This document shows, in pieces, positions 1 to 64,000 of a stretch of DNA of 64,000 nucleotides. The notes beneath the pieces were generated by a model. That model was given only the letters and a program-made list of their open reading frames with translations. It did not search any database and was not told where the DNA came from. How positions within the stretch are numbered: position 1 is the stretch's first letter; every line of letters starts with the position of its first letter. The stretch comes from Rhodoferax sp. U2-2l (GTDB lineage Bacteria; Pseudomonadota; Gammaproteobacteria; Burkholderiales; Burkholderiaceae_C): contig NZ_JAJCTH010000010.1 of assembly GCF_020594515.1 (NCBI RefSeq), positions 96,701 through 160,700 of the forward strand. Reading direction: 5' to 3'. A program made the position numbers and the translations under genes.

Positions 1-776
1 AGCCCAACCACGGCAGCGACCCGGCCAGCATGCTGAGCCGTGCGGTCAAGGTGCCCGGCGGCTACAAGCTCAGCGGCAACAAGATGTGGATTTCCAACAG
101 CCCGATTGCCGACGTGTTTGTGGTCTGGGCCAAAGAGGTGACGGAGAACGGTACGGTGGGGCCGATCCGTGGTTTTGTGCTGGACAAGGGCGCACCAGGC
201 TTGAGCGCCCCGGCCATCCACGGCAAGGTGGGCTTGCGGGCCAGCATCACTGGCGAGATCGTGATGGACGGTGTGTTCTGCCCCGAAGAAAACGCTTTCC
301 CCGAGGTGCAAGGCCTCAAAGGCCCGTTCACCTGCCTCAACAGCGCCCGCTACGGCATTGCCTGGGGTGTTTTGGGTGCGGCCGAGGATTGCTGGCTGCG
401 TTCACGCCAGTACGTGCTGGACCGCCAGCAGTTTGGCCGCCCGCTGGCTGCCAACCAGTTGATCCAGAAAAAGCTGGCTGACATGCAGACAGAAATTGCG
501 CTGGGCCTGCAGGGCTGCCTGCGCCTAGGCCGCATGAAGGACGAGGGCACGGCGTCGGTCGAGATCACCTCGATCTTGAAGCGCAACTCGTGTGGCAAAG
601 CACTCGACATCGCCCGTCTGGCGCGCGACATGATGGGTGGCAACGGCATCAGCGACGAGTTTGGTGTGGCGCGGCACCTGGTGAATCTGGAGGTGGTCAA
701 CACCTACGAAGGCACGCACGACATCCACGCCCTGATTCTGGGGCGGGCGCAGACGGGGATTCAGGCGTTTTGCTGA
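1..776 (+). CDS. gcdH: Glutaryl-CoA dehydrogenase, 3' part (5' end outside window)
   Basis: Acyl-CoA dehydrogenase family flavoenzyme. GcdH oxidises and decarboxylates glutaryl-CoA to crotonyl-CoA in lysine, tryptophan and glutarate breakdown. The reading frame is already open at the window edge (PNHGSDPAS precedes the first Met), so the N-terminal part is missing. Visible features are the substrate/FAD region ([13 protein letters not shown]), the C-terminal helical domain with [12 protein letters not shown], and the glutamate-containing [10 protein letters not shown] segment that holds the catalytic base in this family. The C-terminus is normal. The class III CoA-transferase downstream on the same strand fits a glutarate pathway, which favours glutaryl-CoA over a generic acyl-CoA substrate. 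The specific substrate is inferred from family resemblance and context. Confidence 0.88.
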
Positions 777-837
777 ATAGGGCGGCCGTTTGGGAACTGC
801 CAGACACCCGACCGTGAGGACGCGGGCACCTGTGGTG

Positions 838-916
838 GCAGCGGGTGGGCTGTGGGCCCCCGCCTCAACGCGCTGCGCTTTGCGAAGTCGGCGGGTTCCC
901 ACAGCCCGCCCGCTGC
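838..916. repeat. Stem-loop repeat, copy A
   Basis: A 19-bp stem (838-856 with 898-916, one G-U type mismatch) encloses a loop containing a 31-bp core at 862-892 that begins GCCTCAACGCG and ends GAAGTCGGC. The same core occurs perfectly inverted at 1094-1124, where it is enclosed by a different stem. A conserved core inside variable but self-complementary stems is the signature of a dispersed palindromic element rather than a simple duplication. Function is unknown. Confidence 0.75.
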
Positions 917-1070
917 TGCATGTATTGCAGGGTGCGAGCTTTCAATACCAAGGCAGTCAGCCAATGCGTCACCGGTGTATACGTCACCCCAACACCCTAA
1001 GACAGGGCCAAACAACACCGTTAGTCCGCCTGCATCTGGTTTCCTGCTCGACGAACCCTTCCGCCGTTCA

Positions 1071-1147
1071 GGCCATGCGGGTTTGGGCAGGGGGCCGACT
1101 TCGCAAAGCGCAGCGCGTTGAGGCACCCTGCCCAAGCCCGCGTGGCC
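1071..1147. repeat. Stem-loop repeat, copy B (inverted)
   Basis: The 22-bp arms 1071-1092 and 1126-1147 are complementary apart from two positions that would form G-U pairs in RNA. Between them lies the exact reverse complement (1094-1124) of the 31-bp core of copy A. The stem sequence is unrelated to the stem of copy A. The two cores could also pair with each other, giving a hairpin of about 260 bases, so the element could act as a transcription barrier between gcdH and the downstream gene. Confidence 0.75.
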
Positions 1148-1207
1148 AGCCACAAACACCGATCCGTCAACGGCTGACCCCCTGACTTCAAACCCAACAA
1201 CAAAACC

Positions 1208-2509
1208 ATGACAACCCAAGCCGCCCTCAGCCACCTCAAAGTTCTGGACCTCTCGCGCGTGCTGGCCGGCCCCTGGTGCACCCAAATGCTGGCGGACCTG
1301 GGCGCCGATGTGATCAAGGTGGAGCGTCCAGGCGCCGGTGACGACACCCGCCACTGGGGCCCGCCCTTCCTCAAGGATGCCGACGGCAACGACACGGCGC
1401 AAGCCACCTACTTCACCGCCTGCAACCGCAACAAACGCGCCATCACGCTGGACATGGCCCAGCCCGAAGGCCAGGCGCTGATCCGCCAGATGGCCGCTGG
1501 CAGCGACATCCTGGTCGAGAACTTCAAGGTGGGCGGCCTGGCGCAATACGGGCTGGACTACGAGAGCCTGAAAGCCATCAACCCACGCCTGATCTACTGC
1601 TCGGTCACCGGCTTCGGCCAGACCGGCCCGTATGCCGAGCGCGCCGGTTACGACCTGATGATCCAGGCCATGAGTGGCCTCATGAGCATCACCGGCCACG
1701 CCGATGAGCAACCCGGCGGCGGCCCGATGCGTATGGGTGTGGCGTTGATCGACGTGTTGACCGGCATTTACGCCTGCAGCGCCATCTTGGCTGCGGTCGA
1801 AGCACGCCACAAAACGGGTGCTGGCCAGCACATCGACATGGCCTTGCTTGATGTCGGCATGGCGGTGCTGGCCAATCAGGCCGCTGGTTACCTGAACACC
1901 GGCCAGGTGCCGCAACGCCAGGGCAACACCCACCCCAGTCTGGCGCCGTACCAGACCTTCGACACCCTGGATGGCAGCATGTTGCTGGCGATTGGCAACG
2001 ACGGCCAGTTTGTGCGTTTCTGCGACGCTGCGGGTCAACCTGGGTGGGCGCAGGACGAACGTTTTCGCAGCAACACCCTGCGGGTCAAAAACCGGGAAGC
2101 CCTGGTGGCCCTGATGCTGCCCGTCACCCGCACCCGCAGCACGGCGGACTGGACCAGACTGCTGGAAGACAAAGCCGTGCCCTGCGGCCCGATCAACACC
2201 CTGGCCCAGGCCTTTGCTGACCCCCAGATTTTGGCCCGGGGTTTGGTGCTGAATCAAACACTAGGCATGTCACCAAAACGTCTGGAAGCCACCGATAGCG
2301 CAGCTTTTCGAAGTGCATTGCCCCCTGCGGCGGCCGCTGGCACCGCCACCCAGGTGCGCACCGTGGCCAACCCCATGCGCCTTAGCGCCACGCCCACGGT
2401 GCTGCGCCGTGCACCACCCACCTTGGGTCAGCACACGCAAGAAGTGCTGGCAGAATTGGGGCTGGATGCCGCACAGATTGCTGGCCTACGCAGCCGCAAC
2501 GTCATTTAA
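1208..2509 (+). CDS. Class III CoA-transferase (CaiB/BaiF family), probably glutarate CoA-transferase
   Basis: This 433-aa protein has a typical length for family III CoA-transferases, which move CoA between acyl groups through an aspartyl-CoA anhydride. The N-terminus VLDLSRVLAGPWCTQMLADL followed by GADVIKVE is the family signature. The catalytic Asp is expected in the segment around GHIDMALLDVG (about residue 215). Next to gcdH the likely reaction is succinyl-CoA to glutarate, supplying glutaryl-CoA; this pairing is common in betaproteobacteria, but the substrate is inferred. ATG start at 1208. A WYL regulator follows 33 bp downstream on the same strand. Confidence 0.85.
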   Translation: MTTQAALSHLKVLDLSRVLAGPWCTQMLADLGADVIKVERPGAGDDTRHWGPPFLKDADGNDTAQATYFTACNRNKRAITLDMAQPEGQALIRQMAAGSDILVENFKVGGLAQYGLDYESLKAINPRLIYCSVTGFGQTGPYAERAGYDLMIQAMSGLMSITGHADEQPGGGPMRMGVALIDVLTGIYACSAILAAVEARHKTGAGQHIDMALLDVGMAVLANQAAGYLNTGQVPQRQGNTHPSLAPYQTFDTLDGSMLLAIGNDGQFVRFCDAAGQPGWAQDERFRSNTLRVKNREALVALMLPVTRTRSTADWTRLLEDKAVPCGPINTLAQAFADPQILARGLVLNQTLGMSPKRLEATDSAAFRSALPPAAAAGTATQVRTVANPMRLSATPTVLRRAPPTLGQHTQEVLAELGLDAAQIAGLRSRNVI

Positions 2510-2542
2510 AAACAAGCCATCGGCATCCTTCAGGGGGATGCC

Positions 2543-3523
2543 ATGGATCGAACCGAACGGTTCTACAAAATCAGCGAATTGCTGCGCGCCAACAAGGTCA
2601 TCAGCTTTGCCACGTTGTTGGCCACGCTGGAGACCTCCCGCTCCACCCTCAAACGTGATCTGAAGTACCTGTGCGACCGCCTGCACAACCCCATCGTCTA
2701 CAACCGCCAACGCGGCGGCTACCAGCTAGCGGCCCCTGACCCAGCCGACAAACACGCGCACGAGTTGCCCGGGCTGTGGTTCTCTCCCACCGAAATCCAC
2801 GCCCTGCTGACCATGCAGCAACTGCTGGCCGGGCTGGACCCGGGTGGGCTCCTGACCAGCCACATCGCCCCGCTGATGGCGCGTCTGAACGCCCTGCTGG
2901 GGCCAGAAGGCAATGCCGAGGCTACCGAGCTGCGCCAGCGTGTGCGCATCATCCGCCTGGCGCAACGCGGCGTGCGCCCGCGCCACTTTGAGCAAGTCGC
3001 CACCGCCCTGGCCCAGCGCAAGCGCCTGCACATGGCCTACACCGCACGCGGCAACGGCCACACCACCGAGCGCGACATCTCGCCCCAGCGCCTGGTGCAC
3101 TACCGCGACAACTGGTACCTGGATGCCTGGTGCCATTACCGCCAGCAATTGCGCAACTTTGCGCTGGACGCCATCACCCGGCTGGAGCCGCTCAACGAGC
3201 CTGCGCGTGAAGTCAGCCCCGCGCAACTCAGCGCCACCTTCGGCCCCGGCTACGGCATTTTTTCAGGCGGCAAGCTGCGCTGGGCCCGCCTGCGCTTTAG
3301 CCCCGAGCGCGCCCGCTGGGTGGCGCAAGAGCAGTGGCACACCGAGCAAAGCGGCAAGTTCGAGAGCGACGGCAGCTACCTGCTGCGCCTGCCCTACACC
3401 GACCACCGCGAGCTGATCATGGACATCCTCAAACACGGCACCCACTGCGAAGTGCTGGGGCCGCCCTCGCTGCGCAAAGTCGTCGCGGAGGAGGTGAAAA
3501 AGCTGGGTGAAAAATATTTCTGA
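2543..3523 (+). CDS. WYL-domain transcriptional regulator next to cas operon
   Basis: This 326-aa protein has an N-terminal helix-turn-helix of the HTH_11/DeoR-like type (about residues 5-60, ISELLRANKVISFATLL then TSRSTLKRDLKYL), a linker, and a WYL domain (about 150-240, containing RLVHYRDNWYLDAWC) followed by a C-terminal WCX-like extension. WYL domains are Sm-like folds thought to sense nucleic-acid or nucleotide ligands, and they are recurrent neighbours of CRISPR-Cas and other defence loci. The gene lies 82 bp upstream of cas3 on the same strand, so it is a candidate local regulator of the cas operon. It could equally regulate the CoA-transferase gene, which ends 33 bp upstream. Confidence 0.88.
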   Translation: MDRTERFYKISELLRANKVISFATLLATLETSRSTLKRDLKYLCDRLHNPIVYNRQRGGYQLAAPDPADKHAHELPGLWFSPTEIHALLTMQQLLAGLDPGGLLTSHIAPLMARLNALLGPEGNAEATELRQRVRIIRLAQRGVRPRHFEQVATALAQRKRLHMAYTARGNGHTTERDISPQRLVHYRDNWYLDAWCHYRQQLRNFALDAITRLEPLNEPAREVSPAQLSATFGPGYGIFSGGKLRWARLRFSPERARWVAQEQWHTEQSGKFESDGSYLLRLPYTDHRELIMDILKHGTHCEVLGPPSLRKVVAEEVKKLGEKYF

Positions 3524-3605
3524 GGGGGTGAGCAGAGGGTCATCTGGTGGACCTTTGGGCGGGTAAGCTGGCTGCAAATCAACAATATTCGCGGGGGAAG
3601 TCATC

Positions 3606-5867
3606 GTGTCAGACGCATTGGCTCATTCGGGTGGGCACTTGTTGGCCATGCATTTGGAAAAGGTTGCTGAATTGGCGGCCGAGTTTTCCAAGGCATTTGA
3701 TGCTGCCGAACCCGCATTACGCTGGGCTTATCTGGCGGGCTTGTGGCATGACCTTGGCAAATACCGCCCTGGTTTTCAGCGCTATGTTCGGCTGGCAGAT
3801 AACCCGGATGCGCACATCGAAGGCAAAGTAGGTGGGCGCGAGAAGACCCATTCAGCTGCTGGCGCACTGTGGGCCATGCAGCAATTGCCCAAACCCTACG
3901 GCAACGTCCTTGCCTACCTGATTGCGGGTCATCATGCGGGGTTGGACAACTGGGATGGAGAGGGTGGTGGGCTCGCGTGGCGTTTGCAAGGTGAAGATGC
4001 ACAAGCCGAGTTAAGTACGGCTCTAAAAGCTACCCCACCCGCCAGCATTTTGAGTGCTGGTACCTTCATTCCTGACTTGCGTTACTTACCCGGTGGCGCA
4101 GCAGGCTTTGCCTTGTGGATGCGCATGCTGTTCTCATGTCTGGTCGATGCTGACTTTCTGGACACCGAAGCGCACTTTGATGCTGGCAAACCCGCCCGCC
4201 GCGAAGGCTTTCCCACGCTTGCACAAATGCGCTTGGTCTTTGATGCCCACATGGCCGCGTTGCCGGTGGTAGACACCCCCGTCAACACTTTGCGCGCCAA
4301 CATCCTGCGCCAGTGCCGTGCCAAGGCGGCACTGCCAGCGGGTTTCTTCTCGCTTACCGTGCCAACGGGCGGTGGCAAGACGCTTTCCAGTCTGGCGTTT
4401 GCGTTGGAGCACGCCCAAGCCCATGACAAGCGCCGCATCATTTACGCCATTCCCTACACCAGCATCATTGAGCAGACGGCAGATGTATTTCGCAACGTGT
4501 TCAAAGCACTGGGCGACGAGGTGTTGATTGAGCACCATAGCCAGGCCGATGCCGCAGAGAAGGACGAAACCATGCGCAGCCGCCTGGCCTGCGAGAACTG
4601 GGACGCACCGCTGGTGGTCACCACCAATGTGCAGTTGTTCGAGTCTCTGTTCGCCGCCAAGACCTCGCGCTGCCGCAAGCTGCACAACCTGGTGGGCAGC
4701 GTCATCGTGCTGGACGAAGCGCAGCAACTGCCCCCCGAGTTCTTGCAGCCGATCCTGGACGTGCTTAATCTGCTGGTGGCGCATTACGGCGTGACCGTGG
4801 TGCTGTGCACCGCCACCCAGCCCGCGCTGAGCAGCACCACCTATTTCGATGCCAGCAAGAACTTGCGTGGCTTGGAAAACGTGCGCGAGATCATCGACGA
4901 CCCCGACGCCTTGTTTGATGCGCTCAAGCGCGTCCATGTGGTGCTGCCACCTGACTGGACCACCCGCACCGCCTGGGCCGACATTGCCACACAGCTCAGT
5001 GCCGAAGACTGCGTGCTGGCCATCGTCAACACTCGCAAGGCCGCTCGCGAATTGCAGCGACTGATGCCTGTTGACACCTTGCATTTGTCCGCCTTGATGT
5101 GTGGCGCACACCGCAAAGACGTCATCACCCAGATCAAAGAACGCCTGAAGGCCAAGCGTGAGGGGCGCGACCAGCGGCCTCTGCGCGTCGTCTCGACCCA
5201 GTTGGTGGAAGCCGGTGTGGACATTGACTTCCCGGTGGTCTACCGCGCCTTGGCCGGGCTCGACTCCATCGCCCAGGCGGCTGGCCGCTGCAACCGCGAA
5301 GGGCGCATGAACGGCAAGGGCCGCGTGGTGGTGTTTGTGCCACCAGAGCGGCCGCCCCTGGGTCATCTGCGCAAGGGTGCCGATGCCTGCATCTCCATTC
5401 TGAACGGTCAGGCGCACGACCCGCTGGCTCGCACCTTGTTTGATCGCTATTTCAAAGAGTTTTACAACTCGGTGGATTTGGATGCCAAGGGAGTAGTCAG
5501 ACTACTCACGATCAACGACCGCAAAACCCTGAGTGTCCAGTTCCGCACTGCAGCTGAAGCGTTTCGCCTGATTGACGACCAAGACAACGCCACGGTGGTC
5601 GTTCGCTACGCAGAGCACGGTGACGAGATTGAAAAGCTACTTCTGAAATTGGCGGCTGAAGGCCCGCAGCGCTGGCTGATGCGCAAGCTACAGCGTTACA
5701 CCGTCAGCATCCACAAACGGGTGGCAGACAAGATGCTGGTGCAAGGTAGTTTGACCTTGCCCATGCCTGGGCTCTATGTGCAAGTGAACGCTGAGAATCT
5801 TTATGACCCCATGCTCGGTTTGAATCCGATTGACGCTGTTTTCAACCCCGGTGGCTTTGCTATTTGA
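3606..5867 (+). CDS. cas3: CRISPR-associated nuclease/helicase Cas3, type I-C
   Basis: This 753-aa HD nuclease fused to a superfamily 2 helicase is the effector that degrades target DNA after Cascade binding. The HD domain (about 1-220) shows H48-D49 in WHDLGK, H82 in THSAAG and HH109-110 in AGHHAGL. The helicase shows Walker A VPTGGGKT (about 251), a DEAQ box in VLDEAQQLPPEF (about 369), ATQPAL, and motif VI QAAGRCNREG (about 556). The start is GTG at 3606, preceded by a purine-rich GGGGGAAG at about 3591. No frameshift is seen. It is the first gene of the cas operon, with cas5 9 bp downstream. Confidence 0.97.
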   Translation: MSDALAHSGGHLLAMHLEKVAELAAEFSKAFDAAEPALRWAYLAGLWHDLGKYRPGFQRYVRLADNPDAHIEGKVGGREKTHSAAGALWAMQQLPKPYGNVLAYLIAGHHAGLDNWDGEGGGLAWRLQGEDAQAELSTALKATPPASILSAGTFIPDLRYLPGGAAGFALWMRMLFSCLVDADFLDTEAHFDAGKPARREGFPTLAQMRLVFDAHMAALPVVDTPVNTLRANILRQCRAKAALPAGFFSLTVPTGGGKTLSSLAFALEHAQAHDKRRIIYAIPYTSIIEQTADVFRNVFKALGDEVLIEHHSQADAAEKDETMRSRLACENWDAPLVVTTNVQLFESLFAAKTSRCRKLHNLVGSVIVLDEAQQLPPEFLQPILDVLNLLVAHYGVTVVLCTATQPALSSTTYFDASKNLRGLENVREIIDDPDALFDALKRVHVVLPPDWTTRTAWADIATQLSAEDCVLAIVNTRKAARELQRLMPVDTLHLSALMCGAHRKDVITQIKERLKAKREGRDQRPLRVVSTQLVEAGVDIDFPVVYRALAGLDSIAQAAGRCNREGRMNGKGRVVVFVPPERPPLGHLRKGADACISILNGQAHDPLARTLFDRYFKEFYNSVDLDAKGVVRLLTINDRKTLSVQFRTAAEAFRLIDDQDNATVVVRYAEHGDEIEKLLLKLAAEGPQRWLMRKLQRYTVSIHKRVADKMLVQGSLTLPMPGLYVQVNAENLYDPMLGLNPIDAVFNPGGFAI

Positions 5868-5876
5868 AGGAAAACC

Positions 5877-6530
5877 ATGCCCAGTTTTTGCCTCGAAGTC
5901 TCAGGCCCTTTTGCCTGTTTTACCCGCCCGGAGATGAAGGTGGAGCGCGTCTCTTATGACGTGATGACCCCGTCTGCCGCCCGCGCCGTGTTTGAGTCCG
6001 TGTTGTGGAAGCCAGCCATCCGATGGCGGGTGCATCGCATTGAGGTGCTCAAACCCATCCGCTGGATCAACTTGCGGCGCAATGAAGTCAGCGCCGTGGT
6101 GTCCATCCGCAATGTGCAGCATGCCATGACGGCAGGCAGCGGCACGCTGGGGCTGTACATCGAAGACGAACGCCAGCAACGTGCAGGCTACTTTCTGCGC
6201 GACGTGGTCTACCGCATCCATGCCAATTTGTCGCTGGCCCCGGGCTGCACCGAGCCTTTAATGAAATACACCGAGATGTTCACCCGCCGGGCCAGCAAAG
6301 GCCAGTGTGTGAACCAGCCGTATCTGGGCTGCCGTGAGTTTGCTGCGGACTTCCGTTTGGTCACCGCTGATACGCCCCCCGCTACGCCGATTGGAGACAC
6401 CCGCGAGCTAGGCTGGATGCTGCATGACCTGGACTTCGCTCACCCCTCTGACCCGCAGCCCCGCTTTTTCAATGCCAAGCTGGACAAAGGTGTGGTGCAG
6501 GTTCCCCCATTTGAGGAGTCACGCGGATGA
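5877..6530 (+). CDS. cas5: Cas5, type I-C (crRNA-processing subunit)
   Basis: This 217-aa protein is a Cas5d/Cas5c of normal length. In type I-C, which lacks Cas6, Cas5 cuts the pre-crRNA and stays on the 5' handle in Cascade. The RAMP-like start SFCLEVSGPFACFTRPEMKVERVSYDV and the segment YRIHANLSLAP match the family. A GAAGGA ribosome-binding sequence lies just before the ATG. The stop overlaps the start of cas8c in an ATGA arrangement (6527-6530), showing translational coupling. Absence of a cas6 gene in the operon agrees with this processing role. Confidence 0.95.
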   Translation: MPSFCLEVSGPFACFTRPEMKVERVSYDVMTPSAARAVFESVLWKPAIRWRVHRIEVLKPIRWINLRRNEVSAVVSIRNVQHAMTAGSGTLGLYIEDERQQRAGYFLRDVVYRIHANLSLAPGCTEPLMKYTEMFTRRASKGQCVNQPYLGCREFAADFRLVTADTPPATPIGDTRELGWMLHDLDFAHPSDPQPRFFNAKLDKGVVQVPPFEESRG

Positions 6531-8398
6531 TTTTGCAAGCCTTGACCGACTACTACCGCCGTGCGGAACTTTCACCACCTGGATGGGAATTAAAGGCGAT
6601 ACCGTTCTTTATCGTTCTTGATCTTGATGGTCAAGTGGTTAGCGTGATATCGCGCGCTGATCAAGCCAATCCACGTGGCAGTCAAATTTTGGTTCCTCAG
6701 TCGGAGATTCGATCGGGGAAAAATGCTTGGGCACAGCCCAATCTACTTTGGGATCACTACGGATTTGTTTTGGGTGAGCCCAAGCGAAAACCTAACGGGG
6801 ACATTGACCCAATAGATTCATATGAGAAGGCGGCAAAGCAGCTTGGTGCATTCGTTGCGCGCATTCAATCACTGCTGGTGAGATATCCAGAGTCGAGGGG
6901 GTTGGCCTCGATATCAAAGTTTTATGCGAGTGGTGAATACAAGAAAGTCTTTGCTAGGCCTGATGCTGTCGAAATTGTGAGGATCGCAGGCGCGAACATG
7001 ACGTTTCGGCTGGTGGGTGAAATCGAGCCGATCCTTCATGAAAAATGGGTACGAGACATTGTTTCGACGAGCGCCACTGCAGATGAAGATGCTGAAGATT
7101 TTGTTGTACCAAAGTCAGCCATGTGTCTAGTTACTGGTGATCTCGCAGAAATTGCACGATTGCATCCAAAAATCTACCGAGTCTGTTCAAAACCGACTGC
7201 GCTTGCTGCAGCCAATTCAAAGGAAGCGCAAGCCTATTCTTCATACGGTAAGGATCAAGGTTTCATTTTTCCAGTTGGGAAACCTGCTGTCTTCGCGTAC
7301 ACCACTGCGCTAAACCACCTGCTGCGCAAGGACTCGCCCCAACGCATTCAGGTGGGAGATGCGTCCACGGTGTTTTGGGCTGAGCGTGATTCGGACTTTG
7401 AGACGACCGTCGTTGATATTTTTGGTGACCCACCCAAGGACGACCCAGACCGAAGTACTCGCGCGGTACAGGCCGTGCTGAATGCGGTGCACAGTGGCAA
7501 ATGGGGTTCGTCTGATGAAAACACGCGCTTTTATGTCTTGGGTCTGGCCCCCAACGCGGCGCGCATCAGCATCCGCTTTTATCACTGCGTAACCCTGGGC
7601 GAGCTGGGCCAGCGCATCGCTCAGCACATTAAGGACTTGGAACTGGCGCGAGGGTCGTATGACCCGCAATATCCAAGTTTGAAGCGATTGCTTCAAACGG
7701 TTTGTCTAGCCACCAGCAGTCAACCCTTTGGCGACATTGACCGGCTTCCCCCGAACTTGGGCGGTGCCATTGTGGACGCTATTTTTGAGAGTGAAAACAC
7801 TCCGTATCCGGCGTTGTGGCTTAACGCGGCGGTAGGTCGCTGCCGCGCAGAGCAAGCGAAGAAAACGCAGCAGGGAACGCAAGCTCAAAACGTCCCATAC
7901 GCCCGGGCCGCGGTGATTAAAGCTTGTCTCAATCGACAAATACGCAGAACAAATCTTTCAGCACCCGACCACTTACATGAAAAGGAGTTCCTACCCATGC
8001 TTGATCTCACAAATACCAATCCGGGATACCTTTTAGGTCGGCTGTTTGCTGTCCTAGAACGATTGCAAGAGACCTCCGCAGGTGGCGGTGGAAAGTTGAA
8101 TTCAACGATTCGAGATAAATACTACGGTGCGATGGCTAGTTCGCCTGGGATAGTTTTTCCAACGCTGGATAACCTCAAAACCTCGCATTTAAAGAAGCTA
8201 CCTTGGGCACAAAAGGAGTGGTTTGACAAGTTGATTGGGGGGATTCTGAGCGAGCTACCCGATATCCCAAGACAGCTACCACTCCCAGACCAGGGCCGCT
8301 TTGCGCTGGGCTACTACCACCAGCGACAAGACTTTTTTACCAAAAAACCTGACGACTCCATCATCACAACTGCCTCCAAGGAAGGAACCCCAGCATGA
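6527..8398 (+). CDS. cas8c: Cas8c (Csd1), large Cascade subunit of type I-C
   Basis: This 623-aa protein is the type I-C large subunit, which recognises the PAM and helps open the target DNA. It overlaps cas5 upstream and cas7 downstream (ATGA at 8395-8398). The C-terminal 133 residues can also be made separately as Cas11 (see the 7997-8398 entry). Base composition is uneven: about 6540-7290 and 7910-8270 are clearly lower in GC and use more A/T-ending codons than 7310-7720 and the flanking cas genes, which suggests a mosaic built by recombination. Motif-level assignment is weak in this fast-evolving family, so the call rests mainly on length, position and overall resemblance. Confidence 0.94.
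   Translation: MILQALTDYYRRAELSPPGWELKAIPFFIVLDLDGQVVSVISRADQANPRGSQILVPQSEIRSGKNAWAQPNLLWDHYGFVLGEPKRKPNGDIDPIDSYEKAAKQLGAFVARIQSLLVRYPESRGLASISKFYASGEYKKVFARPDAVEIVRIAGANMTFRLVGEIEPILHEKWVRDIVSTSATADEDAEDFVVPKSAMCLVTGDLAEIARLHPKIYRVCSKPTALAAANSKEAQAYSSYGKDQGFIFPVGKPAVFAYTTALNHLLRKDSPQRIQVGDASTVFWAERDSDFETTVVDIFGDPPKDDPDRSTRAVQAVLNAVHSGKWGSSDENTRFYVLGLAPNAARISIRFYHCVTLGELGQRIAQHIKDLELARGSYDPQYPSLKRLLQTVCLATSSQPFGDIDRLPPNLGGAIVDAIFESENTPYPALWLNAAVGRCRAEQAKKTQQGTQAQNVPYARAAVIKACLNRQIRRTNLSAPDHLHEKEFLPMLDLTNTNPGYLLGRLFAVLERLQETSAGGGGKLNSTIRDKYYGAMASSPGIVFPTLDNLKTSHLKKLPWAQKEWFDKLIGGILSELPDIPRQLPLPDQGRFALGYYHQRQDFFTKKPDDSIITTASKEGTPA
7997..8398 (+). CDS. cas11: Cas11c small subunit from an internal start inside cas8c
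   Basis: Type I-C systems are known to translate a small subunit from within cas8c. Here an in-frame ATG at codon 491 of cas8c follows a strong AAAGGAG (7981-7987) with 9 nt spacing, better than most ribosome-binding sites in this operon. The product would be 133 aa, starting MLDLTNTNPGYLLGRLFAVL, mostly helical, and ending at the cas8c stop. In the family, Cas11 lines the belly of Cascade beside the Cas7 backbone. Production is inferred from the start signal and from the family, not observed. Confidence 0.78.
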   Translation: MLDLTNTNPGYLLGRLFAVLERLQETSAGGGGKLNSTIRDKYYGAMASSPGIVFPTLDNLKTSHLKKLPWAQKEWFDKLIGGILSELPDIPRQLPLPDQGRFALGYYHQRQDFFTKKPDDSIITTASKEGTPA

Positions 8399-9354
8399 GC
8401 ACCGATAAAGCACTCGCCAACCGCTACGACTTCGTTCTGATTTTTGATGTGAAGGACGGAAACCCCAATGGTGACCCCGATGCAGGCAACATGCCGCGTC
8501 TGGACGCGGAGTCAGGTCATGGACTGGTGACCGATGTGTCGCTCAAACGCAAGGTGCGTAACTTTATTGGGCTCGTCAAAGGCGAACAGACTGGATTTGA
8601 TATTTTCATTAAAGAGAAGGCGGTATTGAACCAACTTATTGAGCGTGCTTATGAGAAGAGCCCAGAAGTGCAATCTGCAATGGAGGCATGGAAGGCTTGG
8701 CAAAAGGATAAGAAAAAGAATCAAAAACCTCCTAGGCATTACGAAGACATCGCTCGTGATTGGATGTGTCACAACTTTTTCGACGTGCGTACATTCGGTG
8801 CCGTCATGAGTACCGGTGATGAGGATGCAGAAAGCAAGTTGAAAAAAACTGCTGGGCAGGTTCGTGGACCGGTTCAATTGACTTTTGCACGATCAGTCGA
8901 GCCGATCGTTGCTCTGGAGCATTCCATTACCAGGATGGCCGTTACTAACGAAAAGGATTTGGAGAAAGAGCGCACCATGGGCCGCAAGCACACCGTGCCC
9001 TACGGCGTGTATGTGGCCCACGGTTTTGTGTCGTCGTTCCTGGCCAAACAGACCGGGTTTGGTGAGGATGACTTGGAACTGGTGTTCCAGGCCCTGGCGC
9101 AAATGTTCGAGCATGACCGTTCTGCCGCTCGCGGCGAAATGTCCACCCGTGGGCTTTACGTGTTCAAGCATGACAGCGAGCTGGGCAACGCCCCGGCCCA
9201 CGCTTTGTTTGACCGCCTCAAGGTAGAACCCAAGTCCGAGGGCGAAGTGGCCCGTAGCTTTGACGCATACGCCGTGGCGTTTGATGGTCAGAGTCTGGCG
9301 GTTGGGCAATCCGTTCAACCTGCGCCTGGCGTGACTTTGACTCGGCGCTGCTGA
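8395..9354 (+). CDS. cas7: Cas7 (Csd2), Cascade backbone subunit of type I-C
   Basis: This 319-aa RAMP protein forms the crRNA-binding filament of Cascade. The N-terminal RYDFVLIFDVKDGNPNGDPD is the Csd2 signature, and TDVSLKRKVRNFIG and GPVQLTFARSVEPI match the fold. The ATG overlaps the cas8c stop by four bases. The segment of about 8560-8950 is lower in GC than the part after 8960, continuing the mosaic pattern seen in cas8c. The gene ends at TGA 9352-9354, 11 bp before the Bro-N/DinD-like gene. Confidence 0.95.
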   Translation: MSTDKALANRYDFVLIFDVKDGNPNGDPDAGNMPRLDAESGHGLVTDVSLKRKVRNFIGLVKGEQTGFDIFIKEKAVLNQLIERAYEKSPEVQSAMEAWKAWQKDKKKNQKPPRHYEDIARDWMCHNFFDVRTFGAVMSTGDEDAESKLKKTAGQVRGPVQLTFARSVEPIVALEHSITRMAVTNEKDLEKERTMGRKHTVPYGVYVAHGFVSSFLAKQTGFGEDDLELVFQALAQMFEHDRSAARGEMSTRGLYVFKHDSELGNAPAHALFDRLKVEPKSEGEVARSFDAYAVAFDGQSLAVGQSVQPAPGVTLTRRC

Positions 9355-9365
9355 TTGGAGCGAGC

Positions 9366-10208
9366 ATGAAAATCCTGCCCACCGACTTCGACGGTCAGTC
9401 CATCCGCCGCGTGTACGACGAAGACACCGAAACCTGGTGGTTTTCGGTGATTGACGTGGTGCAAGTGCTCACGCAGCAAGTGGATGACCTGACCGCCAGA
9501 AAGTATTGGAACCAGCTCAAACGGCGGCTTGCCAATGAGGGGAGTCAACTGGTGACAAGTTGTCACCAGTTGAAAATGCCCGCTGCCGATGGCAAGCAGC
9601 GTCTGACCGACGTAGCCACCGCCGAAACCCTGCTGCGCTTGGTGCAATCTGTCCCCAGCCCCAAAGCCGAGCCCATCAAACTCTGGCTGGCCAAGGTGGG
9701 TTACGAGCGCATGCAAGAGCTGGCCGACCCGGCCTTGTCGCTCGACCGCGCCCGCCAGACCTGGCAGCAGCATGGCCGCAGCGACAAGTGGATTCAGCAG
9801 CGCATGACTGGGCAGGAAACCCGCAACAAGCTCACCGACTACTGGAGCGCGCACGACATCAAAAAGGGCAGCGAATTTGCCATCCTGACCAACATCATTC
9901 ACCAGGAATGGGCGGGCTTGAGCGTGGCCGAGCACAAAGGCATGAAGGGTCTGACCAGCCACAACCTGCGCGACCACATGAGCGAGGCGGAGCTGATCTT
10001 CACCGCGCTGGCCGAACTGTCCACCCGCCAGATCGCGCAGAGTGTGGAAGCCATTGGCATGGCAGAAAACAAGACGGCTGCCAAAGCGGGTGGGCGCATT
10101 GCCCGCCAAGCACGTCACCAGTTGGAGAGCCAAACCGGTAAGTCCGTGGTGTCCGGCGAGAACTTCTTACCAGTTACTGCAAAAAAGATAGTTAAAGGTC
10201 AAGATTAG
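9366..10208 (+). CDS. Bro-N / DinD-like protein inserted in the cas operon
   Basis: This 280-aa protein is not a known Cas component. Residues about 1-105 look like a Bro-N domain (phage antirepressor/BRO DNA-binding fold: TWWFSVIDVVQVLT, then RKYWNQLKRRL and LTDVATAETLLRLVQSVPS). Residues about 110-265 resemble the C-terminal part of DinD, the SOS-induced protein that inhibits RecA in E. coli (LTDYWSAHDIKKGSEFAIL, HKGMKGLTSHNLRDHM, AENKTAAKAGGRIARQAR). It starts 11 bp after cas7 and ends 26 bp before cas4, with high GC like the late cas genes, so it is probably cotranscribed. Such genes are usually phage-borne or solitary. A role in the CRISPR system is inference from position. Confidence 0.85.
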   Translation: MKILPTDFDGQSIRRVYDEDTETWWFSVIDVVQVLTQQVDDLTARKYWNQLKRRLANEGSQLVTSCHQLKMPAADGKQRLTDVATAETLLRLVQSVPSPKAEPIKLWLAKVGYERMQELADPALSLDRARQTWQQHGRSDKWIQQRMTGQETRNKLTDYWSAHDIKKGSEFAILTNIIHQEWAGLSVAEHKGMKGLTSHNLRDHMSEAELIFTALAELSTRQIAQSVEAIGMAENKTAAKAGGRIARQARHQLESQTGKSVVSGENFLPVTAKKIVKGQD

Positions 10209-10234
10209 ACAAGGGCTAGAGGCACAAATCTCTT

Positions 10235-10873
10235 ATGGAAACGGCAGAACCCATTCCCTTGTCCGCCCTGCAGCACTGGCACTACTGCCCGCGCCAGTGC
10301 GGTCTGATCCATCTGGAGCAGGTGTTTGACGACAACGTGCACACCTTGCGTGGTCAGGCGGTGCATGCCAAGGCGGATCAGCCCGGCGTGGAAACCGCCA
10401 AGGGTGTGCGCGTGGAGCGCGCCTTGCCGCTGTGGCATGACGCGCTGGGGCTGATCGGCAAGTCAGACGTGGTGGAGTTTTTGGCCGGTGGTGTGCCCTA
10501 CCCAGTGGAATACAAACACGGCAGCCGCAATAAAGCCGCCGACATTGCCGCGTGTGACGACATCCAACTGGCCGCGCAGGCCCTGTGCCTGGAAGCCATG
10601 ACCGGCAAACCGGTGAACGAAGGTGCGCTGTACTACGCCACCTCTAAGCGCCGCCGGGTGGTGCCGATCACCGTGCAGTTGAAGACTGACGTGGCACAAA
10701 CCGCGCAGGCCATCCGCCAGATGCTGGCCAGCGGCACGCTGCCACCACCCCTGAGCGGTGAGCAAGCCGCCAGACGCTGCAAGGCGTGTTCGCTGCAAGA
10801 GCGTTGCCAGCCGCAAGCCACCCATGCGGGCTTGCTCTCTGCCCGCGCCGCCTTGTTTGACCCTGACGCATAG
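10235..10873 (+). CDS. cas4: Cas4 exonuclease, type I-C adaptation
   Basis: This 212-aa RecB-like nuclease has an Fe-S cluster. In type I-C, Cas4 trims prespacers and selects those next to a PAM, working with Cas1-Cas2. Cluster cysteines are visible at the N-terminus (YCPRQC, residues 18 and 22) and C-terminus (RRCKACSLQERC, about 181-190). Nuclease motifs are GKSDVVEF (Asp) and VEYKHG (Glu and Lys). The ATG at 10235 is 26 bp from the preceding gene and the stop is 22 bp before cas1. Confidence 0.95.
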   Translation: METAEPIPLSALQHWHYCPRQCGLIHLEQVFDDNVHTLRGQAVHAKADQPGVETAKGVRVERALPLWHDALGLIGKSDVVEFLAGGVPYPVEYKHGSRNKAADIAACDDIQLAAQALCLEAMTGKPVNEGALYYATSKRRRVVPITVQLKTDVAQTAQAIRQMLASGTLPPPLSGEQAARRCKACSLQERCQPQATHAGLLSARAALFDPDA

Positions 10874-10895
10874 CGTGGCCTGAAAGCCTTTACCC

Positions 10896-11924
10896 ATGCA
10901 ACTCCTCAACACCCTGTACGTCACCACGCCCGACACCTATCTGCGGCTGGACAACGACACCCTGCGTGTGGAGGTAGACCGCGAAACGCGGCTGCGCGTG
11001 CCGCTGCACCACCTGAGCGCGGTGGTGTGTTTTGGCCACACTGGTTTGTCGGCCCCACTCATGCACCGGTTGGCAGAGAGTGGCGTGGCACTGGTGCTGC
11101 TTGACGACAACGGCCGTTTCAAAGCGCGTCTAGAAGGTGCTGTCAGTGGCAATGTGTTGCTGCGCCAGGCCCAGTTTCAGCGCGTAGCCGACCCTGCCTT
11201 CACGCTCGACATGGCCCGTGCCAGTGTGGCGGGCAAGATCAAAAACACCCGGCAAGTCTTGCAGCGCGGTGCCCGCGAAGCGAAGTCTGAGGATGAGGCC
11301 AAGGTCTTGACACGTTTAGCAGATGATCTGGCCGCCAGCCTGCGCGCCTTGCCCGAGGTCACCAACCTGGACAGCTTGCGTGGCGTCGAAGGTGAAGCCG
11401 CACGCCAATACTTCAGCGGCCTGAACCTGCTGGTGCGCCCTGACCAACGCGCTGCCTTTGCCATGGATGGCCGCAGCCGCCGCCCACCGCGAGATCGCTT
11501 CAATGCCATGCTGTCGTTCATGTACGCCATGTGGATGAACGATTGCCGCAGCGCGCTGGAAGCAGCAGGGTTGGACCCGCAGGTGGGCTTCTTGCACGCT
11601 TTGCGGCCAGGCCGCGCCGCTTTGGCGCTGGACTTGATGGAAGAGTTCCGCCCCTGGGCCGACCGGCTGGCCCTGACCCTCATCAACCGGGGCCAGTTGA
11701 GTGCGGACGATTTTGTGCTGCGCGAAGGCGGTGGCGTGTCGCTGCAGCCCGATGCTCGCAAGGCCGTGGTGGTGGCCTTTCAGGAGCGCAAAAAGGACGA
11801 AATCAACCACCCGCTGCTGGCGCAATCCGTGCCGCTGGGTTTGGTGCCGCTGGTGCAAGCCAGGCTGATGGCTCGCGCCCTGCGTGAAGACGGCGCACCC
11901 TATGTGCCCTTTGTGGCGAAGTAA
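10896..11924 (+). CDS. cas1: Cas1 integrase, type I-C
   Basis: This 342-aa protein is a full-length Cas1, the metal-dependent integrase that inserts new spacers at the leader end together with Cas2. The N-terminal beta domain begins MQLLNTLYVTTPDTYLRL. The C-terminal helical domain carries the conserved LHALRPGR and LALDLMEEFRP segments that supply the active-site His and acidic residues. No disruption is seen. cas2 starts 9 bp downstream. Cas1, Cas2 and Cas4 are all intact, so adaptation is expected to be possible. Confidence 0.96.
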   Translation: MQLLNTLYVTTPDTYLRLDNDTLRVEVDRETRLRVPLHHLSAVVCFGHTGLSAPLMHRLAESGVALVLLDDNGRFKARLEGAVSGNVLLRQAQFQRVADPAFTLDMARASVAGKIKNTRQVLQRGAREAKSEDEAKVLTRLADDLAASLRALPEVTNLDSLRGVEGEAARQYFSGLNLLVRPDQRAAFAMDGRSRRPPRDRFNAMLSFMYAMWMNDCRSALEAAGLDPQVGFLHALRPGRAALALDLMEEFRPWADRLALTLINRGQLSADDFVLREGGGVSLQPDARKAVVVAFQERKKDEINHPLLAQSVPLGLVPLVQARLMARALREDGAPYVPFVAK

Positions 11925-11933
11925 AGGGCCATC

Positions 11934-12224
11934 ATGCTGGTACTGGTTTGTTACGACGTGAGCACCGAAACCAAGGCCGGCCGCCGCCGTTTGCGCCGCG
12001 TGGCGCGGGTGTGTGAGAGCACCGGGCAGCGGGTGCAAAAGTCGGTGTTTGAGTGCCAACTGGACGTGGCCAGGTTTGAAACCCTGGAGCGCGAGCTGCT
12101 GGCCGAAATCGATCCCAGCATGGACTGCCTGCGGCTGTACCGCATTCCCGGCACACGCGGTTTTGAGGTGATCGAACACGGCACCTTCAAGGCCGTGGAT
12201 TTTGACGGGCCGCTGGTGCTTTAA
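11934..12224 (+). CDS. cas2: Cas2, type I-C
   Basis: This 96-aa ferredoxin-fold protein forms the central dimer of the Cas1-Cas2 integrase. The start [12 protein letters not shown] contains the conserved Asp of strand 1, and [11 protein letters not shown] and DCLRLYRI are family-typical. It is the last cas gene. The leader and array follow directly on the same strand. Confidence 0.95.
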
Positions 12225-12449
12225 GCGCCGTTCACCAGGGCCCATGCCAGTTTTGCCATGGTATGGTTACCTCCGCGAACCCCAAGTGATGGCTTTGTCA
12301 CCCAGAGGTTCGCGCCCTTTGCAATTCTTTGTTTTGAATGGTTTTTTGATTTTTTTGAGGTTGAATTTTTTGCAGACACATGTCGTCATCGCCAGGTCCG
12401 CGGAAATGCACGAAAAAATCGTTGACCAGTAAGGCGTTGGATGCGCGGA
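12225..12449 (+). promoter_or_regulatory. CRISPR leader
   Basis: These 225 bp between cas2 and the first repeat have no coding frame. The middle is T-rich (about 12320-12372), as leaders often are, and contrasts with the GC-rich surroundings. An 8-bp inverted repeat, CGCGAACC (12274-12281) and GGTTCGCG (12307-12314), flanks the start of the T-rich part and resembles the 5' end of the CRISPR repeat. The pre-crRNA promoter should lie here, but I cannot point to a confident -35/-10 pair. Confidence 0.75.
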
Positions 12450-15400
12450 GGTTCGCCCGCCAGCAATGGCGGGCGTGGATTGAAACTCGCTGGTCAGCAC
12501 CCAGTCCCAGACCTTGCGAAGGTTCGCCCGCCAGCAATGGCGGGCGTGGATTGAAACCTCACCCGCCTTGGCCTTGGCTGAGTTGATGGTTGGTTCGCCC
12601 GCCAGCAATGGCGGGCGTGGATTGAAACATCCATGCTGCGCGAGACTTTGGGCACCAACGGAAGGTTCGCCCGCCAGCAATGGCGGGCGTGGATTGAAAC
12701 GATGTCGGCGTCTTGCCGTCGCGGGCTGCGCGTGGGTTCGCCCGCCAGCAATGGCGGGCGTGGATTGAAACCATCTTCACGCCAAAGTCCGCTACGGCAT
12801 AGGCGGGTTCGCCCGCCAGCAATGGCGGGCGTGGATTGAAACAGGTAGCCCATGGCGGCGTTGATCGCAGCGGTTCGCGGTTCGCCCGCCAGCAATGGCG
12901 GGCGTGGATTGAAACTTCTGCGCGCCCGGTCAGGTATTTGCCGATGTCGGTTCGCCCGCCAGCAATGGCGGGCGTGGATTGAAACTACTGGTGGTGATTG
13001 GACTCACGCAAACATCCGGCCGGTTCGCCCGCCAGCAATGGCGGGCGTGGATTGAAACTTGATGATGTGGCGTCTAAAGGTGGTTGGCCGTCGGTTCGCC
13101 CGCCAGCAATGGCGGGCGTGGATTGAAACTATCAATCTGTAACGCACTGGCCGCACTGTTTGCGGTTCGCCCGCCAGCAATGGCGGGCGTGGATTGAAAC
13201 TATTGATCTACCAATGTTGATTGCAAAAGCAAAAGGTTCGCCCGCCAGCAATGGCGGGCGTGGATTGAAACAGTCGTTCGCCATCAAGAGCTATCACGGT
13301 GGTGGGGTTCGCCCGCCAGCAATGGCGGGCGTGGATTGAAACAATCAAGAAACGGCCTGTTCTTGATCGGCTCCTGGGTTCGCCCGCCAGCAATGGCGGG
13401 CGTGGATTGAAACGACCAAAATTCTGGGCGTTAATCCGGGGTGATGTAGGTTCGCCCGCCAGCAATGGCGGGCGTGGATTGAAACAATTCGGATTGTGCG
13501 AGGTCCATGCTACCCGCAGGGTTCGCCCGCCAGCAATGGCGGGCGTGGATTGAAACCGGTCTTTGACCGAAGCCATAGAAACAGAAACCCCGGTTCGCCC
13601 GCCAGCAATGGCGGGCGTGGATTGAAACCTTTGGCGGCTATGGTGTTGCCAATGGAACAGGTAGGTTCGCCCGCCAGCAATGGCGGGCGTGGATTGAAAC
13701 AAGAGCTCACCGATGCCATCGCCAGCAAATCAGGGGTTCGCCCGCCAGCAATGGCGGGCGTGGATTGAAACATCGTCTGGCACATCATCAAGCGTTTTGC
13801 AGCCAAGGTTCGCCCGCCAGCAATGGCGGGCGTGGATTGAAACACACCGTAAGCAACAAAAAGATTACGATCTGGAGGTTCGCCCGCCAGCAATGGCGGG
13901 CGTGGATTGAAACCCTCAAACGTCATCCGCTTTGAGCCCCGCACGCGGGTTCGCCCGCCAGCAATGGCGGGCGTGGATTGAAACTGGCTGACCCATGGAT
14001 TCAACCGTGCGGCACACGGGTTCGCCCGCCAGCAATGGCGGGCGTGGATTGAAACGGCAACTGCTGTCGGTGTTTCGATGGGCTTGGAGGGTTCGCCCGC
14101 CAGCAATGGCGGGCGTGGATTGAAACGCTCGATTATGCAAACTGGTCTAGATCGCTTGCGGGTTCGCCCGCCAGCAATGGCGGGCGTGGATTGAAACCCT
14201 CAAACGTCATCCGCTTTGAGCCCCGCACGCGAGGGTTCGCCCGCCAGCAATGGCGGGCGTGGATTGAAACATACCAGTGGCGCCCGAGCCAACCAGTGTC
14301 ACGGGGTTCGCCCGCCAGCAATGGCGGGCGTGGATTGAAACTGGAGCTCATCGGTAACGCCAAGTTGCCGGGCCGTGGTTCGCCCGCCAGCAATGGCGGG
14401 CGTGGATTGAAACACGCGCCTGGGGTCGTAAATGATCAACCTGTTGAGGTTCGCCCGCCAGCAATGGCGGGCGTGGATTGAAACACCTCAAACAGGGAGA
14501 CGTCCCACGTATCAGGGAGGTTCGCCCGCCAGCAATGGCGGGCGTGGATTGAAACAATGCACCGGCACTACAACGTTGACGTCCTGCTTAGGTTCGCCCG
14601 CCAGCAATGGCGGGCGTGGATTGAAACAGCCTCTCGGTGAATGCTCTGGCCTGTTGCGCTTTGGTTCGCCCGCCAGCAATGGCGGGCGTGGATTGAAACA
14701 GTCACGACCCGGACAGTTACCAGCTGTGCCGGGGTTCGCCCGCCAGCAATGGCGGGCGTGGATTGAAACTGATGGAGTAGCGGCCATGACCGACTACGCT
14801 CTCGGTTCGCCCGCCAGCAATGGCGGGCGTGGATTGAAACTGAGAAAAAGAACTACAGCGGTTGCGATCCAGGCGGTTCGCCCGCCAGCAATGGCGGGCG
14901 TGGATTGAAACACACCAAGCAGAAACGCAAAATCCCCGGCTTGGTGGTTCGCCCGCCAGCAATGGCGGGCGTGGATTGAAACGGGATGTGGGGGGAAGGT
15001 TTGTAAAGGTTCGGGTGGTTCGCCCGCCAGCAATGGCGGGCGTGGATTGAAACATTGCCGGGCCAGTTGCATCAGGAGCAACGCCGAAGGTTCGCCCGCC
15101 AGCAATGGCGGGCGTGGATTGAAACATCGTTTTTGCTGTCATCGCTGGCGTGATGGCCTGGTTCGCCCGCCAGCAATGGCGGGCGTGGATTGAAACTGCC
15201 TAATACTGATCCGCAGCAGTGGCGCACGCCAGGGTTCGCCCGCCAGCAATGGCGGGCGTGGATTGAAACGCCAGTAGAAAGGAAAACCGGAGAAAAGAAC
15301 TGTGGGTTCGCCCGCCAGCAATGGCGGGCGTGGATTGAAACTTCAGTTGGCTCTCCAGCCACTGAATCGCCTGAGGGTTCGCCCGCCAGCAATGGCGGGC

Positions 15401-18400
15401 GTGGATTGAAACTTTTACGATACGTTTATTGATCTTGACGACTGTCGGGGTTCGCCCGCCAGCAATGGCGGGCGTGGATTGAAACTGATGGAGTAACAGC
15501 CTTGACCGACTACGCTCTCGGTTCGCCCGCCAGCAATGGCGGGCGTGGATTGAAACCCCCAGGTAGTAGCAGTGCAGGTCGTGAAGGGCTGGTTCGCCCG
15601 CCAGCAATGGCGGGCGTGGATTGAAACATTGATCTTGACGACTGTCATTTTCAGCCAAAACGGTTCGCCCGCCAGCAATGGCGGGCGTGGATTGAAACAT
15701 CCTGCTTGGTGCGAGAGGGGGCGATTGATGGGGGTTCGCCCGCCAGCAATGGCGGGCGTGGATTGAAACTCCGCCAGCTGGTTGGTCGGGTGGCTCGCAA
15801 GCCGGTTCGCCCGCCAGCAATGGCGGGCGTGGATTGAAACGTCTATTGATGGTCCAACAAAAATCACGGATCATGGTTCGCCCGCCAGCAATGGCGGGCG
15901 TGGATTGAAACGGCCTGGGCTATATCGGGGGGTATCTCCAATGAAGGTTCGCCCGCCAGCAATGGCGGGCGTGGATTGAAACCTCTACGTGTTGTGCCGT
16001 ATGTATAACCTTGGTGGGTTCGCCCGCCAGCAATGGCGGGCGTGGATTGAAACAAATTGGCAGCATGGGTAACAAACCCACAAAACGGGTTCGCCCGCCA
16101 GCAATGGCGGGCGTGGATTGAAACCAGGTAGCTGTCTTGCAGTTCCCATACCTGGGGGGGTTCGCCCGCCAGCAATGGCGGGCGTGGATTGAAACACTGT
16201 GGCCTGCAAAAACGTCATTGAGTGTGGCCGGTTCGCCCGCCAGCAATGGCGGGCGTGGATTGAAACTTTGAAAATCAGGCAACTTAGCCGCGTTTACTTG
16301 GGTTCGCCCGCCAGCAATGGCGGGCGTGGATTGAAACAAGCCCTTTCGAGTGAAACTCGGAAAAAGGGCGCGGGTTCGCCCGCCAGCAATGGCGGGCGTG
16401 GATTGAAACCACAAATCGTACAGGCGAACGGCGTTCCGCTGATGGTTCGCCCGCCAGCAATGGCGGGCGTGGATTGAAACCGTATATTGATGCAGCTTTG
16501 TTGATTAATAAATTCGGTTCGCCCGCCAGCAATGGCGGGCGTGGATTGAAACAGGAGTTTGTCGATTCCGTTGCCGCTAAATCCGGGGTTCGCCCGCCAG
16601 CAATGGCGGGCGTGGATTGAAACCCCTTGAGAGGCAGCAGGCTCAGCCAGGACGCGGGGGTTCGCCCGCCAGCAATGGCGGGCGTGGATTGAAACGATAT
16701 GAAACTGCGTACTTATGGCCTGATGGCCGGGTTCGCCCGCCAGCAATGGCGGGCGTGGATTGAAACCACCCACCAAGCCGGGGCTGTCTCGGTGATCTGG
16801 CGGTTCGCCCGCCAGCAATGGCGGGCGTGGATTGAAACAAAACCGCAGGATTCGCCCGCGTTGTTGTCGGCGGTTCGCCCGCCAGCAATGGCGGGCGTGG
16901 ATTGAAACCAACCATCAGCAGAAGGGTGGTGCAAAGAGCTTGGGTTCGCCCGCCAGCAATGGCGGGCGTGGATTGAAACGGATTTGTGCGGCTGACGGTC
17001 CAAAACTACAGCAGGTTCGCCCGCCAGCAATGGCGGGCGTGGATTGAAACCCCCACCTGAGCGTCGACAAGTTCCTGCGCAAAGGGTTCGCCCGCCAGCA
17101 ATGGCGGGCGTGGATTGAAACCTCTTCGCGCCGCTGGCGGCGCCGGGTGGCGCGGCGGTTCGCCCGCCAGCAATGGCGGGCGTGGATTGAAACAACCGCA
17201 TAGCCCGGGAGCGGCGCCGTGGTGATTGGTTCGCCCGCCAGCAATGGCGGGCGTGGATTGAAACTCTCGGGCCTGTTACGTCAGGGTGCCGGACAAGCCT
17301 GGTTCGCCCGCCAGCAATGGCGGGCGTGGATTGAAACCCGGTCCCCCTGGTTTCCAAGGTCGGCGCAACCAAGGTTCGCCCGCCAGCAATGGCGGGCGTG
17401 GATTGAAACGGCTCAGTCCAATATGTATAACACGGCGCAACGGGGTTCGCCCGCCAGCAATGGCGGGCGTGGATTGAAACTATGCCGTGCTGGCCCGCGC
17501 CATCGCGCCGCGCCGGTTCGCCCGCCAGCAATGGCGGGCGTGGATTGAAACCGTTTTAGTGGTGTTGTTCGTAACGTTTTGCGTGGGTTCGCCCGCCAGC
17601 AATGGCGGGCGTGGATTGAAACCCTTTGACTGGATGGCGCGGCGTGCTGGCACCAAGGTTCGCCCGCCAGCAATGGCGGGCGTGGATTGAAACATTGACG
17701 GGCCAGACGCTGGAGGTGGCACCCCGAAGGTTCGCCCGCCAGCAATGGCGGGCGTGGATTGAAACAACACCGTGGGCGCGATGACGCCCGTGTGGGTGGT
17801 GGTTCGCCCGCCAGCAATGGCGGGCGTGGATTGAAACCAATACAGCGATGCTGAACGGCACCTGCCAATCTGGGTTCGCCCGCCAGCAATGGCGGGCGTG
17901 GATTGAAACCCACCTTCGGGGATCAAAAAGGGGACATTTCGGCTGGTTCGCCCGCCAGCAATGGCGGGCGTGGATTGAAACCCGAGTTGGCGCATAAAGG
18001 TGATCCAGTCCGCATCGGTTCGCCCGCCAGCAATGGCGGGCGTGGATTGAAACCCCAACAGCGCCAACTGTTCCGGGTCGTGACTGAAAGGGTTCGCCCG
18101 CCAGCAATGGCGGGCGTGGATTGAAACGTACAGGTCTTTGATGTACTCGGTCAGCTTCTCGGGTTCGTCCGCCAGCAATGGCGGGCGTGGATTGAAACTT
18201 CAGAACCATGCGCGTGCCCACCGAGCCATCAGTGGTTCGTCCGCCAGCAATGGCGGGCGTGGATTGAAACAATATGCCCGCCAGTGGTGCCGTTGCCATC
18301 GGTGGGTTCGTCCGCCAGCAATGGCGGGCGTGGATTGAAACGCGTCAGCTTCGAGGCCCTACGCACCGGGCAAGGCGGTTCGTCCGCCAGCAATGGCGGG

Positions 18401-18628
18401 CGTGGATTGAAACTGCTGTGGCTCAAGGGAGTGACCTTCCCGCCTCTGGTTCGTCCGCCAGCAATAGCGGGCGTGGATTGAAACATCTGGTACGTCGCCG
18501 CGATGTGTTATTTCGCTGGGGTTCGTCCGCCAGCAATGGCGGGCGTGGATTTAAACGACAAGGACATACTGCTTTTGGACCGGGCGATCAAGTTTCTTTC
18601 GCCAGTAATGGCAGACACCGATTGAAAC
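12450..18628 (+). CRISPR. CRISPR array, type I-C, about 87 repeats
   Basis: The repeat is 37 bp: GGTTCGCCCGCCAGCAATGG followed by CGGGCGTGGATTGAAAC. It has an 8-bp stem CGCCCGCC/GGCGGGCG and the ATTGAAAC end typical of type I-C. It is longer than the usual 32-bp I-C repeat. I counted 87 repeats (86 clear, one degenerate) and 86 spacers of 33-37 bp, mostly 34-35. Transcription is inferred rightwards because the leader and cas2 lie at 12.4 kb and repeat decay is confined to the 18.2-18.6 kb end. Several spacer pairs are duplicates, overlaps or homologues (see findings). Confidence 0.99.
18162..18628 (+). repeat. Decayed distal end of the CRISPR array
   Basis: The last six clear repeats (starting 18162, 18234, 18305, 18377, 18448, 18520) all share GGTTCGTCC in place of GGTTCGCCC. 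The change turns one stem pair into a G-U pair, so the RNA hairpin survives. The repeat at 18448 also has CAATAGCGG, and the one at 18520 ends ATTTAAAC. A final copy at 18592-18628 keeps only part of the repeat (GCCAGTAATGGC...GATTGAAAC). This gradient marks the oldest, leader-distal end. Confidence 0.93.
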
Positions 18629-18726
18629 AATTCAACCCTCTATGCCCTGATGTCAAGCGCATCTTGCAGGGTGTGCCTCAGACGCTGGATACGAACCTGC
18701 GGTTGAGCTCGCATCCAGCCAGTGCT

Positions 18727-19920
18727 TCAGGTGCCCAGCCGCCTTGCCTGAGCATCCCGCCGCTCCACCACCTTCAACCCCAGCAGCAACCCCGTCCCCA
18801 GCGCCATCACGCCGGCGGCAAAGTACAGTCCGGCGTTGTAGCTGCCCAATCTGGCGGCCACCAGGCCGGTGATGGCCGGGCCGATGATCTGCGCCACGCC
18901 GTAGCTCAGCGTCATCTTGCCCATCATCTTGGCCGGTTTTGTGGGGTAATAGCGCCCGGCCATGCTCAGCACCAGGCTGACCATGCCGATGAAGGTGCCG
19001 CCAAACAGCAGCGCGCCACACAGCGTCGGGATCAGCCCGCCCACCAGTACCGGCAGCAGGATGCCGACAATTTGCAGCACCGCCGCCAGGATCAGGGCAT
19101 TCAGGTCGCCGGTGCGCCGGGCGATCAGGTCCCAGTTGATGCAGGCCGGGGCGGCACCCAGGCCAATCGTCAGAAACACCAGGTTGCCCTGGCCCGCCAG
19201 CCCCGGCAGCTGGTTGACGATGGCCACAATGAAGGTGGCGCTCACCACATAGCCAAAGCCGGCGCAAAAGTAGGCTGCCATGAAGACGCGCAGGTACAGC
19301 TGGCTTGGCGGGTTGTCCACCATCTTGTGGCCGCTGGTGGTCAGCCCGCTGGTGTCGGGGCGCGGCAGCCAGGCCAGCGCGGGCACCAGCAGCAGGCAGC
19401 CCAGGGCGGCAAAAGCCCACCATTGCTCACGCCAGTCCAGCGCCGGGTGCATCAGCATCACCGCTGCCGAGCAGCCCGCAATGCCCAGCCCGATGCCCGA
19501 GAAGTGGATGCCCAGCTCGCTGCGGTGCTGGTGGCGGATGAGCCAGTTCAGAATCAGGCCGGTGCCCAGCAGCATGCCCGCGGCGCTGCTCAGCCCGGCC
19601 ACATACCGTGACAGCGCCCACACCACCACGTTGGTGCTCAGCCCCATCACCACCGTGCTCAGCACCGCCAGCACCATGCCGATGCGGTACAGCTTGTCTT
19701 TGAGCACCAGATCGCTGATTTGTGAGGCCAGAAGCGCGCCGCTCAGGTAACCCGCGTAGTTGATGGCGGCCAGCCAGCCTGCAGCCGCCACGCCCAACCC
19801 GGCTTGCTGCTGCATCAGCGGCAGCAGTGGGGTGTAAGAGAAGCGCGCCACCCCCAGCACCAGCACCAGGCTGAAAATGCCCGCGCCCAGCACCCGCAGG
19901 CGCGCCAGCTGGCGGGTCAA
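18727..19920 (-). CDS. MFS transporter, YbfB/YjiJ type
   Basis: This 397-aa polytopic inner-membrane protein has about 12 predicted membrane segments and resembles the YbfB/YjiJ group of the major facilitator superfamily. The N-terminus ends its first helix in LGVARFSYTPLLPLM, a motif typical of this group. The substrate is unknown. Its ATG overlaps the stop of the upstream hybrid sensor kinase (19917-19920), so the two are probably cotranscribed. It ends about 100 bp from the decayed end of the CRISPR array and is convergent with it. Confidence 0.88.
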   Translation of the reverse strand: MTRQLARLRVLGAGIFSLVLVLGVARFSYTPLLPLMQQQAGLGVAAAGWLAAINYAGYLSGALLASQISDLVLKDKLYRIGMVLAVLSTVVMGLSTNVVVWALSRYVAGLSSAAGMLLGTGLILNWLIRHQHRSELGIHFSGIGLGIAGCSAAVMLMHPALDWREQWWAFAALGCLLLVPALAWLPRPDTSGLTTSGHKMVDNPPSQLYLRVFMAAYFCAGFGYVVSATFIVAIVNQLPGLAGQGNLVFLTIGLGAAPACINWDLIARRTGDLNALILAAVLQIVGILLPVLVGGLIPTLCGALLFGGTFIGMVSLVLSMAGRYYPTKPAKMMGKMTLSYGVAQIIGPAITGLVAARLGSYNAGLYFAAGVMALGTGLLLGLKVVERRDAQARRLGT

Positions 19921-21938
19921 CCGGCGCCTTTTAACCAGCGCGTCAGCGCACGGTTCAGGTTGGGCAGGTCAATCGGCTTGGTCAGGAAGTCGTCCATGCC
20001 GGCCTCCAGGCAGCGCTGGCGGTCCTCGGCAAAGGCGCCGGCGGTCAGGGCAATGATGGTGGTGGGGGCTGCGCCCGTGTCGCTTTCCCACTGGCGGATG
20101 CAGCGGGTGGCCTGCTGGCCGTCCATCACCGGCATCTGGATGTCCATCAGGATCACATCAAAGCGCGGGCCTTGCCTGACCGCTTCAAACGCGGCGTGGC
20201 CGTTGTCGACAAACTCGGCCTGCATCGCCAGGCGTTGCAGCAGGGCCTGGATCACCACGCGGTTGACCGGGTGGTCTTCAGCCACCAGCACGCGCCCCTG
20301 CAGCGCCCCGTTTTGACCGGCAGCGCGTGCGGCAACCTTCGGCTGGGGCGAGTCGGCGGTGACGTCTGCTGGTGGCAGATGCGCTGGCACGCGAAACCAG
20401 AACCGCGCGCCTTGCCCCGGCTGGCTCTGCAGCCCGGTGTGGCCGCCCATCAGCTCGGCCAGTTTCGCCACAATCGACAAGCCCAGACCGGTGCCGCCAA
20501 ACTGGCGCGTGGTGGAGCTGTCTGCCTGGGTAAACGGCTTGAACAACAGGGTCTGTTTGTCAGGTGCAATGCCGATGCCGCTGTCGTGTACCGCAAACTC
20601 CAGCCAGACCACGCCTTGGGGGTCGGTGAGGTGGGCCACGTCGACCCTCACATGGCCGCGATGGGTGAATTTGATGGCGTTGCTGACATAGTTGCCCAGC
20701 ATTTGCTGCAGGCGGTAGGTGTCGCCCACGTAGGTGTCGTGCGGCAGGCTGGCGCTGCTGATCTGCAGGTCCAGGCCTTTGCTTCGGGCCAGCTGCTCGA
20801 ACACGGCGGCGGTGGCGCCCAGCAGTTGCCGCGGGTTGAACGGGCTGCTGACCAGATCGACCTTGCCCGCCTCGACCTTGGACAGGTCCAGCACGTCGTT
20901 GAGCTGGCTCAGTAGCGTCTGGCCCGAGCTCAGGATGGTGTTGGCGTGGCTGCGCAGGTCGGCTGGCGAGAGGTCGGGCATCAGCAGCAGCTGCGCCATG
21001 CCCAGAATGCCGTTGAGCGGTGTGCGCAGCTCATGGCTCATGGTGGCCAGAAAATCGCTCTTGGTGCGGGTGGCGGCTTGCGCCAGGTCGAGCGCGATTT
21101 TCAGCTCCACCTCATGGCGTTTGCGCTCGCTGATGTCCACGTAGGCACCCACTACCCGCACCGGCTCGCCCTGGGCGTTGCGCTCGGCCACCCGGCCACG
21201 GTCCAGCACCCAGATTTCCGAGCCGTCCTTGCACACCATGCGGTGCTCGGAGCTGTAAAACTCGCCCTGGCCATCCAGCAACTGGCGCAGCCGCTGCCAC
21301 ACCATCGCCCTGTCGTCGGGGTGAATGCGCTTGGAGAACGCGTCCACGTGGCCGGTGATCTCGCCGTCTTCAAAACCCAGAATGCGGTACCAGCGCTGGT
21401 TATGCACCACGCGGCCACTGGCCACATGCCAGTCCCAGATGCCTTCTTGTGTGGCGGCCATCACCTCTTGCAGGCGCTGCTCGCTTTGGGCCACCTGCTG
21501 CTGGGCCCGCACCACATCGGTGATGTCGTGCGCAATCACCAGAATCTGGTTGCGACCGCGGGCGTCCTTGAACGGCCGCTTGATCGACTTGAAGTGCCGG
21601 ATCTCACCGGTGAGTGCGTTGCGGCTGTCTTCAAACACCACCTCGGTCTCGCCGCGGGCCATGATGCCCAGCACATTGGCCCGGTAGCCGTCGGCCAGTG
21701 CCTTGGGCACCCCAAAATCACCGTCGTGTTTGCCCACCATGGCCTCGGGCGTGGTGTTGTACAGCCGGGCCAGCGTCTGGTTGCACAGCAGGAAGTCGCC
21801 CTGGGCGTCTTTCAGCACGATGACATCGGGAATCTCTTCAAACACGGCCTCAAAAAGCGCCAGCCGATCCCGGCTTGTGGCCAGCTCGGCGGCGTCAGGC
21901 AGCGCACGGTCGTCAAACATACGGGCACTCCATTGCAT
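19917..21938 (-). CDS. Hybrid sensor histidine kinase with two PAS domains and a receiver
   Basis: This 673-aa protein has no clear membrane segment, so sensing is probably cytoplasmic. Domains in order: PAS (about 25-150), PAS/PAC (about 155-280, ending VVGAYVDISERKR), HisKA with the phospho-His in SHELRTPLNGI (about 305), HATPase with N-box NAIKFT, DSGIGIAP and GGTGLGLS, then a C-terminal receiver with EDHPVN and the phospho-Asp in VILMDIQMPVMDG. No separate response regulator lies beside it. The downstream MFS gene overlaps its stop, which hints at a functional link, but the signal is not evident. Confidence 0.92.
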   Translation of the reverse strand: MQWSARMFDDRALPDAAELATSRDRLALFEAVFEEIPDVIVLKDAQGDFLLCNQTLARLYNTTPEAMVGKHDGDFGVPKALADGYRANVLGIMARGETEVVFEDSRNALTGEIRHFKSIKRPFKDARGRNQILVIAHDITDVVRAQQQVAQSEQRLQEVMAATQEGIWDWHVASGRVVHNQRWYRILGFEDGEITGHVDAFSKRIHPDDRAMVWQRLRQLLDGQGEFYSSEHRMVCKDGSEIWVLDRGRVAERNAQGEPVRVVGAYVDISERKRHEVELKIALDLAQAATRTKSDFLATMSHELRTPLNGILGMAQLLLMPDLSPADLRSHANTILSSGQTLLSQLNDVLDLSKVEAGKVDLVSSPFNPRQLLGATAAVFEQLARSKGLDLQISSASLPHDTYVGDTYRLQQMLGNYVSNAIKFTHRGHVRVDVAHLTDPQGVVWLEFAVHDSGIGIAPDKQTLLFKPFTQADSSTTRQFGGTGLGLSIVAKLAELMGGHTGLQSQPGQGARFWFRVPAHLPPADVTADSPQPKVAARAAGQNGALQGRVLVAEDHPVNRVVIQALLQRLAMQAEFVDNGHAAFEAVRQGPRFDVILMDIQMPVMDGQQATRCIRQWESDTGAAPTTIIALTAGAFAEDRQRCLEAGMDDFLTKPIDLPNLNRALTRWLKGAG

Positions 21939-22154
21939 CTACGGACATCGGCACAGGATCCTGGTCGGATAAAGAGGCACATTATTCACCGCAATGTCGC
22001 CATCAGCCAGTGAAACGGGGCGCAGGCTGCCGTTCAAGTCAAATTAATTGAACATAACCAACAATCCAGTTGAATCTGTTTGCATTCATCGGTTTCTAAA
22101 CTACCTGCCATATCCGGCCAGCCTGCCGGGACCCACGCTTTTTGGAGTCTTCTT

Positions 22155-22727
22155 GTGAACCTGCCCTTGTCCCCTGATCTGAGCCGCCCGCCCCGTTACA
22201 CCGGGCTCGCCACCGCGATGCACTGGCTGCTGGCCATGGCCATCCTGGGCCTGTTCGGGGTCGGTCTGTACATGACAGATTTGCCGTTTTCGCCAACGCG
22301 TCTGAAGCTGTACAACTGGCACAAGTGGGCCGGTATCGTGTTTTTGGCGCTCACCGTGTTGCGCCTGCTGTGGCGCCTCACACACCGCCCGCCTGCCTTG
22401 CCGCAAAGCGTCACGCTGGCCATGCCGGGCTGGCAGATGCAGGCTTATCACGCCACCCATCACCTGATGTACGCGCTGTTTTTTGTGGTGCCGTTGCTGG
22501 GTTGGGCCTACAGCTCGGCCGCAGGGTACCCGATCGTGCTGTTCGGGGCGATCCCGTTGCCAGACTTTGTCGGCCCCGACAAGGCGCTGGCCGAGTTGAT
22601 CAAGCCCTGGCATGGCTGGGCGGCCTGGACGCTGATCGGTCTGGCCGTGCTCCACATAGCCGCCGCGCTGAAACACCACTGGATCGACCGTGACGGCCTG
22701 ATGCTGCGCATGCTGCCCCAACGCTGA
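22155..22727 (+). CDS. Cytochrome b561
   Basis: This 190-aa membrane protein has four helices and is a b-type cytochrome of the prokaryotic b561 family (CybB-like), which passes electrons from ubiquinol. Likely haem ligands are in TAMHWLLA, YNWHKWAG, ATHHLMYA and AVLHIAAALKHH. I place the start at GTG 22155 because GGAG lies about 8 nt upstream and it gives a family-like N-terminus; an in-frame TTG at 22080 would add 25 unlikely residues. Two YceI genes follow on the same strand, a frequent grouping in proteobacteria. Confidence 0.9.
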   Translation: MNLPLSPDLSRPPRYTGLATAMHWLLAMAILGLFGVGLYMTDLPFSPTRLKLYNWHKWAGIVFLALTVLRLLWRLTHRPPALPQSVTLAMPGWQMQAYHATHHLMYALFFVVPLLGWAYSSAAGYPIVLFGAIPLPDFVGPDKALAELIKPWHGWAAWTLIGLAVLHIAAALKHHWIDRDGLMLRMLPQR

Positions 22728-22811
22728 AGCACGCGCACCCCTTGGCCTGCGACTTGTCTTGAACTTTTGCGACGATTTTTCCCCCAAATATTTTTTTTGA
22801 AGAACCCGCCC

Positions 22812-23384
22812 ATGAAAACCACCTTGTTGACCGTTGTCTTGACCACCGCTGCGCTGAGCGGCCTGTCCTCAAGCGCCCTGGCCGAGCAAAAGCTGCTGCC
22901 TGCCCAAAGCGAGCTGAGCTTTGCCGCCAAACAGATGGGTGTGCCGGTCAGCGGCCACTTCAAGAAGTTTGACGCCAACATCAGTTTCGACGCCGCCAAG
23001 CTGGCCACCAGCAAAGTCACCTTCACGGTGGACATGGGCAGTGCCACCATGGGCAGTGCCGAGGCCGACAGCGCCTTGCCCACCGCGCCCTGGTTCAATG
23101 TGCCGAAGTTTCCGCAGGCCACCTTCACCTCCAGCGCGTTCAAGGCGCTGGGCGGCGGTCAATATGAACTGGCCGGACAACTCAGCATCAAGGGCCAGGC
23201 GCAACCCGTGCGGGTGCCTTTGAGCATGACCCAAAGCGGCGCGGTGACCGTGGCCACCGGCGTGCTGCCGATCAAGCGGCTGGCCTTCAAGATTGGCGAC
23301 GGCGACTGGGCCGACACCTCGATGGTGGCCGACGACGTGCAGGTCAAGTTCAAGTTTGCGCTCGGCGGTGTTGGCAAGCTGTAA
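22812..23384 (+). CDS. YceI family periplasmic protein (first copy)
   Basis: This 190-aa protein has a Sec signal peptide (MKTTLLTVVLTTAALSGLSS, cleavage near ALA-EQ) and a YceI lipocalin-like beta-barrel that binds polyisoprenoids such as quinone or isoprenoid lipids. Start ATG 22812; an in-frame upstream ATG at 22767 would break the signal peptide. Its position between cytochrome b561 and a second yceI gene suggests a role in periplasmic quinone/electron traffic, as inferred for other b561-YceI pairs. Confidence 0.9.
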   Translation: MKTTLLTVVLTTAALSGLSSSALAEQKLLPAQSELSFAAKQMGVPVSGHFKKFDANISFDAAKLATSKVTFTVDMGSATMGSAEADSALPTAPWFNVPKFPQATFTSSAFKALGGGQYELAGQLSIKGQAQPVRVPLSMTQSGAVTVATGVLPIKRLAFKIGDGDWADTSMVADDVQVKFKFALGGVGKL

Positions 23385-23434
23385 GCGCCCGCTCTGTTTC
23401 TTTTGTCGATTTTTCAACCCTTCAGGAGTTTTTC

Positions 23435-24010
23435 ATGCGTTTGTCCCTTATCCCCGCCGCCGCTGCCGCCGTCTTGCTCGCCAGCACCGTGTCTGCCCAG
23501 GCTGCCAGCTACGCCATCGACCCGACGCACACCTTCGTGACGTTTGAGATCAGCCACTTTGGCACCACCACCAACCGGGGCCGCTTTGACAAGAAGGAAG
23601 GCGCGGTGGAATTTGACCGTGCCGCCAAGACCGGCAAGGTGACGCTGACGGTGGACACCACCTCCGTCAACACCGGCACCGCCGCGTTCAACAAGCACCT
23701 GCAAAGCGCGGACCTGTTCAACGCCGAAAAATTCCCCACCATGACCTTTACCGCCGACAAATTTGTGTTCAACGGCGACAAAGTGGCTGAAGTGGCCGGC
23801 ACGCTGACCCTGCTGGGCAAAACCAACCCGCTGACCCTGAAGGCCACCAACTTCAACTGTTATCAGAACCCGATGCTCAAGCGCGAAGTGTGTGGCGGCG
23901 ACTTTGAAGCCACGCTGGACCGCACCGCCTACGGCATGAACTATGGCATCGACTGGGGTTTCCCGAAAGACGTGCGCCTGGTGGTGCAGGTGGAAGCCGT
24001 CAAACAGTAA
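23435..24010 (+). CDS. YceI family periplasmic protein (second copy)
   Basis: This 191-aa YceI protein has a signal peptide (RLSLIPAAAAAVLLAS, cleavage near AQA-AS) and the typical start of the mature domain, YAIDPTHTFVTFEISHFG. It is clearly diverged from the preceding copy and carries a Cys pair (NFNCYQNPMLKREVCGG) that could form a disulfide. AGGAG lies just before the ATG. The gene ends a three-gene unit closed by a strong terminator 27 bp after the stop. Confidence 0.92.
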   Translation: MRLSLIPAAAAAVLLASTVSAQAASYAIDPTHTFVTFEISHFGTTTNRGRFDKKEGAVEFDRAAKTGKVTLTVDTTSVNTGTAAFNKHLQSADLFNAEKFPTMTFTADKFVFNGDKVAEVAGTLTLLGKTNPLTLKATNFNCYQNPMLKREVCGGDFEATLDRTAYGMNYGIDWGFPKDVRLVVQVEAVKQ

Positions 24011-24036
24011 CTTTTTCTGTTTCAGGGATGAAATAG

Positions 24037-24078
24037 GCTACCAGCCCTCGTGAATAAAGGGCTGGTAGCTTTTTTTTT
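24037..24078 (+). terminator. Rho-independent terminator after the b561-yceI-yceI unit
   Basis: A perfect 12-bp stem (GCTACCAGCCCT at 24037-24048 with AGGGCTGGTAGC at 24058-24069), a 9-nt loop and a run of nine T. It terminates rightward transcription. The convergent DUF2799 gene ends at 24103. Confidence 0.95.
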
Positions 24079-24102
24079 GGTCGTGAAGGACGGTTGAAAA
24101 AA

Positions 24103-24687
24103 TCATGGCGCCAGCAGTTGCTGCTGGCCCATGAGGCCGCGCAGCCGATACTGCTCGCGGTCAATGTCCTGCAACTGCTGGCGAATGCGGCGCTTCTCGT
24201 CGTCGCTGGTGGCTGACTCCAGCTTCTTGTGCAGGCGGTTGATGTCCTGGGTGTTGTTTTGCATGCGCTGACGGGTCTGGTACACCTGCAGCCCCGCGTT
24301 GAGGGCGCGCGCAAACCCCTCATGACCCGGCTGGCCAGCGCACACCGCGCCCTTGCTGCTGCGACCCTGCAGCCCTTGCTGCCAGCCGCTGGCCGGGGTG
24401 CAAAACCGCTGGATGCCCACATCCCACCCCTGACGGTAGGCCGCTGCGTCGGGAACCACCCCGGATTGGCCGCAGTCTTCGGTGTAAGCCGCCAGTTGGC
24501 GCTCGGGCTCGCCACGGGCACCATCGTTGTGTCCCACGCGGCCCCAGTCGGCCACCCGGCATTCGGACTCGGACATCGACGCGCATCCGCCCAGCAGCAG
24601 CGGTGCAAGCACCAGCGCAAGGACACACGGTTTGAACATGGCCGCAGCGGCGACAGTGCGGGGTCGCGTCGCCAACGGCGGTGTCAT
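24103..24687 (-). CDS. DUF2799 lipoprotein
   Basis: Predicted lipoprotein with lipobox LLLGGC. The mature part matches DUF2799 (VADWGRVGHNDGARGEP, then YRQGWDVGIQRFCTP), a family of unknown function. A C-terminal helical stretch (about the last 60 residues, RLHKKLESATSDDEKRRIRQ) may be a coiled coil. ATG 24687 overlaps the upstream hemG stop as ATGA. A second ATG at 24639 (MFKPCVLALVL) gives a more normal signal peptide and may be the real start. Confidence 0.82.
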   Translation of the reverse strand: MTPPLATRPRTVAAAAMFKPCVLALVLAPLLLGGCASMSESECRVADWGRVGHNDGARGEPERQLAAYTEDCGQSGVVPDAAAYRQGWDVGIQRFCTPASGWQQGLQGRSSKGAVCAGQPGHEGFARALNAGLQVYQTRQRMQNNTQDINRLHKKLESATSDDEKRRIRQQLQDIDREQYRLRGLMGQQQLLAP

Positions 24688-25238
24688 GGCTTGGTAGGGC
24701 TGGGGAGCGGCAGCGCACACACTTGGTGCGCAAAAGCTTCCACCGCGGCCCAGTCGGTGAATTCAAACGCCTGGGTGATGTCGGTCGGGCCTTTGGTGAT
24801 GAGCATGATGAAACGGATCATCTGCTTGTCCACAAAACCCAGCGCCGGGTAATTCAGCCGCCCGGCAAACACACCGGCCAGCTGCGGCTTCCAGGCCAAC
24901 TGTTTGAGCAGTTTGACCATGTAGGGGTTGGTGTGCGGCTGGTTTTTCTCGGGCTTGCGCGCCACCACGTTGACGGAAAACAGCGCGTTGGCCTTGCGCG
25001 CCAGCAGCGCCTGATGTTTCTGGATGAACTCGGCCACCTGCGGGCGGTGTTTGCCGTAGCGGATGCTGGCGCCAATGACGATGCGCTCGAACTTGTCCAG
25101 GTTCAGGCTGTGCGCCTGGTCCAGCGGCGCCAGGGTCACGTTCTGGCCGAGTGCGGTCATGACGAATTTCATGCGCTCGCAAATGTGCCGCGTGTGGCCG
25201 TCAACGGTGGAGTAGATGAGCAGGGTGTGGTGGGTCAC
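24684..25238 (-). CDS. hemG: HemG-type protoporphyrinogen IX dehydrogenase (flavodoxin fold)
   Basis: FMN protein of about 184 aa. It aligns by eye with E. coli HemG throughout: LLIYSTVDGHTRHI (phosphate-binding loop), IVIGASIRYGKHRP, ALFSVNVVARKPEKNQPHTN and TDWAAVEAFA. HemG oxidises protoporphyrinogen IX to protoporphyrin IX with quinone in haem synthesis. I place the start at GTG 25238 (VTHHTLLIYST), where the homology begins; the open frame reaches 25304. It overlaps the DUF2799 gene downstream. Confidence 0.88.
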   Translation of the reverse strand: MTHHTLLIYSTVDGHTRHICERMKFVMTALGQNVTLAPLDQAHSLNLDKFERIVIGASIRYGKHRPQVAEFIQKHQALLARKANALFSVNVVARKPEKNQPHTNPYMVKLLKQLAWKPQLAGVFAGRLNYPALGFVDKQMIRFIMLITKGPTDITQAFEFTDWAAVEAFAHQVCALPLPSPTKP

Positions 25239-25310
25239 GGTGGCAAAGAGAAGTTGAAAAGTCGGCGCGATGCTACCGCTGTGCGTCGACGGGTGGTGTG
25301 ACAAAAGTCA

Positions 25311-27362
25311 TCAATCGTCGTTCAGGTTGCCGGGCTTGAAGGCACTGGCCAATTTGGCCTGGGTGTCGTCGTTGACCTGCGCGTAATGCGAGAAGGTCAG
25401 GCTGTACGAACCCTGGCCGCCGGTGAGGGATTTGAGGCGGCTCTGGTAGTCGCCCAGCTCGGCCAGCGGCATCTGGCCGGAAATCGCCACGGTGCCCATC
25501 GGGCGCGGCTGGGTGCCGGTGATGTGGCCGCGTTTGCTGGCCAGGTCGCCGGTCAAATCCCCAATGGCTGATTCGGGTGCCACCACTTCGATGCTGACCA
25601 CCGGCTCCAGCACGATGGGTTTGGCCGCGCGCACCGCTTCCAGCGTGGCCTTGCGAGCCGCTGCCACAAACGCCACTTCTTTGCCGTCCACCGCGTGGGT
25701 TTTGCCGTCAAACACGGTCACGCGCAAATCGTGCAGCGGGAAGCCCGCCACCGCGCCTTCCGCCAGCGCCTGCAACACGCCTTTTTCCACCGCCTGCATG
25801 AACACGCCGGGAATGGCGCCGCCCTTGACCACGTCTTCAAACTCAAAACCGGCGCCGCGCTCCAACGGCTCGACCCGCAAAAACACCTCGCCAAACTGGC
25901 CCGCGCCGCCGCTTTGTTTCTTGTGGCGGCAGTGGCCTTCGGCCTTGCCGAGGATGGTTTCACGGTAGGCGATTTGCGGCTCGCTGGTGTCAAGCTCCAG
26001 CTTGAACTGCTGCTGCATGCGCAGCATCTTGGCGCGCAGGTGCATGTCGCCCAGGCCGCGGATCACCGTCTCATTGGTGCCCGGGTGGCGCTCCACGGTG
26101 AAGCAGGGGTCTTCCAGCTCCAGCTTGTGCAAGATCTCGAACAGGCGCTGCTCGTCACCCTTGCGCTGGGTCTGCACCGCCAGGCCCTGCATGGGTTGTG
26201 GGAAGGCCAGCGGTTTCAGGTGCACGTTGTCCAACGCGTGGGAGTCGTGGATGACGCAGTCAAACTCGATCTCTTCCACCTTGGCCACCGCGCCAATGTC
26301 GCCCGGCACCAGGGTGTCCACTTCCACATAGTCCTTGCCCTGCAGGCGGTACAGGTGGTTGACCTTGAACGGACGTTTGCCCGAGCCGGCGAACAGCTGC
26401 GCGTCTTTGCGCACCGTGCCCTGGTGCACCCGGAAGATGCCCAGCTTGCCGATGAAGGGGTCCATCACCACCTTGAACACATGCGCCAGCACCGGCAACG
26501 CGTCGTCGGGCTGGGCGGCGTAGGCCTCTTCCACGCCGGCCTCGGTCTTGAAAAACGGTGGCGGGTTGCCCTCTGACGGGTTGGGCGCCAGTTTGACCAG
26601 CGCGTCCAGCAACTGCGGCACACCGGCGCCGGTTTTGGCCGAGACAAACAGGATCGGAATCAGGTGCCCGGCGCGCAGCGCTTTCTCGAACGGGGCGTGC
26701 AATTCGTCCGGGCTGGGGTCGGTGCCGTCTTCCAGATACCGCGCCATCAGGTCGTCGTCTTCTTCAATGAGCTGATCAATCAGCGCGCGGTGCGCGGCGG
26801 CCACACTGGCAAAGTCGCTCTCGCCGTCGTCATGGCCCAGCAGCTCCACCACATCCTGGGCGTGGTGCGCAGGCAGGTCCAGCAGCAGGCATTGTTTGCC
26901 AAAACGTTCGCGGATGTCGTCCACCAGCGCAGCCAGGTCCAGGTTGTCGGCGTCGATCTTGTTGATGAGGATCATGCGGCACAAGCCACGCTCACCGGCC
27001 AGGTTGAACATGCGCTCGGTGGTTAGCTCGATGCCGGTTTGGGCGCTGACCATGATCAGCGCGGTGTCGGCGCCCGCCAGCGCGGCAATCGCCTGGCCAG
27101 CAAAGTCGGGGTAACCGGGGGTGTCGAGCAGGTGAATGCGGGTGTCGGCACAGGTCAGGCTCACCACGGCCGATTGCAGCGAGTGGCCCAGTTGTTTTTC
27201 AATCGGGTCAAAGTCACACACGGTGTTGCCTTTTTCCACCGTGCCACGGCTGGCAATGGCGCCGGTGGCGGCCAGCAGGCTCTCCACCAACGTTGTTTTA
27301 CCGACAGACCCGTGACCCACCAGGGCCACGGCACGGATGTTTTCAGAGGGTTGGAGGCGCAT
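25311..27362 (-). CDS. Elongation factor G-like GTPase
   Basis: This 683-aa translational-type GTPase has the EF-G domain order but is not the housekeeping fusA product. G1 is GHGSVGKTTL (not the AHIDAGKTT of true EF-G), G3 is DTPGYPDF, G4 is NKID, and the C-terminal part has EF-G domain IV/V (GEVFLRVEPLERGAGFEF, PRPMGTVAISGQMPL). Related EF-G-like proteins occur in many bacteria and their role is unsettled. I choose ATG 27362 (MRLQPSENIRAV); the open frame extends to 27440 with unlikely residues. No ribosomal-protein neighbours are present. Confidence 0.88.
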   Translation of the reverse strand: MRLQPSENIRAVALVGHGSVGKTTLVESLLAATGAIASRGTVEKGNTVCDFDPIEKQLGHSLQSAVVSLTCADTRIHLLDTPGYPDFAGQAIAALAGADTALIMVSAQTGIELTTERMFNLAGERGLCRMILINKIDADNLDLAALVDDIRERFGKQCLLLDLPAHHAQDVVELLGHDDGESDFASVAAAHRALIDQLIEEDDDLMARYLEDGTDPSPDELHAPFEKALRAGHLIPILFVSAKTGAGVPQLLDALVKLAPNPSEGNPPPFFKTEAGVEEAYAAQPDDALPVLAHVFKVVMDPFIGKLGIFRVHQGTVRKDAQLFAGSGKRPFKVNHLYRLQGKDYVEVDTLVPGDIGAVAKVEEIEFDCVIHDSHALDNVHLKPLAFPQPMQGLAVQTQRKGDEQRLFEILHKLELEDPCFTVERHPGTNETVIRGLGDMHLRAKMLRMQQQFKLELDTSEPQIAYRETILGKAEGHCRHKKQSGGAGQFGEVFLRVEPLERGAGFEFEDVVKGGAIPGVFMQAVEKGVLQALAEGAVAGFPLHDLRVTVFDGKTHAVDGKEVAFVAAARKATLEAVRAAKPIVLEPVVSIEVVAPESAIGDLTGDLASKRGHITGTQPRPMGTVAISGQMPLAELGDYQSRLKSLTGGQGSYSLTFSHYAQVNDDTQAKLASAFKPGNLNDD

Positions 27363-27463
27363 AGTTGGCTCGCGATAGGAAGTTGTGAGCCTTGAGTTTA
27401 CGCCGCAGACAAGTTTTTCGACAGATGTTTTCAGGCCCAATCAAACGTCAAATTTTGCGCCGT

Positions 27464-28816
27464 TCAGCCCGGGAAAAGCTCGGGATTCTGCGCGATCACC
27501 CGCTGCAGGTGCGCCAAGCAGGTGGCGTCAATCGCCGTACCCACGCTGTCTTGCATGATGGCCAGGGTTTGGTCGACCGGCACCGCGCCGCGGTAGGGCC
27601 GCTCGGCGGTGATGGCGTCAAAAATATCCGCCGTGGTGATGATGCGGGTTTCCAGGCAGATGTCTTTGGCCAGCAGGCCGCGCGGGTAACCCTTGCCGTC
27701 CAGGCGCTCATGGTGCGCGGCCGACACCCGCGCCAGCTCGTCAAAAATGCGCACCCGGCCCAAAATGGCTTCGGTGTAGCTGGCGTGGCGCTGCACTGCG
27801 TGCCATTCGGCCTCATCCAATTTGCCGGGCTTGTCCAGAATGCTGTTGCTGACCCCCAGCTTGCCCACGTCGTGTAAGAGCGCGCCGCGTTTGAGCCAGC
27901 GCCGACGCGCCTCGGGCACGCCCAGCGACTCGCCCAGCAGCGCGGTGTACAGGCCCACGCGGGCGCTGTGCCCGGCGGTGAACGGGCTTTTGGCGTCCAC
28001 CACCTGGCCAAAGGCTTCGGCAATGTCGTCCAGGTAGTCTTCGTCCAGGGTCACCTCATGGCCGCCAGGCTCCAGCGCGTAGACAGCGCGCTCCAGCGTG
28101 GCGGGCACGCCGCTGAGCACCTGCCAGAAGGCTTCTTCCTGCGCCACGGCCTCAAACGCGGCCACCAGATTGGGGTCAAACCAGCTGCCAGCGCGGGCTT
28201 TGATCTCGGCCAGCGCGGTTTGGTGCCCCTGCGAGGCCTGGTGCACATCAATCACCTGCGCCAGCAGGGCAATGCGCGCCTGCACCGGAATGGCGCTGCC
28301 CGCCAGGTGGTCGGGGCGGCCCTGGCCGTTCCAGTGTTCGTCCAGCGCGTGGATGCCTTGCGCCACGGCTTCGGGAAAACGCAGCTGGCGCGCAATGTCG
28401 GCGCCGCGTGTGCAGCGGGTGTGGATGAGTTCCTGGGCAATCGCGTCGCCGTGACTCAGGATGCCGCCCAGCGCCTTGAGCCGGTCACGCAGGCCCACCG
28501 CCGGGCCGGTATGGCGCAGCACAAACCGCAGCACCTGTGGCAGGCTGCCGTCCACCCACTTGAAGTCACGCTTGAACTGAAGGTCGTCGGTGACATACAG
28601 CTCGCAGATGCGCGCGGCGTTGCTGGAGCAGCCCAGGTCTTTGAGCAGCAGCGTGTAGTACAGCGTCCACAAGTCGTCGTTGCTCAGGCCGATTTTTTGG
28701 CCGATGTGCATGCCGATCCAGCAGCAGCGCACGCAATGGCCTTCGGGCTGGCCCTCGGTGATGTCCAGCGCATGGCTCAATGCGGCCATCAGTTCGGCGA
28801 GTTTCAAGGACTGCAC
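27464..28816 (-). CDS. HD-GYP domain phosphodiesterase
   Basis: This 450-aa protein has an N-terminal degenerate HD-like half (about 10-220; no clear HD pair) and a C-terminal HD-GYP domain (about 265-440) with HSARVG, HDVGKLGV, HHERLDGKGYPRGL (the GYP motif) and IITTADIFDAITAERPYR. HD-GYP proteins hydrolyse cyclic di-GMP. It lacks a receiver or membrane region. Two PilZ genes at the right end of the window are potential outputs of the same second messenger. Confidence 0.88.
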   Translation of the reverse strand: MQSLKLAELMAALSHALDITEGQPEGHCVRCCWIGMHIGQKIGLSNDDLWTLYYTLLLKDLGCSSNAARICELYVTDDLQFKRDFKWVDGSLPQVLRFVLRHTGPAVGLRDRLKALGGILSHGDAIAQELIHTRCTRGADIARQLRFPEAVAQGIHALDEHWNGQGRPDHLAGSAIPVQARIALLAQVIDVHQASQGHQTALAEIKARAGSWFDPNLVAAFEAVAQEEAFWQVLSGVPATLERAVYALEPGGHEVTLDEDYLDDIAEAFGQVVDAKSPFTAGHSARVGLYTALLGESLGVPEARRRWLKRGALLHDVGKLGVSNSILDKPGKLDEAEWHAVQRHASYTEAILGRVRIFDELARVSAAHHERLDGKGYPRGLLAKDICLETRIITTADIFDAITAERPYRGAVPVDQTLAIMQDSVGTAIDATCLAHLQRVIAQNPELFPG

Positions 28817-28872
28817 CTCAGGCCCCCATGAAAATCACCGCGATGACCGCCAAGGCCTGTCATGACCAGCTG

Positions 28873-29391
28873 TCACAAAGGGTGCTCGGTATAAAACTTG
28901 CCCCCGTGGTACAGCAGCGGTGAGGCACCGGCGCGGTGGCTGCAGGATTCCACCTCGCCGACAAAAATCACATGGTCACCTTCCACATAACGGCTGCGGT
29001 TGAAACACTCAAAGGTGGCCACGCTGCCGGTGATCAGCGGCGCGCCGCTGCGCCCCTCGGTGAAATCCAGATCCGCAAACCGGTCCACCCCGCGCGTGGC
29101 AAACCGCAGCGCCAGCGCCTGCTGGTCGGCCGCCAGAATGTTGATGGCGTAGTGCGAGCCCTGGCGGAATGCGTCCATGGTGCTGGCCGCCTGCGACAGG
29201 CTCCACAACACCAGCGGCGGGGTGAGTGACACCGAGTTGAACGAATTGGCGGTCAGCCCGACCAGATCGCCCGAAGGCGTGCAGGCCGTGACGATGGTCA
29301 CGCCGGTGGCAAACATGCCCAGGGCGGTGCGGAACTGGGTGCTGGAGAAATCGGGCGCTTGCGCCTGGAGATGGGTTGAGCTTGAAAACAT
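28873..29391 (-). CDS. Flavin reductase family protein
   Basis: This 172-aa FMN-binding split-barrel protein uses NAD(P)H to supply reduced flavin, usually to a two-component monooxygenase. Family segments are FRTALGMFATGVTIVT, GLTANSFNSVSLTPPLVLWS and HVIFVGEVES. No monooxygenase lies beside it, so its partner is unknown. It is read away from the ClC-side intergenic region. Confidence 0.87.
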   Translation of the reverse strand: MFSSSTHLQAQAPDFSSTQFRTALGMFATGVTIVTACTPSGDLVGLTANSFNSVSLTPPLVLWSLSQAASTMDAFRQGSHYAINILAADQQALALRFATRGVDRFADLDFTEGRSGAPLITGSVATFECFNRSRYVEGDHVIFVGEVESCSHRAGASPLLYHGGKFYTEHPL

Positions 29392-29680
29392 CGCGCTGAA
29401 TCTAACCGAAATCGCACCGAGTCCGTGCGTGACGGGTCAACGCCATGAAGGAAGCGCCCGCCCCAACCCATGAAAGAAGGCCGTCATGGCGGGCCACGAG
29501 CCACCAACCCTGAACGCCAGATGCCTGAATCGCCCGGGTCGTGGCCCGGGGTTGACTCCTCACGTCCAGGATGGCCGCTGATCGCGAAGTCAAGGGTTTA
29601 CCCCTAGATGTCAAATGCATTTGTTCAAATACACTTGCCCCGCAGTTCTCCTTCTAGCAATCGGGATTGCAAGCGAGTTT
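29392..29680. other. Intergenic region with a possible plus-strand small RNA
   Basis: No convincing protein frame. It includes a degraded REP-like piece (about 29483-29510), a perfect 12-bp palindrome CAAATGCATTTG (29612-29623), and a short hairpin GCAATC/GATTGC just before a plus-strand terminator at 29681. Both flanking genes are on the minus strand, so the terminator has no known gene to serve. I see no confident promoter. Confidence 0.4.
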
Positions 29681-29706
29681 GGAGCCTTTCGGGGCTCCTT
29701 TTTTTT
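29681..29706 (+). terminator. Plus-strand rho-independent terminator without an upstream gene
   Basis: Stem GGAGCC (29681-29686) with GGCTCC (29693-29698), followed by eight T (29699-29706). On the minus strand there is no T run, so it is directional. It touches the stop codon of the ClC gene. Confidence 0.8.
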
Positions 29707-31045
29707 AGCCTGCCGGGGGTGTGGCAGGCGGCAGGCGCTGCAACTGCAGCTGCGCCATGGCCTGGTACAGCGGCACACACAGCAGCCGCGACACCCCGCT
29801 GGCCACCATGGCGGTGGCCATCAGACTCAGCACCAGCGCATGCCCGTCCACCATTTCCATGACGATGATGAACGCGGTCAGCGGCGCCTGCGTCACCGCC
29901 GCCAGAAACCCGGCCATGCCCAGCGCGATCAAGGTGGGCGCGTTGGCGTAGTGGGTGAGTTGGGCGATGTCGTTGCCCAAGGAGCCGCCAATTGACAGCG
30001 CCGGGGCAAAAATGCCGCCGGGCACACCGGCCCAGGCGGTGATCCAGGTGGCCAAAAATTTCAGCAGCGTGTACAGCGGCTCGGGCTCGTGCTGGCCGTC
30101 GAGCATGGCGCGGCTGGCCGCATAGCCGGTGCCAAAGGTGCTGCCATGGCTGACCAGCCCGATCACCGCCAGCACCAGCCCGCAGGCGGCGGCAAACGCC
30201 ACCGGTGAGCGTTGGCGCCAGCGGCTGAAGCGGTCGGCCGAGTCACCCCGCACCGAAATCAGCAACACCCGGGCAAACAGCCCGCCCACCAGGCCACACA
30301 CCACCGCCAGCAGCAGCCCCGGCCCCAGCAACGACAGGCTGAGTTGGTCCACGTGGATGCGGCCAAAGTAGGTGCTGTTGCCGTAGACCGACACCGCCAT
30401 CAGCCCGCTGAGCACAATAGCTGCCAGCAGCAGGCCGCTGTTGCGCTGCTCGGGCTTGCGCGACAGCTCTTCAATGGCAAACATGATGCCGCCCAGCGGC
30501 GTGTTGAACGCCGCGGCAATGCCGGCGGCGCCGCCTGCCATCAGCAGGCCGTGCTCCGACACCTGCGAGCGTTTGGGCAGGTAATGCCGGGCGTGGTGCA
30601 TCACGCCGGCGGCAATCTGCACCGACGGCCCTTCGCGCCCCAGCGACAGACCGCCCAGCAGGCCCCAGGTGGCCAGCGCCATCTTGGCCACGGTGAGTTT
30701 GAGCGACACATACAGGCTGCGCTGCGCCGGGGCCACGCCTGCGTCCAGCGCGGCCATCACCTGCGGAATGCCCGAGCTGGCGGCACCGATGGCATACCGG
30801 CGCATCACCCAAACGATGGACGCGGCGCACAGTGGCGTCCAGATCAGCGGGGCCCAGCCATAAGCCCCGTGCAAGCGCTCAAACCACCCGAACGCGTGCT
30901 CGGTCATCCAGGTGAAGGCCACCACGGTCAGGCCGGCCAAGGCGGCAAAACCGATCACCACCGCGCGGCCCGCCCACACCTGCCAGTCGTTCAGGTCGTC
31001 GCGAATCGCGTCAAGCAGGGTGGCGCTGCCGTCGTCAATTTTCAT
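29705..31045 (-). CDS. ClC family chloride channel/transporter
   Basis: This 446-aa polytopic membrane protein carries all three ClC signatures: ASSGIPQV (a GSGIP variant), GLSLGREGPSVQIA with the gating Glu, and VPGGIFAPALSIGG. It has no C-terminal CBS domains. ClC proteins move chloride or other anions, as channels or as H+ antiporters; the gating Glu is compatible with either. I choose ATG 31045 (MKIDDGSATLL); the frame is open to 31120. The divergent dapB-like gene shares the upstream region. Confidence 0.9.
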   Translation of the reverse strand: MKIDDGSATLLDAIRDDLNDWQVWAGRAVVIGFAALAGLTVVAFTWMTEHAFGWFERLHGAYGWAPLIWTPLCAASIVWVMRRYAIGAASSGIPQVMAALDAGVAPAQRSLYVSLKLTVAKMALATWGLLGGLSLGREGPSVQIAAGVMHHARHYLPKRSQVSEHGLLMAGGAAGIAAAFNTPLGGIMFAIEELSRKPEQRNSGLLLAAIVLSGLMAVSVYGNSTYFGRIHVDQLSLSLLGPGLLLAVVCGLVGGLFARVLLISVRGDSADRFSRWRQRSPVAFAAACGLVLAVIGLVSHGSTFGTGYAASRAMLDGQHEPEPLYTLLKFLATWITAWAGVPGGIFAPALSIGGSLGNDIAQLTHYANAPTLIALGMAGFLAAVTQAPLTAFIIVMEMVDGHALVLSLMATAMVASGVSRLLCVPLYQAMAQLQLQRLPPATPPAG

Positions 31046-31101
31046 GCGGGCTGGCGCCGGTCGCAGCGCCCGCCACGCGCTTGGGCTGAAGATGTGAGAA
31101 G

Positions 31102-31131
31102 TACATTGAACCAAATGCAATTTGCTATATT
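31102..31131 (+). promoter_or_regulatory. Possible promoter and palindromic operator before the DapB-like gene
   Basis: TACATT (31102-31107), an 18-nt spacer, then TGCTATATT, an extended -10 (hexamer TATATT 31126-31131). Between them lies a near-palindrome CAAATGCAATTTG (31112-31124), placed where a repressor would block RNA polymerase. A very similar palindrome occurs at 29612. The region separates the divergent ClC and DapB-like genes. Confidence 0.5.
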
Positions 31132-31185
31132 GGGCGCACTGTAACGCGAATTGAGCGCGTCCCGAAACATCAGGAGGAGAGCAAC

Positions 31186-31944
31186 ATGATCAAAGTCGGT
31201 TTGGTGGGTTACGGCAAAGCCGGGCAGGCGGTGGCGCAGGTGCTGCAGTCTGATCCGCGTTTCGAGTTGTGCTGGGTGGCCCGCAAATCTGCCTCGCAGG
31301 CCGCCACCGTGCCTGACACGGCCATCCCGCTGGTCAGCCTGGCGGCCGAGGACTGGGCGCCCTGGCTGGATGCCCACCCGGTGGATGCGCTGGTGGATTT
31401 TTCCCAGGCCGACAGCCTGCACGCCTATGGCGAGGCGATGGCGCAGCGCCAGATCATGCTGGTGAGCGCCATTTCAGCCTACAGCCCGGCTGATCTGGCC
31501 TACGCGCGCACGCTGGGCCAACGCACCCGGGTGATGTGTTCACCCAACATCACGGTGGGCATCAACTTCCTGATCATGGCGGCCAAGCTGCTGCGCAAGA
31601 TCGCCCCGTTTGCCGATGTTGAAATCCTGGAGCAGCACTTTCGGGACAAGCCCGAGATCTCCGGTACGGCGCGCAAGATCGCCCAAAGCCTGGAGGTGCA
31701 TGATGAGCGCATCACCTCGCTGCGTCTGGGCGGCATTGTCGGCCACCATGAGGTGATCTTCGGCTTTCCGTACCAGACGGTGCGGCTCATCCACAACTCG
31801 ATCGAGCGGCGCGCCTTTGGCACCGGCGCCGCTTTTGCGCTGACCCAACTGGCCGAGTGTGAACCCGGGTTTTACACCTTTGAGGACCTGATGAGCCGGC
31901 TGGCGCGCCGCGAATTGCTGTCGGGTGACACCCAGTTGGCCTGA
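31186..31944 (+). CDS. DapB-like dihydrodipicolinate reductase family protein
   Basis: This 252-aa protein has an N-terminal Rossmann fold (VGLVGYGKAGQAVAQVL) and a DapB-type C-terminal domain (SPNITVGINFLIMAAKLL). The active-site segment reads EQHFRDKPEISGTA instead of the usual EHHHxxKxDxPSGTA: the middle His is replaced, Asp-Ala-Pro is missing, but Lys, Ser, Gly and Thr remain. It is therefore a diverged family member and may not make tetrahydrodipicolinate. A strong AGGAGG (31172-31177) supports the ATG at 31186. Confidence 0.8.
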   Translation: MIKVGLVGYGKAGQAVAQVLQSDPRFELCWVARKSASQAATVPDTAIPLVSLAAEDWAPWLDAHPVDALVDFSQADSLHAYGEAMAQRQIMLVSAISAYSPADLAYARTLGQRTRVMCSPNITVGINFLIMAAKLLRKIAPFADVEILEQHFRDKPEISGTARKIAQSLEVHDERITSLRLGGIVGHHEVIFGFPYQTVRLIHNSIERRAFGTGAAFALTQLAECEPGFYTFEDLMSRLARRELLSGDTQLA

Positions 31945-32010
31945 CCGCTGCACCACTCGCCAGCACCCGGCGCCGCACTATGATGGTGCCATTTTTGTCT
32001 TTGAGGTCTT

Positions 32011-32499
32011 ATGACTACCCCAAGCCCTGTCAGCCAGCCAACCGCACAAACGGCGGTGGTCTTGCGCCGCTTTCGTGTGGTGTTCAACGCCGTGCGCACG
32101 CATTTCAAGCAGGTGGAAAAACAGGTCGGTCTGGGTGGCGCGCAGGTGTGGGCGCTGAGCCTGATCCGCGACCAGCCCGGCATTGGTCTGGGCGATTTGG
32201 CACGCGGCATGGACGTGCACCAGTCCACTGCCAGCAACCTGGTCAAGGGGCTGCTGCAAAAAGGCCTGATCCGCGCCGATAAGGGCAGCACCGACAAGCG
32301 CCAGGTGCAGCTGGTGGCGCTGCCCGAAGCGCTGAACCTGCTGGTGCAGGTGCCCGGTCCGTTTGAGGGCGTGTTGCCCGAGGCGCTGGAGAAACTGCCT
32401 CCGCAGACGCTGGCGCGGCTGGACCGTGATCTGGCCGAACTCATCACCCTGCTCCAAGCCGACGAGGCCACCGGCAGCATTCCGCTGGCACAGCTCTAA
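32011..32499 (+). CDS. MarR family transcriptional regulator
   Basis: This 162-aa winged-helix protein is of MarR length. The recognition region is GIGLGDLARGMDVHQSTASNLV followed by the wing ADKGSTDKRQVQLV, flanked by helices for dimerisation. MarR proteins bind palindromes and release them on binding small ligands or on oxidation. Targets are unknown; the CAAATGC-type palindromes at 29612 and 31112 are nearby candidates. It is convergent with uup. Confidence 0.88.
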   Translation: MTTPSPVSQPTAQTAVVLRRFRVVFNAVRTHFKQVEKQVGLGGAQVWALSLIRDQPGIGLGDLARGMDVHQSTASNLVKGLLQKGLIRADKGSTDKRQVQLVALPEALNLLVQVPGPFEGVLPEALEKLPPQTLARLDRDLAELITLLQADEATGSIPLAQL

Positions 32500-32653
32500 G
32501 CTGCACGGGTGATGCTGTCATCCCGGGCTTGATGAGCCTGCCCCGGGCCACGACCCGAGGGGACCCATGACTTAAGGCGGCATGGTTGGCGGATCGCCGC
32601 CCGCCCTGACAGCCCGATGGCATATTTGGTGGCGGCTTCTCCGGCTTCGCCAG

Positions 32654-34627
32654 TCAAGCGGCGGGGTTGCCCAGAATTTCCCAGCGCTCCAGCGCGGCCA
32701 ACAACTCATCATCAATCTGGGCACTGCGGGCGGCGAGTTTCAGGGCGCGGGCGTTGTCCACCGCGTACAGGCTGCCGTCGGCCAACAGGGCGGCGGCCTC
32801 GGCTTGTTCCGCTTCCAGGCTGGCAATCAGATCAGGCAGGCCGTCGAGTTCGCGCTGTTCCTTGAAGCTGAGTTTGCGCGTCTTGGGTGTTGGGATTGCG
32901 GTTGCAGGCGCTGGGGCAGGTGCCTCAGCTGCCTTGGTTTGCTGCGTTTTTGAGAGCTGTTCGCGCTCATAATGAAAGGGCTTAGGGGCTTTTTGGCCCT
33001 TGCTCTTGGCGATCTCGGCAGCGCGTTTGCTCTGCACCAGCCAGTCGGTCACGCCGCCTTCATACTCGCGCCACTTGGCATCGCCTTCATAAGCGATGGT
33101 GCTGGTGACCACGTTGTCGAGGAAGGTGCGGTCATGGCTGACCAGAAACACCGTGCCGTCGTAGTTTTGCAGCAGGTCTTCGAGTAATTCGAGGGTGTCG
33201 ATGTCCAGGTCGTTGGTCGGCTCGTCCAGCACCAGCACATTGGCGGGCCGGGCAAACAGGCGCGCCAGCAGCAGGCGGTTGCGTTCACCACCACTCAAAG
33301 AGCGCACGGGCGAATTAGCCCGCGCCGGGGAGAACAGAAAGTCGCCCAGGTAACTCTTGACGTGTTTTTTCTGGTTGCCAATCTCGATCCATTCGCTGCC
33401 CGGGCTGATGAAGTCTTCGAGTGTGGCGTCCAGGTTCAGCGCGTTGCGCATCTGGTCAAAGTAGGCCACCGAGATGTTGGCCCCCTGGCGCACCGTGCCC
33501 CAGGGGCTGTGGCCGGGCTCGGGCGTGGGGGAGTTGGCGGGTGCCGGGTCGGCTTGGAGTTCACCCAGAATCAGTTTGAGCAAGGTGGTTTTGCCCGCAC
33601 CATTGGGGCCGAGCAGGCCGATCTTGTCACCACGCAGGATGGTCGCTGAAAAATCATCCACGATCTTTCGCTCGCCAAAACTCTTGGAAACATGGGTGAG
33701 TTCCGCCACCAACTTGCCGCTGGCACCCCCGGTGACCACATCCATGTTGACGCTGCCCACCGCTTCGCGGCGCGCCTGGTGTTTGGCACGCAATTCCCCC
33801 AGGCGCACGATGCGGGCCTGGGCGCGGGTGCGGCGGGCTTCCACCCCTTTGCGAATCCAGATTTCTTCCTGCGCCAGCAGCTTGTCGGCACGCGCGTTGA
33901 TCACCGCCTCTTGCGCCAGTTGCTCCTCTTTTTGAACCAGGTAGGCAGCGAAATTGCCGGGGTAGGAGAGCAATTTGCCCCGGTCCAGCTCGACGATGCG
34001 GGTCGCCACGTTGTCCAGGAAGGAGCGGTCATGGGTGATACAAATGATGCTGCCCTTGAACTCACACAGCAGGCCTTCCAGCCACTCGATGCTGTCCAGA
34101 TCCAGGTGGTTGGTCGGTTCGTCCAGCAGCAGCACGTCGGGTGCGGCCACCAGTGCCTGCGCCAGCGCCACACGTTTTTTGTTGCCGCCTGAGAGCGTGC
34201 GCACAATCGCATCGGGCGCCAGATGCAGGCGGTGCAGGGTTTCACCCACGCGTTGTTCCCAATTCCAGCCGTCCAGCGACTCGATCTCGCTTTGCATCGC
34301 GTCCAGATCGCCATGGCCCTCGGAATATTCATCAATCAGGGCTCTGACCCTTGCCAAACCTTCGCTGACAGCTTCAAAAATAGTAGCGTCTGCGTCGAGC
34401 TGCGGCTCCTGCGCTACATAGGCAATGCGGATGTTGTTCTGTACCTGCGTGGTGCCATCATCGGGTTTGTCCAGACCACCCAGGATCTTGAGCATGCTGG
34501 ACTTGCCCGCGCCATTGCGACCAATCAGGCCAACGCGCTCCTGCGTTTCAAGAGAAAAATCAGCGTGGTCGAGCAGGGCCACGTGCCCGAATGCCAGCTG
34601 GGCGTCTAGAAGTGTGATGAGTGCCAT
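32654..34627 (-). CDS. uup: ABC-F ATPase Uup
   Basis: This 657-aa soluble protein has two ABC cassettes and no membrane part. Cassette 1 has GRNGAGKS, LSGGNKKRVALAQAL and LLDEPTNHLDLDS; cassette 2 has GPNGAGKTTLL, LSGGERNRLLLARLF and LDEPTNDLDIDTLELLE. The C-terminal 65 residues form the coiled-coil domain of Uup (KLSFKEQRELDGLPDLIASL). ABC-F proteins act on ribosomes, and Uup is also linked to precise transposon excision. I choose ATG 34627 (MALITLLDAQL), where the homology begins. Confidence 0.92.
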   Translation of the reverse strand: MALITLLDAQLAFGHVALLDHADFSLETQERVGLIGRNGAGKSSMLKILGGLDKPDDGTTQVQNNIRIAYVAQEPQLDADATIFEAVSEGLARVRALIDEYSEGHGDLDAMQSEIESLDGWNWEQRVGETLHRLHLAPDAIVRTLSGGNKKRVALAQALVAAPDVLLLDEPTNHLDLDSIEWLEGLLCEFKGSIICITHDRSFLDNVATRIVELDRGKLLSYPGNFAAYLVQKEEQLAQEAVINARADKLLAQEEIWIRKGVEARRTRAQARIVRLGELRAKHQARREAVGSVNMDVVTGGASGKLVAELTHVSKSFGERKIVDDFSATILRGDKIGLLGPNGAGKTTLLKLILGELQADPAPANSPTPEPGHSPWGTVRQGANISVAYFDQMRNALNLDATLEDFISPGSEWIEIGNQKKHVKSYLGDFLFSPARANSPVRSLSGGERNRLLLARLFARPANVLVLDEPTNDLDIDTLELLEDLLQNYDGTVFLVSHDRTFLDNVVTSTIAYEGDAKWREYEGGVTDWLVQSKRAAEIAKSKGQKAPKPFHYEREQLSKTQQTKAAEAPAPAPATAIPTPKTRKLSFKEQRELDGLPDLIASLEAEQAEAAALLADGSLYAVDNARALKLAARSAQIDDELLAALERWEILGNPAA

Positions 34628-34699
34628 AGGGGCGGGATTATCGGCGTACCTGTTGGTTGTCATTGCGGACGCGATCCGCAATCCATGCCGAACAAGTGT

Positions 34700-35794
34700 T
34701 CAGCTCTTTTTTTCCGGGAACCAACCCATCCAGGCTTTGCGCATCAGATGCGGTACCACCAGATGAAGTGGCATGCGCAAGCGGTGTGATCGCACGTAAA
34801 TTAGCCACTGGGCAATCGCCACAGTGGGGTCGGTACCGTTGCGCCGTTGCTGGTCAAGCGCCAAATCAAACGTGGCCAGCAACCATGACGCGGGTCGTCT
34901 ACCGCCTTGCGCTTGTGTCAATGCGTCATGCACGAACGCGGGTATGGGCGTGCCAAAGACTTTTTGCACCAATGCCAGCCCCAACCCCACCGGCCCTGCC
35001 AAGTCGTTGCCCACGGCAATGCCTGCCAGCCTGGCCCAAAAACCCGGCATGGGACCGAACTTTCGCAGCATGCTGTCAATGTCATTGAGATCGCGCAGCC
35101 CGTTGTGCAGCTCACCTTCATGCATCAAATGAACGATGCTGTGAATGACCAGGTCCACCTGACAAGGTACCCGGATCATGGGCAAGCCCGGTTCTGACAC
35201 CGGTAAGGCCCGCGCAATGATTTGTTGAGGGTCTGGTTTGTGGCGCGAAGTCAGGGGAAGAATGGTGTGGTGCACATCGATCACGGTGCCACGCCGGATG
35301 TGGCTCATCGGCGGGATTTCATGCATCCACTGGCGGTAGTACCGCTGATCGTAGGCGCTGGTCTTGGCGCTTACCCAACCGTGAAGCATCAATTGACTCT
35401 CCACGTCACCCAGGGCGGATCGTGGCACCAGGATGTCGATGTCGCCAAACAGGCGGCCAACGCCCACGCCGTCGTTCGACATGACATAAGCCGCGCCTTT
35501 GAGCAGCACCACCGGAATGTCCAGCTCGCACAAGGCCTGCTGCAATTGGTGAACTTCCCAAAGAACCGATCGGTGTTGACGTTCACTCAGCTGTTGAGCG
35601 CCTTTTAAATGCCGCAGCACCTGGGGAGGTACTTCAACACCTGCGTCCTGAATCCGGACGGCCAGCGCGCCCAGCAGATTGGCTTGGCGAGCCGAGGCGA
35701 CCAGACCAGACCACTGTGCAGCGCTCAAAGCGTTGGCGCGCTGCGGTTCAGCCAATGTGGCGATCAGCGCCGTGCCCTCTGTGCACTGGTTCAT
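34700..35794 (-). CDS. Nucleotidyltransferase family protein of the HPr-rel-A cassette
   Basis: This 364-aa protein has a nucleotidyltransferase-like core (LDIPVVLLKGAAYVM, then GRLFGDIDILVP, with the paired Asp of the fold) and a helical C-terminal half. Such proteins are recurrent members of the HPr-rel-A gene set, where their substrate is unknown. The start ATG 35794 overlaps the upstream kinase stop as ATGA (35791-35794), so the two are translationally coupled. It ends the cassette, with uup 72 bp further on. Confidence 0.82.
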   Translation of the reverse strand: MNQCTEGTALIATLAEPQRANALSAAQWSGLVASARQANLLGALAVRIQDAGVEVPPQVLRHLKGAQQLSERQHRSVLWEVHQLQQALCELDIPVVLLKGAAYVMSNDGVGVGRLFGDIDILVPRSALGDVESQLMLHGWVSAKTSAYDQRYYRQWMHEIPPMSHIRRGTVIDVHHTILPLTSRHKPDPQQIIARALPVSEPGLPMIRVPCQVDLVIHSIVHLMHEGELHNGLRDLNDIDSMLRKFGPMPGFWARLAGIAVGNDLAGPVGLGLALVQKVFGTPIPAFVHDALTQAQGGRRPASWLLATFDLALDQQRRNGTDPTVAIAQWLIYVRSHRLRMPLHLVVPHLMRKAWMGWFPEKKS

Positions 35795-36651
35795 AGGTGG
35801 GTGATGTCGCGAATCAATTGAAGCCCATCGGCGGTTGATCCATAGACGATCTGATAACAACGGACATTGTTCAGCATCTGGCACAGAGCATCAAAGCCGA
35901 CCTCGCCCATCCGCTCCCGATTGAAGGACTGTTCTGAAATCAATGAAAACGCTTCCACGCGGCTGATTTCTTCGCAACTGGGCGTGCTGCCGAATTCAAA
36001 GCGGGGAAAGACCACCCATTCGACCCGGGCCGGATCGCCAGATGCCGCAATTGACGCAGGAGGGCACGCCGCGTGCGAAATCGTGCCCTTTCGGGTGTCG
36101 TGGTAGACGCGGCCCAGTCGGGTTTGTGGAAAGCCGCTGGCAATGTCAATGGAGGCGTTTTTCAGGCAGATGGGTCGTGCATGTGGCTGCATCAAACCAG
36201 ACGCGGGGTCCAGAATGGCCAGTTCATCCGACAGCAGCCGCCAGTCTTCCAGCAAACAAAGCGACGCAGACAGTGTGCTTTTACCCGCACCCGGAACACC
36301 TGGCATCATCAAAGCGCGCTCACCTCGTGCCAGAAGCCCAGCATGCATGACCAGATAACCAAGTGGTCGACTGGCAATGCACCAGTTCAGACCCCACTCC
36401 AACATGGGAGCCGCCTGGTCAGCAGGCAACGGAAAAAAAGACTCGGTGTCGTCAAGCAACAAACGTACTTGTGGATGCCACCACCGGCGCAGCCCCTTGC
36501 CGTGCAAGATCTGAAGGTCAAAGTCTACAAAGGCGTCTGAACCACAGCGCGCATGGCTCTGGTAGAAAAAATCCAGATGCTCTGCCACGCCCGTTAATGT
36601 TGAACGGACCCGGACATTGAACGGGGAAATGTGTAAGACGGTGTCGATCAA
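35791..36651 (-). CDS. HprK-related kinase A
   Basis: This 286-aa protein resembles the C-terminal kinase domain of HPr kinase/phosphorylase. It shows VMHAGLLARG and a P-loop MPGVPGAGKSTLSASL (about residues 117-132), then LSDELAIL. It lacks the N-terminal domain of true HprK, and no HPr gene is near, as expected for the HPr-rel-A system. The target of phosphorylation is unknown; the PqqD-like protein or the secreted protein upstream are candidates. It is coupled to the nucleotidyltransferase gene downstream. Confidence 0.88.
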   Translation of the reverse strand: MIDTVLHISPFNVRVRSTLTGVAEHLDFFYQSHARCGSDAFVDFDLQILHGKGLRRWWHPQVRLLLDDTESFFPLPADQAAPMLEWGLNWCIASRPLGYLVMHAGLLARGERALMMPGVPGAGKSTLSASLCLLEDWRLLSDELAILDPASGLMQPHARPICLKNASIDIASGFPQTRLGRVYHDTRKGTISHAACPPASIAASGDPARVEWVVFPRFEFGSTPSCEEISRVEAFSLISEQSFNRERMGEVGFDALCQMLNNVRCYQIVYGSTADGLQLIRDITHL

Positions 36652-36689
36652 TCTGCAGCGCCGTTGTGAAAATCTTCTGCCGGGGCTAC

Positions 36690-36989
36690 TCAGTTTACCG
36701 CTTGCAAGAGAGAATGATCCGTGAGGCTTTGAAGCGTCAATGTGAGTGTGGCCCGCCGCCCTTGGCCGCCGGGAATGAGCTCACAAACGGTTTGAACCGT
36801 CATTTGACCGTGGGTCTGAAACAGTTTGAGCAGGCTTGAGCCCAACAAGGAAACCACCCAGTAATCACCCGATTGCGTGTCAAAAACCACTCTGGCGTCC
36901 GAACAAGACCAGTCAGGTGCAAACTTCAACACCCTGCCGTCAGCCAGTGCATACCGATTGTTTGCCGAGCAGCTTGGTGAGCCAACCAT
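36690..36989 (-). CDS. PqqD-like protein, HPr-rel-A system
   Basis: This 99-aa protein resembles the small PqqD fold, a peptide chaperone in ribosomal-peptide modification (YALADGRVLKF, then ARVVFDTQSGDYWVVSLLGS and a helical C-terminus). I place the start at ATG 36989 because GGAGG lies 8 nt upstream; the frame continues to a TTG at 37025 without support. The combination with an HprK-related kinase and a nucleotidyltransferase is the recognised HPr-rel-A set. Confidence 0.82.
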   Translation of the reverse strand: MVGSPSCSANNRYALADGRVLKFAPDWSCSDARVVFDTQSGDYWVVSLLGSSLLKLFQTHGQMTVQTVCELIPGGQGRRATLTLTLQSLTDHSLLQAVN

Positions 36990-37043
36990 CTGATACACCT
37001 CCGTCGGCCTTAACCTGCTGCCCAACGGACTGCAAGAGAACGC

Positions 37044-37742
37044 TTATTTCCCGCCCTTAGTGCATAGCTGCGGATCAGCAACATCTGAGTTGAAGTCATA
37101 GAGGCTCTCGATGTACTCGATAACCTTTGCTGGGGTCCAGCGCTGACTTTCGCTGCAGGACATGCTGGCCGGGCAGTAAGTGCCACCGCTCTTGGTGGCG
37201 TTCCACATAGCGATGATTTCCGTCTTAGTCAGAGGGTACTGGGCTGCATTGGATTGAAAGTACCCTGCGTTGAGCCAAGCTGAAGCTAGATGTCGGAGCA
37301 ATTGCCCACCTTCTCCACTCTTTGGAAACGCCAGGGCCGCCCAAACGCTTCCAGTGGCGCCAGCGAAGCCAATATTAGTAAGTAGCGTGCCCGGGGTTGC
37401 TACGTTATCCAAAGTCAGACCTTTCATGCCAGAGGCGCATTCATAGACATCAGACTTGAAAGTCGGAGGTGTTGCGCCTGTTCCTGCCCAATACTCGAAT
37501 TTCTGAGGCACCTTCCAAAACCCGGGTGACCGTCCCCCCGAGCAGGAGATCCCGGTGTCAGGGCGCTGGCTCATATTGCCGCTGATCATGGCTGATGGGC
37601 TGCGACAATCCACCAAATTCCCACCCAGTGCTGTCTTGGCCTGAACCGCCATGAGAACACCAACCCCGCCGTAAGCACCTTTGAACAGCTTGCGGCGCAA
37701 CATGTTGGGTGTTGCATTCGGTTGTGGTTTTTCGGTTGACAT
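37044..37742 (-). CDS. Secreted Cys-containing protein leading the HPr-rel-A cassette
   Basis: This 232-aa protein is of unknown family. The N-terminus PNMLRRKLFKGAYGGVGVLM followed by AVQAKTALG looks like a twin-arginine or Sec signal (RRKLFK then a weakly hydrophobic stretch). The mature part has seven cysteines spread over its length (VDCRS, ISCSG, YECAS, TYCPASMSC and QLC among them), consistent with disulfides. I choose ATG 37742, with GGAG 6 nt upstream (another ATG lies at 37745). It is first in the cassette and behind a sigma-54 promoter, so it may be the substrate of the downstream proteins. That is inference. Confidence 0.72.
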   Translation of the reverse strand: MSTEKPQPNATPNMLRRKLFKGAYGGVGVLMAVQAKTALGGNLVDCRSPSAMISGNMSQRPDTGISCSGGRSPGFWKVPQKFEYWAGTGATPPTFKSDVYECASGMKGLTLDNVATPGTLLTNIGFAGATGSVWAALAFPKSGEGGQLLRHLASAWLNAGYFQSNAAQYPLTKTEIIAMWNATKSGGTYCPASMSCSESQRWTPAKVIEYIESLYDFNSDVADPQLCTKGGK

Positions 37743-37883
37743 CATTTTCTCCAATCAATTTGGCGTCTGAGCACCGACATGCCGTTCTCTCGCCAAATCA
37801 TAGCTGACGATCAGCCTGTGCGTAAATTTGGCCCCCGTCTTAGCGTTTATACGATTTAGCGGGTTCATACCAACACAAAGTAA

Positions 37884-37898
37884 GCAAATTTCGAGCCA
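37884..37898 (-). promoter_or_regulatory. Sigma-54 (-24/-12) promoter of the HPr-rel-A cassette
   Basis: On the minus strand the sequence reads TGGCTCGAAATTTGC, which differs from the consensus TGGCACGNNNNTTGC at one position, with the correct GG-to-GC spacing. Transcription would start near 37872, about 130 nt before ATG 37742. The surrounding gap (37755-38000) is AT-rich and gene-free. A 17-nt palindrome GATTT-N7-AAATC (37977-37993), about 80 nt upstream, could be an activator site. The sigma-54 activator PrsR is encoded at 40.8 kb. Confidence 0.72.
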
Positions 37899-38000
37899 AC
37901 AAATTGATTCACTCTAAGTCTTTGATTTACAAAACTTAAAAATACACCAGTGAAGCCAAGCGGATGAAAGATGGATGATTTGTAAAATAAATCGACACTC

Positions 38001-40775
38001 TTACAACCCCTTCAACAACTCCGCCACCTCTTTCTGCTCCCCAAACTTGTCCCCCAACTTGGCCAACTCGTCCAGTTGCACCCGGGCCAGGTCCTTCTTG
38101 CCGCCCTTAATGTGAATCTTGGCCAGGTTCAGCTTGAACACGGGGTTGTTCGGTTGCAAGGAGACCACCTTGGTTTGGAGTTCCAGTGCCTTGGCGTAGT
38201 CGCCTTTGTCGGACAGCAACACTGCCAACGTATCCATGAAGGCGGGCTGGTTGGGTGCCAGGGCGTTGGCTTTTTCGGCCAGGGCGATGGATCCGTCCTT
38301 GTTCAGCCGGGCGGTGACCCAAGCCAGGTTGTTGAAGGCCACGGCGTTGTTGGGTTGCAGTTGGGTCACGCGGCTGTAAAGCTTTTCGGCACCGGCGTAG
38401 TCTTTGCGGGCAATCGCGCCGTCGCCCAGGTAAAGCAGAAAGATGGCGTCTTTGGGCTGCGTGGCCTGCCATTTGGCGGAAAATTTTTCAGCCTCGGCCG
38501 TTTTGCCGGCCGCCGCCAGCACTGAATGCAATTTGACGGCCAGTTCTGCCGAACTGATTTGTTTCAGTCCGGTCTGGTAGGCACTGGCTGCGGCGTCCCA
38601 GTTTTTTTGCGAGGCGTTGATGTCGCCTTCCAGCACATAACCCACGGCGCCCTTGGGGTCCTGCTTTTGCATGGTTTTGGCGGTAGCCAAAGCGCCGGGG
38701 ATGTTTTTGCCATCCATGTCGAGCAGGATGGTGCCGCGCTGGGCTTGCTGCAGGTCGGGTTTGATGTCCAGGGCTTTGCGCAGGCTGGCGGCAGCGGCGG
38801 CTTTGTCCTTGTTGGCCATGTGCACGTCGGCCAGGCGCAGGTAGGGTTGCGGTGACAGGGGTTGCATACCGGCCAGCTTGTTGAAGCTGGTGATGGCCTG
38901 GTTGAATTCACCCGCGGCTAGCTGGGTGCGGCCCAGCGCGTCCAGCAGTTCGGGGCTGTCGGGCAGGGTGGCGACCGCGTCCTGGGCGGTGGATGTGGCT
39001 TGTTTCACGTCCTTGTTGCGCAGGTGGAAGTCAATCAGCAGCAGGCGCGGCGCGGCGTCAGTGGGGTTGGCGCTGATCGCGTTGGCCAGCAGTTTGCTCA
39101 CCTCTTCCTTGCTGGCGCCGGTTCTGGCGGCCAGCTCGGCTTGGGCCAGCAGCGCCTGGGCGTTTTTGGGGTCTTTGGCCAGCACGGCGTCAAAGCGGGC
39201 TTTGGCGTCTTGCGGCTTCTTGTCAGCCAGGTCCAGCCCAGCCAGGCTGGCCACCGCCGGGAAAAACAGCGGGTCAATCTGCAAGGCGCGCTCGAAACTT
39301 TGGCGCGCACCGGCCTGGTCGCGCTTGGCCAGCAGCACGCGCCCGCGCAGGTTGGCGGCCAGCGGTTGGTCGGGTTGTTTTTTCTCCAGGCCGTCGATGG
39401 CCTTGAGCGCCTTGTCCAGGTCCTGGCGGCGCAGGTGGGCGCTGATCAGGGCCATGTCGGCGGTGGTGCCGGTATCTGAGGCCGCAATGTCCTGCAATTC
39501 ACCAAACGCGCTGTCCACCTGCCCGCTGATCAGGTGGGTCAACGCCAGCGAGGTGCGGTTTCTGGCGTTTTGGGGGTCTTGCTGGGTGGCCTTGGTGAAA
39601 TATTCCTCGGCCTTTTTGACGTCATTGTTTTGTAGATACACCTCACCGGCTACCGCGTACAGGGCGGGATCGACGGTGCTGCCGGTCAGGCCGGGCGTCA
39701 GCGTGGCCAGCGCCTTGGCGGGCTGGCCGGTGCGCAGGTAGGACATGACCAGCAGGCGCCGCGCCAGCGGCAAGCCGGGCGCGGCTTGCAAGGCCTTGCT
39801 CAGATAGGTCTCGGCCTGAACCGGCGCATTGAGCTGCAGTTCAATGGCACCGGCCAGTTGCAGGGCTTGCACGTTGTTGGGTACGGTGCGCAAGACTTGC
39901 TGTACCAGCTCGCGCGCACTCTTCAGGTCTTTCTGCTGATAAGCCAGATTGGCTTGCAGGAATTTGGTTTGCGGGTGGTTGGGGGCCACTTTGACCAGCT
40001 GCGCCATTTGGGTTGCTGCGTCGGTGAGGTTGTTTTGCTGCAGCAGCAAGATGATCACCGCGGCTTGGCCGGCCAGAAATTCAGGGCCGATCTCCACCGA
40101 TTTGCGATAGGCCGCCAAGGCTTCGGTGGGCTGGTTCTTGGCATAGAGCAGCAGGTCGCCCTTGAATTTCCAGGCCTCAAGGCTCTTGGGCGTCTTGGTG
40201 ATGACGTCTTCGGTGATCGCCAGCGCACCGTCAAAATCGCGTTGGGCACCTTTCTGGCGGGCCTGGATCAACCGGGCTGGGGCGTAATCTGGGGTGGCAG
40301 CCAAGGCGGCGTCCAGGGTGGACTGCGCTGCGTCGTTCTGGCCTTGCATGGCGTAGGCGGTCGCCAGGGCGGTGAGAAAGACGCCTTGGGCGGTTTTGTC
40401 GGTCAGGGTGGTTTTGCCAAATTCGTCGGTGATTTTTTTGGCCTGACCTTGCGCCAGCAAAGCACTGGCCAGCGGCGGGACGACCTGGTCTTGCGGATGG
40501 TTGAGCGCCAGCGCCTTGCGCAACTCGGTTTCGGCGCCGGCCGCGTCGCCGCTCTCCATCAGCGCTTTGCCGAGCAAATAACGCGCCTCGGGCAGATCCG
40601 GATTTTTTTGCAACGCGTTCTTGATCTGGATGACGGCGGCCTTGCTGTCGTTCTTGGCCAGATAGTCTTTGGCCGAGCTGATCATGTCCTCGGGCTTGTC
40701 GCCACAGGCCACCAGCAGCAAGGACACCAGCAGCGCAGACAGCGCCACACGCGTCGGATTTTTTTTGAATGACAT
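38001..40775 (-). CDS. prsT: PEP-CTERM system TPR-repeat lipoprotein PrsT
   Basis: This 924-aa lipoprotein (lipobox LLVAC after a short signal) consists almost entirely of tetratricopeptide repeats (for example PEARYLLGKALMESGDAAGA, TYLSKALQAAPGLPLARRLL, DALGRTQLAAGEFNQAI). PrsT proteins are known from exosortase-A/PEP-CTERM exopolysaccharide loci, where they are thought to scaffold export or assembly at the envelope. I choose ATG 40775; an upstream TTG at 40781 is unlikely. It lies directly downstream of prsR, completing prsK-prsR-prsT. Confidence 0.92.
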   Translation of the reverse strand: MSFKKNPTRVALSALLVSLLLVACGDKPEDMISSAKDYLAKNDSKAAVIQIKNALQKNPDLPEARYLLGKALMESGDAAGAETELRKALALNHPQDQVVPPLASALLAQGQAKKITDEFGKTTLTDKTAQGVFLTALATAYAMQGQNDAAQSTLDAALAATPDYAPARLIQARQKGAQRDFDGALAITEDVITKTPKSLEAWKFKGDLLLYAKNQPTEALAAYRKSVEIGPEFLAGQAAVIILLLQQNNLTDAATQMAQLVKVAPNHPQTKFLQANLAYQQKDLKSARELVQQVLRTVPNNVQALQLAGAIELQLNAPVQAETYLSKALQAAPGLPLARRLLVMSYLRTGQPAKALATLTPGLTGSTVDPALYAVAGEVYLQNNDVKKAEEYFTKATQQDPQNARNRTSLALTHLISGQVDSAFGELQDIAASDTGTTADMALISAHLRRQDLDKALKAIDGLEKKQPDQPLAANLRGRVLLAKRDQAGARQSFERALQIDPLFFPAVASLAGLDLADKKPQDAKARFDAVLAKDPKNAQALLAQAELAARTGASKEEVSKLLANAISANPTDAAPRLLLIDFHLRNKDVKQATSTAQDAVATLPDSPELLDALGRTQLAAGEFNQAITSFNKLAGMQPLSPQPYLRLADVHMANKDKAAAAASLRKALDIKPDLQQAQRGTILLDMDGKNIPGALATAKTMQKQDPKGAVGYVLEGDINASQKNWDAAASAYQTGLKQISSAELAVKLHSVLAAAGKTAEAEKFSAKWQATQPKDAIFLLYLGDGAIARKDYAGAEKLYSRVTQLQPNNAVAFNNLAWVTARLNKDGSIALAEKANALAPNQPAFMDTLAVLLSDKGDYAKALELQTKVVSLQPNNPVFKLNLAKIHIKGGKKDLARVQLDELAKLGDKFGEQKEVAELLKGL

Positions 40776-40812
40776 GATCAACCCTTGGATAAAACTAATT
40801 GGAACGACAAAC

Positions 40813-42171
40813 TTATTTCAAACCGAGCCGGTGCATCAAATCGTACAGCGTGGGGCGGCTCACGCCAAGCAGCTCGGCGGCTTTGAGCACATTGCCATTG
40901 ACCCGGCCCAGCGCCGCCAGAATGGCGGTTTTTTCGGCGTTGTCGCGGATCACACGCAAGTCCAGCGAGGTGTCCAGCGCGTCGCTGGCGGCCTTCAGGC
41001 CCACATCGTCGCGGGTGATCTGGTTGCCATCGGCCATGATCACCGCGCGTTTGATGCAGTTTTCCAGCTCGCGGATGTTGCCGGGCCAGGGGTGCTGCTC
41101 AATCGCCTTGACCGCGTCGTCGCTCAGTGTCAGCGAGCCGCGGTTTTGCTCTTGTGCAAACCGGCGGACAAAGGCGTGCGCCAGCAAGGCCGAGTCGCCC
41201 ACGCGGTCGCGCAACGGCGGGATGTTGACCACAATCTCGGCCAGACGGTAATACAAGTCCTCGCGGAACCGGTTCTCTTTGCTCAGTGCCATCAGGTTTT
41301 GGTGGGTGGCGCAGATGATGCGCACATCCACCGCAATCTCTTGCCGACCGCCCACGCGCTCGATCGTACGTTCCTGCAAAAAGCGCAGCAGCTTGGCCTG
41401 GAGCTGAAAAGGCAGATCACCAATTTCATCAAGCATCAAAGTGCCACCATTGGCGGTCTCGATCTTGCCCAGCGTGGTTTTGGCAGCACCGGTGAAGGCG
41501 CCTTTTTCGTAGCCGAAAAGTTCGCTCTCCAGCAGGTTCTCAGGGATCGCGGCGCAGTTGATGGCGACAAATTTCTCACCCCGCCGCGGTGAGGCCTGGT
41601 GCAGCCCGCGTGCCAGCACCTCTTTGCCGGTGCCGCTTTCGCCCAACAACATGACGGTGGCGTTGCTGCTGGCCACTTTTTCGATGGTGCGGCAGATGCG
41701 CATCATCTGCGGGTCGCGTGTGGTCAAGCCAGCCAGCGCGTCAGGCTGGTGCAGCTCGCGCAGGCGCTTGTTTTCAGCCTGCAGCTCAAACAGCCGGAAG
41801 GCGCGCTCCACCGTCAGGTTCAGCAGCTCCGGCTCGAACGGTTTGGCAAAAAAGTCGTAGGCGCCCATGGCCACCGCGCGCAGGGCGTTGGCTTGGTCGT
41901 TCTGGCCGGTGAGCACAATGACCTTGATGTCAGGGTCAAAGGCCATGATCTGTTCCAGCAGCTTGAAGCCTTCCGACACCGAATCGGCGTCGGGGGGCAG
42001 CCCCAGGTCCATCGTTACCACCGCAGGCAGGCTCTTGCGCAGTTGCAGCAGCGCGCTTTCGCGGTCGCTGGCGGTCACCGTCTCAAAGCGGTCCAGCGAC
42101 CACTTGATCTGCTTTTGCAGCGCCAGATCGTCTTCCACGATCATCAAAGGGCGGGATTTGTCGGAGGTCAT
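40813..42171 (-). CDS. prsR: Sigma-54-dependent response regulator PrsR
   Basis: This 452-aa NtrC-type regulator has a receiver (about 1-130, phospho-Asp in VVTMDLGLPP), a sigma-54-activating AAA+ domain (about 140-370) with GESGTGKE, the GAFTGA loop that contacts sigma-54, and GGTLMLDEIGDLP, then a Fis-type helix-turn-helix (ELLGVSRPTLYDLMHRLGLK). It is the PEP-CTERM-box regulator of exosortase-A systems. It overlaps prsK by ATGA. A matching sigma-54 promoter lies at 37.9 kb. Confidence 0.95.
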   Translation of the reverse strand: MTSDKSRPLMIVEDDLALQKQIKWSLDRFETVTASDRESALLQLRKSLPAVVTMDLGLPPDADSVSEGFKLLEQIMAFDPDIKVIVLTGQNDQANALRAVAMGAYDFFAKPFEPELLNLTVERAFRLFELQAENKRLRELHQPDALAGLTTRDPQMMRICRTIEKVASSNATVMLLGESGTGKEVLARGLHQASPRRGEKFVAINCAAIPENLLESELFGYEKGAFTGAAKTTLGKIETANGGTLMLDEIGDLPFQLQAKLLRFLQERTIERVGGRQEIAVDVRIICATHQNLMALSKENRFREDLYYRLAEIVVNIPPLRDRVGDSALLAHAFVRRFAQEQNRGSLTLSDDAVKAIEQHPWPGNIRELENCIKRAVIMADGNQITRDDVGLKAASDALDTSLDLRVIRDNAEKTAILAALGRVNGNVLKAAELLGVSRPTLYDLMHRLGLK

Positions 42172-44279
42172 GGGCTTTCCACGGAATGTAGGTCGGAGGT
42201 CTTCTGGGTTTCAAACAGCGGCAACAGCAGTGTCACGGTGGTTCCACGGTTCACTTCACTCTGGACGTCGATCTTGCCACCTAATTCCTGCACATATTGG
42301 TAACTTTCATACGCGCCAATCCCCATGCCGGCCTGTTTGGTGGTCTGGAAAGGTTTGAACAGCCGCTCGCGGATGAAGTCCTGCGTCATGCCCTGTCCGG
42401 TGTCCTGCACCACAATACGGGCCTGGCCGCCCGCGCGCGCCAGTGTCAGCCGGACATGTCCACTGGGGTCGGTAGCGTCAAAGGCATTTTGCACCACGTG
42501 GCCAATGATGCGTTCCAGCCGCTCTTCATGCCCACGGGCGTCGACCGATTCAAGCGCCTGCACCTCCAGCACGCGCCCGCGTGCCGCCGCCACCGCCTGC
42601 ACCCTTGTCACGATGGCGCTCAGGTTGACGCCAAACGCGGTGCCGGGCGGCTTGGCGCCTTCGCGCAGCTGCAACATCAGCTGGCGCATGCGCTCCAGCG
42701 AGTTCTCCACCGTCATCAGCATGTCCTGCTGAAACTCGGGGTTGCCACTGAGCCGTTTGGCGTTTTTCATCATCAGCGAGAGCTGGGTGACGATGTTTTT
42801 CAGGTCATGCACCACAAACGCCGACATCTTGTTGAAGGCATCGAACTTGCGCACTTCCAGCAAGGCCTCGGTGGCTTGCATTTGCGCCAGGTAGCTGGCG
42901 GCTTGCTGGCTAGCGGTTTTGAGCAGGTCGTTGACCTCCCAGTTCACGTCAAACAGCGTACGGGCGCTGGCCAGCACCACAAAACCGATCAGCTCGTCGC
43001 CCACCATCAGCGGCACCACCAGCCAGGCCTGGGGCAGTTCCTGCAGCCAGACCGGAATTTTGAGCGTGCCGTAGCGCCGGGAGAACGAGCGGTAGTCTTC
43101 CAGGTTGATCAGCTTGCCGCCGTCGGCCAGGTACTGGCACATGGGCGAGTCGATGGCTTCCTTGTCGTCCGCCTGCCCGATGTTCCAGCGGGCGGTCTGG
43201 CTGAAGACCGGCTCGCCCTTGACGCGCAACCACAGGCCACCGCCGGGGCTTTCCACCATCTCGGCCAGACCGCGCACCACCTGCTGGCCCAAGGCTTGAG
43301 GAGAGTTTTGCGCCGATAAAGCGCGGGTGAATTTGAGCCACTCTTCCCGGTAGTCATAGCGGTAACGAAAGAAATGTTTGCCCAGAAAAATCCGCAGCTT
43401 GGCGCGCATGGTGCCCGAGAGCGCCAGGATCACCAGCACGATCAGGGCCAACACCACCAGCCCCAACTGCAGCGCGCGGCCCCACTCGCCGCCAAAGTAG
43501 CGCACGTAGTAGCCCACCCCGGAGATGAAGATCAGGTAAATGCCGGCGATCAACAGCGTGGCCGAGTGGAAGGCCGCCTTGGGCGAGAGCTGGATCTTGG
43601 CAATCCAGTCGCTGCGCCGGTTGCTGGAGAGCAGCAGCAGCGGCATCATCAGCGCATGCACGCCGCCGCGAATGCTCAGCGCGTCTTCATCAGGCCGGTT
43701 GAACAGCACGGCCTGCGAAAACAGGTACAGGTCAAACAGAAACGCGCCGGCCAGGCCGAGCGACAAGGGCTTGATGTTCCAGCGCGAATCTTCTGTGGCG
43801 TTGCGGAACACCTGCTCCAGCAGCACCAGCGCAAACACCGGCATGGCCATGGCACTGAACAGAATCCAGCGCGCCGGGTCGCCCAGCGCGCCCACCTCCA
43901 GCACGGCCAGCCCCAGCGACAGCGGGCCCGAGGCCGCCAGCAACACCGCCCACAGCACCAGCGTGTGGGTGCCGCGCACACCCTTGACAGGCCGGTTGCT
44001 GCGCAGCAGGATCAGCAGAAAAGCAAACCAGGCGGCGTAGCGCAGCTGGTCCGCCAGCGTGGTCACCAGCAGCGCCAGGGCAGATGGCCGCAGCACCAGC
44101 AGCAGCATGGCGCCACCCCACACCGCGCTCAGGGCCACCGCCGCCAGCAGCGTCCATTTGGTGGCCTCGCGCGGGTGCTTCAGGTACCCGGCTTGCAGCA
44201 GGCGCAGCGCAAACACCGCGTAGCACACCCCTGCCAGTCCACCGCTCCAGGCGGTCAAATCGAGGTGGCCGCTGTTCAT
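42168..44279 (-). CDS. prsK: Membrane sensor histidine kinase PrsK
   Basis: This 703-aa protein has an N-terminal membrane region of about eight to nine helices (about 10-290), a GAF-like domain (about 320-480), a kinase core with the His in FVVHDLKNIVTQLSLM (about 510; an atypical H-box without ELRTP), and HATPase motifs NAFDATDP, VQDTGQGM and GIGAYESYQYV. This architecture is that of PrsK from XrtA/PEP-CTERM systems. Partner PrsR is coupled downstream. The signal is unknown. Confidence 0.94.
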   Translation of the reverse strand: MNSGHLDLTAWSGGLAGVCYAVFALRLLQAGYLKHPREATKWTLLAAVALSAVWGGAMLLLVLRPSALALLVTTLADQLRYAAWFAFLLILLRSNRPVKGVRGTHTLVLWAVLLAASGPLSLGLAVLEVGALGDPARWILFSAMAMPVFALVLLEQVFRNATEDSRWNIKPLSLGLAGAFLFDLYLFSQAVLFNRPDEDALSIRGGVHALMMPLLLLSSNRRSDWIAKIQLSPKAAFHSATLLIAGIYLIFISGVGYYVRYFGGEWGRALQLGLVVLALIVLVILALSGTMRAKLRIFLGKHFFRYRYDYREEWLKFTRALSAQNSPQALGQQVVRGLAEMVESPGGGLWLRVKGEPVFSQTARWNIGQADDKEAIDSPMCQYLADGGKLINLEDYRSFSRRYGTLKIPVWLQELPQAWLVVPLMVGDELIGFVVLASARTLFDVNWEVNDLLKTASQQAASYLAQMQATEALLEVRKFDAFNKMSAFVVHDLKNIVTQLSLMMKNAKRLSGNPEFQQDMLMTVENSLERMRQLMLQLREGAKPPGTAFGVNLSAIVTRVQAVAAARGRVLEVQALESVDARGHEERLERIIGHVVQNAFDATDPSGHVRLTLARAGGQARIVVQDTGQGMTQDFIRERLFKPFQTTKQAGMGIGAYESYQYVQELGGKIDVQSEVNRGTTVTLLLPLFETQKTSDLHSVESP

Positions 44280-44293
44280 GATGGCAAGCGACG

Positions 44294-45664
44294 CTATTGC
44301 GCGCCCTTGCGCATCACCACCACACCCACGGTCTCGAACATCACCACGATGTCCAGCAGCAGCGAGTGGTTTTTGACGTAGTACAGGTCGTACTGCAGCT
44401 TTTCAGCCGCATCTTCCACCGAGGAGCCATATTGGTAGCGCACCTGTGCCCAGCCGGTCACACCTGGCTTGACGCTGTGGCGAATGGCGTAGTACGGGAT
44501 TTCCTGCGTCAGCTTGTCGACAAAAAACGGCCGCTCGGGGCGCGGCCCCACCATGCTCATCGAGCCCGCCAGCACACTGAACAACTGCGGCAGTTCGTCA
44601 ATGCGCAGCTTGCGGATGAAGCGGCCCACCCGCGTGACGCGGTCGTCTTTGGCCGATGCCCAGCGTGGTTTGCCGTCTTTCTCGGCATCGGTGCGCATGC
44701 TGCGGAACTTCACCACATTGAACAGGCGCCCGTTCTGCCCGACACGTTCCTGAAAATACAGGATCGGGAAACCATCTTCCAGCATGATCAGCAGCGCCGT
44801 AACCAGCATCACCGGCAAGGCCAGCACCAGCAGGATGGTGGCGGACACAATGTCAAACAGCCGTTTGACCAGCGCCCGCACCCACCCGGTCCCAAAACCG
44901 TCACCAAAGATCAGCCAGCCCGCTGACAGCGACTCCAGCCGGATCTGACCCAGCGTGCGCTCGAAGTGGGTCGCAATGTCCACCACCTGGACGCCCTGCA
45001 GCTTGCAGTCCAGCAGCTCACGCAGCGGCATGCTGCCGCCACGCCGCTCGGTCAGGGCCACCACAATTTCGTCCACCTGCTGGTCCTTGACGATGTCGGT
45101 CAGCGAGTTGGTCATCGACAGCAGGCCCCAGGCAGACACCAGGGCATCCTGTTCATTGGGGCCGGCGTAGTAGCCGATCAGGTCCACGCTGGGGTCGGAT
45201 TTGAGCAGTTCGGTGCCGACCATGCGCGCTCGCGCGCCGGTGCCAAACACCAGCACCCGCTGGCGCATCAGGTTGCGTGGCGTGAAATGCATCACATACA
45301 CCCGCAACAGCAACATCAGCGAAATGGCCGCCAACAGGGTCAACGCAAACGACTTGGCATCCGCATAGTGGCTGGCAATCAGCAAAATCACCGGTGACAT
45401 GCACAGCAGCGCCAACACCGCGCGCGCGCTGGACTGGCCCAAGCTGCGGTTGTGCACCCGTTGGTAGAAGCCCAGGCCGGCGCTCAGCACCATCATGCTG
45501 CCAGCCAGCAGCAGAAACGTGATGGTGGTCCCTGCAGCAAACGCGGATGGCCGTGTTTCATGCGAGGTGGTGGTGATCAGCGCAATCATCAGCAACAGCA
45601 TCAGATCGAGCCCGATCTGGAACAGTGTCCGCTTGTGAAAGTAATGGTTGAATAGTTTGATCAT
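44294..45664 (-). CDS. Polyprenyl-phosphate sugar phosphotransferase, XrtA/PEP-CTERM type
   Basis: This 456-aa protein starts exopolysaccharide repeat units by moving a sugar phosphate onto undecaprenyl phosphate in the inner membrane. It has about five N-terminal helices, a CoA-binding-like region (VLVFGTGARARMVGTELL), and the C-terminal bacterial sugar transferase domain with KRLFDIVSA, VKFRSMRTDAE, RIDELPQL and MVGPRPERP. It belongs to the glycosyltransferase subgroup tied to exosortase A. It sits between ugd and prsK on the same strand. Confidence 0.93.
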   Translation of the reverse strand: MIKLFNHYFHKRTLFQIGLDLMLLLMIALITTTSHETRPSAFAAGTTITFLLLAGSMMVLSAGLGFYQRVHNRSLGQSSARAVLALLCMSPVILLIASHYADAKSFALTLLAAISLMLLLRVYVMHFTPRNLMRQRVLVFGTGARARMVGTELLKSDPSVDLIGYYAGPNEQDALVSAWGLLSMTNSLTDIVKDQQVDEIVVALTERRGGSMPLRELLDCKLQGVQVVDIATHFERTLGQIRLESLSAGWLIFGDGFGTGWVRALVKRLFDIVSATILLVLALPVMLVTALLIMLEDGFPILYFQERVGQNGRLFNVVKFRSMRTDAEKDGKPRWASAKDDRVTRVGRFIRKLRIDELPQLFSVLAGSMSMVGPRPERPFFVDKLTQEIPYYAIRHSVKPGVTGWAQVRYQYGSSVEDAAEKLQYDLYYVKNHSLLLDIVVMFETVGVVVMRKGAQ

Positions 45665-45703
45665 GGGTTCCTGCTTGGCGCTGACCGGTGGGCGAGGACG
45701 GGC

Positions 45704-47026
45704 CTAGCGCCCAATCGCCCAATACTCAAAACCGATATCGCGCACCATCTTGGGGTCGTACAGGTTGCGGCCATCAAAAATGATCGGCGCCTTGAGTTGG
45801 GCCTTGAGGTTGTCAAAGTCAGGGCTGCGAAATTCCTTCCACTCGGTGACGATCACCAGCGCATCGGCGCCGGCCAAGGCCGCGCTCTGGTTGTCGGCGT
45901 AGCTCAAGCCGGGCTCGTTGGGGAAGCAGTGCCGGGCCTCCGGCATGGCCACCGGGTCATAGGCGGTGACGCTGGCACCGGCCGCCAGCAAATCCTTGAT
46001 CACCTCGCGGCTGGTGGCTTCGCGCATGTCGTCGGTGTTGGCCTTGAAGGCCAAGCCCCACAAGGCAAAGTGCTTGCCGGTCAGGTCAGCGCCAAAACGT
46101 GCCTTGATCTTGTGGCCCAGCACGTGTTTTTGCTGGTCGTTGGCGGCTTCCACCGCGTGGAGCACCTTGAGGTCGATGCCGGCCTCCACGCTGGCCGTCT
46201 TGATCAGTGCCTTGACGTCTTTCGGGAAACACGAGCCACCATAACCAGCACCTGCGTACAGGAAGTCATACCCAATGCGCGGGTCCGAGCCAATGCCGCG
46301 GCGCACACTCTCAATATCGGCGCCCAGCTTTTCGGCCAGGTTGGCCAGCTCGTTCATGAAGCTGATGCGGGTGGCCAGCATGGCGTTGGCAGCGTATTTG
46401 GTGAGTTCGGCGCTGCGGATGTCCATCACGATGAGGCGGTCGTGGTTGCGCTGGAACGGGGCGTACAGGGCGCGCATGTTGTGCGCGGCTTGTTCGTCCT
46501 CGCAGCCGACGATGATGCGGTCAGGCTTCATGAAGTCGTCGATGGCCGCGCCTTCTTTCAGGAACTCGGGGTTGGAGACGACGCTGAAAGGGGTGTTGAC
46601 CCCGCGCTTTTGCAGTTCTTCGGTGATGGCGGCGCGCACCGCGTCGGCTGTGCCCACCGGCACGGTGCTTTTGTCGACCACCACTTTGTAGTCGGTCATG
46701 TACTTGCCGATGTTGCGGGCGGCGGCGATGACATATTTCATGTCGGCCGAGCCGTCCTCGTCAGGCGGGGTGCCCACGGCGATGAACTGCACGGTGCCAA
46801 AGTGGGCGGCGCGTTCGATGTCGGTGGTGAAGTGCAGACGCCCGGCAGCGACGTTGCGTTTGACCATGTCCTGCAGGCCGGGCTCGAAGATGGGGATGCC
46901 ACCGTCTTCCAGAATCTTGATCTTGGCGGGGTCCAGGTCCAGGCACAGGACATCATTGCCCACCTCTGCCAGACAGGTGCCAGACACCAGGCCAACGTAG
47001 CCGGTGCCAACGACGGTGATTTTCAT
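45704..47026 (-). CDS. ugd: UDP-glucose 6-dehydrogenase
   Basis: This 440-aa NAD-dependent enzyme oxidises UDP-glucose to UDP-glucuronate, a precursor for acidic polysaccharide. Visible features are the Rossmann motif [12 protein letters not shown], the central substrate region with KYAANAML, and the catalytic Cys in [13 protein letters not shown] (about residue 260). A UDP-glucuronate epimerase-like gene at 59.4 kb could use its product. It lies in the exopolysaccharide gene run on the minus strand. Confidence 0.96.
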
Positions 47027-47082
47027 GAGCGATCCCTAAAAGTATGGTTTTTTTTACACATTATCACAACAAACATGGCGGT

Positions 47083-49095
47083 TCAAGGTGGCTTGGTTTG
47101 CTGATGGGCGGTTGACCTGGCGCCTTCCAGCGACACAAAAAGCAGCAGAAAGAAAAGAAACGCCACACGCGGCACATCCATCACGCTGCTGACCAGCCCC
47201 ACCACCAGCACCGCCACCAGCGAGGCGGCCAGGTACGGTGCCAGCGGCGTCAATCTGGCCTGCCCCAGCACCAAGTGCCACAGGGCGTACCCCACCAGCA
47301 CCAAACATGCCAACAAGCCCAGCACCCCGCGCTCCACCAGCATTTCAAGAAACAGGTTGTCCAGGTGCCAGGGCACAAAGTAAGACTGCGCGGCCGGGAA
47401 CCAGTGCGACAACCCGGCAGAAAAGTCGCCATTGGTCGCCAACGCTTGCCCGCGCCAACTTGTCAAGGCGATGTTGTCCACATCGGCCTGGCCCCCGGCG
47501 TCAATCACCGAGATGGAGAACATCATCAAGCGCGGTGCCCACCAACGGCCCTGGCTCAGGGCTTGGCCCTGCAGCGGTACCGTCAGGTGTTGCCAGGTGC
47601 CCGATGCGTTGGGTTGGACCCGGACAAACGCCGCCTGGCACGCCCGGTCATACAACAGGTGCCGCTCGCACAGGTACAACTCGAAACGCGAGGTCTGCGT
47701 GACCCGGACATCCATCCGCACCCGGTAGCCCGCAGGCTCGGTGACGTCCACACGCTGCGTCAGCTCATAAACACCCCCCAGCCTGGGCTGGGTGGCGGGA
47801 CCGTAGAGCGTGACAAATTGCTCGGTGGCCGCGCCAGTTTGGACAATCCGATGCCTGGCATCGCCGGGAAACTCTTCGCCAGGCACCTGTGCGGCGTAGT
47901 GGGCGGGCAAGCGCCCCAAACCCTTGCCAAACCACCAGTCTGCCGGGCCTTTGAGCAGGCCCACGCCGTTTTGCCAGTGCTCCACCCGGCTCGACAGGTC
48001 TTGCTCGGCACTGGCCAGTCGCTCCTGCATGAATGTGCCGCCTTCCAGCACGCCCACCACCTCCAACACCAGCGTGACCGACAGCAGCACACTGGCTTTG
48101 AGCCGCCAGCCGGGCGCCGCGCTCTGATGGCGCAAGCCTTGCCAGGCGCTGCGGCCATGGCGCGCGTGGTTTTGCAACCACAGCAAAAAAGCCAGCAAGG
48201 TCAAGGGCGCCACCACCGCCAGGTAGACCCCCCGGGCAAAGGTGGTGAGGCCGGTATAGGCTGCCAGAATGGCCAGCACCGCCAAGACCGCCCACAGCAC
48301 CGGGCGCCGCGTGGCGTACAGCGCCCACACCACAAACGGTGCTGTCATGGCGAGATACGCGTCGATGGCGGCGCCACCCACATGCATTTCCCAAAACAGC
48401 GCCACCGTGCGGTAATGCGCCGAAAAATCCACCAGGCCCGGAAAGGCGACCCGCTCCCACAACGTGGCCAGCACCACCAGTGCCAGGCCACTGACCACAC
48501 CTGCGGCCAGAAGCGCCGGGGCGCGTTGGCGGTCATGGCGCATCTCGCGGCGAAGCAAGGGGATGAACAGCGCCGCCAGGGCCAGGCTCTTGAAGACACG
48601 CCAGCTGTTGAGAGCATCGCTGTAGTTGGCAAACCAGTCAAAGCGCAGACCGCCCGCATCGGCCACACCACGCCACAAGCCAAGTACACCGGACAACAAC
48701 ACCAGTGCCACCAGCCACGTGGCCGTGCGGGGCCGCGGCGTGCCCGGCTCAATGGGCCGGGCTGCCCAGGCCAGACGGGCGTAGCCGCCCGCCAGCGTGC
48801 CCAGCAGCAGGATGTCGAATTCTTCAAACACCAGCCAACCGGTCCAGGGCGAAAAGTTCAGCCACGGCAGGCAGATGGGCACCAGCCACAGCCACAGACG
48901 CGGCTGCCAGGCGGCCAGGCAACTGGCCAGGCACACCAGCGTCAGACTCAGCAAGGGCGAAACCGGGTGAAACCACGCCATGGCCAGCCCTGCTGTCAGG
49001 CACAACGCGGCGACCAGCCAGGCCAGGAAGCCGACGGCATGGATCCCGGGGCCATGCCCGGGATGATCGCCTGTGACGTTCACGTCAAACGCCAT
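47083..49095 (-). CDS. O-antigen ligase/polymerase-like membrane protein with a large loop domain
   Basis: Protein of about 670 aa with about 11 membrane helices and a Wzy_C/O-antigen-ligase core (GLTTFARGVYLAVVAPLTLL). Between the late helices lies a soluble segment of about 200 residues (roughly 380-590; GVYELTQRVDVTEPAGYRVR, GTWQHLTVPLQGQ, VDNIALTSW, NGDFSAGLSHWF) that looks like a galactose-binding-type beta-sandwich and would face the periplasm. Ordinary ligases in this family are about 430 aa. The N-terminus is encoded by REP-like sequence, and starts at 49095, 49104 or 49119 are all possible. Confidence 0.78.
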   Translation of the reverse strand: MAFDVNVTGDHPGHGPGIHAVGFLAWLVAALCLTAGLAMAWFHPVSPLLSLTLVCLASCLAAWQPRLWLWLVPICLPWLNFSPWTGWLVFEEFDILLLGTLAGGYARLAWAARPIEPGTPRPRTATWLVALVLLSGVLGLWRGVADAGGLRFDWFANYSDALNSWRVFKSLALAALFIPLLRREMRHDRQRAPALLAAGVVSGLALVVLATLWERVAFPGLVDFSAHYRTVALFWEMHVGGAAIDAYLAMTAPFVVWALYATRRPVLWAVLAVLAILAAYTGLTTFARGVYLAVVAPLTLLAFLLWLQNHARHGRSAWQGLRHQSAAPGWRLKASVLLSVTLVLEVVGVLEGGTFMQERLASAEQDLSSRVEHWQNGVGLLKGPADWWFGKGLGRLPAHYAAQVPGEEFPGDARHRIVQTGAATEQFVTLYGPATQPRLGGVYELTQRVDVTEPAGYRVRMDVRVTQTSRFELYLCERHLLYDRACQAAFVRVQPNASGTWQHLTVPLQGQALSQGRWWAPRLMMFSISVIDAGGQADVDNIALTSWRGQALATNGDFSAGLSHWFPAAQSYFVPWHLDNLFLEMLVERGVLGLLACLVLVGYALWHLVLGQARLTPLAPYLAASLVAVLVVGLVSSVMDVPRVAFLFFLLLFVSLEGARSTAHQQTKPP

Positions 49096-49130
49096 GGCAA
49101 CCATGCCATCCCGAAGCATGCAAGCGGGCG

Positions 49131-49159
49131 GTCATGGCGTGCCCTTGGACCGGCATGAC
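49131..49159. repeat. REP-like palindrome
   Basis: GTCATG...CATGAC arms around a GC-rich centre. It belongs to the same loose family as the copies at 56652, 59388 and 63179. It lies between the decarboxylase and ligase genes. Confidence 0.6.
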
Positions 49160-49176
49160 AAACCTGCTTTTCCACG

Positions 49177-50421
49177 CTAAACCAGCACCTCAACACAGGC
49201 CGGGTGCGCCAGAAACTGGTGCGGGCTGGCGCTGGCACCGTAGGCGCCGGACTGGAACACCACCACCAGATCACCCACCTGGGCTTCGGGCAGCAACAAG
49301 TGCTCAGCCAGCACATCCAGCGGCGTGCAGGACGGGCCGACCACCGAGGTGACTTGGCTGGCGGGTGCATCCATCTTGTTGCCAATGGCCACAGGGTAGT
49401 TTTTGCGCAGCACCTGGCCGAAGTTGCCTGTGGCCGCCAGGTGGTGGTGCAGCCCGCCGTCGGTCACCAGGTACAGCTGTTCGCGCGAGCGCTTGCGGTC
49501 CACCACCCGGGTCACGTAAATACCGGCCTCGGCCACCAGATACCGCCCGAGCTCCAGCGCCAGGGTGGCGTGTGGCAGATCGGCCTGGCCGAGTTGCAGC
49601 AGGCGTTCGAGCTGGTCGGCAATGGGTTGCAGGTCCAGCGGTTTGTCACCCGGAAAATACGGCACGCCCAGGCCGCCGCCCAGGTTGAGCAGGCGCACCG
49701 TGTCGGGCGCGTACTGCGCCAGGTGGACCGCCAGTTCAAACGACTGTTGCAGTGCGTCGCAAATGGCCGCCGCCTGCAGGCTTTGCGAGCCGGGGTACAG
49801 GTGAAACCCTTCAAACTGCAGCCCCGCGCGCCCCATGTTGGCCAGCAGGGTCGGCACCTGTTCCACGTCCACCCCAAACGGTTTGGGGCCGCCGCCCATC
49901 TTCATGCCCGAGCTTTTGAGCTCGAAGTCGGGGTTGATGCGCACCGCCGCGCGGGCCGGCAAGCCCAGGGACTGCGATGCCTGGGCCAACACGTCCACCT
50001 CGCGAAACGACTCGATGTTCACCAGCACGCCTGCCGCCACCGCCTGGCGTAACTCGGCGTCACGCTTGCCGGGGCCGGCAAAACTGATGTCTTTGGCGCA
50101 CAGGCCGGCGTCCAGCGCCACTTTCATCTCGCCTGCCGAGGCCACGTCGATGCCGTCGACCAGACCGGCCATGAAGCCCACCAGCGCGGGCATCGGGTTG
50201 GCCTTCATGGCGTAGTGCAGCCGGATCTTGGGCGGCAGGGTCTGGCGTAGCTCGGTGAGCCGTTGGCGCAGTTGCGAACGGCCATAGGCGTAAAACGGCG
50301 TTTGCCCGACGCGTGCCGCCAGGGTGGACAAAGATTCACCGCCAAGCATCAACTCGCCATGGCTCACGGCAAATTGCGTCATCGGGGCATGCTGGGGCCG
50401 GGGAGGGGGTGCGTCTGGCAT
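49177..50421 (-). CDS. PLP-dependent decarboxylase, exosortase-A associated
   Basis: This 414-aa protein is a fold III alanine-racemase-type enzyme related to diaminopimelate and ornithine decarboxylases. The PLP Lys is in LHYAMKANP, and GIDVASAGEM, LNLGGGLGVPYF and VVGPSCTPLDV are family segments. This subgroup is a known companion of exosortase-A loci, together with the acyl-CoA ligase directly upstream; its substrate is not established. I choose ATG 50421, 8 bp after the ligase stop; another ATG lies at 50382. Confidence 0.9.
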   Translation of the reverse strand: MPDAPPPRPQHAPMTQFAVSHGELMLGGESLSTLAARVGQTPFYAYGRSQLRQRLTELRQTLPPKIRLHYAMKANPMPALVGFMAGLVDGIDVASAGEMKVALDAGLCAKDISFAGPGKRDAELRQAVAAGVLVNIESFREVDVLAQASQSLGLPARAAVRINPDFELKSSGMKMGGGPKPFGVDVEQVPTLLANMGRAGLQFEGFHLYPGSQSLQAAAICDALQQSFELAVHLAQYAPDTVRLLNLGGGLGVPYFPGDKPLDLQPIADQLERLLQLGQADLPHATLALELGRYLVAEAGIYVTRVVDRKRSREQLYLVTDGGLHHHLAATGNFGQVLRKNYPVAIGNKMDAPASQVTSVVGPSCTPLDVLAEHLLLPEAQVGDLVVVFQSGAYGASASPHQFLAHPACVEVLV

Positions 50422-50429
50422 GGTACGGT

Positions 50430-52058
50430 TTATCGTGCGGAAGGTGGGGGTGGCAGGGTGCTGGCGTGGCGTGCCAACCAGTCGCGCGCCAGCGTGGCGC
50501 GGTCCATCTTGCCATTGGCGTTGCGTGGCAGCGGGCCGGTGACCCAGTCGATACCGGCGGGCAGCATGTAGGCGGGCATCCGGCTGCGGCACTCGGTGAT
50601 CAAGTCATTTTGGACCTGATCGCTCGGCACAGAAGGGGGTGTGGCGATGACTTGTATGGTTTGCCCGAGCAACGGATGCGGCACGCCAAAGGCCACACAT
50701 TCACCCACGAGCTGCGTGGCGTACAGGATGTCTTCGACCTCGGTCGGGCTGACCCGGTAGCCCGAGGTTTTGATCATCTCGTCGCGCCGCCCGACAAAAT
50801 ACAGGTAACCCTCGGCATCCCGGCGCACCGTGTCGCCTGAAAACACCGCCATCTCCGGCAACTGCAGGCCTGCCGGGCGGTCCGGTGTGGCCACGGGCAG
50901 CGGCTTGAAGCGTTCGGCGGTTTTGTCGGCATCGTTCCAGTAACCCAGCGCCACCAGCGCACCGCGGTGCACCAGTTCACCGGGCTCGTCTGCGGCGCAC
51001 GGGCTGCCGTCGGGGCGCAGCACCAGCACCTCGGCGTTCGGAATGGCTTGGCCGATCGAATTGGGTTTGCGGTCCACATCCTGCGGCGGCAGGTAGGTGG
51101 AGCGAAACGCCTCGGTCAGGCCGTACATCAAGAACGGTTTGGCCTGCGGCAGGCGCTGGCGCAGTTGCATCAGCGTGTCGCGCGGCAGGTGGCCGCCGGT
51201 GTTGGCGAAATAACGCAAGTGTGCGCCGGTGCCCTGTGGCCAGTCCAGCGCGGCCAGTTGCAGGTACAGCGGCGGCACGGCGGTCAGGCCGGTGACTTGT
51301 TCCTGATCCAGCACCTTGAGCACATCGCGCGGCAGCAGGTAATTGAGCAGCACCACCCGTGCGCCGACCAAAAATGCGGTGGTGAGCTGGCTGAAACCGG
51401 CGTCAAACGACAGCGGCAGCGCCGCCAGCAGGGTGTCGTCGGGCTGGTTGTCCAGGTACGCGGCGACGCTTTGGGCGCCCATCACCAGGTTGCGGTGCGA
51501 CACCATCACGCCCTTGGGCTGGCCAGTGCTGCCCGAGGTGTACAAAATAGCCGCCAGGTCAGCGTCGATGACCCGGTGGCCTGCCCGTGGCGCGCTGTTG
51601 GCCAGTTCCTGCCAGCTGTGGATGGCGCAGTGTGCGCTGGCTGGCGGCCAAGGCGGGGGGGCGCACAGCACCACCTGTTGCAGGTCCGGGCAATCCCGCA
51701 GCACGGTCTGCAGCATGGCCAGCCGCTCCGGCGAGGTCACCAGCACGCGCACGTTGCAGTCGCGCAGGATGTGCGCCAACTGCGCTGGCTTGAGCAAAGG
51801 GTTGATCGGCACAAACACGCCACCGGCCAGCGGCGCGGCAAAGCTGGCCACCACTGCCTCCAAGCGCTTTTCCAGGTAGATGCCCACCCGGTCGGCGCGC
51901 TGCAGCCCGAGTTGCAGCAGGCCCGACGCCACGGCGCGGGTGGATGCTGCCAATTCGGCATAGGTCCAATGGGCTGCCCCGTCCGTCAGGGCCACAGAAC
52001 CGGGGCGTTGCTGTGCCGACAGGGTGATCAGGTCCGGGAGTAAGGTGGCGGGCAACAT
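50430..52058 (-). CDS. Acyl-CoA ligase (AMP-forming), exosortase-A associated
   Basis: This 542-aa adenylate-forming enzyme has the P-loop YTSGSTGQPKGVMVSH (about 170), the A5-like LMYGLTEAF, and a C-terminal swivel region RRDEMIKTSGYRVSPTEVE with the catalytic Lys in NGKMDRA. It activates a carboxylic acid as an adenylate and loads CoA or a carrier protein; the acyl carrier protein at 54.2 kb is a possible acceptor. It belongs to the ligase group found with exosortase A. The upstream 430 bp lack genes and hold an inverted-repeat element. Confidence 0.92.
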   Translation of the reverse strand: MLPATLLPDLITLSAQQRPGSVALTDGAAHWTYAELAASTRAVASGLLQLGLQRADRVGIYLEKRLEAVVASFAAPLAGGVFVPINPLLKPAQLAHILRDCNVRVLVTSPERLAMLQTVLRDCPDLQQVVLCAPPPWPPASAHCAIHSWQELANSAPRAGHRVIDADLAAILYTSGSTGQPKGVMVSHRNLVMGAQSVAAYLDNQPDDTLLAALPLSFDAGFSQLTTAFLVGARVVLLNYLLPRDVLKVLDQEQVTGLTAVPPLYLQLAALDWPQGTGAHLRYFANTGGHLPRDTLMQLRQRLPQAKPFLMYGLTEAFRSTYLPPQDVDRKPNSIGQAIPNAEVLVLRPDGSPCAADEPGELVHRGALVALGYWNDADKTAERFKPLPVATPDRPAGLQLPEMAVFSGDTVRRDAEGYLYFVGRRDEMIKTSGYRVSPTEVEDILYATQLVGECVAFGVPHPLLGQTIQVIATPPSVPSDQVQNDLITECRSRMPAYMLPAGIDWVTGPLPRNANGKMDRATLARDWLARHASTLPPPPSAR

Positions 52059-52490
52059 GACCGGGCATCTTACAGGGTGGTGGTGACGGGCGAGGTGCCG
52101 GGCACTGGGTGTTGCGGTTCAACCTGGCGGACAGATTTTGTGTAAGGCGTTGTGGCTGGGGCATTGGCCAGCGGTATCAGCACGCGGCATGTTTTTTGGA
52201 GCGTTGACAAGCTTTGGCAACGAACGGCAGGGCGACTGGGTGATGCGCATGCGGTTTTGGGGCGGAATCACGCGCGAGGATGCGCAACAAGTGCGCCCAC
52301 GTTATCGGCGCGCGCCTTCCGCCCCAAAGCCCGGTCGCATCACCCAGTCGCCCTGCCGTCGGTCGATACGAACGATGCCAGTCGCCCCGCCGGGCATTGC
52401 CAACGCGTTGTCAACGCACCGCGAAACAGGCCGTGGGTGGATACTGCCCATCCCCGTTCCGCATGGGCAAGCGCACCTGCAAAAGGCGAT
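52059..52490. other. Gene-free gap inside the exosortase-associated cluster
   Basis: 432 bp without a credible protein frame separate hydrolase 1 from the acyl-CoA ligase gene. Elsewhere in the cluster the genes are nearly contiguous. About half of the gap is the inverted-repeat element at 52201-52417. Confidence 0.6.
52201..52417. repeat. 217-bp imperfect inverted-repeat element (MITE-like)
   Basis: Outer arms GCGTTGACAA (52201-52210) and TTGTCAACGC (52408-52417) are exact complements. An inner 24-bp arm at 52224-52247 (starts ACGGCAGGGCG) is perfectly inverted at 52336-52359, and the pairing continues further in (TTTGGGGCGGAA against TTCCGCCCCAAA). The whole can fold into one long hairpin. 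Size, terminal inverted repeats and lack of coding suggest a miniature transposon. I see no certain target-site duplication. Confidence 0.7.
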
Positions 52491-53348
52491 TCAGCCTGAA
52501 GACTCTAGGCGGCGCATCCAGCCCAGCACTGCCTGTTCCGCTGCCGCGCGCCAGATGGCTCTGGAGAAGGTGTGATCGGCATCGGCCACATCCACGCGCT
52601 CCAATAGCGGACGTTGCAGCAGACCCTGCCAGGCCGGGTCGCTCTGGGCGCACTCCAGAAACTCCTTGGCGGTGTAATCACAGGCGCTCAGCAGCAGCAG
52701 CACCTGGCCCGGGAAATGGCGCAGCGCCCGCGCCATGTTGTGCTGGAAAGACGGCTCCGGCTGGGCAGACGGTGGCTCGGGCCGCAGCGCTTGCAGGCTT
52801 TGCCACAGACCCGCCAGAGACGGCCGCCACTCGTATTGCCCTTGCCACAGCCGCCGCCAGAACGACCCCTCCAGCAGCCGTCCGGCGTAGTAATGTTTGA
52901 TGCGGGTGCGCGCCAGCGTGGCGTCCGAGCGCACCCACGGGTTGAGCAGACACAGGCCCGCCACACGCGGGTCGTCACCGCGCCCGCTGTACAGCAGCGC
53001 GGCCGAGGCGCCGTCGCACAGTCCCCACAGCACCACCCGCTGCACGCTCGGGCACTGGCGCTGCAAGGTGTCGATGGCCACGCGGATGTCGCCATGTATG
53101 GCGTCAAACGGCATGCGCTCGGCGCTGCTGTCGCCCAGGCCGCGGTGGTCAAACCGCATCACCGGAAAACCCGCACTGGCCAGGCAGCGTGCCAGCAACA
53201 CAAATTGGCGGTGGCTGCCCACCCGGTACTGCGGCCCGCCCACCACCATCACCATGCCCAGCGTGGCTGGCTGCTCGGGCTGCGAGATGATGCCCACCAG
53301 GGCCTCACCCGCGCATGGCATCACCACCGGTTGGTCGGTGAAATTCAC
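52491..53348 (-). CDS. Alpha/beta hydrolase 1, exosortase-A associated
   Basis: This 285-aa alpha/beta hydrolase shows MVVGGPQYRVGSHRQFVLLA, MRFDHRGLGDS and a nucleophile elbow VLWGLCDGASAALLY, in which the nucleophile position is Cys instead of Ser. It matches the hydrolase 1 family of exosortase-A loci. The start GTG 53348 overlaps the stop of hydrolase 2 as GTGA, so the pair is translationally coupled. The substrate is unknown; a thioesterase-like step on an acyl-carrier-bound intermediate would fit the neighbours. Confidence 0.86.
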   Translation of the reverse strand: MNFTDQPVVMPCAGEALVGIISQPEQPATLGMVMVVGGPQYRVGSHRQFVLLARCLASAGFPVMRFDHRGLGDSSAERMPFDAIHGDIRVAIDTLQRQCPSVQRVVLWGLCDGASAALLYSGRGDDPRVAGLCLLNPWVRSDATLARTRIKHYYAGRLLEGSFWRRLWQGQYEWRPSLAGLWQSLQALRPEPPSAQPEPSFQHNMARALRHFPGQVLLLLSACDYTAKEFLECAQSDPAWQGLLQRPLLERVDVADADHTFSRAIWRAAAEQAVLGWMRRLESSG

Positions 53349-54190
53349 GATCCGTCCCCGGTGGGGTGGGCGCCCACCGCTTGCAAACTGGCGGCCACCC
53401 AGGCCGGGCTGTCGGGGCACTCCTGCATCTGCCAGAACGCCGCGCCGGGCACCACCCGCGCCAGCGCGCTGCAACCGGCGTCTTGCCAGCGCTGCAGTTG
53501 CGCCGCCAAGGCGGGGGAGACCGGCTCGGTGTCTGCGCTGCCCAGTTCCAGGCTGATGAGGCGCGTGCCCGTGGGCAGCTTGTCCAGATCCGCCTGGGCC
53601 AGGCCCTGCGCCAGCGCGGCGGACACGCTGTAGCCCGCCACCTCGACCGATTCGCCCTGTTCCAGCAGGTGCATCAGGCGCGACGTGCCGCGGTTGGGTT
53701 CGCCGCGCGCGATGTCACCGGCCATCTGCAAGCGCAAAAACTGTTGCAGGTGCTGTTTGCCCGACAACACCGGTTGCCACAGCAGCAGGTTGGCCGGGGT
53801 GCCCGCTTGCCGACTCACCTGTGCCGCCAGCAGGCAGCCCGCACGCAGGCCCCACAGCCAGCCGGGCCCCGGCCAGCGCTGTGCCATCCAGTGCCGGGCC
53901 AGCGTCACATCGTCCACCCAGGCGGCCCAGTTGGCTTCTTCAAAGTGGCCGGTGCTGTCACCACAGCCCATCAAATCCAGTTGCAACACCGCAAAACCGG
54001 CCTGCCCCAGGGCACGCGCATTCAGGGCGGCCATGCGCCGGGAGGCGTTCATTTCTTCGGCAAACGGGTGCACGTACACCAGGTGTCCGCGCACGGATTC
54101 GCCTTCGGGCGGTGTGTGCAGCAGACAAAAGCGCTGGCCACGTGTGCCGTCCAGAAAGAAGGCTTGCAAGTTGGCGGTGGGTTGCGTCAT
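53345..54190 (-). CDS. Alpha/beta hydrolase 2, exosortase-A associated
   Basis: This 281-aa alpha/beta-hydrolase-fold protein shows YVHPFAEEMNASRRM, LQLDLMGCGDSTGHF and an elbow LWGLRAGCLLAA. The position that should hold the nucleophile is Arg, so it may be non-catalytic or use another residue. It matches the hydrolase 2 family that accompanies exosortase A. It is coupled to hydrolase 1 downstream and follows the acyl carrier protein gene by 15 bp. Confidence 0.85.
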   Translation of the reverse strand: MTQPTANLQAFFLDGTRGQRFCLLHTPPEGESVRGHLVYVHPFAEEMNASRRMAALNARALGQAGFAVLQLDLMGCGDSTGHFEEANWAAWVDDVTLARHWMAQRWPGPGWLWGLRAGCLLAAQVSRQAGTPANLLLWQPVLSGKQHLQQFLRLQMAGDIARGEPNRGTSRLMHLLEQGESVEVAGYSVSAALAQGLAQADLDKLPTGTRLISLELGSADTEPVSPALAAQLQRWQDAGCSALARVVPGAAFWQMQECPDSPAWVAASLQAVGAHPTGDGS

Positions 54191-54205
54191 GGCGCGATTT
54201 GACGC

Positions 54206-54457
54206 TCAATCGGCCAGTTTGGCTGTCACAAAGTCAGTGAGTGAGCCCAGCGTGGCAAACACCGCGCTGTCGATCTCGTCGTCGTGGATGATGAAGGCAA
54301 AGCGCTCTTCCAGTGCCGTGATGATGCCCAGGACCGCCATCGAGTCGAGTTCCGGCAGGGCGCCCAGCAGGGGCGTGTTGCGCTGCAGGTCTGCGCTGCG
54401 CCCGCGCAGGCCCAGCACATTGTCCAGAATCTTCAGCACATCAGTCTCAACGGTCAC
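54206..54457 (-). CDS. Acyl carrier protein of the exosortase-associated set
   Basis: This 83-aa four-helix carrier protein has the phosphopantetheine Ser in LPELDSMAVLG (about residue 39). The start is GTG 54457, chosen because AAGGAG lies 5 nt upstream; the frame runs open to 54676 without a plausible start. It is the first gene of the minus-strand cluster. With the acyl-CoA ligase and two hydrolases it implies a carrier-bound acyl intermediate in exopolysaccharide or PEP-CTERM protein modification, which is inference. Confidence 0.88.
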   Translation of the reverse strand: MTVETDVLKILDNVLGLRGRSADLQRNTPLLGALPELDSMAVLGIITALEERFAFIIHDDEIDSAVFATLGSLTDFVTAKLAD

Positions 54458-54538
54458 CACAACTCCTTGATGAATTTCTGCCTGGGCAAGCTGCCGCATA
54501 GCCGGTGCAACTGGCGGCTGCCGCTGCACCTGGGGGCG

Positions 54539-54555
54539 CTGGTTATGATAACCAG
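54539..54555. promoter_or_regulatory. Palindrome between divergent acyl carrier protein and GNAT genes
   Basis: CTGGTTATGATAACCAG is a perfect 17-bp palindrome with a single central base, containing a TATGAT that could serve as a -10 for the rightward gene. It lies 31 bp before the GNAT start and 82 bp before the acyl carrier protein start, a good place for an operator controlling both. Confidence 0.5.
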
Positions 54556-54585
54556 TGAACGGCCCTCCCAGCCGGAAAGACCCGC

Positions 54586-55671
54586 GTGAGCCCACCCGCC
54601 CTCCAGATTCTGGACAACTTTGCCAGCTTGCAAACCCTGCTCCAGCAGCACGGTCACGCGCAGCCTCGGCACGCACCGAGTGACGTGTTTGGCACGCTGG
54701 CCTGGTTTGAGAACTTGGCCGCGTTCGGGCTCGATGGCGCCAGCCAGGGCCAAACCGATTGCCAATGGTGGCTGGCGGGTGATTGGGATGTGGGCCCGGT
54801 GGTATGCCTGCCCTTGCTTTCGGGTCAAAAACTCACTGGCCTGGCCAATTACTACAGCAGCCTGTTTGTGCCGCTGGTCTGGTCGGCGAGTGACGGTCTT
54901 GCGGCGCAGCCCGGCGCGGCGCACTGGCAAACGTTGGCCCAGGCGATCTGGCAGCACCCCAGGCGCTGGCCGGTGCTGATGTTGGACCCGATGGACCCGC
55001 AGAGCGCGTTTTTTACCGGCTTTCAGGCCGCGTTGGACCAGGCGGGCTACGCGAGCGACCGTTACTTCTGTTTTGGCAACTGGTACCTGCAGGTGGCCGG
55101 TCGTCCGTTTGCCGCGTATTTTCAAACGCTGCCGTCACCGCTGCGTCACAGCATTGAACGCGGTCGGCGCCGGTTGACGCGCCATGGCGCCTGGCAGGTG
55201 GACATCCAGCAGCTGCCTGATGCGAATCTGGAGGCCGCCATCGACGCTTTCGTGGCGGTCTACCAAACCAGCTGGAAAGGCCCCGAGCCCAACCCCCGCT
55301 TCATCCCGGCGCTGGCGCGCACGGCGGCTGCGCAGGGCTGGCTGCGTCTGGGGGTGCTCACACTGGACGGCCAGGCCATTGCCGCGCAGTTGTGGCTGGT
55401 GTTGGGTGGCAAGGCGTCCATCTTCAAACTGGCCTACGTGGCAGGGTTTGAGCGGTTCTCAGCGGGCTCGGTACTGACCGCCGCGCTGATGCAACATGTG
55501 CTGGACGTTGACCAGGTGCATGAGGTGGACTACCTCACCGGCGACGACGCCTACAAGCGCGACTGGATGTCGCACCGCCGCGAGCGCTGGGGCCTGGTCG
55601 CCTTTGACCGCCGCACCCCCGGCGGCCTGCTGGCGTGGCTGAAACATTGGGTGGGCAAAAAATTGCGCTGA
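54586..55671 (+). CDS. FemAB-like GNAT acyltransferase, PEP-CTERM associated
   Basis: This 361-aa protein resembles the FemAB/BioF2-like GNAT family linked to XrtA/PEP-CTERM systems. The second half carries the transferase fold (YQTSWKGPEPNPRFIPAL, GWLRLGVLTLDGQAIAAQLW, KLAYVAGFERFSAGSVL). GTG start at 54586, preceded by GGAAAG. It is divergent from the acyl carrier protein gene, suggesting that it transfers an acyl or aminoacyl group within the same pathway. The substrate is unknown. Confidence 0.84.
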   Translation: MSPPALQILDNFASLQTLLQQHGHAQPRHAPSDVFGTLAWFENLAAFGLDGASQGQTDCQWWLAGDWDVGPVVCLPLLSGQKLTGLANYYSSLFVPLVWSASDGLAAQPGAAHWQTLAQAIWQHPRRWPVLMLDPMDPQSAFFTGFQAALDQAGYASDRYFCFGNWYLQVAGRPFAAYFQTLPSPLRHSIERGRRRLTRHGAWQVDIQQLPDANLEAAIDAFVAVYQTSWKGPEPNPRFIPALARTAAAQGWLRLGVLTLDGQAIAAQLWLVLGGKASIFKLAYVAGFERFSAGSVLTAALMQHVLDVDQVHEVDYLTGDDAYKRDWMSHRRERWGLVAFDRRTPGGLLAWLKHWVGKKLR

Positions 55672-55741
55672 GCTGCGAGCTGCGTTATAGCGAACTTGAT
55701 CCGGGGTGGCGGCCTGCGACAGATAAAGTTAGTATGCAGCC

Positions 55742-56632
55742 ATGTTGCCCACCTCCCTGCTTCGATCTTTTGGCCTGCCGCTGCTGGCCGGTGCGTTGTG
55801 CGCGCCGGTGTTGTCGGCGCAGGGCCAGGCCCCGGCAGGTGCGGTGCCAGCCGCCAGCCTGTTCCAGCAGGCGCTGGCCTATGAAAACGGTGAGGGTGTG
55901 CCGCGCGACCCGCTGCTGGCTGCCAACCTGTACTGTGAAGCGGCCCGCCAGGGTGACCGCGACGCGCAATACAACCTGGGCTGGATGTATGCCAACGGCC
56001 GCGGTGTGCCGCGCCATGACGGCCGGGCGGCCTACCTGTTTCGTGCCGCCGCCGAGCAGGGCATCGAGACGGCCCGACGCCTGGCCGACAAATTCGGTGA
56101 CGTGCCGCCCGAAAAGCCCGACTGCCTGCGCCCGCCCGACCCGCTGCCGATGGAAGCCCAGCTGGCCACCTGGACGCCGGTGGATTACAGCCTGACAGCG
56201 CCCAAAAACATTTACAAGCTGGTGGGCCAGCTGGCGCCGCGCTTCAAGGTGGAGCCGCAGCTGGCGCTGGCCATCATCGCCGCCGAGTCCAATTTCAACC
56301 CACACGCGGTGTCACCCAAAAACGCCCAGGGGCTGATGCAGCTCATCCCGGAGACCAGCGCGCGCTTCAACGTCAAAAACGCGTTTGACCCCGCGCAGAA
56401 CATTCGCGGCGGCCTGACCTATCTGCGCTGGCTGCTGGCGTATTTTGAGGGGGACGTGGCGCTGGTGGCAGCGGCCTACAACGCGGGTGAGGGCACGGTG
56501 GAGCGCTACAAAGGCGTGCCGCCGTATCTGGAAACCCGCAACTACGTCAAGCGTGTGCTGCGCGCCTTTGGCGGCTCACGCCATCCGTTTGAGGGCCACA
56601 TCATCGCGCCCTCGACCGCCTTGCGGAAATGA
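55742..56632 (+). CDS. Lytic transglycosylase with Sel1 repeats
   Basis: This 296-aa secreted protein has a signal peptide (LLRSFGLPLLAGALCAPVLS), two Sel1-type repeats (about 40-115, GDRDAQYNLGWMYANGRGVP) and a C-terminal SLT goose-lysozyme-like domain with the catalytic Glu in AIIAAESNFNP (about 181), then GLMQLIPETSARF and VAAAYNAGEG. It cleaves murein between MurNAc and GlcNAc, often to make room for envelope machines. It may serve the neighbouring exopolysaccharide apparatus. Confidence 0.92.
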   Translation: MLPTSLLRSFGLPLLAGALCAPVLSAQGQAPAGAVPAASLFQQALAYENGEGVPRDPLLAANLYCEAARQGDRDAQYNLGWMYANGRGVPRHDGRAAYLFRAAAEQGIETARRLADKFGDVPPEKPDCLRPPDPLPMEAQLATWTPVDYSLTAPKNIYKLVGQLAPRFKVEPQLALAIIAAESNFNPHAVSPKNAQGLMQLIPETSARFNVKNAFDPAQNIRGGLTYLRWLLAYFEGDVALVAAAYNAGEGTVERYKGVPPYLETRNYVKRVLRAFGGSRHPFEGHIIAPSTALRK

Positions 56633-56651
56633 CACTTTGACGCGTCCGGTT

Positions 56652-56682
56652 GTCATGGCGGGCTTGACCCGCCATCCATGAC
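56652..56682. repeat. REP-like palindrome
   Basis: GTCATGGCGGG...CCATCCATGAC, a 31-bp palindrome with a GGCGGG/CCCGCC core. A near-identical copy lies at 59388. It sits between convergent genes. Confidence 0.75.
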
Positions 56683-56699
56683 CCCCTGAACACAGGTGG

Positions 56700-57989
56700 C
56701 TAAAAATAATGGCGGAACAGCGCCTGGATCATGCGGCGCTGGGCCATAGCGCCGTAGTCTGAGCTGTCGTTGCCGCTGGCCAGTTGCCACTGCAGTGCCA
56801 CCTCGGACTTGTCAAACCTATAGCGCGCTTCCAGCCACGACAGTTTGCTGTCGTCATCCAGGTTGTAGCGCAGCATGGCGGTCAGGTCCAGCTTGTTGAT
56901 GAACGCATCCTGCCAGCTGGCGCGCAAAAAGGCGGCGTGGCGGGTGGTCAGGTCCAGCTGCTCCTCCACCAGATAGCGGTAATTGGCGTAGTCCACCACT
57001 GAACTGGTGCGCAGCGCGTTCCACACCGCTTCATCCACCGCCGCACCGTTGTAGTGGTACTCGGCGGTGAGTGACAACTTGTTGGCGCTGGTGTAGGTCA
57101 GGCCGGTGGCCACGCGGTTGCGAAAGACCTCGTCTTGCGACACACCCGCTGACAGCGGCAGGGCTTGCGCCAGCAGGCTCTTTTGCCGCCCGCCGGACCA
57201 CTCCACATGCGCTACGGTGGCGTCGTTGAGCAGCATCGCCAGGTTCAAGCCCATTTGCACCGGCTGGCGCTCGTCGCCATACAAAACGAACTGCGGGTTG
57301 AGGCTGTCAGCCAGCTGGTGGCTGGCGGCCAGCAACCAGCGGTTGCGGTTGTTGGTGGAGCCCAAGTCGGCGCTCCAGTCGCCGTTGTTGGGTGCATCCG
57401 ACACCTTGGGCGCGTAAATCCCGGTCAGCGCGCCACCGGCCCACAAGGTCTGGCCGCGCAGCATGGCGGTGCCCAAGCGGTTTTCGCGGATGGCGTTGGG
57501 GTCAAACGAGGTGATGGCGCGGTTGGCGCCCTCGCGGAAAAAGTCGGTCGGGTTGTAACCCATGGCCGCGCCGTAACGCACGTTGATGCGGCCCACGTCC
57601 AGCACGCGGTCGCTCTGCGGCTGCCAGCCCAGGTAGAGTTCTTTGAGCGTGTTCACGGTTTGCTGGCCCAGCGCGTCGGGCTGGTGGTTCACATCCAGCC
57701 GGTTCGACAGCACGGCGCGCAGCTCGGGGGTGAGCTTTTTGTCAAACAACACGTCCACCGACAGGCGCTGGGTGTTCGCCTTGCGATCTGGCACACCCCA
57801 CTCATGCACAGTGCTGCGACCCACGGCGGCCTCGGTGAAGATGCGCCAGTTACTGGTCTCGGCTTGGGTGGTTTCGACGGTGGCGTCGGCCAGGTTCAGG
57901 GCGTCGTCTTCCGACACATCCGCTGCCCACAGTGGCGCGCACACCGCCATGGCGAGAAGGGCAAGAGCATTTTTTTTCAGCATGGTCAT
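56700..57989 (-). CDS. Outer-membrane beta-barrel protein, porin-like
   Basis: This 429-aa protein has a signal peptide (MLKKNALALLAMAVCAPLWA, cleavage after AWA-type site) and alternating strands ending in the aromatic LFRHYF typical of outer-membrane barrels. It resembles uncharacterised DUF1302-like or porin-like proteins. ATG 57989 overlaps the stop of the LolA-like gene (57986-57989), so the two are coupled. Such pairs often accompany an RND exporter, but none is present here. Function is unknown. Confidence 0.7.
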   Translation of the reverse strand: MTMLKKNALALLAMAVCAPLWAADVSEDDALNLADATVETTQAETSNWRIFTEAAVGRSTVHEWGVPDRKANTQRLSVDVLFDKKLTPELRAVLSNRLDVNHQPDALGQQTVNTLKELYLGWQPQSDRVLDVGRINVRYGAAMGYNPTDFFREGANRAITSFDPNAIRENRLGTAMLRGQTLWAGGALTGIYAPKVSDAPNNGDWSADLGSTNNRNRWLLAASHQLADSLNPQFVLYGDERQPVQMGLNLAMLLNDATVAHVEWSGGRQKSLLAQALPLSAGVSQDEVFRNRVATGLTYTSANKLSLTAEYHYNGAAVDEAVWNALRTSSVVDYANYRYLVEEQLDLTTRHAAFLRASWQDAFINKLDLTAMLRYNLDDDSKLSWLEARYRFDKSEVALQWQLASGNDSSDYGAMAQRRMIQALFRHYF

Positions 57990-58795
57990 TCCGGCTTGAA
58001 GTTGGGCAGGTAGTCGCGCTGCAGCCACACCTCGGGCACGTCGCGGAACACAAAGTCCGAGTAGCGCATCACCGTCACCCATTTGGCGTCCAGCCCGTCA
58101 ATGATCACCATCTCGGTGGGGCGCTCCTTGCCCAGCTGGTTTTGGTAGCGACGGTAGTACACGGTTTTGAGCAGGCGCTCGCTCTCGGAGTAAAACTTGC
58201 CCTTGAGCGGCTGGTTGTTGGTGCTGTCCACCCACAGCTCGATGCGGTTGTAGCTGGCGTCCGGGCTGCTGGCGCTCAGGTCCAGCCGGGTGGTGCGTCG
58301 TTTTTGGCGGTTGCCGTCGGCAATCTCTTCTTCTGCGCCGACCTTGGCCTGGTAGTCCTTGGCCAAGTTGACCGTGACCACGTCGCCGTTGGAGGCCTGG
58401 CCCATCAGCCGTTGCTGCGGTGACAGGCGCACGCTGGCGCGGCTGGCCGGGTCGTAAAACCAGAAGTCGTTACCGCTTTTCAGCATCAGCTTGCCTTCGT
58501 CACGCGCCGGCGCCACAAAGCGGATCAGGGTGCGGAACTGGCCGCTGCGCGCGTCCGATTTGGCGTAGCTGCCCAGCGTGCTGGTGTCGGTTTGTTTGCC
58601 GTCGCGGTATTCGATCAGCGTCACCGTCACGCCAAAGGGTTTCTCGGGGTTGCGCACCGCGTCGCTGGCTTGCAGCATGGCTTGCGCGTTGGCTGGGGCG
58701 GTGGCTGGGGCGGTGGCTGGTGCGCTGCCTTGCGCAAGGGCCAGCGCGCCCATCAGCCAGCCCAGCAAAAATAGCGACAGTTGATGCAGTTTCAT
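57986..58795 (-). CDS. Outer membrane lipoprotein-sorting (LolA-like) protein
   Basis: This 269-aa protein has a signal peptide (LFLLGWLMGALALAQG) and a LolA/LolB-like open beta-barrel (GKLMLKSGNDFWFYDPASR, NRIELWVDSTNNQPLKGKF, WVTVMRYSDFVF). A short ATAPATAPA linker after the signal comes from a tandem GGGGCGGTGGCT DNA repeat at about 58695-58725. Proteins of this group often sit with membrane exporters and are thought to carry lipids or lipoproteins across the periplasm. It is coupled to the porin-like gene. Confidence 0.82.
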   Translation of the reverse strand: MKLHQLSLFLLGWLMGALALAQGSAPATAPATAPANAQAMLQASDAVRNPEKPFGVTVTLIEYRDGKQTDTSTLGSYAKSDARSGQFRTLIRFVAPARDEGKLMLKSGNDFWFYDPASRASVRLSPQQRLMGQASNGDVVTVNLAKDYQAKVGAEEEIADGNRQKRRTTRLDLSASSPDASYNRIELWVDSTNNQPLKGKFYSESERLLKTVYYRRYQNQLGKERPTEMVIIDGLDAKWVTVMRYSDFVFRDVPEVWLQRDYLPNFKPE

Positions 58796-58932
58796 GCGGT
58801 AACTCCGGTGGTCAGGGGGCTTGAGGTGCGAGCCCGAATCAGCGCAGTTTACTCATATGCGCTGGGCTTGTAGCGGTCAAGAAGCGGGCCCTTCCCGGTG
58901 CGGTTGTCGGGGCACCGATAAAATTTGGCGCC

Positions 58933-59403
58933 ATGACCCACGTCCTTCTGGTCTGCATGGCCAATGTCTGCCGCTCTCCCATGGCTTGCGCGGTGGCCCG
59001 GCAGCTTGCCAGCCGCCAGGGCCGCGGGGCCGGGTGGACGTTTGACTCGGCCGGCACCCATGCGCAAGCGGGCAAACGCCTGGATGCGCGCGCGCAGGCG
59101 GTGTTGCTCCAACGCCAATACACCCCCCTCAAAACCCGCTCCCGGCCAGTGACGATGCAGGACTTGGATCGCTTCGATCTGATTCTGGCCATGGATGAGG
59201 CCAATCTGGTCTCGCTCAAACGGCTGGCGCCCCCGGGGGCGCACAGCAAACTGCGTCTGTTGCTGTCGTTCGCCCCGGCGCTGGGGGTACTTGACGTGCC
59301 AGACCCGTATTACGGTGATCAGGCTGGCTTTGAGCGTGTGCTGGACCTGATTGAGGCCGGGGTGAAGGGCTTGTTGGCATCCAGCTCGTCATGGCGGGCT
59401 TGA
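58933..59403 (+). CDS. Low-molecular-weight protein tyrosine phosphatase
   Basis: This 156-aa protein has the P-loop LVCMANVCRSPMA (C8-X5-R14) at the N-terminus and the DPYYG acid loop near the end. Homologues (Wzb-type) reset tyrosine kinases that control polysaccharide length and export, which fits this cluster, but the partner kinase is not in the window. The final residues (SSSSWRA) and the stop are encoded by a REP-like palindrome (59388-59417), so the C-terminus was probably altered by that insertion. Confidence 0.9.
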   Translation: MTHVLLVCMANVCRSPMACAVARQLASRQGRGAGWTFDSAGTHAQAGKRLDARAQAVLLQRQYTPLKTRSRPVTMQDLDRFDLILAMDEANLVSLKRLAPPGAHSKLRLLLSFAPALGVLDVPDPYYGDQAGFERVLDLIEAGVKGLLASSSSWRA

Positions 59404-59417
59404 CCCGCCATCCATGG
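59388..59417. repeat. REP-like palindrome overlapping a gene end
   Basis: GTCATGGCGGG...CCATCCATGG, matching the 56652 copy at all but the last bases. It contributes the last codons of the phosphatase gene and reaches the stop region of the convergent epimerase gene. Confidence 0.75.
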
Positions 59418-59418
59418 C

Positions 59419-60426
<1,008 letters not shown>

Positions 60427-60435
60427 CACGGTGGG

Positions 60436-60786
60436 TCAGTTGTCCAGAGGTTCGGACGGGTCAACAGAATGGTCCGTGTCGGTGAAAAACGAACTTGACA
60501 GCTTGACGGCAATGCCCACGGTGCCCAACTTCTGGTCGACCCGCACCACGTCGCCCGCGCACACCATTTTCAGCCGCTCGCCCTTGACGATGACCTCGAC
60601 CAAAAAGTTCACTCTGGAGCCAATCACCTGATCCCGCGTGGTCTCGAAGTAGACCCCGGTGGCGCTGACGTTGCGGGTCAGGCCCAAAACCCCGCCAATT
60701 TCAATCGGCAACTCGGAGGCAAACCTGTCAGCTGATCGGCGGGACAGGCCAGCTGGGTTGGATGGGTTGGCTTGCTGGATTTCCAT
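60436..60786 (-). CDS. PilZ domain protein
   Basis: This 116-aa single-domain PilZ protein shows the expected RRSADRF and downstream RNVSATGVYF elements of the cyclic di-GMP binding motif (RxxxR and D/NxSxxG; here N replaces D). I choose ATG 60786 with AAGAG just upstream; the frame is open to 60816. It lies 9 bp from the epimerase gene on the same strand, suggesting cyclic di-GMP control of the polysaccharide pathway. Confidence 0.85.
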   Translation of the reverse strand: MEIQQANPSNPAGLSRRSADRFASELPIEIGGVLGLTRNVSATGVYFETTRDQVIGSRVNFLVEVIVKGERLKMVCAGDVVRVDQKLGTVGIAVKLSSSFFTDTDHSVDPSEPLDN

Positions 60787-61038
60787 GTCTCTTGTGTATC
60801 CCTTGATGTGCATCAACGTGTTGAGAAAGCAGGAATTGTGCCTATAAAAATAATAGCATCAAAATTGTTTTGAAATCAATAAGTTGCCGTCTTTTTCATG
60901 GGTATTTTTTTCGACCTGGTGACCACGGTGTCAATTAACCCGACAGCCGCTGCGTGCGATGCCGTAATATCATGACCGATGGTCACGGGTGACCCGCCAG
61001 CTGGGTGGCAAACTACTTTTTCAAGGGGCAAGCATCGT
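60787..61038. promoter_or_regulatory. Divergent control region with palindromes
   Basis: AT-rich gap between the divergent PilZ and GNAT-PilZ genes. It contains the palindrome GGTCACGGGTGACC (60981-60994), a separate half site GGTGACC at 60918-60924, and a possible -10 TAATAT at 60965-60970 for the rightward gene. The two half-sites suggest a dimeric regulator. No -35 is convincing. Confidence 0.45.
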
Positions 61039-62337
61039 ATGAGTTTTGGGCGGTCGCTCAATCAGAGTTTGCGCAAACTGTTTGCCTTTTTGCCACGCAA
61101 GGCACGCTTTGCCATCTATCGCTCGTTTGTCGAGTGTGATGCGCACCCCAGCCCGCGTCTGGTCCTGAAAATTGCCGAAACGCGAGAGGAGCTGGAGGCC
61201 TGTTTCAAGCTGCTGCACGACGCCTATGTGGGCAGTGGCTTCATGAAACCCGACCCCTCGGGCATGCGCGTCACCATCTACCACGCGTTGCCCACCACCA
61301 CCACCCTGTGCGCCAAATACGACGGCGAGGTGGTCGGCACCCTGTCGCTCATCCGCGAAAGCCTGTTCGGCTTTCCGCTGCAAGCCATTTTTGACCTGAA
61401 CCACGTGCGTGAACGCACGGGACAGATTGCCGAGGTGTCTGCCCTGGCGGTGCACCCCAAGTTCCGCAAGACCGGCGGCACCATCCTGTTCCCGTTGATG
61501 AAGTTCATGTACAACTACTGCACGACCTTCTTCGACACCCGGCACCTGGTGATTGCGGTCAACCCCAACCGCATTGAGATGTACGAGTCGCTGCTGTTCT
61601 TTGAGCGCCTGACCGAAAATTCGGTCGACAACTACGACTTTGCCAACGGCGCACCGGCCGTGGGGGCCACGCTGGACCTCAAATCCGCCCCGGCCCTGTT
61701 CAAGCAGGTGTATGGCAAGAAGCCGCTGCGCCGCAACATGCACCACTACTTCATCGAGTCGGTCATGCCCAACATCGTGCTGCCCACACGGCGTTACTTC
61801 ACCACCAACGACCCGGTCATGACGCCTGCGCTGCTGGACTACTTCTTCAACCAGCGCACCCGGGTGTTTGCGCAGCTCGATGACCACAAAAAGCAGCTGC
61901 TGCACGCCATCTACAACCTGGACGCCTTCCTGCCGGTCCTGCCTGACATAGCGCGGCACTCTGAGCAAAAAGTGCAGCGCAGCCACCAGCGTTACTCGGT
62001 CAAATGCCCGGGCGTCTTCACCGTGCAGGTGGCTGCCAACGGCCGCGTGTACCAGCTGCTGGTGGTTGACCTGTCACTCTACGGCTTTCAGGTGTATTCA
62101 AAGATGGCCCTGCCACTGGGCGAGTGGGGTGAGGCCGAAATCGAACTCGGCAAGTCCGAAAAATCCTTCACCAAAGCCATCGCGGTGCGTGACCGGGCCA
62201 ACGGCATGCCGGGGTTTTATGGTTTTCAGCTGGCCGAGCCCGACCTGGCGTGGCGCAAATTCGTCAATGCCATGCAATCCGGCACCACCCACGACGACCT
62301 CGACAACGCCACCCGCTTCCTGCCTGACGCCGCCTGA
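61039..62337 (+). CDS. GNAT (FeeM-like N-acyl synthase) fused to a PilZ domain
   Basis: This 432-aa protein has an N-terminal GNAT-like domain (about 45-240) resembling FeeM N-acyl amino acid synthases (AETREELEACFKLLHDAYVG, QIAEVSALAVHPKFRKTGG, HLVIAVNPNRIEMYESLLFF). A C-terminal PilZ-like domain (about 320-420) begins RSHQRYSVKC and has VVDLSLYGFQVYS where DxSxxG is expected. The combination predicts acyl transfer controlled by cyclic di-GMP. I choose ATG 61039 with AAGGGG upstream; an ATG at 60979 is less likely. Confidence 0.82.
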   Translation: MSFGRSLNQSLRKLFAFLPRKARFAIYRSFVECDAHPSPRLVLKIAETREELEACFKLLHDAYVGSGFMKPDPSGMRVTIYHALPTTTTLCAKYDGEVVGTLSLIRESLFGFPLQAIFDLNHVRERTGQIAEVSALAVHPKFRKTGGTILFPLMKFMYNYCTTFFDTRHLVIAVNPNRIEMYESLLFFERLTENSVDNYDFANGAPAVGATLDLKSAPALFKQVYGKKPLRRNMHHYFIESVMPNIVLPTRRYFTTNDPVMTPALLDYFFNQRTRVFAQLDDHKKQLLHAIYNLDAFLPVLPDIARHSEQKVQRSHQRYSVKCPGVFTVQVAANGRVYQLLVVDLSLYGFQVYSKMALPLGEWGEAEIELGKSEKSFTKAIAVRDRANGMPGFYGFQLAEPDLAWRKFVNAMQSGTTHDDLDNATRFLPDAA

Positions 62338-62362
62338 CCGCCATGCCCGGGACGACGTCTCG

Positions 62363-63145
62363 TCAATTGGCGGCGTTTCTCTCCAGCATCTCCAGCACGT
62401 AACGCGAAGGAACCGCGTAGCTGATGCCTGAGGGGTGCGTCAACGCAGACTCGCGGGTGCTCTTGATCAGCACCATGCTCACCACCCCCAGCACCTCCCC
62501 TGTGTCGGGGTCGAACAGCGGGCCACCGCTGTTGCCCGGGTAGGCCGTGCCGTCGAGCTGAAAAATGTCAAACGGGTTGCTGTCGCGCACGCTGCGGATG
62601 ATCTGCGGGTTGAGTTGGCCCGCCGTGGGGCTGGGTAACGCCGCCGGTGCAATCGACGACACCATGGCCCGGTGCGTCACCGGCGAAAACCCCAGCGCCC
62701 CGCCAATCGGAAACCCCATGAATGCCACCGACTGGCCCTCTTGCACGCCCTGCGAGTTGCCCACCTTGAACGCCGTCACCGCCGGACCCTCGAACCGCAA
62801 CAGCGCCAGGTCATGTTGTCGATCCACCTCCAGCACCTGGGCAGCGCGGGTTTGCCAGCCACTGGCACCCACGCGCAGCTGCACCACCAGGGCGGCTTGC
62901 GGGTCGGCATCGGCGGGTGGCACCAACACATGGGCATTGGTCACCAGCTTGTTGCCCACGCCACCCTCACCCACCACAAACCCGGTGCCGCGCATCGCAA
63001 AACGCGGGCTGTTGGTGGCTTTGTAGGTGCCAACGATGGCAATGGCGGGCTTGACCTGCGCCACGGTGCTGACCAGGTCGGCGTGAGAGGGGGCTGACAT
63101 CGTCATGGCCAGCGCCACGGTGATTGCGATGGATATGGGCTTCAT
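62363..63145 (-). CDS. Secreted trypsin-like serine protease
   Basis: This 260-aa protein has a signal peptide (MKPISIAITVALAMTMSAPS, cleavage near SHA-DL) and a trypsin/DegP-type domain with the full triad: His in LVTNAHVLVP, Asp in RQHDLALLRF, Ser in YPGNSGGPLFD. It has no PDZ domain, so it is shorter than DegP/HtrA. Likely periplasmic. It is convergent with the GNAT-PilZ gene. Confidence 0.9.
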   Translation of the reverse strand: MKPISIAITVALAMTMSAPSHADLVSTVAQVKPAIAIVGTYKATNSPRFAMRGTGFVVGEGGVGNKLVTNAHVLVPPADADPQAALVVQLRVGASGWQTRAAQVLEVDRQHDLALLRFEGPAVTAFKVGNSQGVQEGQSVAFMGFPIGGALGFSPVTHRAMVSSIAPAALPSPTAGQLNPQIIRSVRDSNPFDIFQLDGTAYPGNSGGPLFDPDTGEVLGVVSMVLIKSTRESALTHPSGISYAVPSRYVLEMLERNAAN

Positions 63146-63178
63146 CACTCGATTATGTGGGCCTGATCGCTACTGGTA

Positions 63179-63207
63179 TGTCATTCCGGGTCAAGCCCGC
63201 AATGACA
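63179..63207. repeat. REP-like palindrome
   Basis: TGTCATT...AATGACA arms around CCGGGTCAAGCCCG. It lies upstream of the MntA-like gene and is the rightmost member of the dispersed palindrome family. Confidence 0.65.
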
Positions 63208-63271
63208 GCACGCCGCCTGGCTCGCTATGCATGGTTTTTGATTGCTTTGGGGGCCGGACGATAATGATTTG

Positions 63272-63694
63272 ATGCCTTCAGATATGTCCTCATTGCTTGC
63301 GCACGACGGCCCGGTTGTTCGGGAGATTCTGTCGTGCTGTCCTGACGCGTTGGCCATTTATGCCTTTGGCAGTCAGGTCAACGGCACGGCCGGGCCCCAC
63401 AGCGATCTTGACTTGGCGGTGCTCATTGCCGGGTATGCCAAGCCGTTGGTGCTGTGGGAACTTGCCGCCGCCTTGTCTGACAGAGTGGGCTGCCCGGTTG
63501 ATCTGCTGGATCTGCGTGCTGCCTCCACTGTCATGCAATACCAAGTGATCACCTCTGGGCGGCGGGTATGGGGAGATGCGCTGCAGGCAGGGTTGTTTGA
63601 GTGCTATGTACTCAGTGAAAAAACAGCATTGGATACGGCGCGTGCGCCATTGCTGGCCGACATCAAGGCTACCGGAGAGATTTATGCCAGATGA
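63272..63694 (+). CDS. mntA: MntA-like nucleotidyltransferase antitoxin
   Basis: This 140-aa minimal nucleotidyltransferase has IYAFGSQVNGTAGPHSDLDL (the GSx10DxD motif with both Asp). In MntA/HepT pairs, MntA adds AMP units to a Tyr of HepT to silence its RNase. I choose ATG 63272; an in-frame start at 63242 is less likely. It overlaps hepT by 11 bp, as usual for these pairs. Confidence 0.86.
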   Translation: MPSDMSSLLAHDGPVVREILSCCPDALAIYAFGSQVNGTAGPHSDLDLAVLIAGYAKPLVLWELAAALSDRVGCPVDLLDLRAASTVMQYQVITSGRRVWGDALQAGLFECYVLSEKTALDTARAPLLADIKATGEIYAR

Positions 63695-63887
63695 CGTGTT
63701 GATCAACAAAGCGGCTACTGTCGAGAGATGTGTTGCGCGTGCCTTGGAAGAGTATCAGGCTGATCCAGCCACTTTTTCTAGCAACTTCACCCGTCAAGAC
63801 GCAGCCGTCCTGAATGTGCAACGGGCTTGTGAGGCGATCTTGGACATGGGCCAACACCTGGTGCGCAAGGAACGGTTAGCGAAGTAA
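63684..63887 (+). pseudogene. hepT: HepT-like toxin, truncated
   Basis: The 67-aa product (DVLINKAATVERCVARALEE, then NFTRQDAAVLNVQRACEAIL) matches the first half of HepT HEPN RNases and stops after MGQHLVRKERLAK. Full-length HepT is about 130-145 aa, and its catalytic RX4-6H motif and the Tyr modified by MntA lie in the missing half. The following bases do not encode a recognisable remainder in any frame, so the gene looks broken by a deletion or insertion near 63880. Confidence 0.75.
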
Positions 63888-64000
63888 TCGGCCCGCCTGC
63901 GCCGCAAATCGTTCCGAAGAAACACGTGGCGCGGGCGTTGCAAATGTGGCAAGGTGGAGCGTGGCACAGGCAAAGACCGGTGTAGCAATGGTGCATATTG
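63888..64000. other. Unassigned sequence at the right edge
   Basis: 113 bp after the broken hepT. No reading frame or repeat here is recognisable. It may be the start of the element that truncated hepT. Confidence 0.3.

Follow-up and report, generated by a model that had tools for sequence, protein, structure and literature searches.

A Bro-N gene recurring in an accessory slot of type I-C CRISPR-Cas operons belongs to a distinct CRISPR-associated clade and may assist DNA-cleaving immunity

We have identified a distinct CRISPR-associated clade within PDC-S13, a family of phage defence candidates, and a Bro-N gene (hereafter BroN) in a type I-C operon of Rhodoferax sp. U2-2l is a member of it. 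The gene occupies the junction between cas7 and cas4, which in type I-C operons is a general accessory slot and a hotspot mostly for toxin-antitoxin genes. BroN is tentatively read as a helper of DNA-cleaving immunity that binds DNA breaks, antagonises RecA and possibly assists in the capture of spacers, a reading to which we give a probability of about 0.36. The window, to which all coordinates without a locus name refer, is the whole stretch of 64,000 nucleotides that was analysed.

The BroN gene (9366-10208, plus strand) encodes 280 aa from an ATG start and is intact, with no internal stop. It lies on the same strand as its neighbors cas7c (csd2; 8395-9354) and cas4 (10235-10873), from which it is separated by gaps of 11 bp (9355-9365) and 26 bp (10209-10234), an arrangement named in the original prediction and confirmed by ORF, Pfam and NCBIfam analyses. 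The surrounding type I-C operon is complete, its seven cas genes all on the plus strand and each confirmed by Pfam and NCBIfam: cas3 (3606-5867), cas5c (5877-6530), cas8c (csd1; 6527-8398), cas7c, cas4, cas1c (10896-11924) and cas2 (11934-12224). A CRISPR array on the same strand, with 86 aligned repeat copies at a period of ~71 bp, extends from about 12450 to 18600 in the repeat alignment. A WYL-domain regulator (2543-3523), also on this strand, ends 82 bp ahead of cas3 and may control the operon. Compared with locus L057, cas3, cas5 and cas7 of the window are 89-97% identical and cas8c is 51% identical over its best segment, which suggests an exchange, or very rapid change, confined to cas8c.

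Residues 14-110 of the BroN protein (9405-9695) form a Bro-N domain that scores above the Pfam gathering cut-off (PF02498; 34.5 versus 25.6 bits), and the PADLOC PDC-S13 model PDLC04920 matches residues 8-273 of 280 (1.3e-120, 400 bits). A helical C-terminal domain occupies residues 123-257 (9732-10136) in the AlphaFold2 model and is the portion that, by the PDLC04920 profile, the protein has in common with E. coli DinD. Searches with the protein returned no NCBIfam family at E <= 0.001, and no nuclease or transferase domain was matched in Pfam, NCBIfam, PADLOC and phrog searches. This gene is the sole Bro-N match detected in the source genome.

A gene inserted at this junction in a single strain would have pointed to a chance event, according to the original prediction, which proposed a search of other type I-C loci. 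The best 80 of 234 confirmed Cas7c loci, retrieved with the window Cas7 as query from one-genome-per-species data, served as the comparison set (L057-L136). A BroN homolog was present at the cas7-cas4 junction in 23 of these 80 closest loci, and recurrence at the same junction rules out chance insertion. Contig ends truncate two of the copies (L063, L065); of the 21 others, 19 are intact, whereas those of L068 and L077 are broken. With the broken copy of L068 left out, the upstream gap is 11-29 bp in 20/22 copies; longer DNA precedes BroN in L066 (680 bp) and L074 (274 bp). In the window, a GGAG (9357-9360) lies 5 nt ahead of the BroN ATG and no promoter-like site was found in 9000-10500. Given the short gaps and the lack of such a site, co-transcription with the cas genes, which had been proposed, is plausible. 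In L066, an ORF of 148 aa without a Pfam match (7144-7590) lies between cas7 and BroN.

In a Cas1 tree of 72 rows including the window, obtained from a short search with SH-aLRT as sole support and omitting loci that lack a stop-free Cas1 match of >250 residues, all 21 BroN rows fall inside one 27-row set (SH-aLRT 96), together with four loci bearing other accessory genes and two empty ones. The BroN state requires at least 6 changes on this tree versus 18.5 in shuffles, and 0/500 shuffles were as low. The median dN/dS of BroN was 0.146 over pairs of 19 loci (the broken L077 included); the same analysis gave 0.13 for cas3, 0.134 for cas8, 0.096 for cas4 and 0.061 for cas1. BroN is nevertheless dispensable, since the cas genes recovered from L068 and L077 stay free of stops although BroN is broken there.

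BroN insertion is not universal in type I-C. Among 200 genomes of the same family, a PDC-S13 match was found in 24 and Cas8c in 24, and the two adjoin in 4 of the 24 Cas8c genomes (G000, the window's own; G035; and G141 and G142, probably the same as L058 and L091). A sample of 398 genomes of the phylum held PDC-S13 (E <= 1e-20) in 22 and Cas8c in 30, with adjacency in 1 of the 30 Cas8c genomes, again the window's own. At 23/80 closest loci, 4/24 in the family and 1/30 in the phylum sample, BroN is not a core type I-C component. Arrays beside BroN loci, as cut by the locus ends, were not visibly longer than others, and with flanks cut in this way array length is uninformative as a sign of more adaptation.

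The junction itself is unusual among those of the operon. Its width reaches 200 bp or more in 66/78 type I-C loci, versus 0 to 12.5% of loci at the other five junctions (cas3-cas5 9/72, cas5-cas8 0/75, cas8-cas7 1/79, cas4-cas1 3/77 and cas1-cas2 1/74). Across the 80 loci it holds BroN in 23, other accessory genes in 43 and nothing in 12, and is unclear in 2. The 43 other tenants comprise HicAB (16), ParE/RelE with antitoxin (10), PIN (5), DUF433/DUF5615 (5), HigBA-like (3), YhcG (2) and four-helix (2) classes, assigned by similarity to representatives, ten of which were Pfam-scanned (the four-helix class not among them; one HicB-like representative has no Pfam match), and set in a fixed order, so that a locus with two tenants is counted once. 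Stacked tenants occur in L083 (BroN, HigBA and HicAB) and L074 (HicB and BroN). Both this general slot and the presence of the family in type I-F, type I-B and restriction-modification operons go beyond what the original prediction contained.

In two comparisons, one in type I-C and one in type I-F, BroN stays with cas1 where interference genes differ. Between G035 and the window, BroN is 79%, cas4 76% and cas1 83% identical, versus 33% for cas3, 24% for cas5, 30% for cas7 and no match for cas8 at the blastp limit used. The two type I-F loci compared share 92% identity in BroN and 85% in cas1 (312 residues), versus 40% in cas2-3. Over 19 loci, BroN distances correlated with those of cas1 at 0.53, cas4 at 0.49, cas5 at 0.33, cas2 at 0.30, cas7 at 0.24 (p 0.054), cas3 at 0.16 and cas8 at -0.25; with L091 in place of L077 the values were 0.53 for cas1, 0.43 for cas4, 0.42 for cas2, 0.39 for cas7 (p 0.0024) and -0.16 for cas8. 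The distance matrices thus group BroN weakly with the adaptation genes, in an asymmetry that is fragile, and G035 and the I-F pair are stronger evidence for the BroN-cas1 linkage. Breakpoints falling between cas7 and BroN could yield the patterns of G035 and the I-F pair through position alone. Mean GC3 differences from BroN were 0.023 for cas1, 0.036 for cas4, 0.041 for cas3, 0.096 for cas7 and 0.098 for cas8; the likeness to cas1 and cas4 looks gene-specific, because GC3 of cas7 and cas8 is low in most loci.

In the Bro-N tree, 29 of 48 rows form one clade (support 100/100, stem 1.17). It contains 22 type I-C rows (including the window, G035 and the broken L077), two type I-F rows and five others, of which L164 (G027) adjoins a cas remnant and L159, L160, L165 and L175 have no cas neighbor, L159 and L175 lying near contig ends. 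The tree leaves out the partial or broken copies L063, L065, L068, L170, L177, L191, L196, L198, L199 and L200, the distant L190, and L184 and L215. Net charge does not separate the CRISPR clade (median pI 9.35 versus 9.11). An apparent BroN fusion in G120 (L160; ORF of 1042 aa) is probably a spurious long frame, since the Bro-N part alone matched any Pfam or PADLOC family.

Both type I-F copies (G262/L176 and G266/L188) come from another family of the phylum and lie between cas1 and cas2-3. Among 74 genomes of that family, Cas2-3 scored above cut-off in five (any match in 11), and two of the five carry BroN at the junction. In other genomes this junction contains Phd/YefM and ParE genes (G301) or ParE (G278), or has no insert (G361). 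A KilA-N fragment (L188:6748-7053) is found between cas1 and BroN in G266. The G027 copy is intact. It stands next to a 35-residue cas7 remnant and a hicB-like gene, and next to an array whose 28-nt repeats recur with a 60-nt period, a format of the I-F type. A relative with 49% identity occupies the cas4-cas1b junction of a type I-B operon on plasmid pACLO of Arcobacter cloacae; as this copy falls in another supported group outside the 29-row clade, the family probably became embedded in CRISPR operons on two or more occasions. Between cas3 and cas4, the Arcobacter operon also carries an AAA_14/DUF4143 ATPase gene (L180:4218-5477), its second additional gene.

More distant relatives (43-49% identity) are embedded in restriction operons, so that the immune operons found to embed PDC-S13 are of type I-C, I-F, I-B and restriction-modification. 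These relatives separate hsdM from hsdS in L161, L168 and L186, precede hsdR in L173, stand between the type III genes res and mod in L174 and follow a type IIG enzyme in L162. Other relatives are stand-alone as far as seen, such as those on Bacteroidota and Chlorohelix plasmids; one Chlorohelix plasmid relative lies ~3.8 kb from an I-D cas3. Plasmid and phage collections yielded 14 and 4 records, respectively, all of <60% identity and one of them the I-B case, with genomic context inspected for six plasmid matches. The homolog contexts given here do not extend to, among others, those in G057, G064, G101, G110:C101, G274, G285 and G444. Homologs also occur at 38-49% identity on four faecal phage contigs and at 63% on a viral contig.

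The original prediction called the gene DinD-like. This stands in so far as E. coli DinD also has a Bro-N domain (Pfam 1.5e-7), is of comparable length and belongs to PDC-S13, its C-terminal part (residues 122-250) matching PDLC04920 at 2.2e-16. Direct orthology was rejected: blastp gave 24% identity across 111 aa (E ~0.05), a search with the family profile A1 missed DinD, and DinD best fits a separate subfamily model, PDLC04919 (2.4e-121). The PADLOC model PDLC03083 is labelled Specificity_I but matches E. coli DinD at 3.1e-114, and its source may have been DinD-like proteins of restriction operons. Unlike the window gene, E. coli dinD is stand-alone and has a perfect LexA box at -61. A search for CTGT-N8-ACAG with <=1 mismatch, the motif tested, found no LexA box just upstream of the window gene, which speaks against SOS control through such a box; the 64 kb hold 7 matches versus 22 expected by chance, the nearest at 7287 inside cas8c. 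Within 300 bp of the I-F and I-B copies, the best LexA sites have 3 mismatches. In the stand-alone clade member L160, a LexA-like site that deviates at one position lies ~53 bases ahead of BroN.

A link to DNA damage is suggested by the predicted fold. For the AlphaFold2 model, one solved family, Deinococcus DdrC, was matched over both domains, and the model appears to share its two-domain fold; in a further fold comparison DdrC alone stood out, and as residues 136-260 account for most other rows, single parts of the protein may also resemble other folds. DdrC binds or senses DNA breaks and is not known to be linked to cas genes. It differs from the BroN model in its low identity (15-18% in structural alignments) and in an rmsd over both domains of 13-17 A; with rmsd values from 13 A the two domains would sit differently in DdrC and BroN. 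The protein and profile A1 find no DdrC chain among PDB sequences, and we saw no sequence homology to it.

The CRISPR and restriction systems that embed BroN all cut DNA. The helper reading builds on what was observed for BroN itself, namely its position, recurrence, low dN/dS, clade and embedding in DNA-cleaving immune operons, and on its DdrC-like predicted fold. BroN would bind the broken ends of cut invader DNA, as the fold suggests, and would oppose RecA there, in the manner of its distant relative E. coli DinD, which is reported to dismantle RecA filaments (PMC4786428); this activity may not carry over, given 24% identity over 111 aa and a profile A1 that misses DinD. Invader ends would then be lost to recombinational repair or rescue, and the open ends would lead to destruction of the invader DNA and, in CRISPR operons, could be captured by Cas1 as new spacers. 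The capture step draws on similarity patterns shared with cas1 and on published E. coli genetics, in which RecA loading is reported to inhibit naive adaptation and removal of RecA to restore spacer acquisition (PMC6212769). The link to DNA damage that had been proposed is favored by the predicted DdrC fold match and this RecA effect and disfavored by the lack of a LexA box upstream, and the prediction's interpretation as a whole is partly supported. A narrower form, in which a dedicated clade with a DdrC/DinD-type DNA-break fold is an accessory of CRISPR adaptation that hands RecA-free open ends to Cas4-Cas1-Cas2 (I-C, I-B) or Cas1-Cas2-3 (I-F), is rather doubtful. An adaptation role is unlikely to be ancestral, because restriction-modification operons acquire no spacers. 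Counted against the helper reading are the dispensability of BroN in L068 and L077, the 4/29 clade members without a cas neighbor, the missing LexA box, the fragility of the distance asymmetry, the arrays of no visibly greater length and the different domain placement relative to DdrC.

That the slot holds mostly toxin-antitoxin genes argues against a helper, and for either a guard or a tolerant site. The main rival, since toxin-antitoxin genes occupy the same slots in two CRISPR types, is that BroN acts as a toxin-antitoxin-like guard or back-up effector, silent while the immune complex works, or is triggered by phage on its own; we regard this as possible but somewhat unlikely. HicAB, ParE/RelE and PIN genes share its junction, 43/80 loci carry other accessory genes there, BroN is stacked with such modules in L083 and L074, Phd/YefM and ParE also occur in the I-F cas1-cas2-3 slot of relatives (L206, L207), and PADLOC lists the family as a phage defence candidate. 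Precedents have been described: CreTA safeguards CRISPR-Cas (PMC10097628), PrrC sits inside a type I restriction operon and is silenced by its linked restriction enzyme (PMC2610378), and PrrC and DarTG are effectors linked to or inside hsd genes, as BroN relatives are (PMC2610378, PMC12255303), a likeness of operon position in which no sequence link was seen. In contrast to CreTA and to toxin-antitoxin genes, BroN is a single protein that has no partner, and it is no RNA toxin. It is no type II toxin-antitoxin module, being a lone gene without an antitoxin, with cas7 11 bp and cas4 26 bp away, and its loss is tolerated in two loci. Intact BroN in G120, G130 and G027, three genomes that lie outside the sample's 24 Cas8c genomes but may be incomplete or carry other CRISPR types, weighs against a strict guard.

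If BroN were instead a selfish or neutral tenant of a harmless insertion site, travelling with cas4-cas1-cas2, the exceptional width of the cas7-cas4 junction, the many unrelated genes that occupy it and the 2/21 broken copies would be accounted for. We consider this improbable in view of the low dN/dS, the persistence of BroN within the 27-row Cas1 set and the fact that its family is embedded in further immune operons. Least probable is a DNA-binding operon regulator captured from a phage antirepressor. The Bro-N domain, weak matches to transcription-regulation phrogs (E 0.013 and 0.042), weak viral fold matches that include phage Bro-N and KilA-N models (TM ~0.3), the homologs on phage and viral contigs and the KilA-N fragment of L188 lend it some weight, but BroN sits mid-operon without a promoter-like site, its best phage family (phrog_15286) is of unknown function, a WYL regulator already precedes cas3 and the closest solved fold is that of a DNA-damage protein. 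The setting of a phage antirepressor was not seen either: the gene lies inside a complete cas operon, not beside a phage repressor or in a prophage.

The family itself is already known as a candidate defence gene found through embedding: the window protein is a full-length match to PADLOC PDC-S13 (PDLC04918-04920), and the PADLOC phage defence candidates are reported to come from a guilt-by-embedding screen, most of them awaiting validation (PMC12988326). The CRISPR clade with its I-C and I-F positions, the I-B case, the repeated placement next to cas1 and cas4, the match in fold and the slot between cas7 and cas4 are apparently new, as no description of them was found in the literature searched, a body that excludes bioRxiv and with it the embedding preprint (10.1101/2024.01.29.577857). 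The slot provides a natural operon series, with BroN, toxin-antitoxin genes or nothing in the same place, for reading new CRISPR-Cas guards and helpers. The origin of prespacers and the competition among repair proteins for them are still debated in CRISPR adaptation, and both become testable through one gene. BroN carries the predicted fold of a DNA-damage protein and stays with cas1 in two subtypes while the interference genes differ; if the narrower reading as an accessory of adaptation is true, immune memory would be tied to the handling of DNA breaks.
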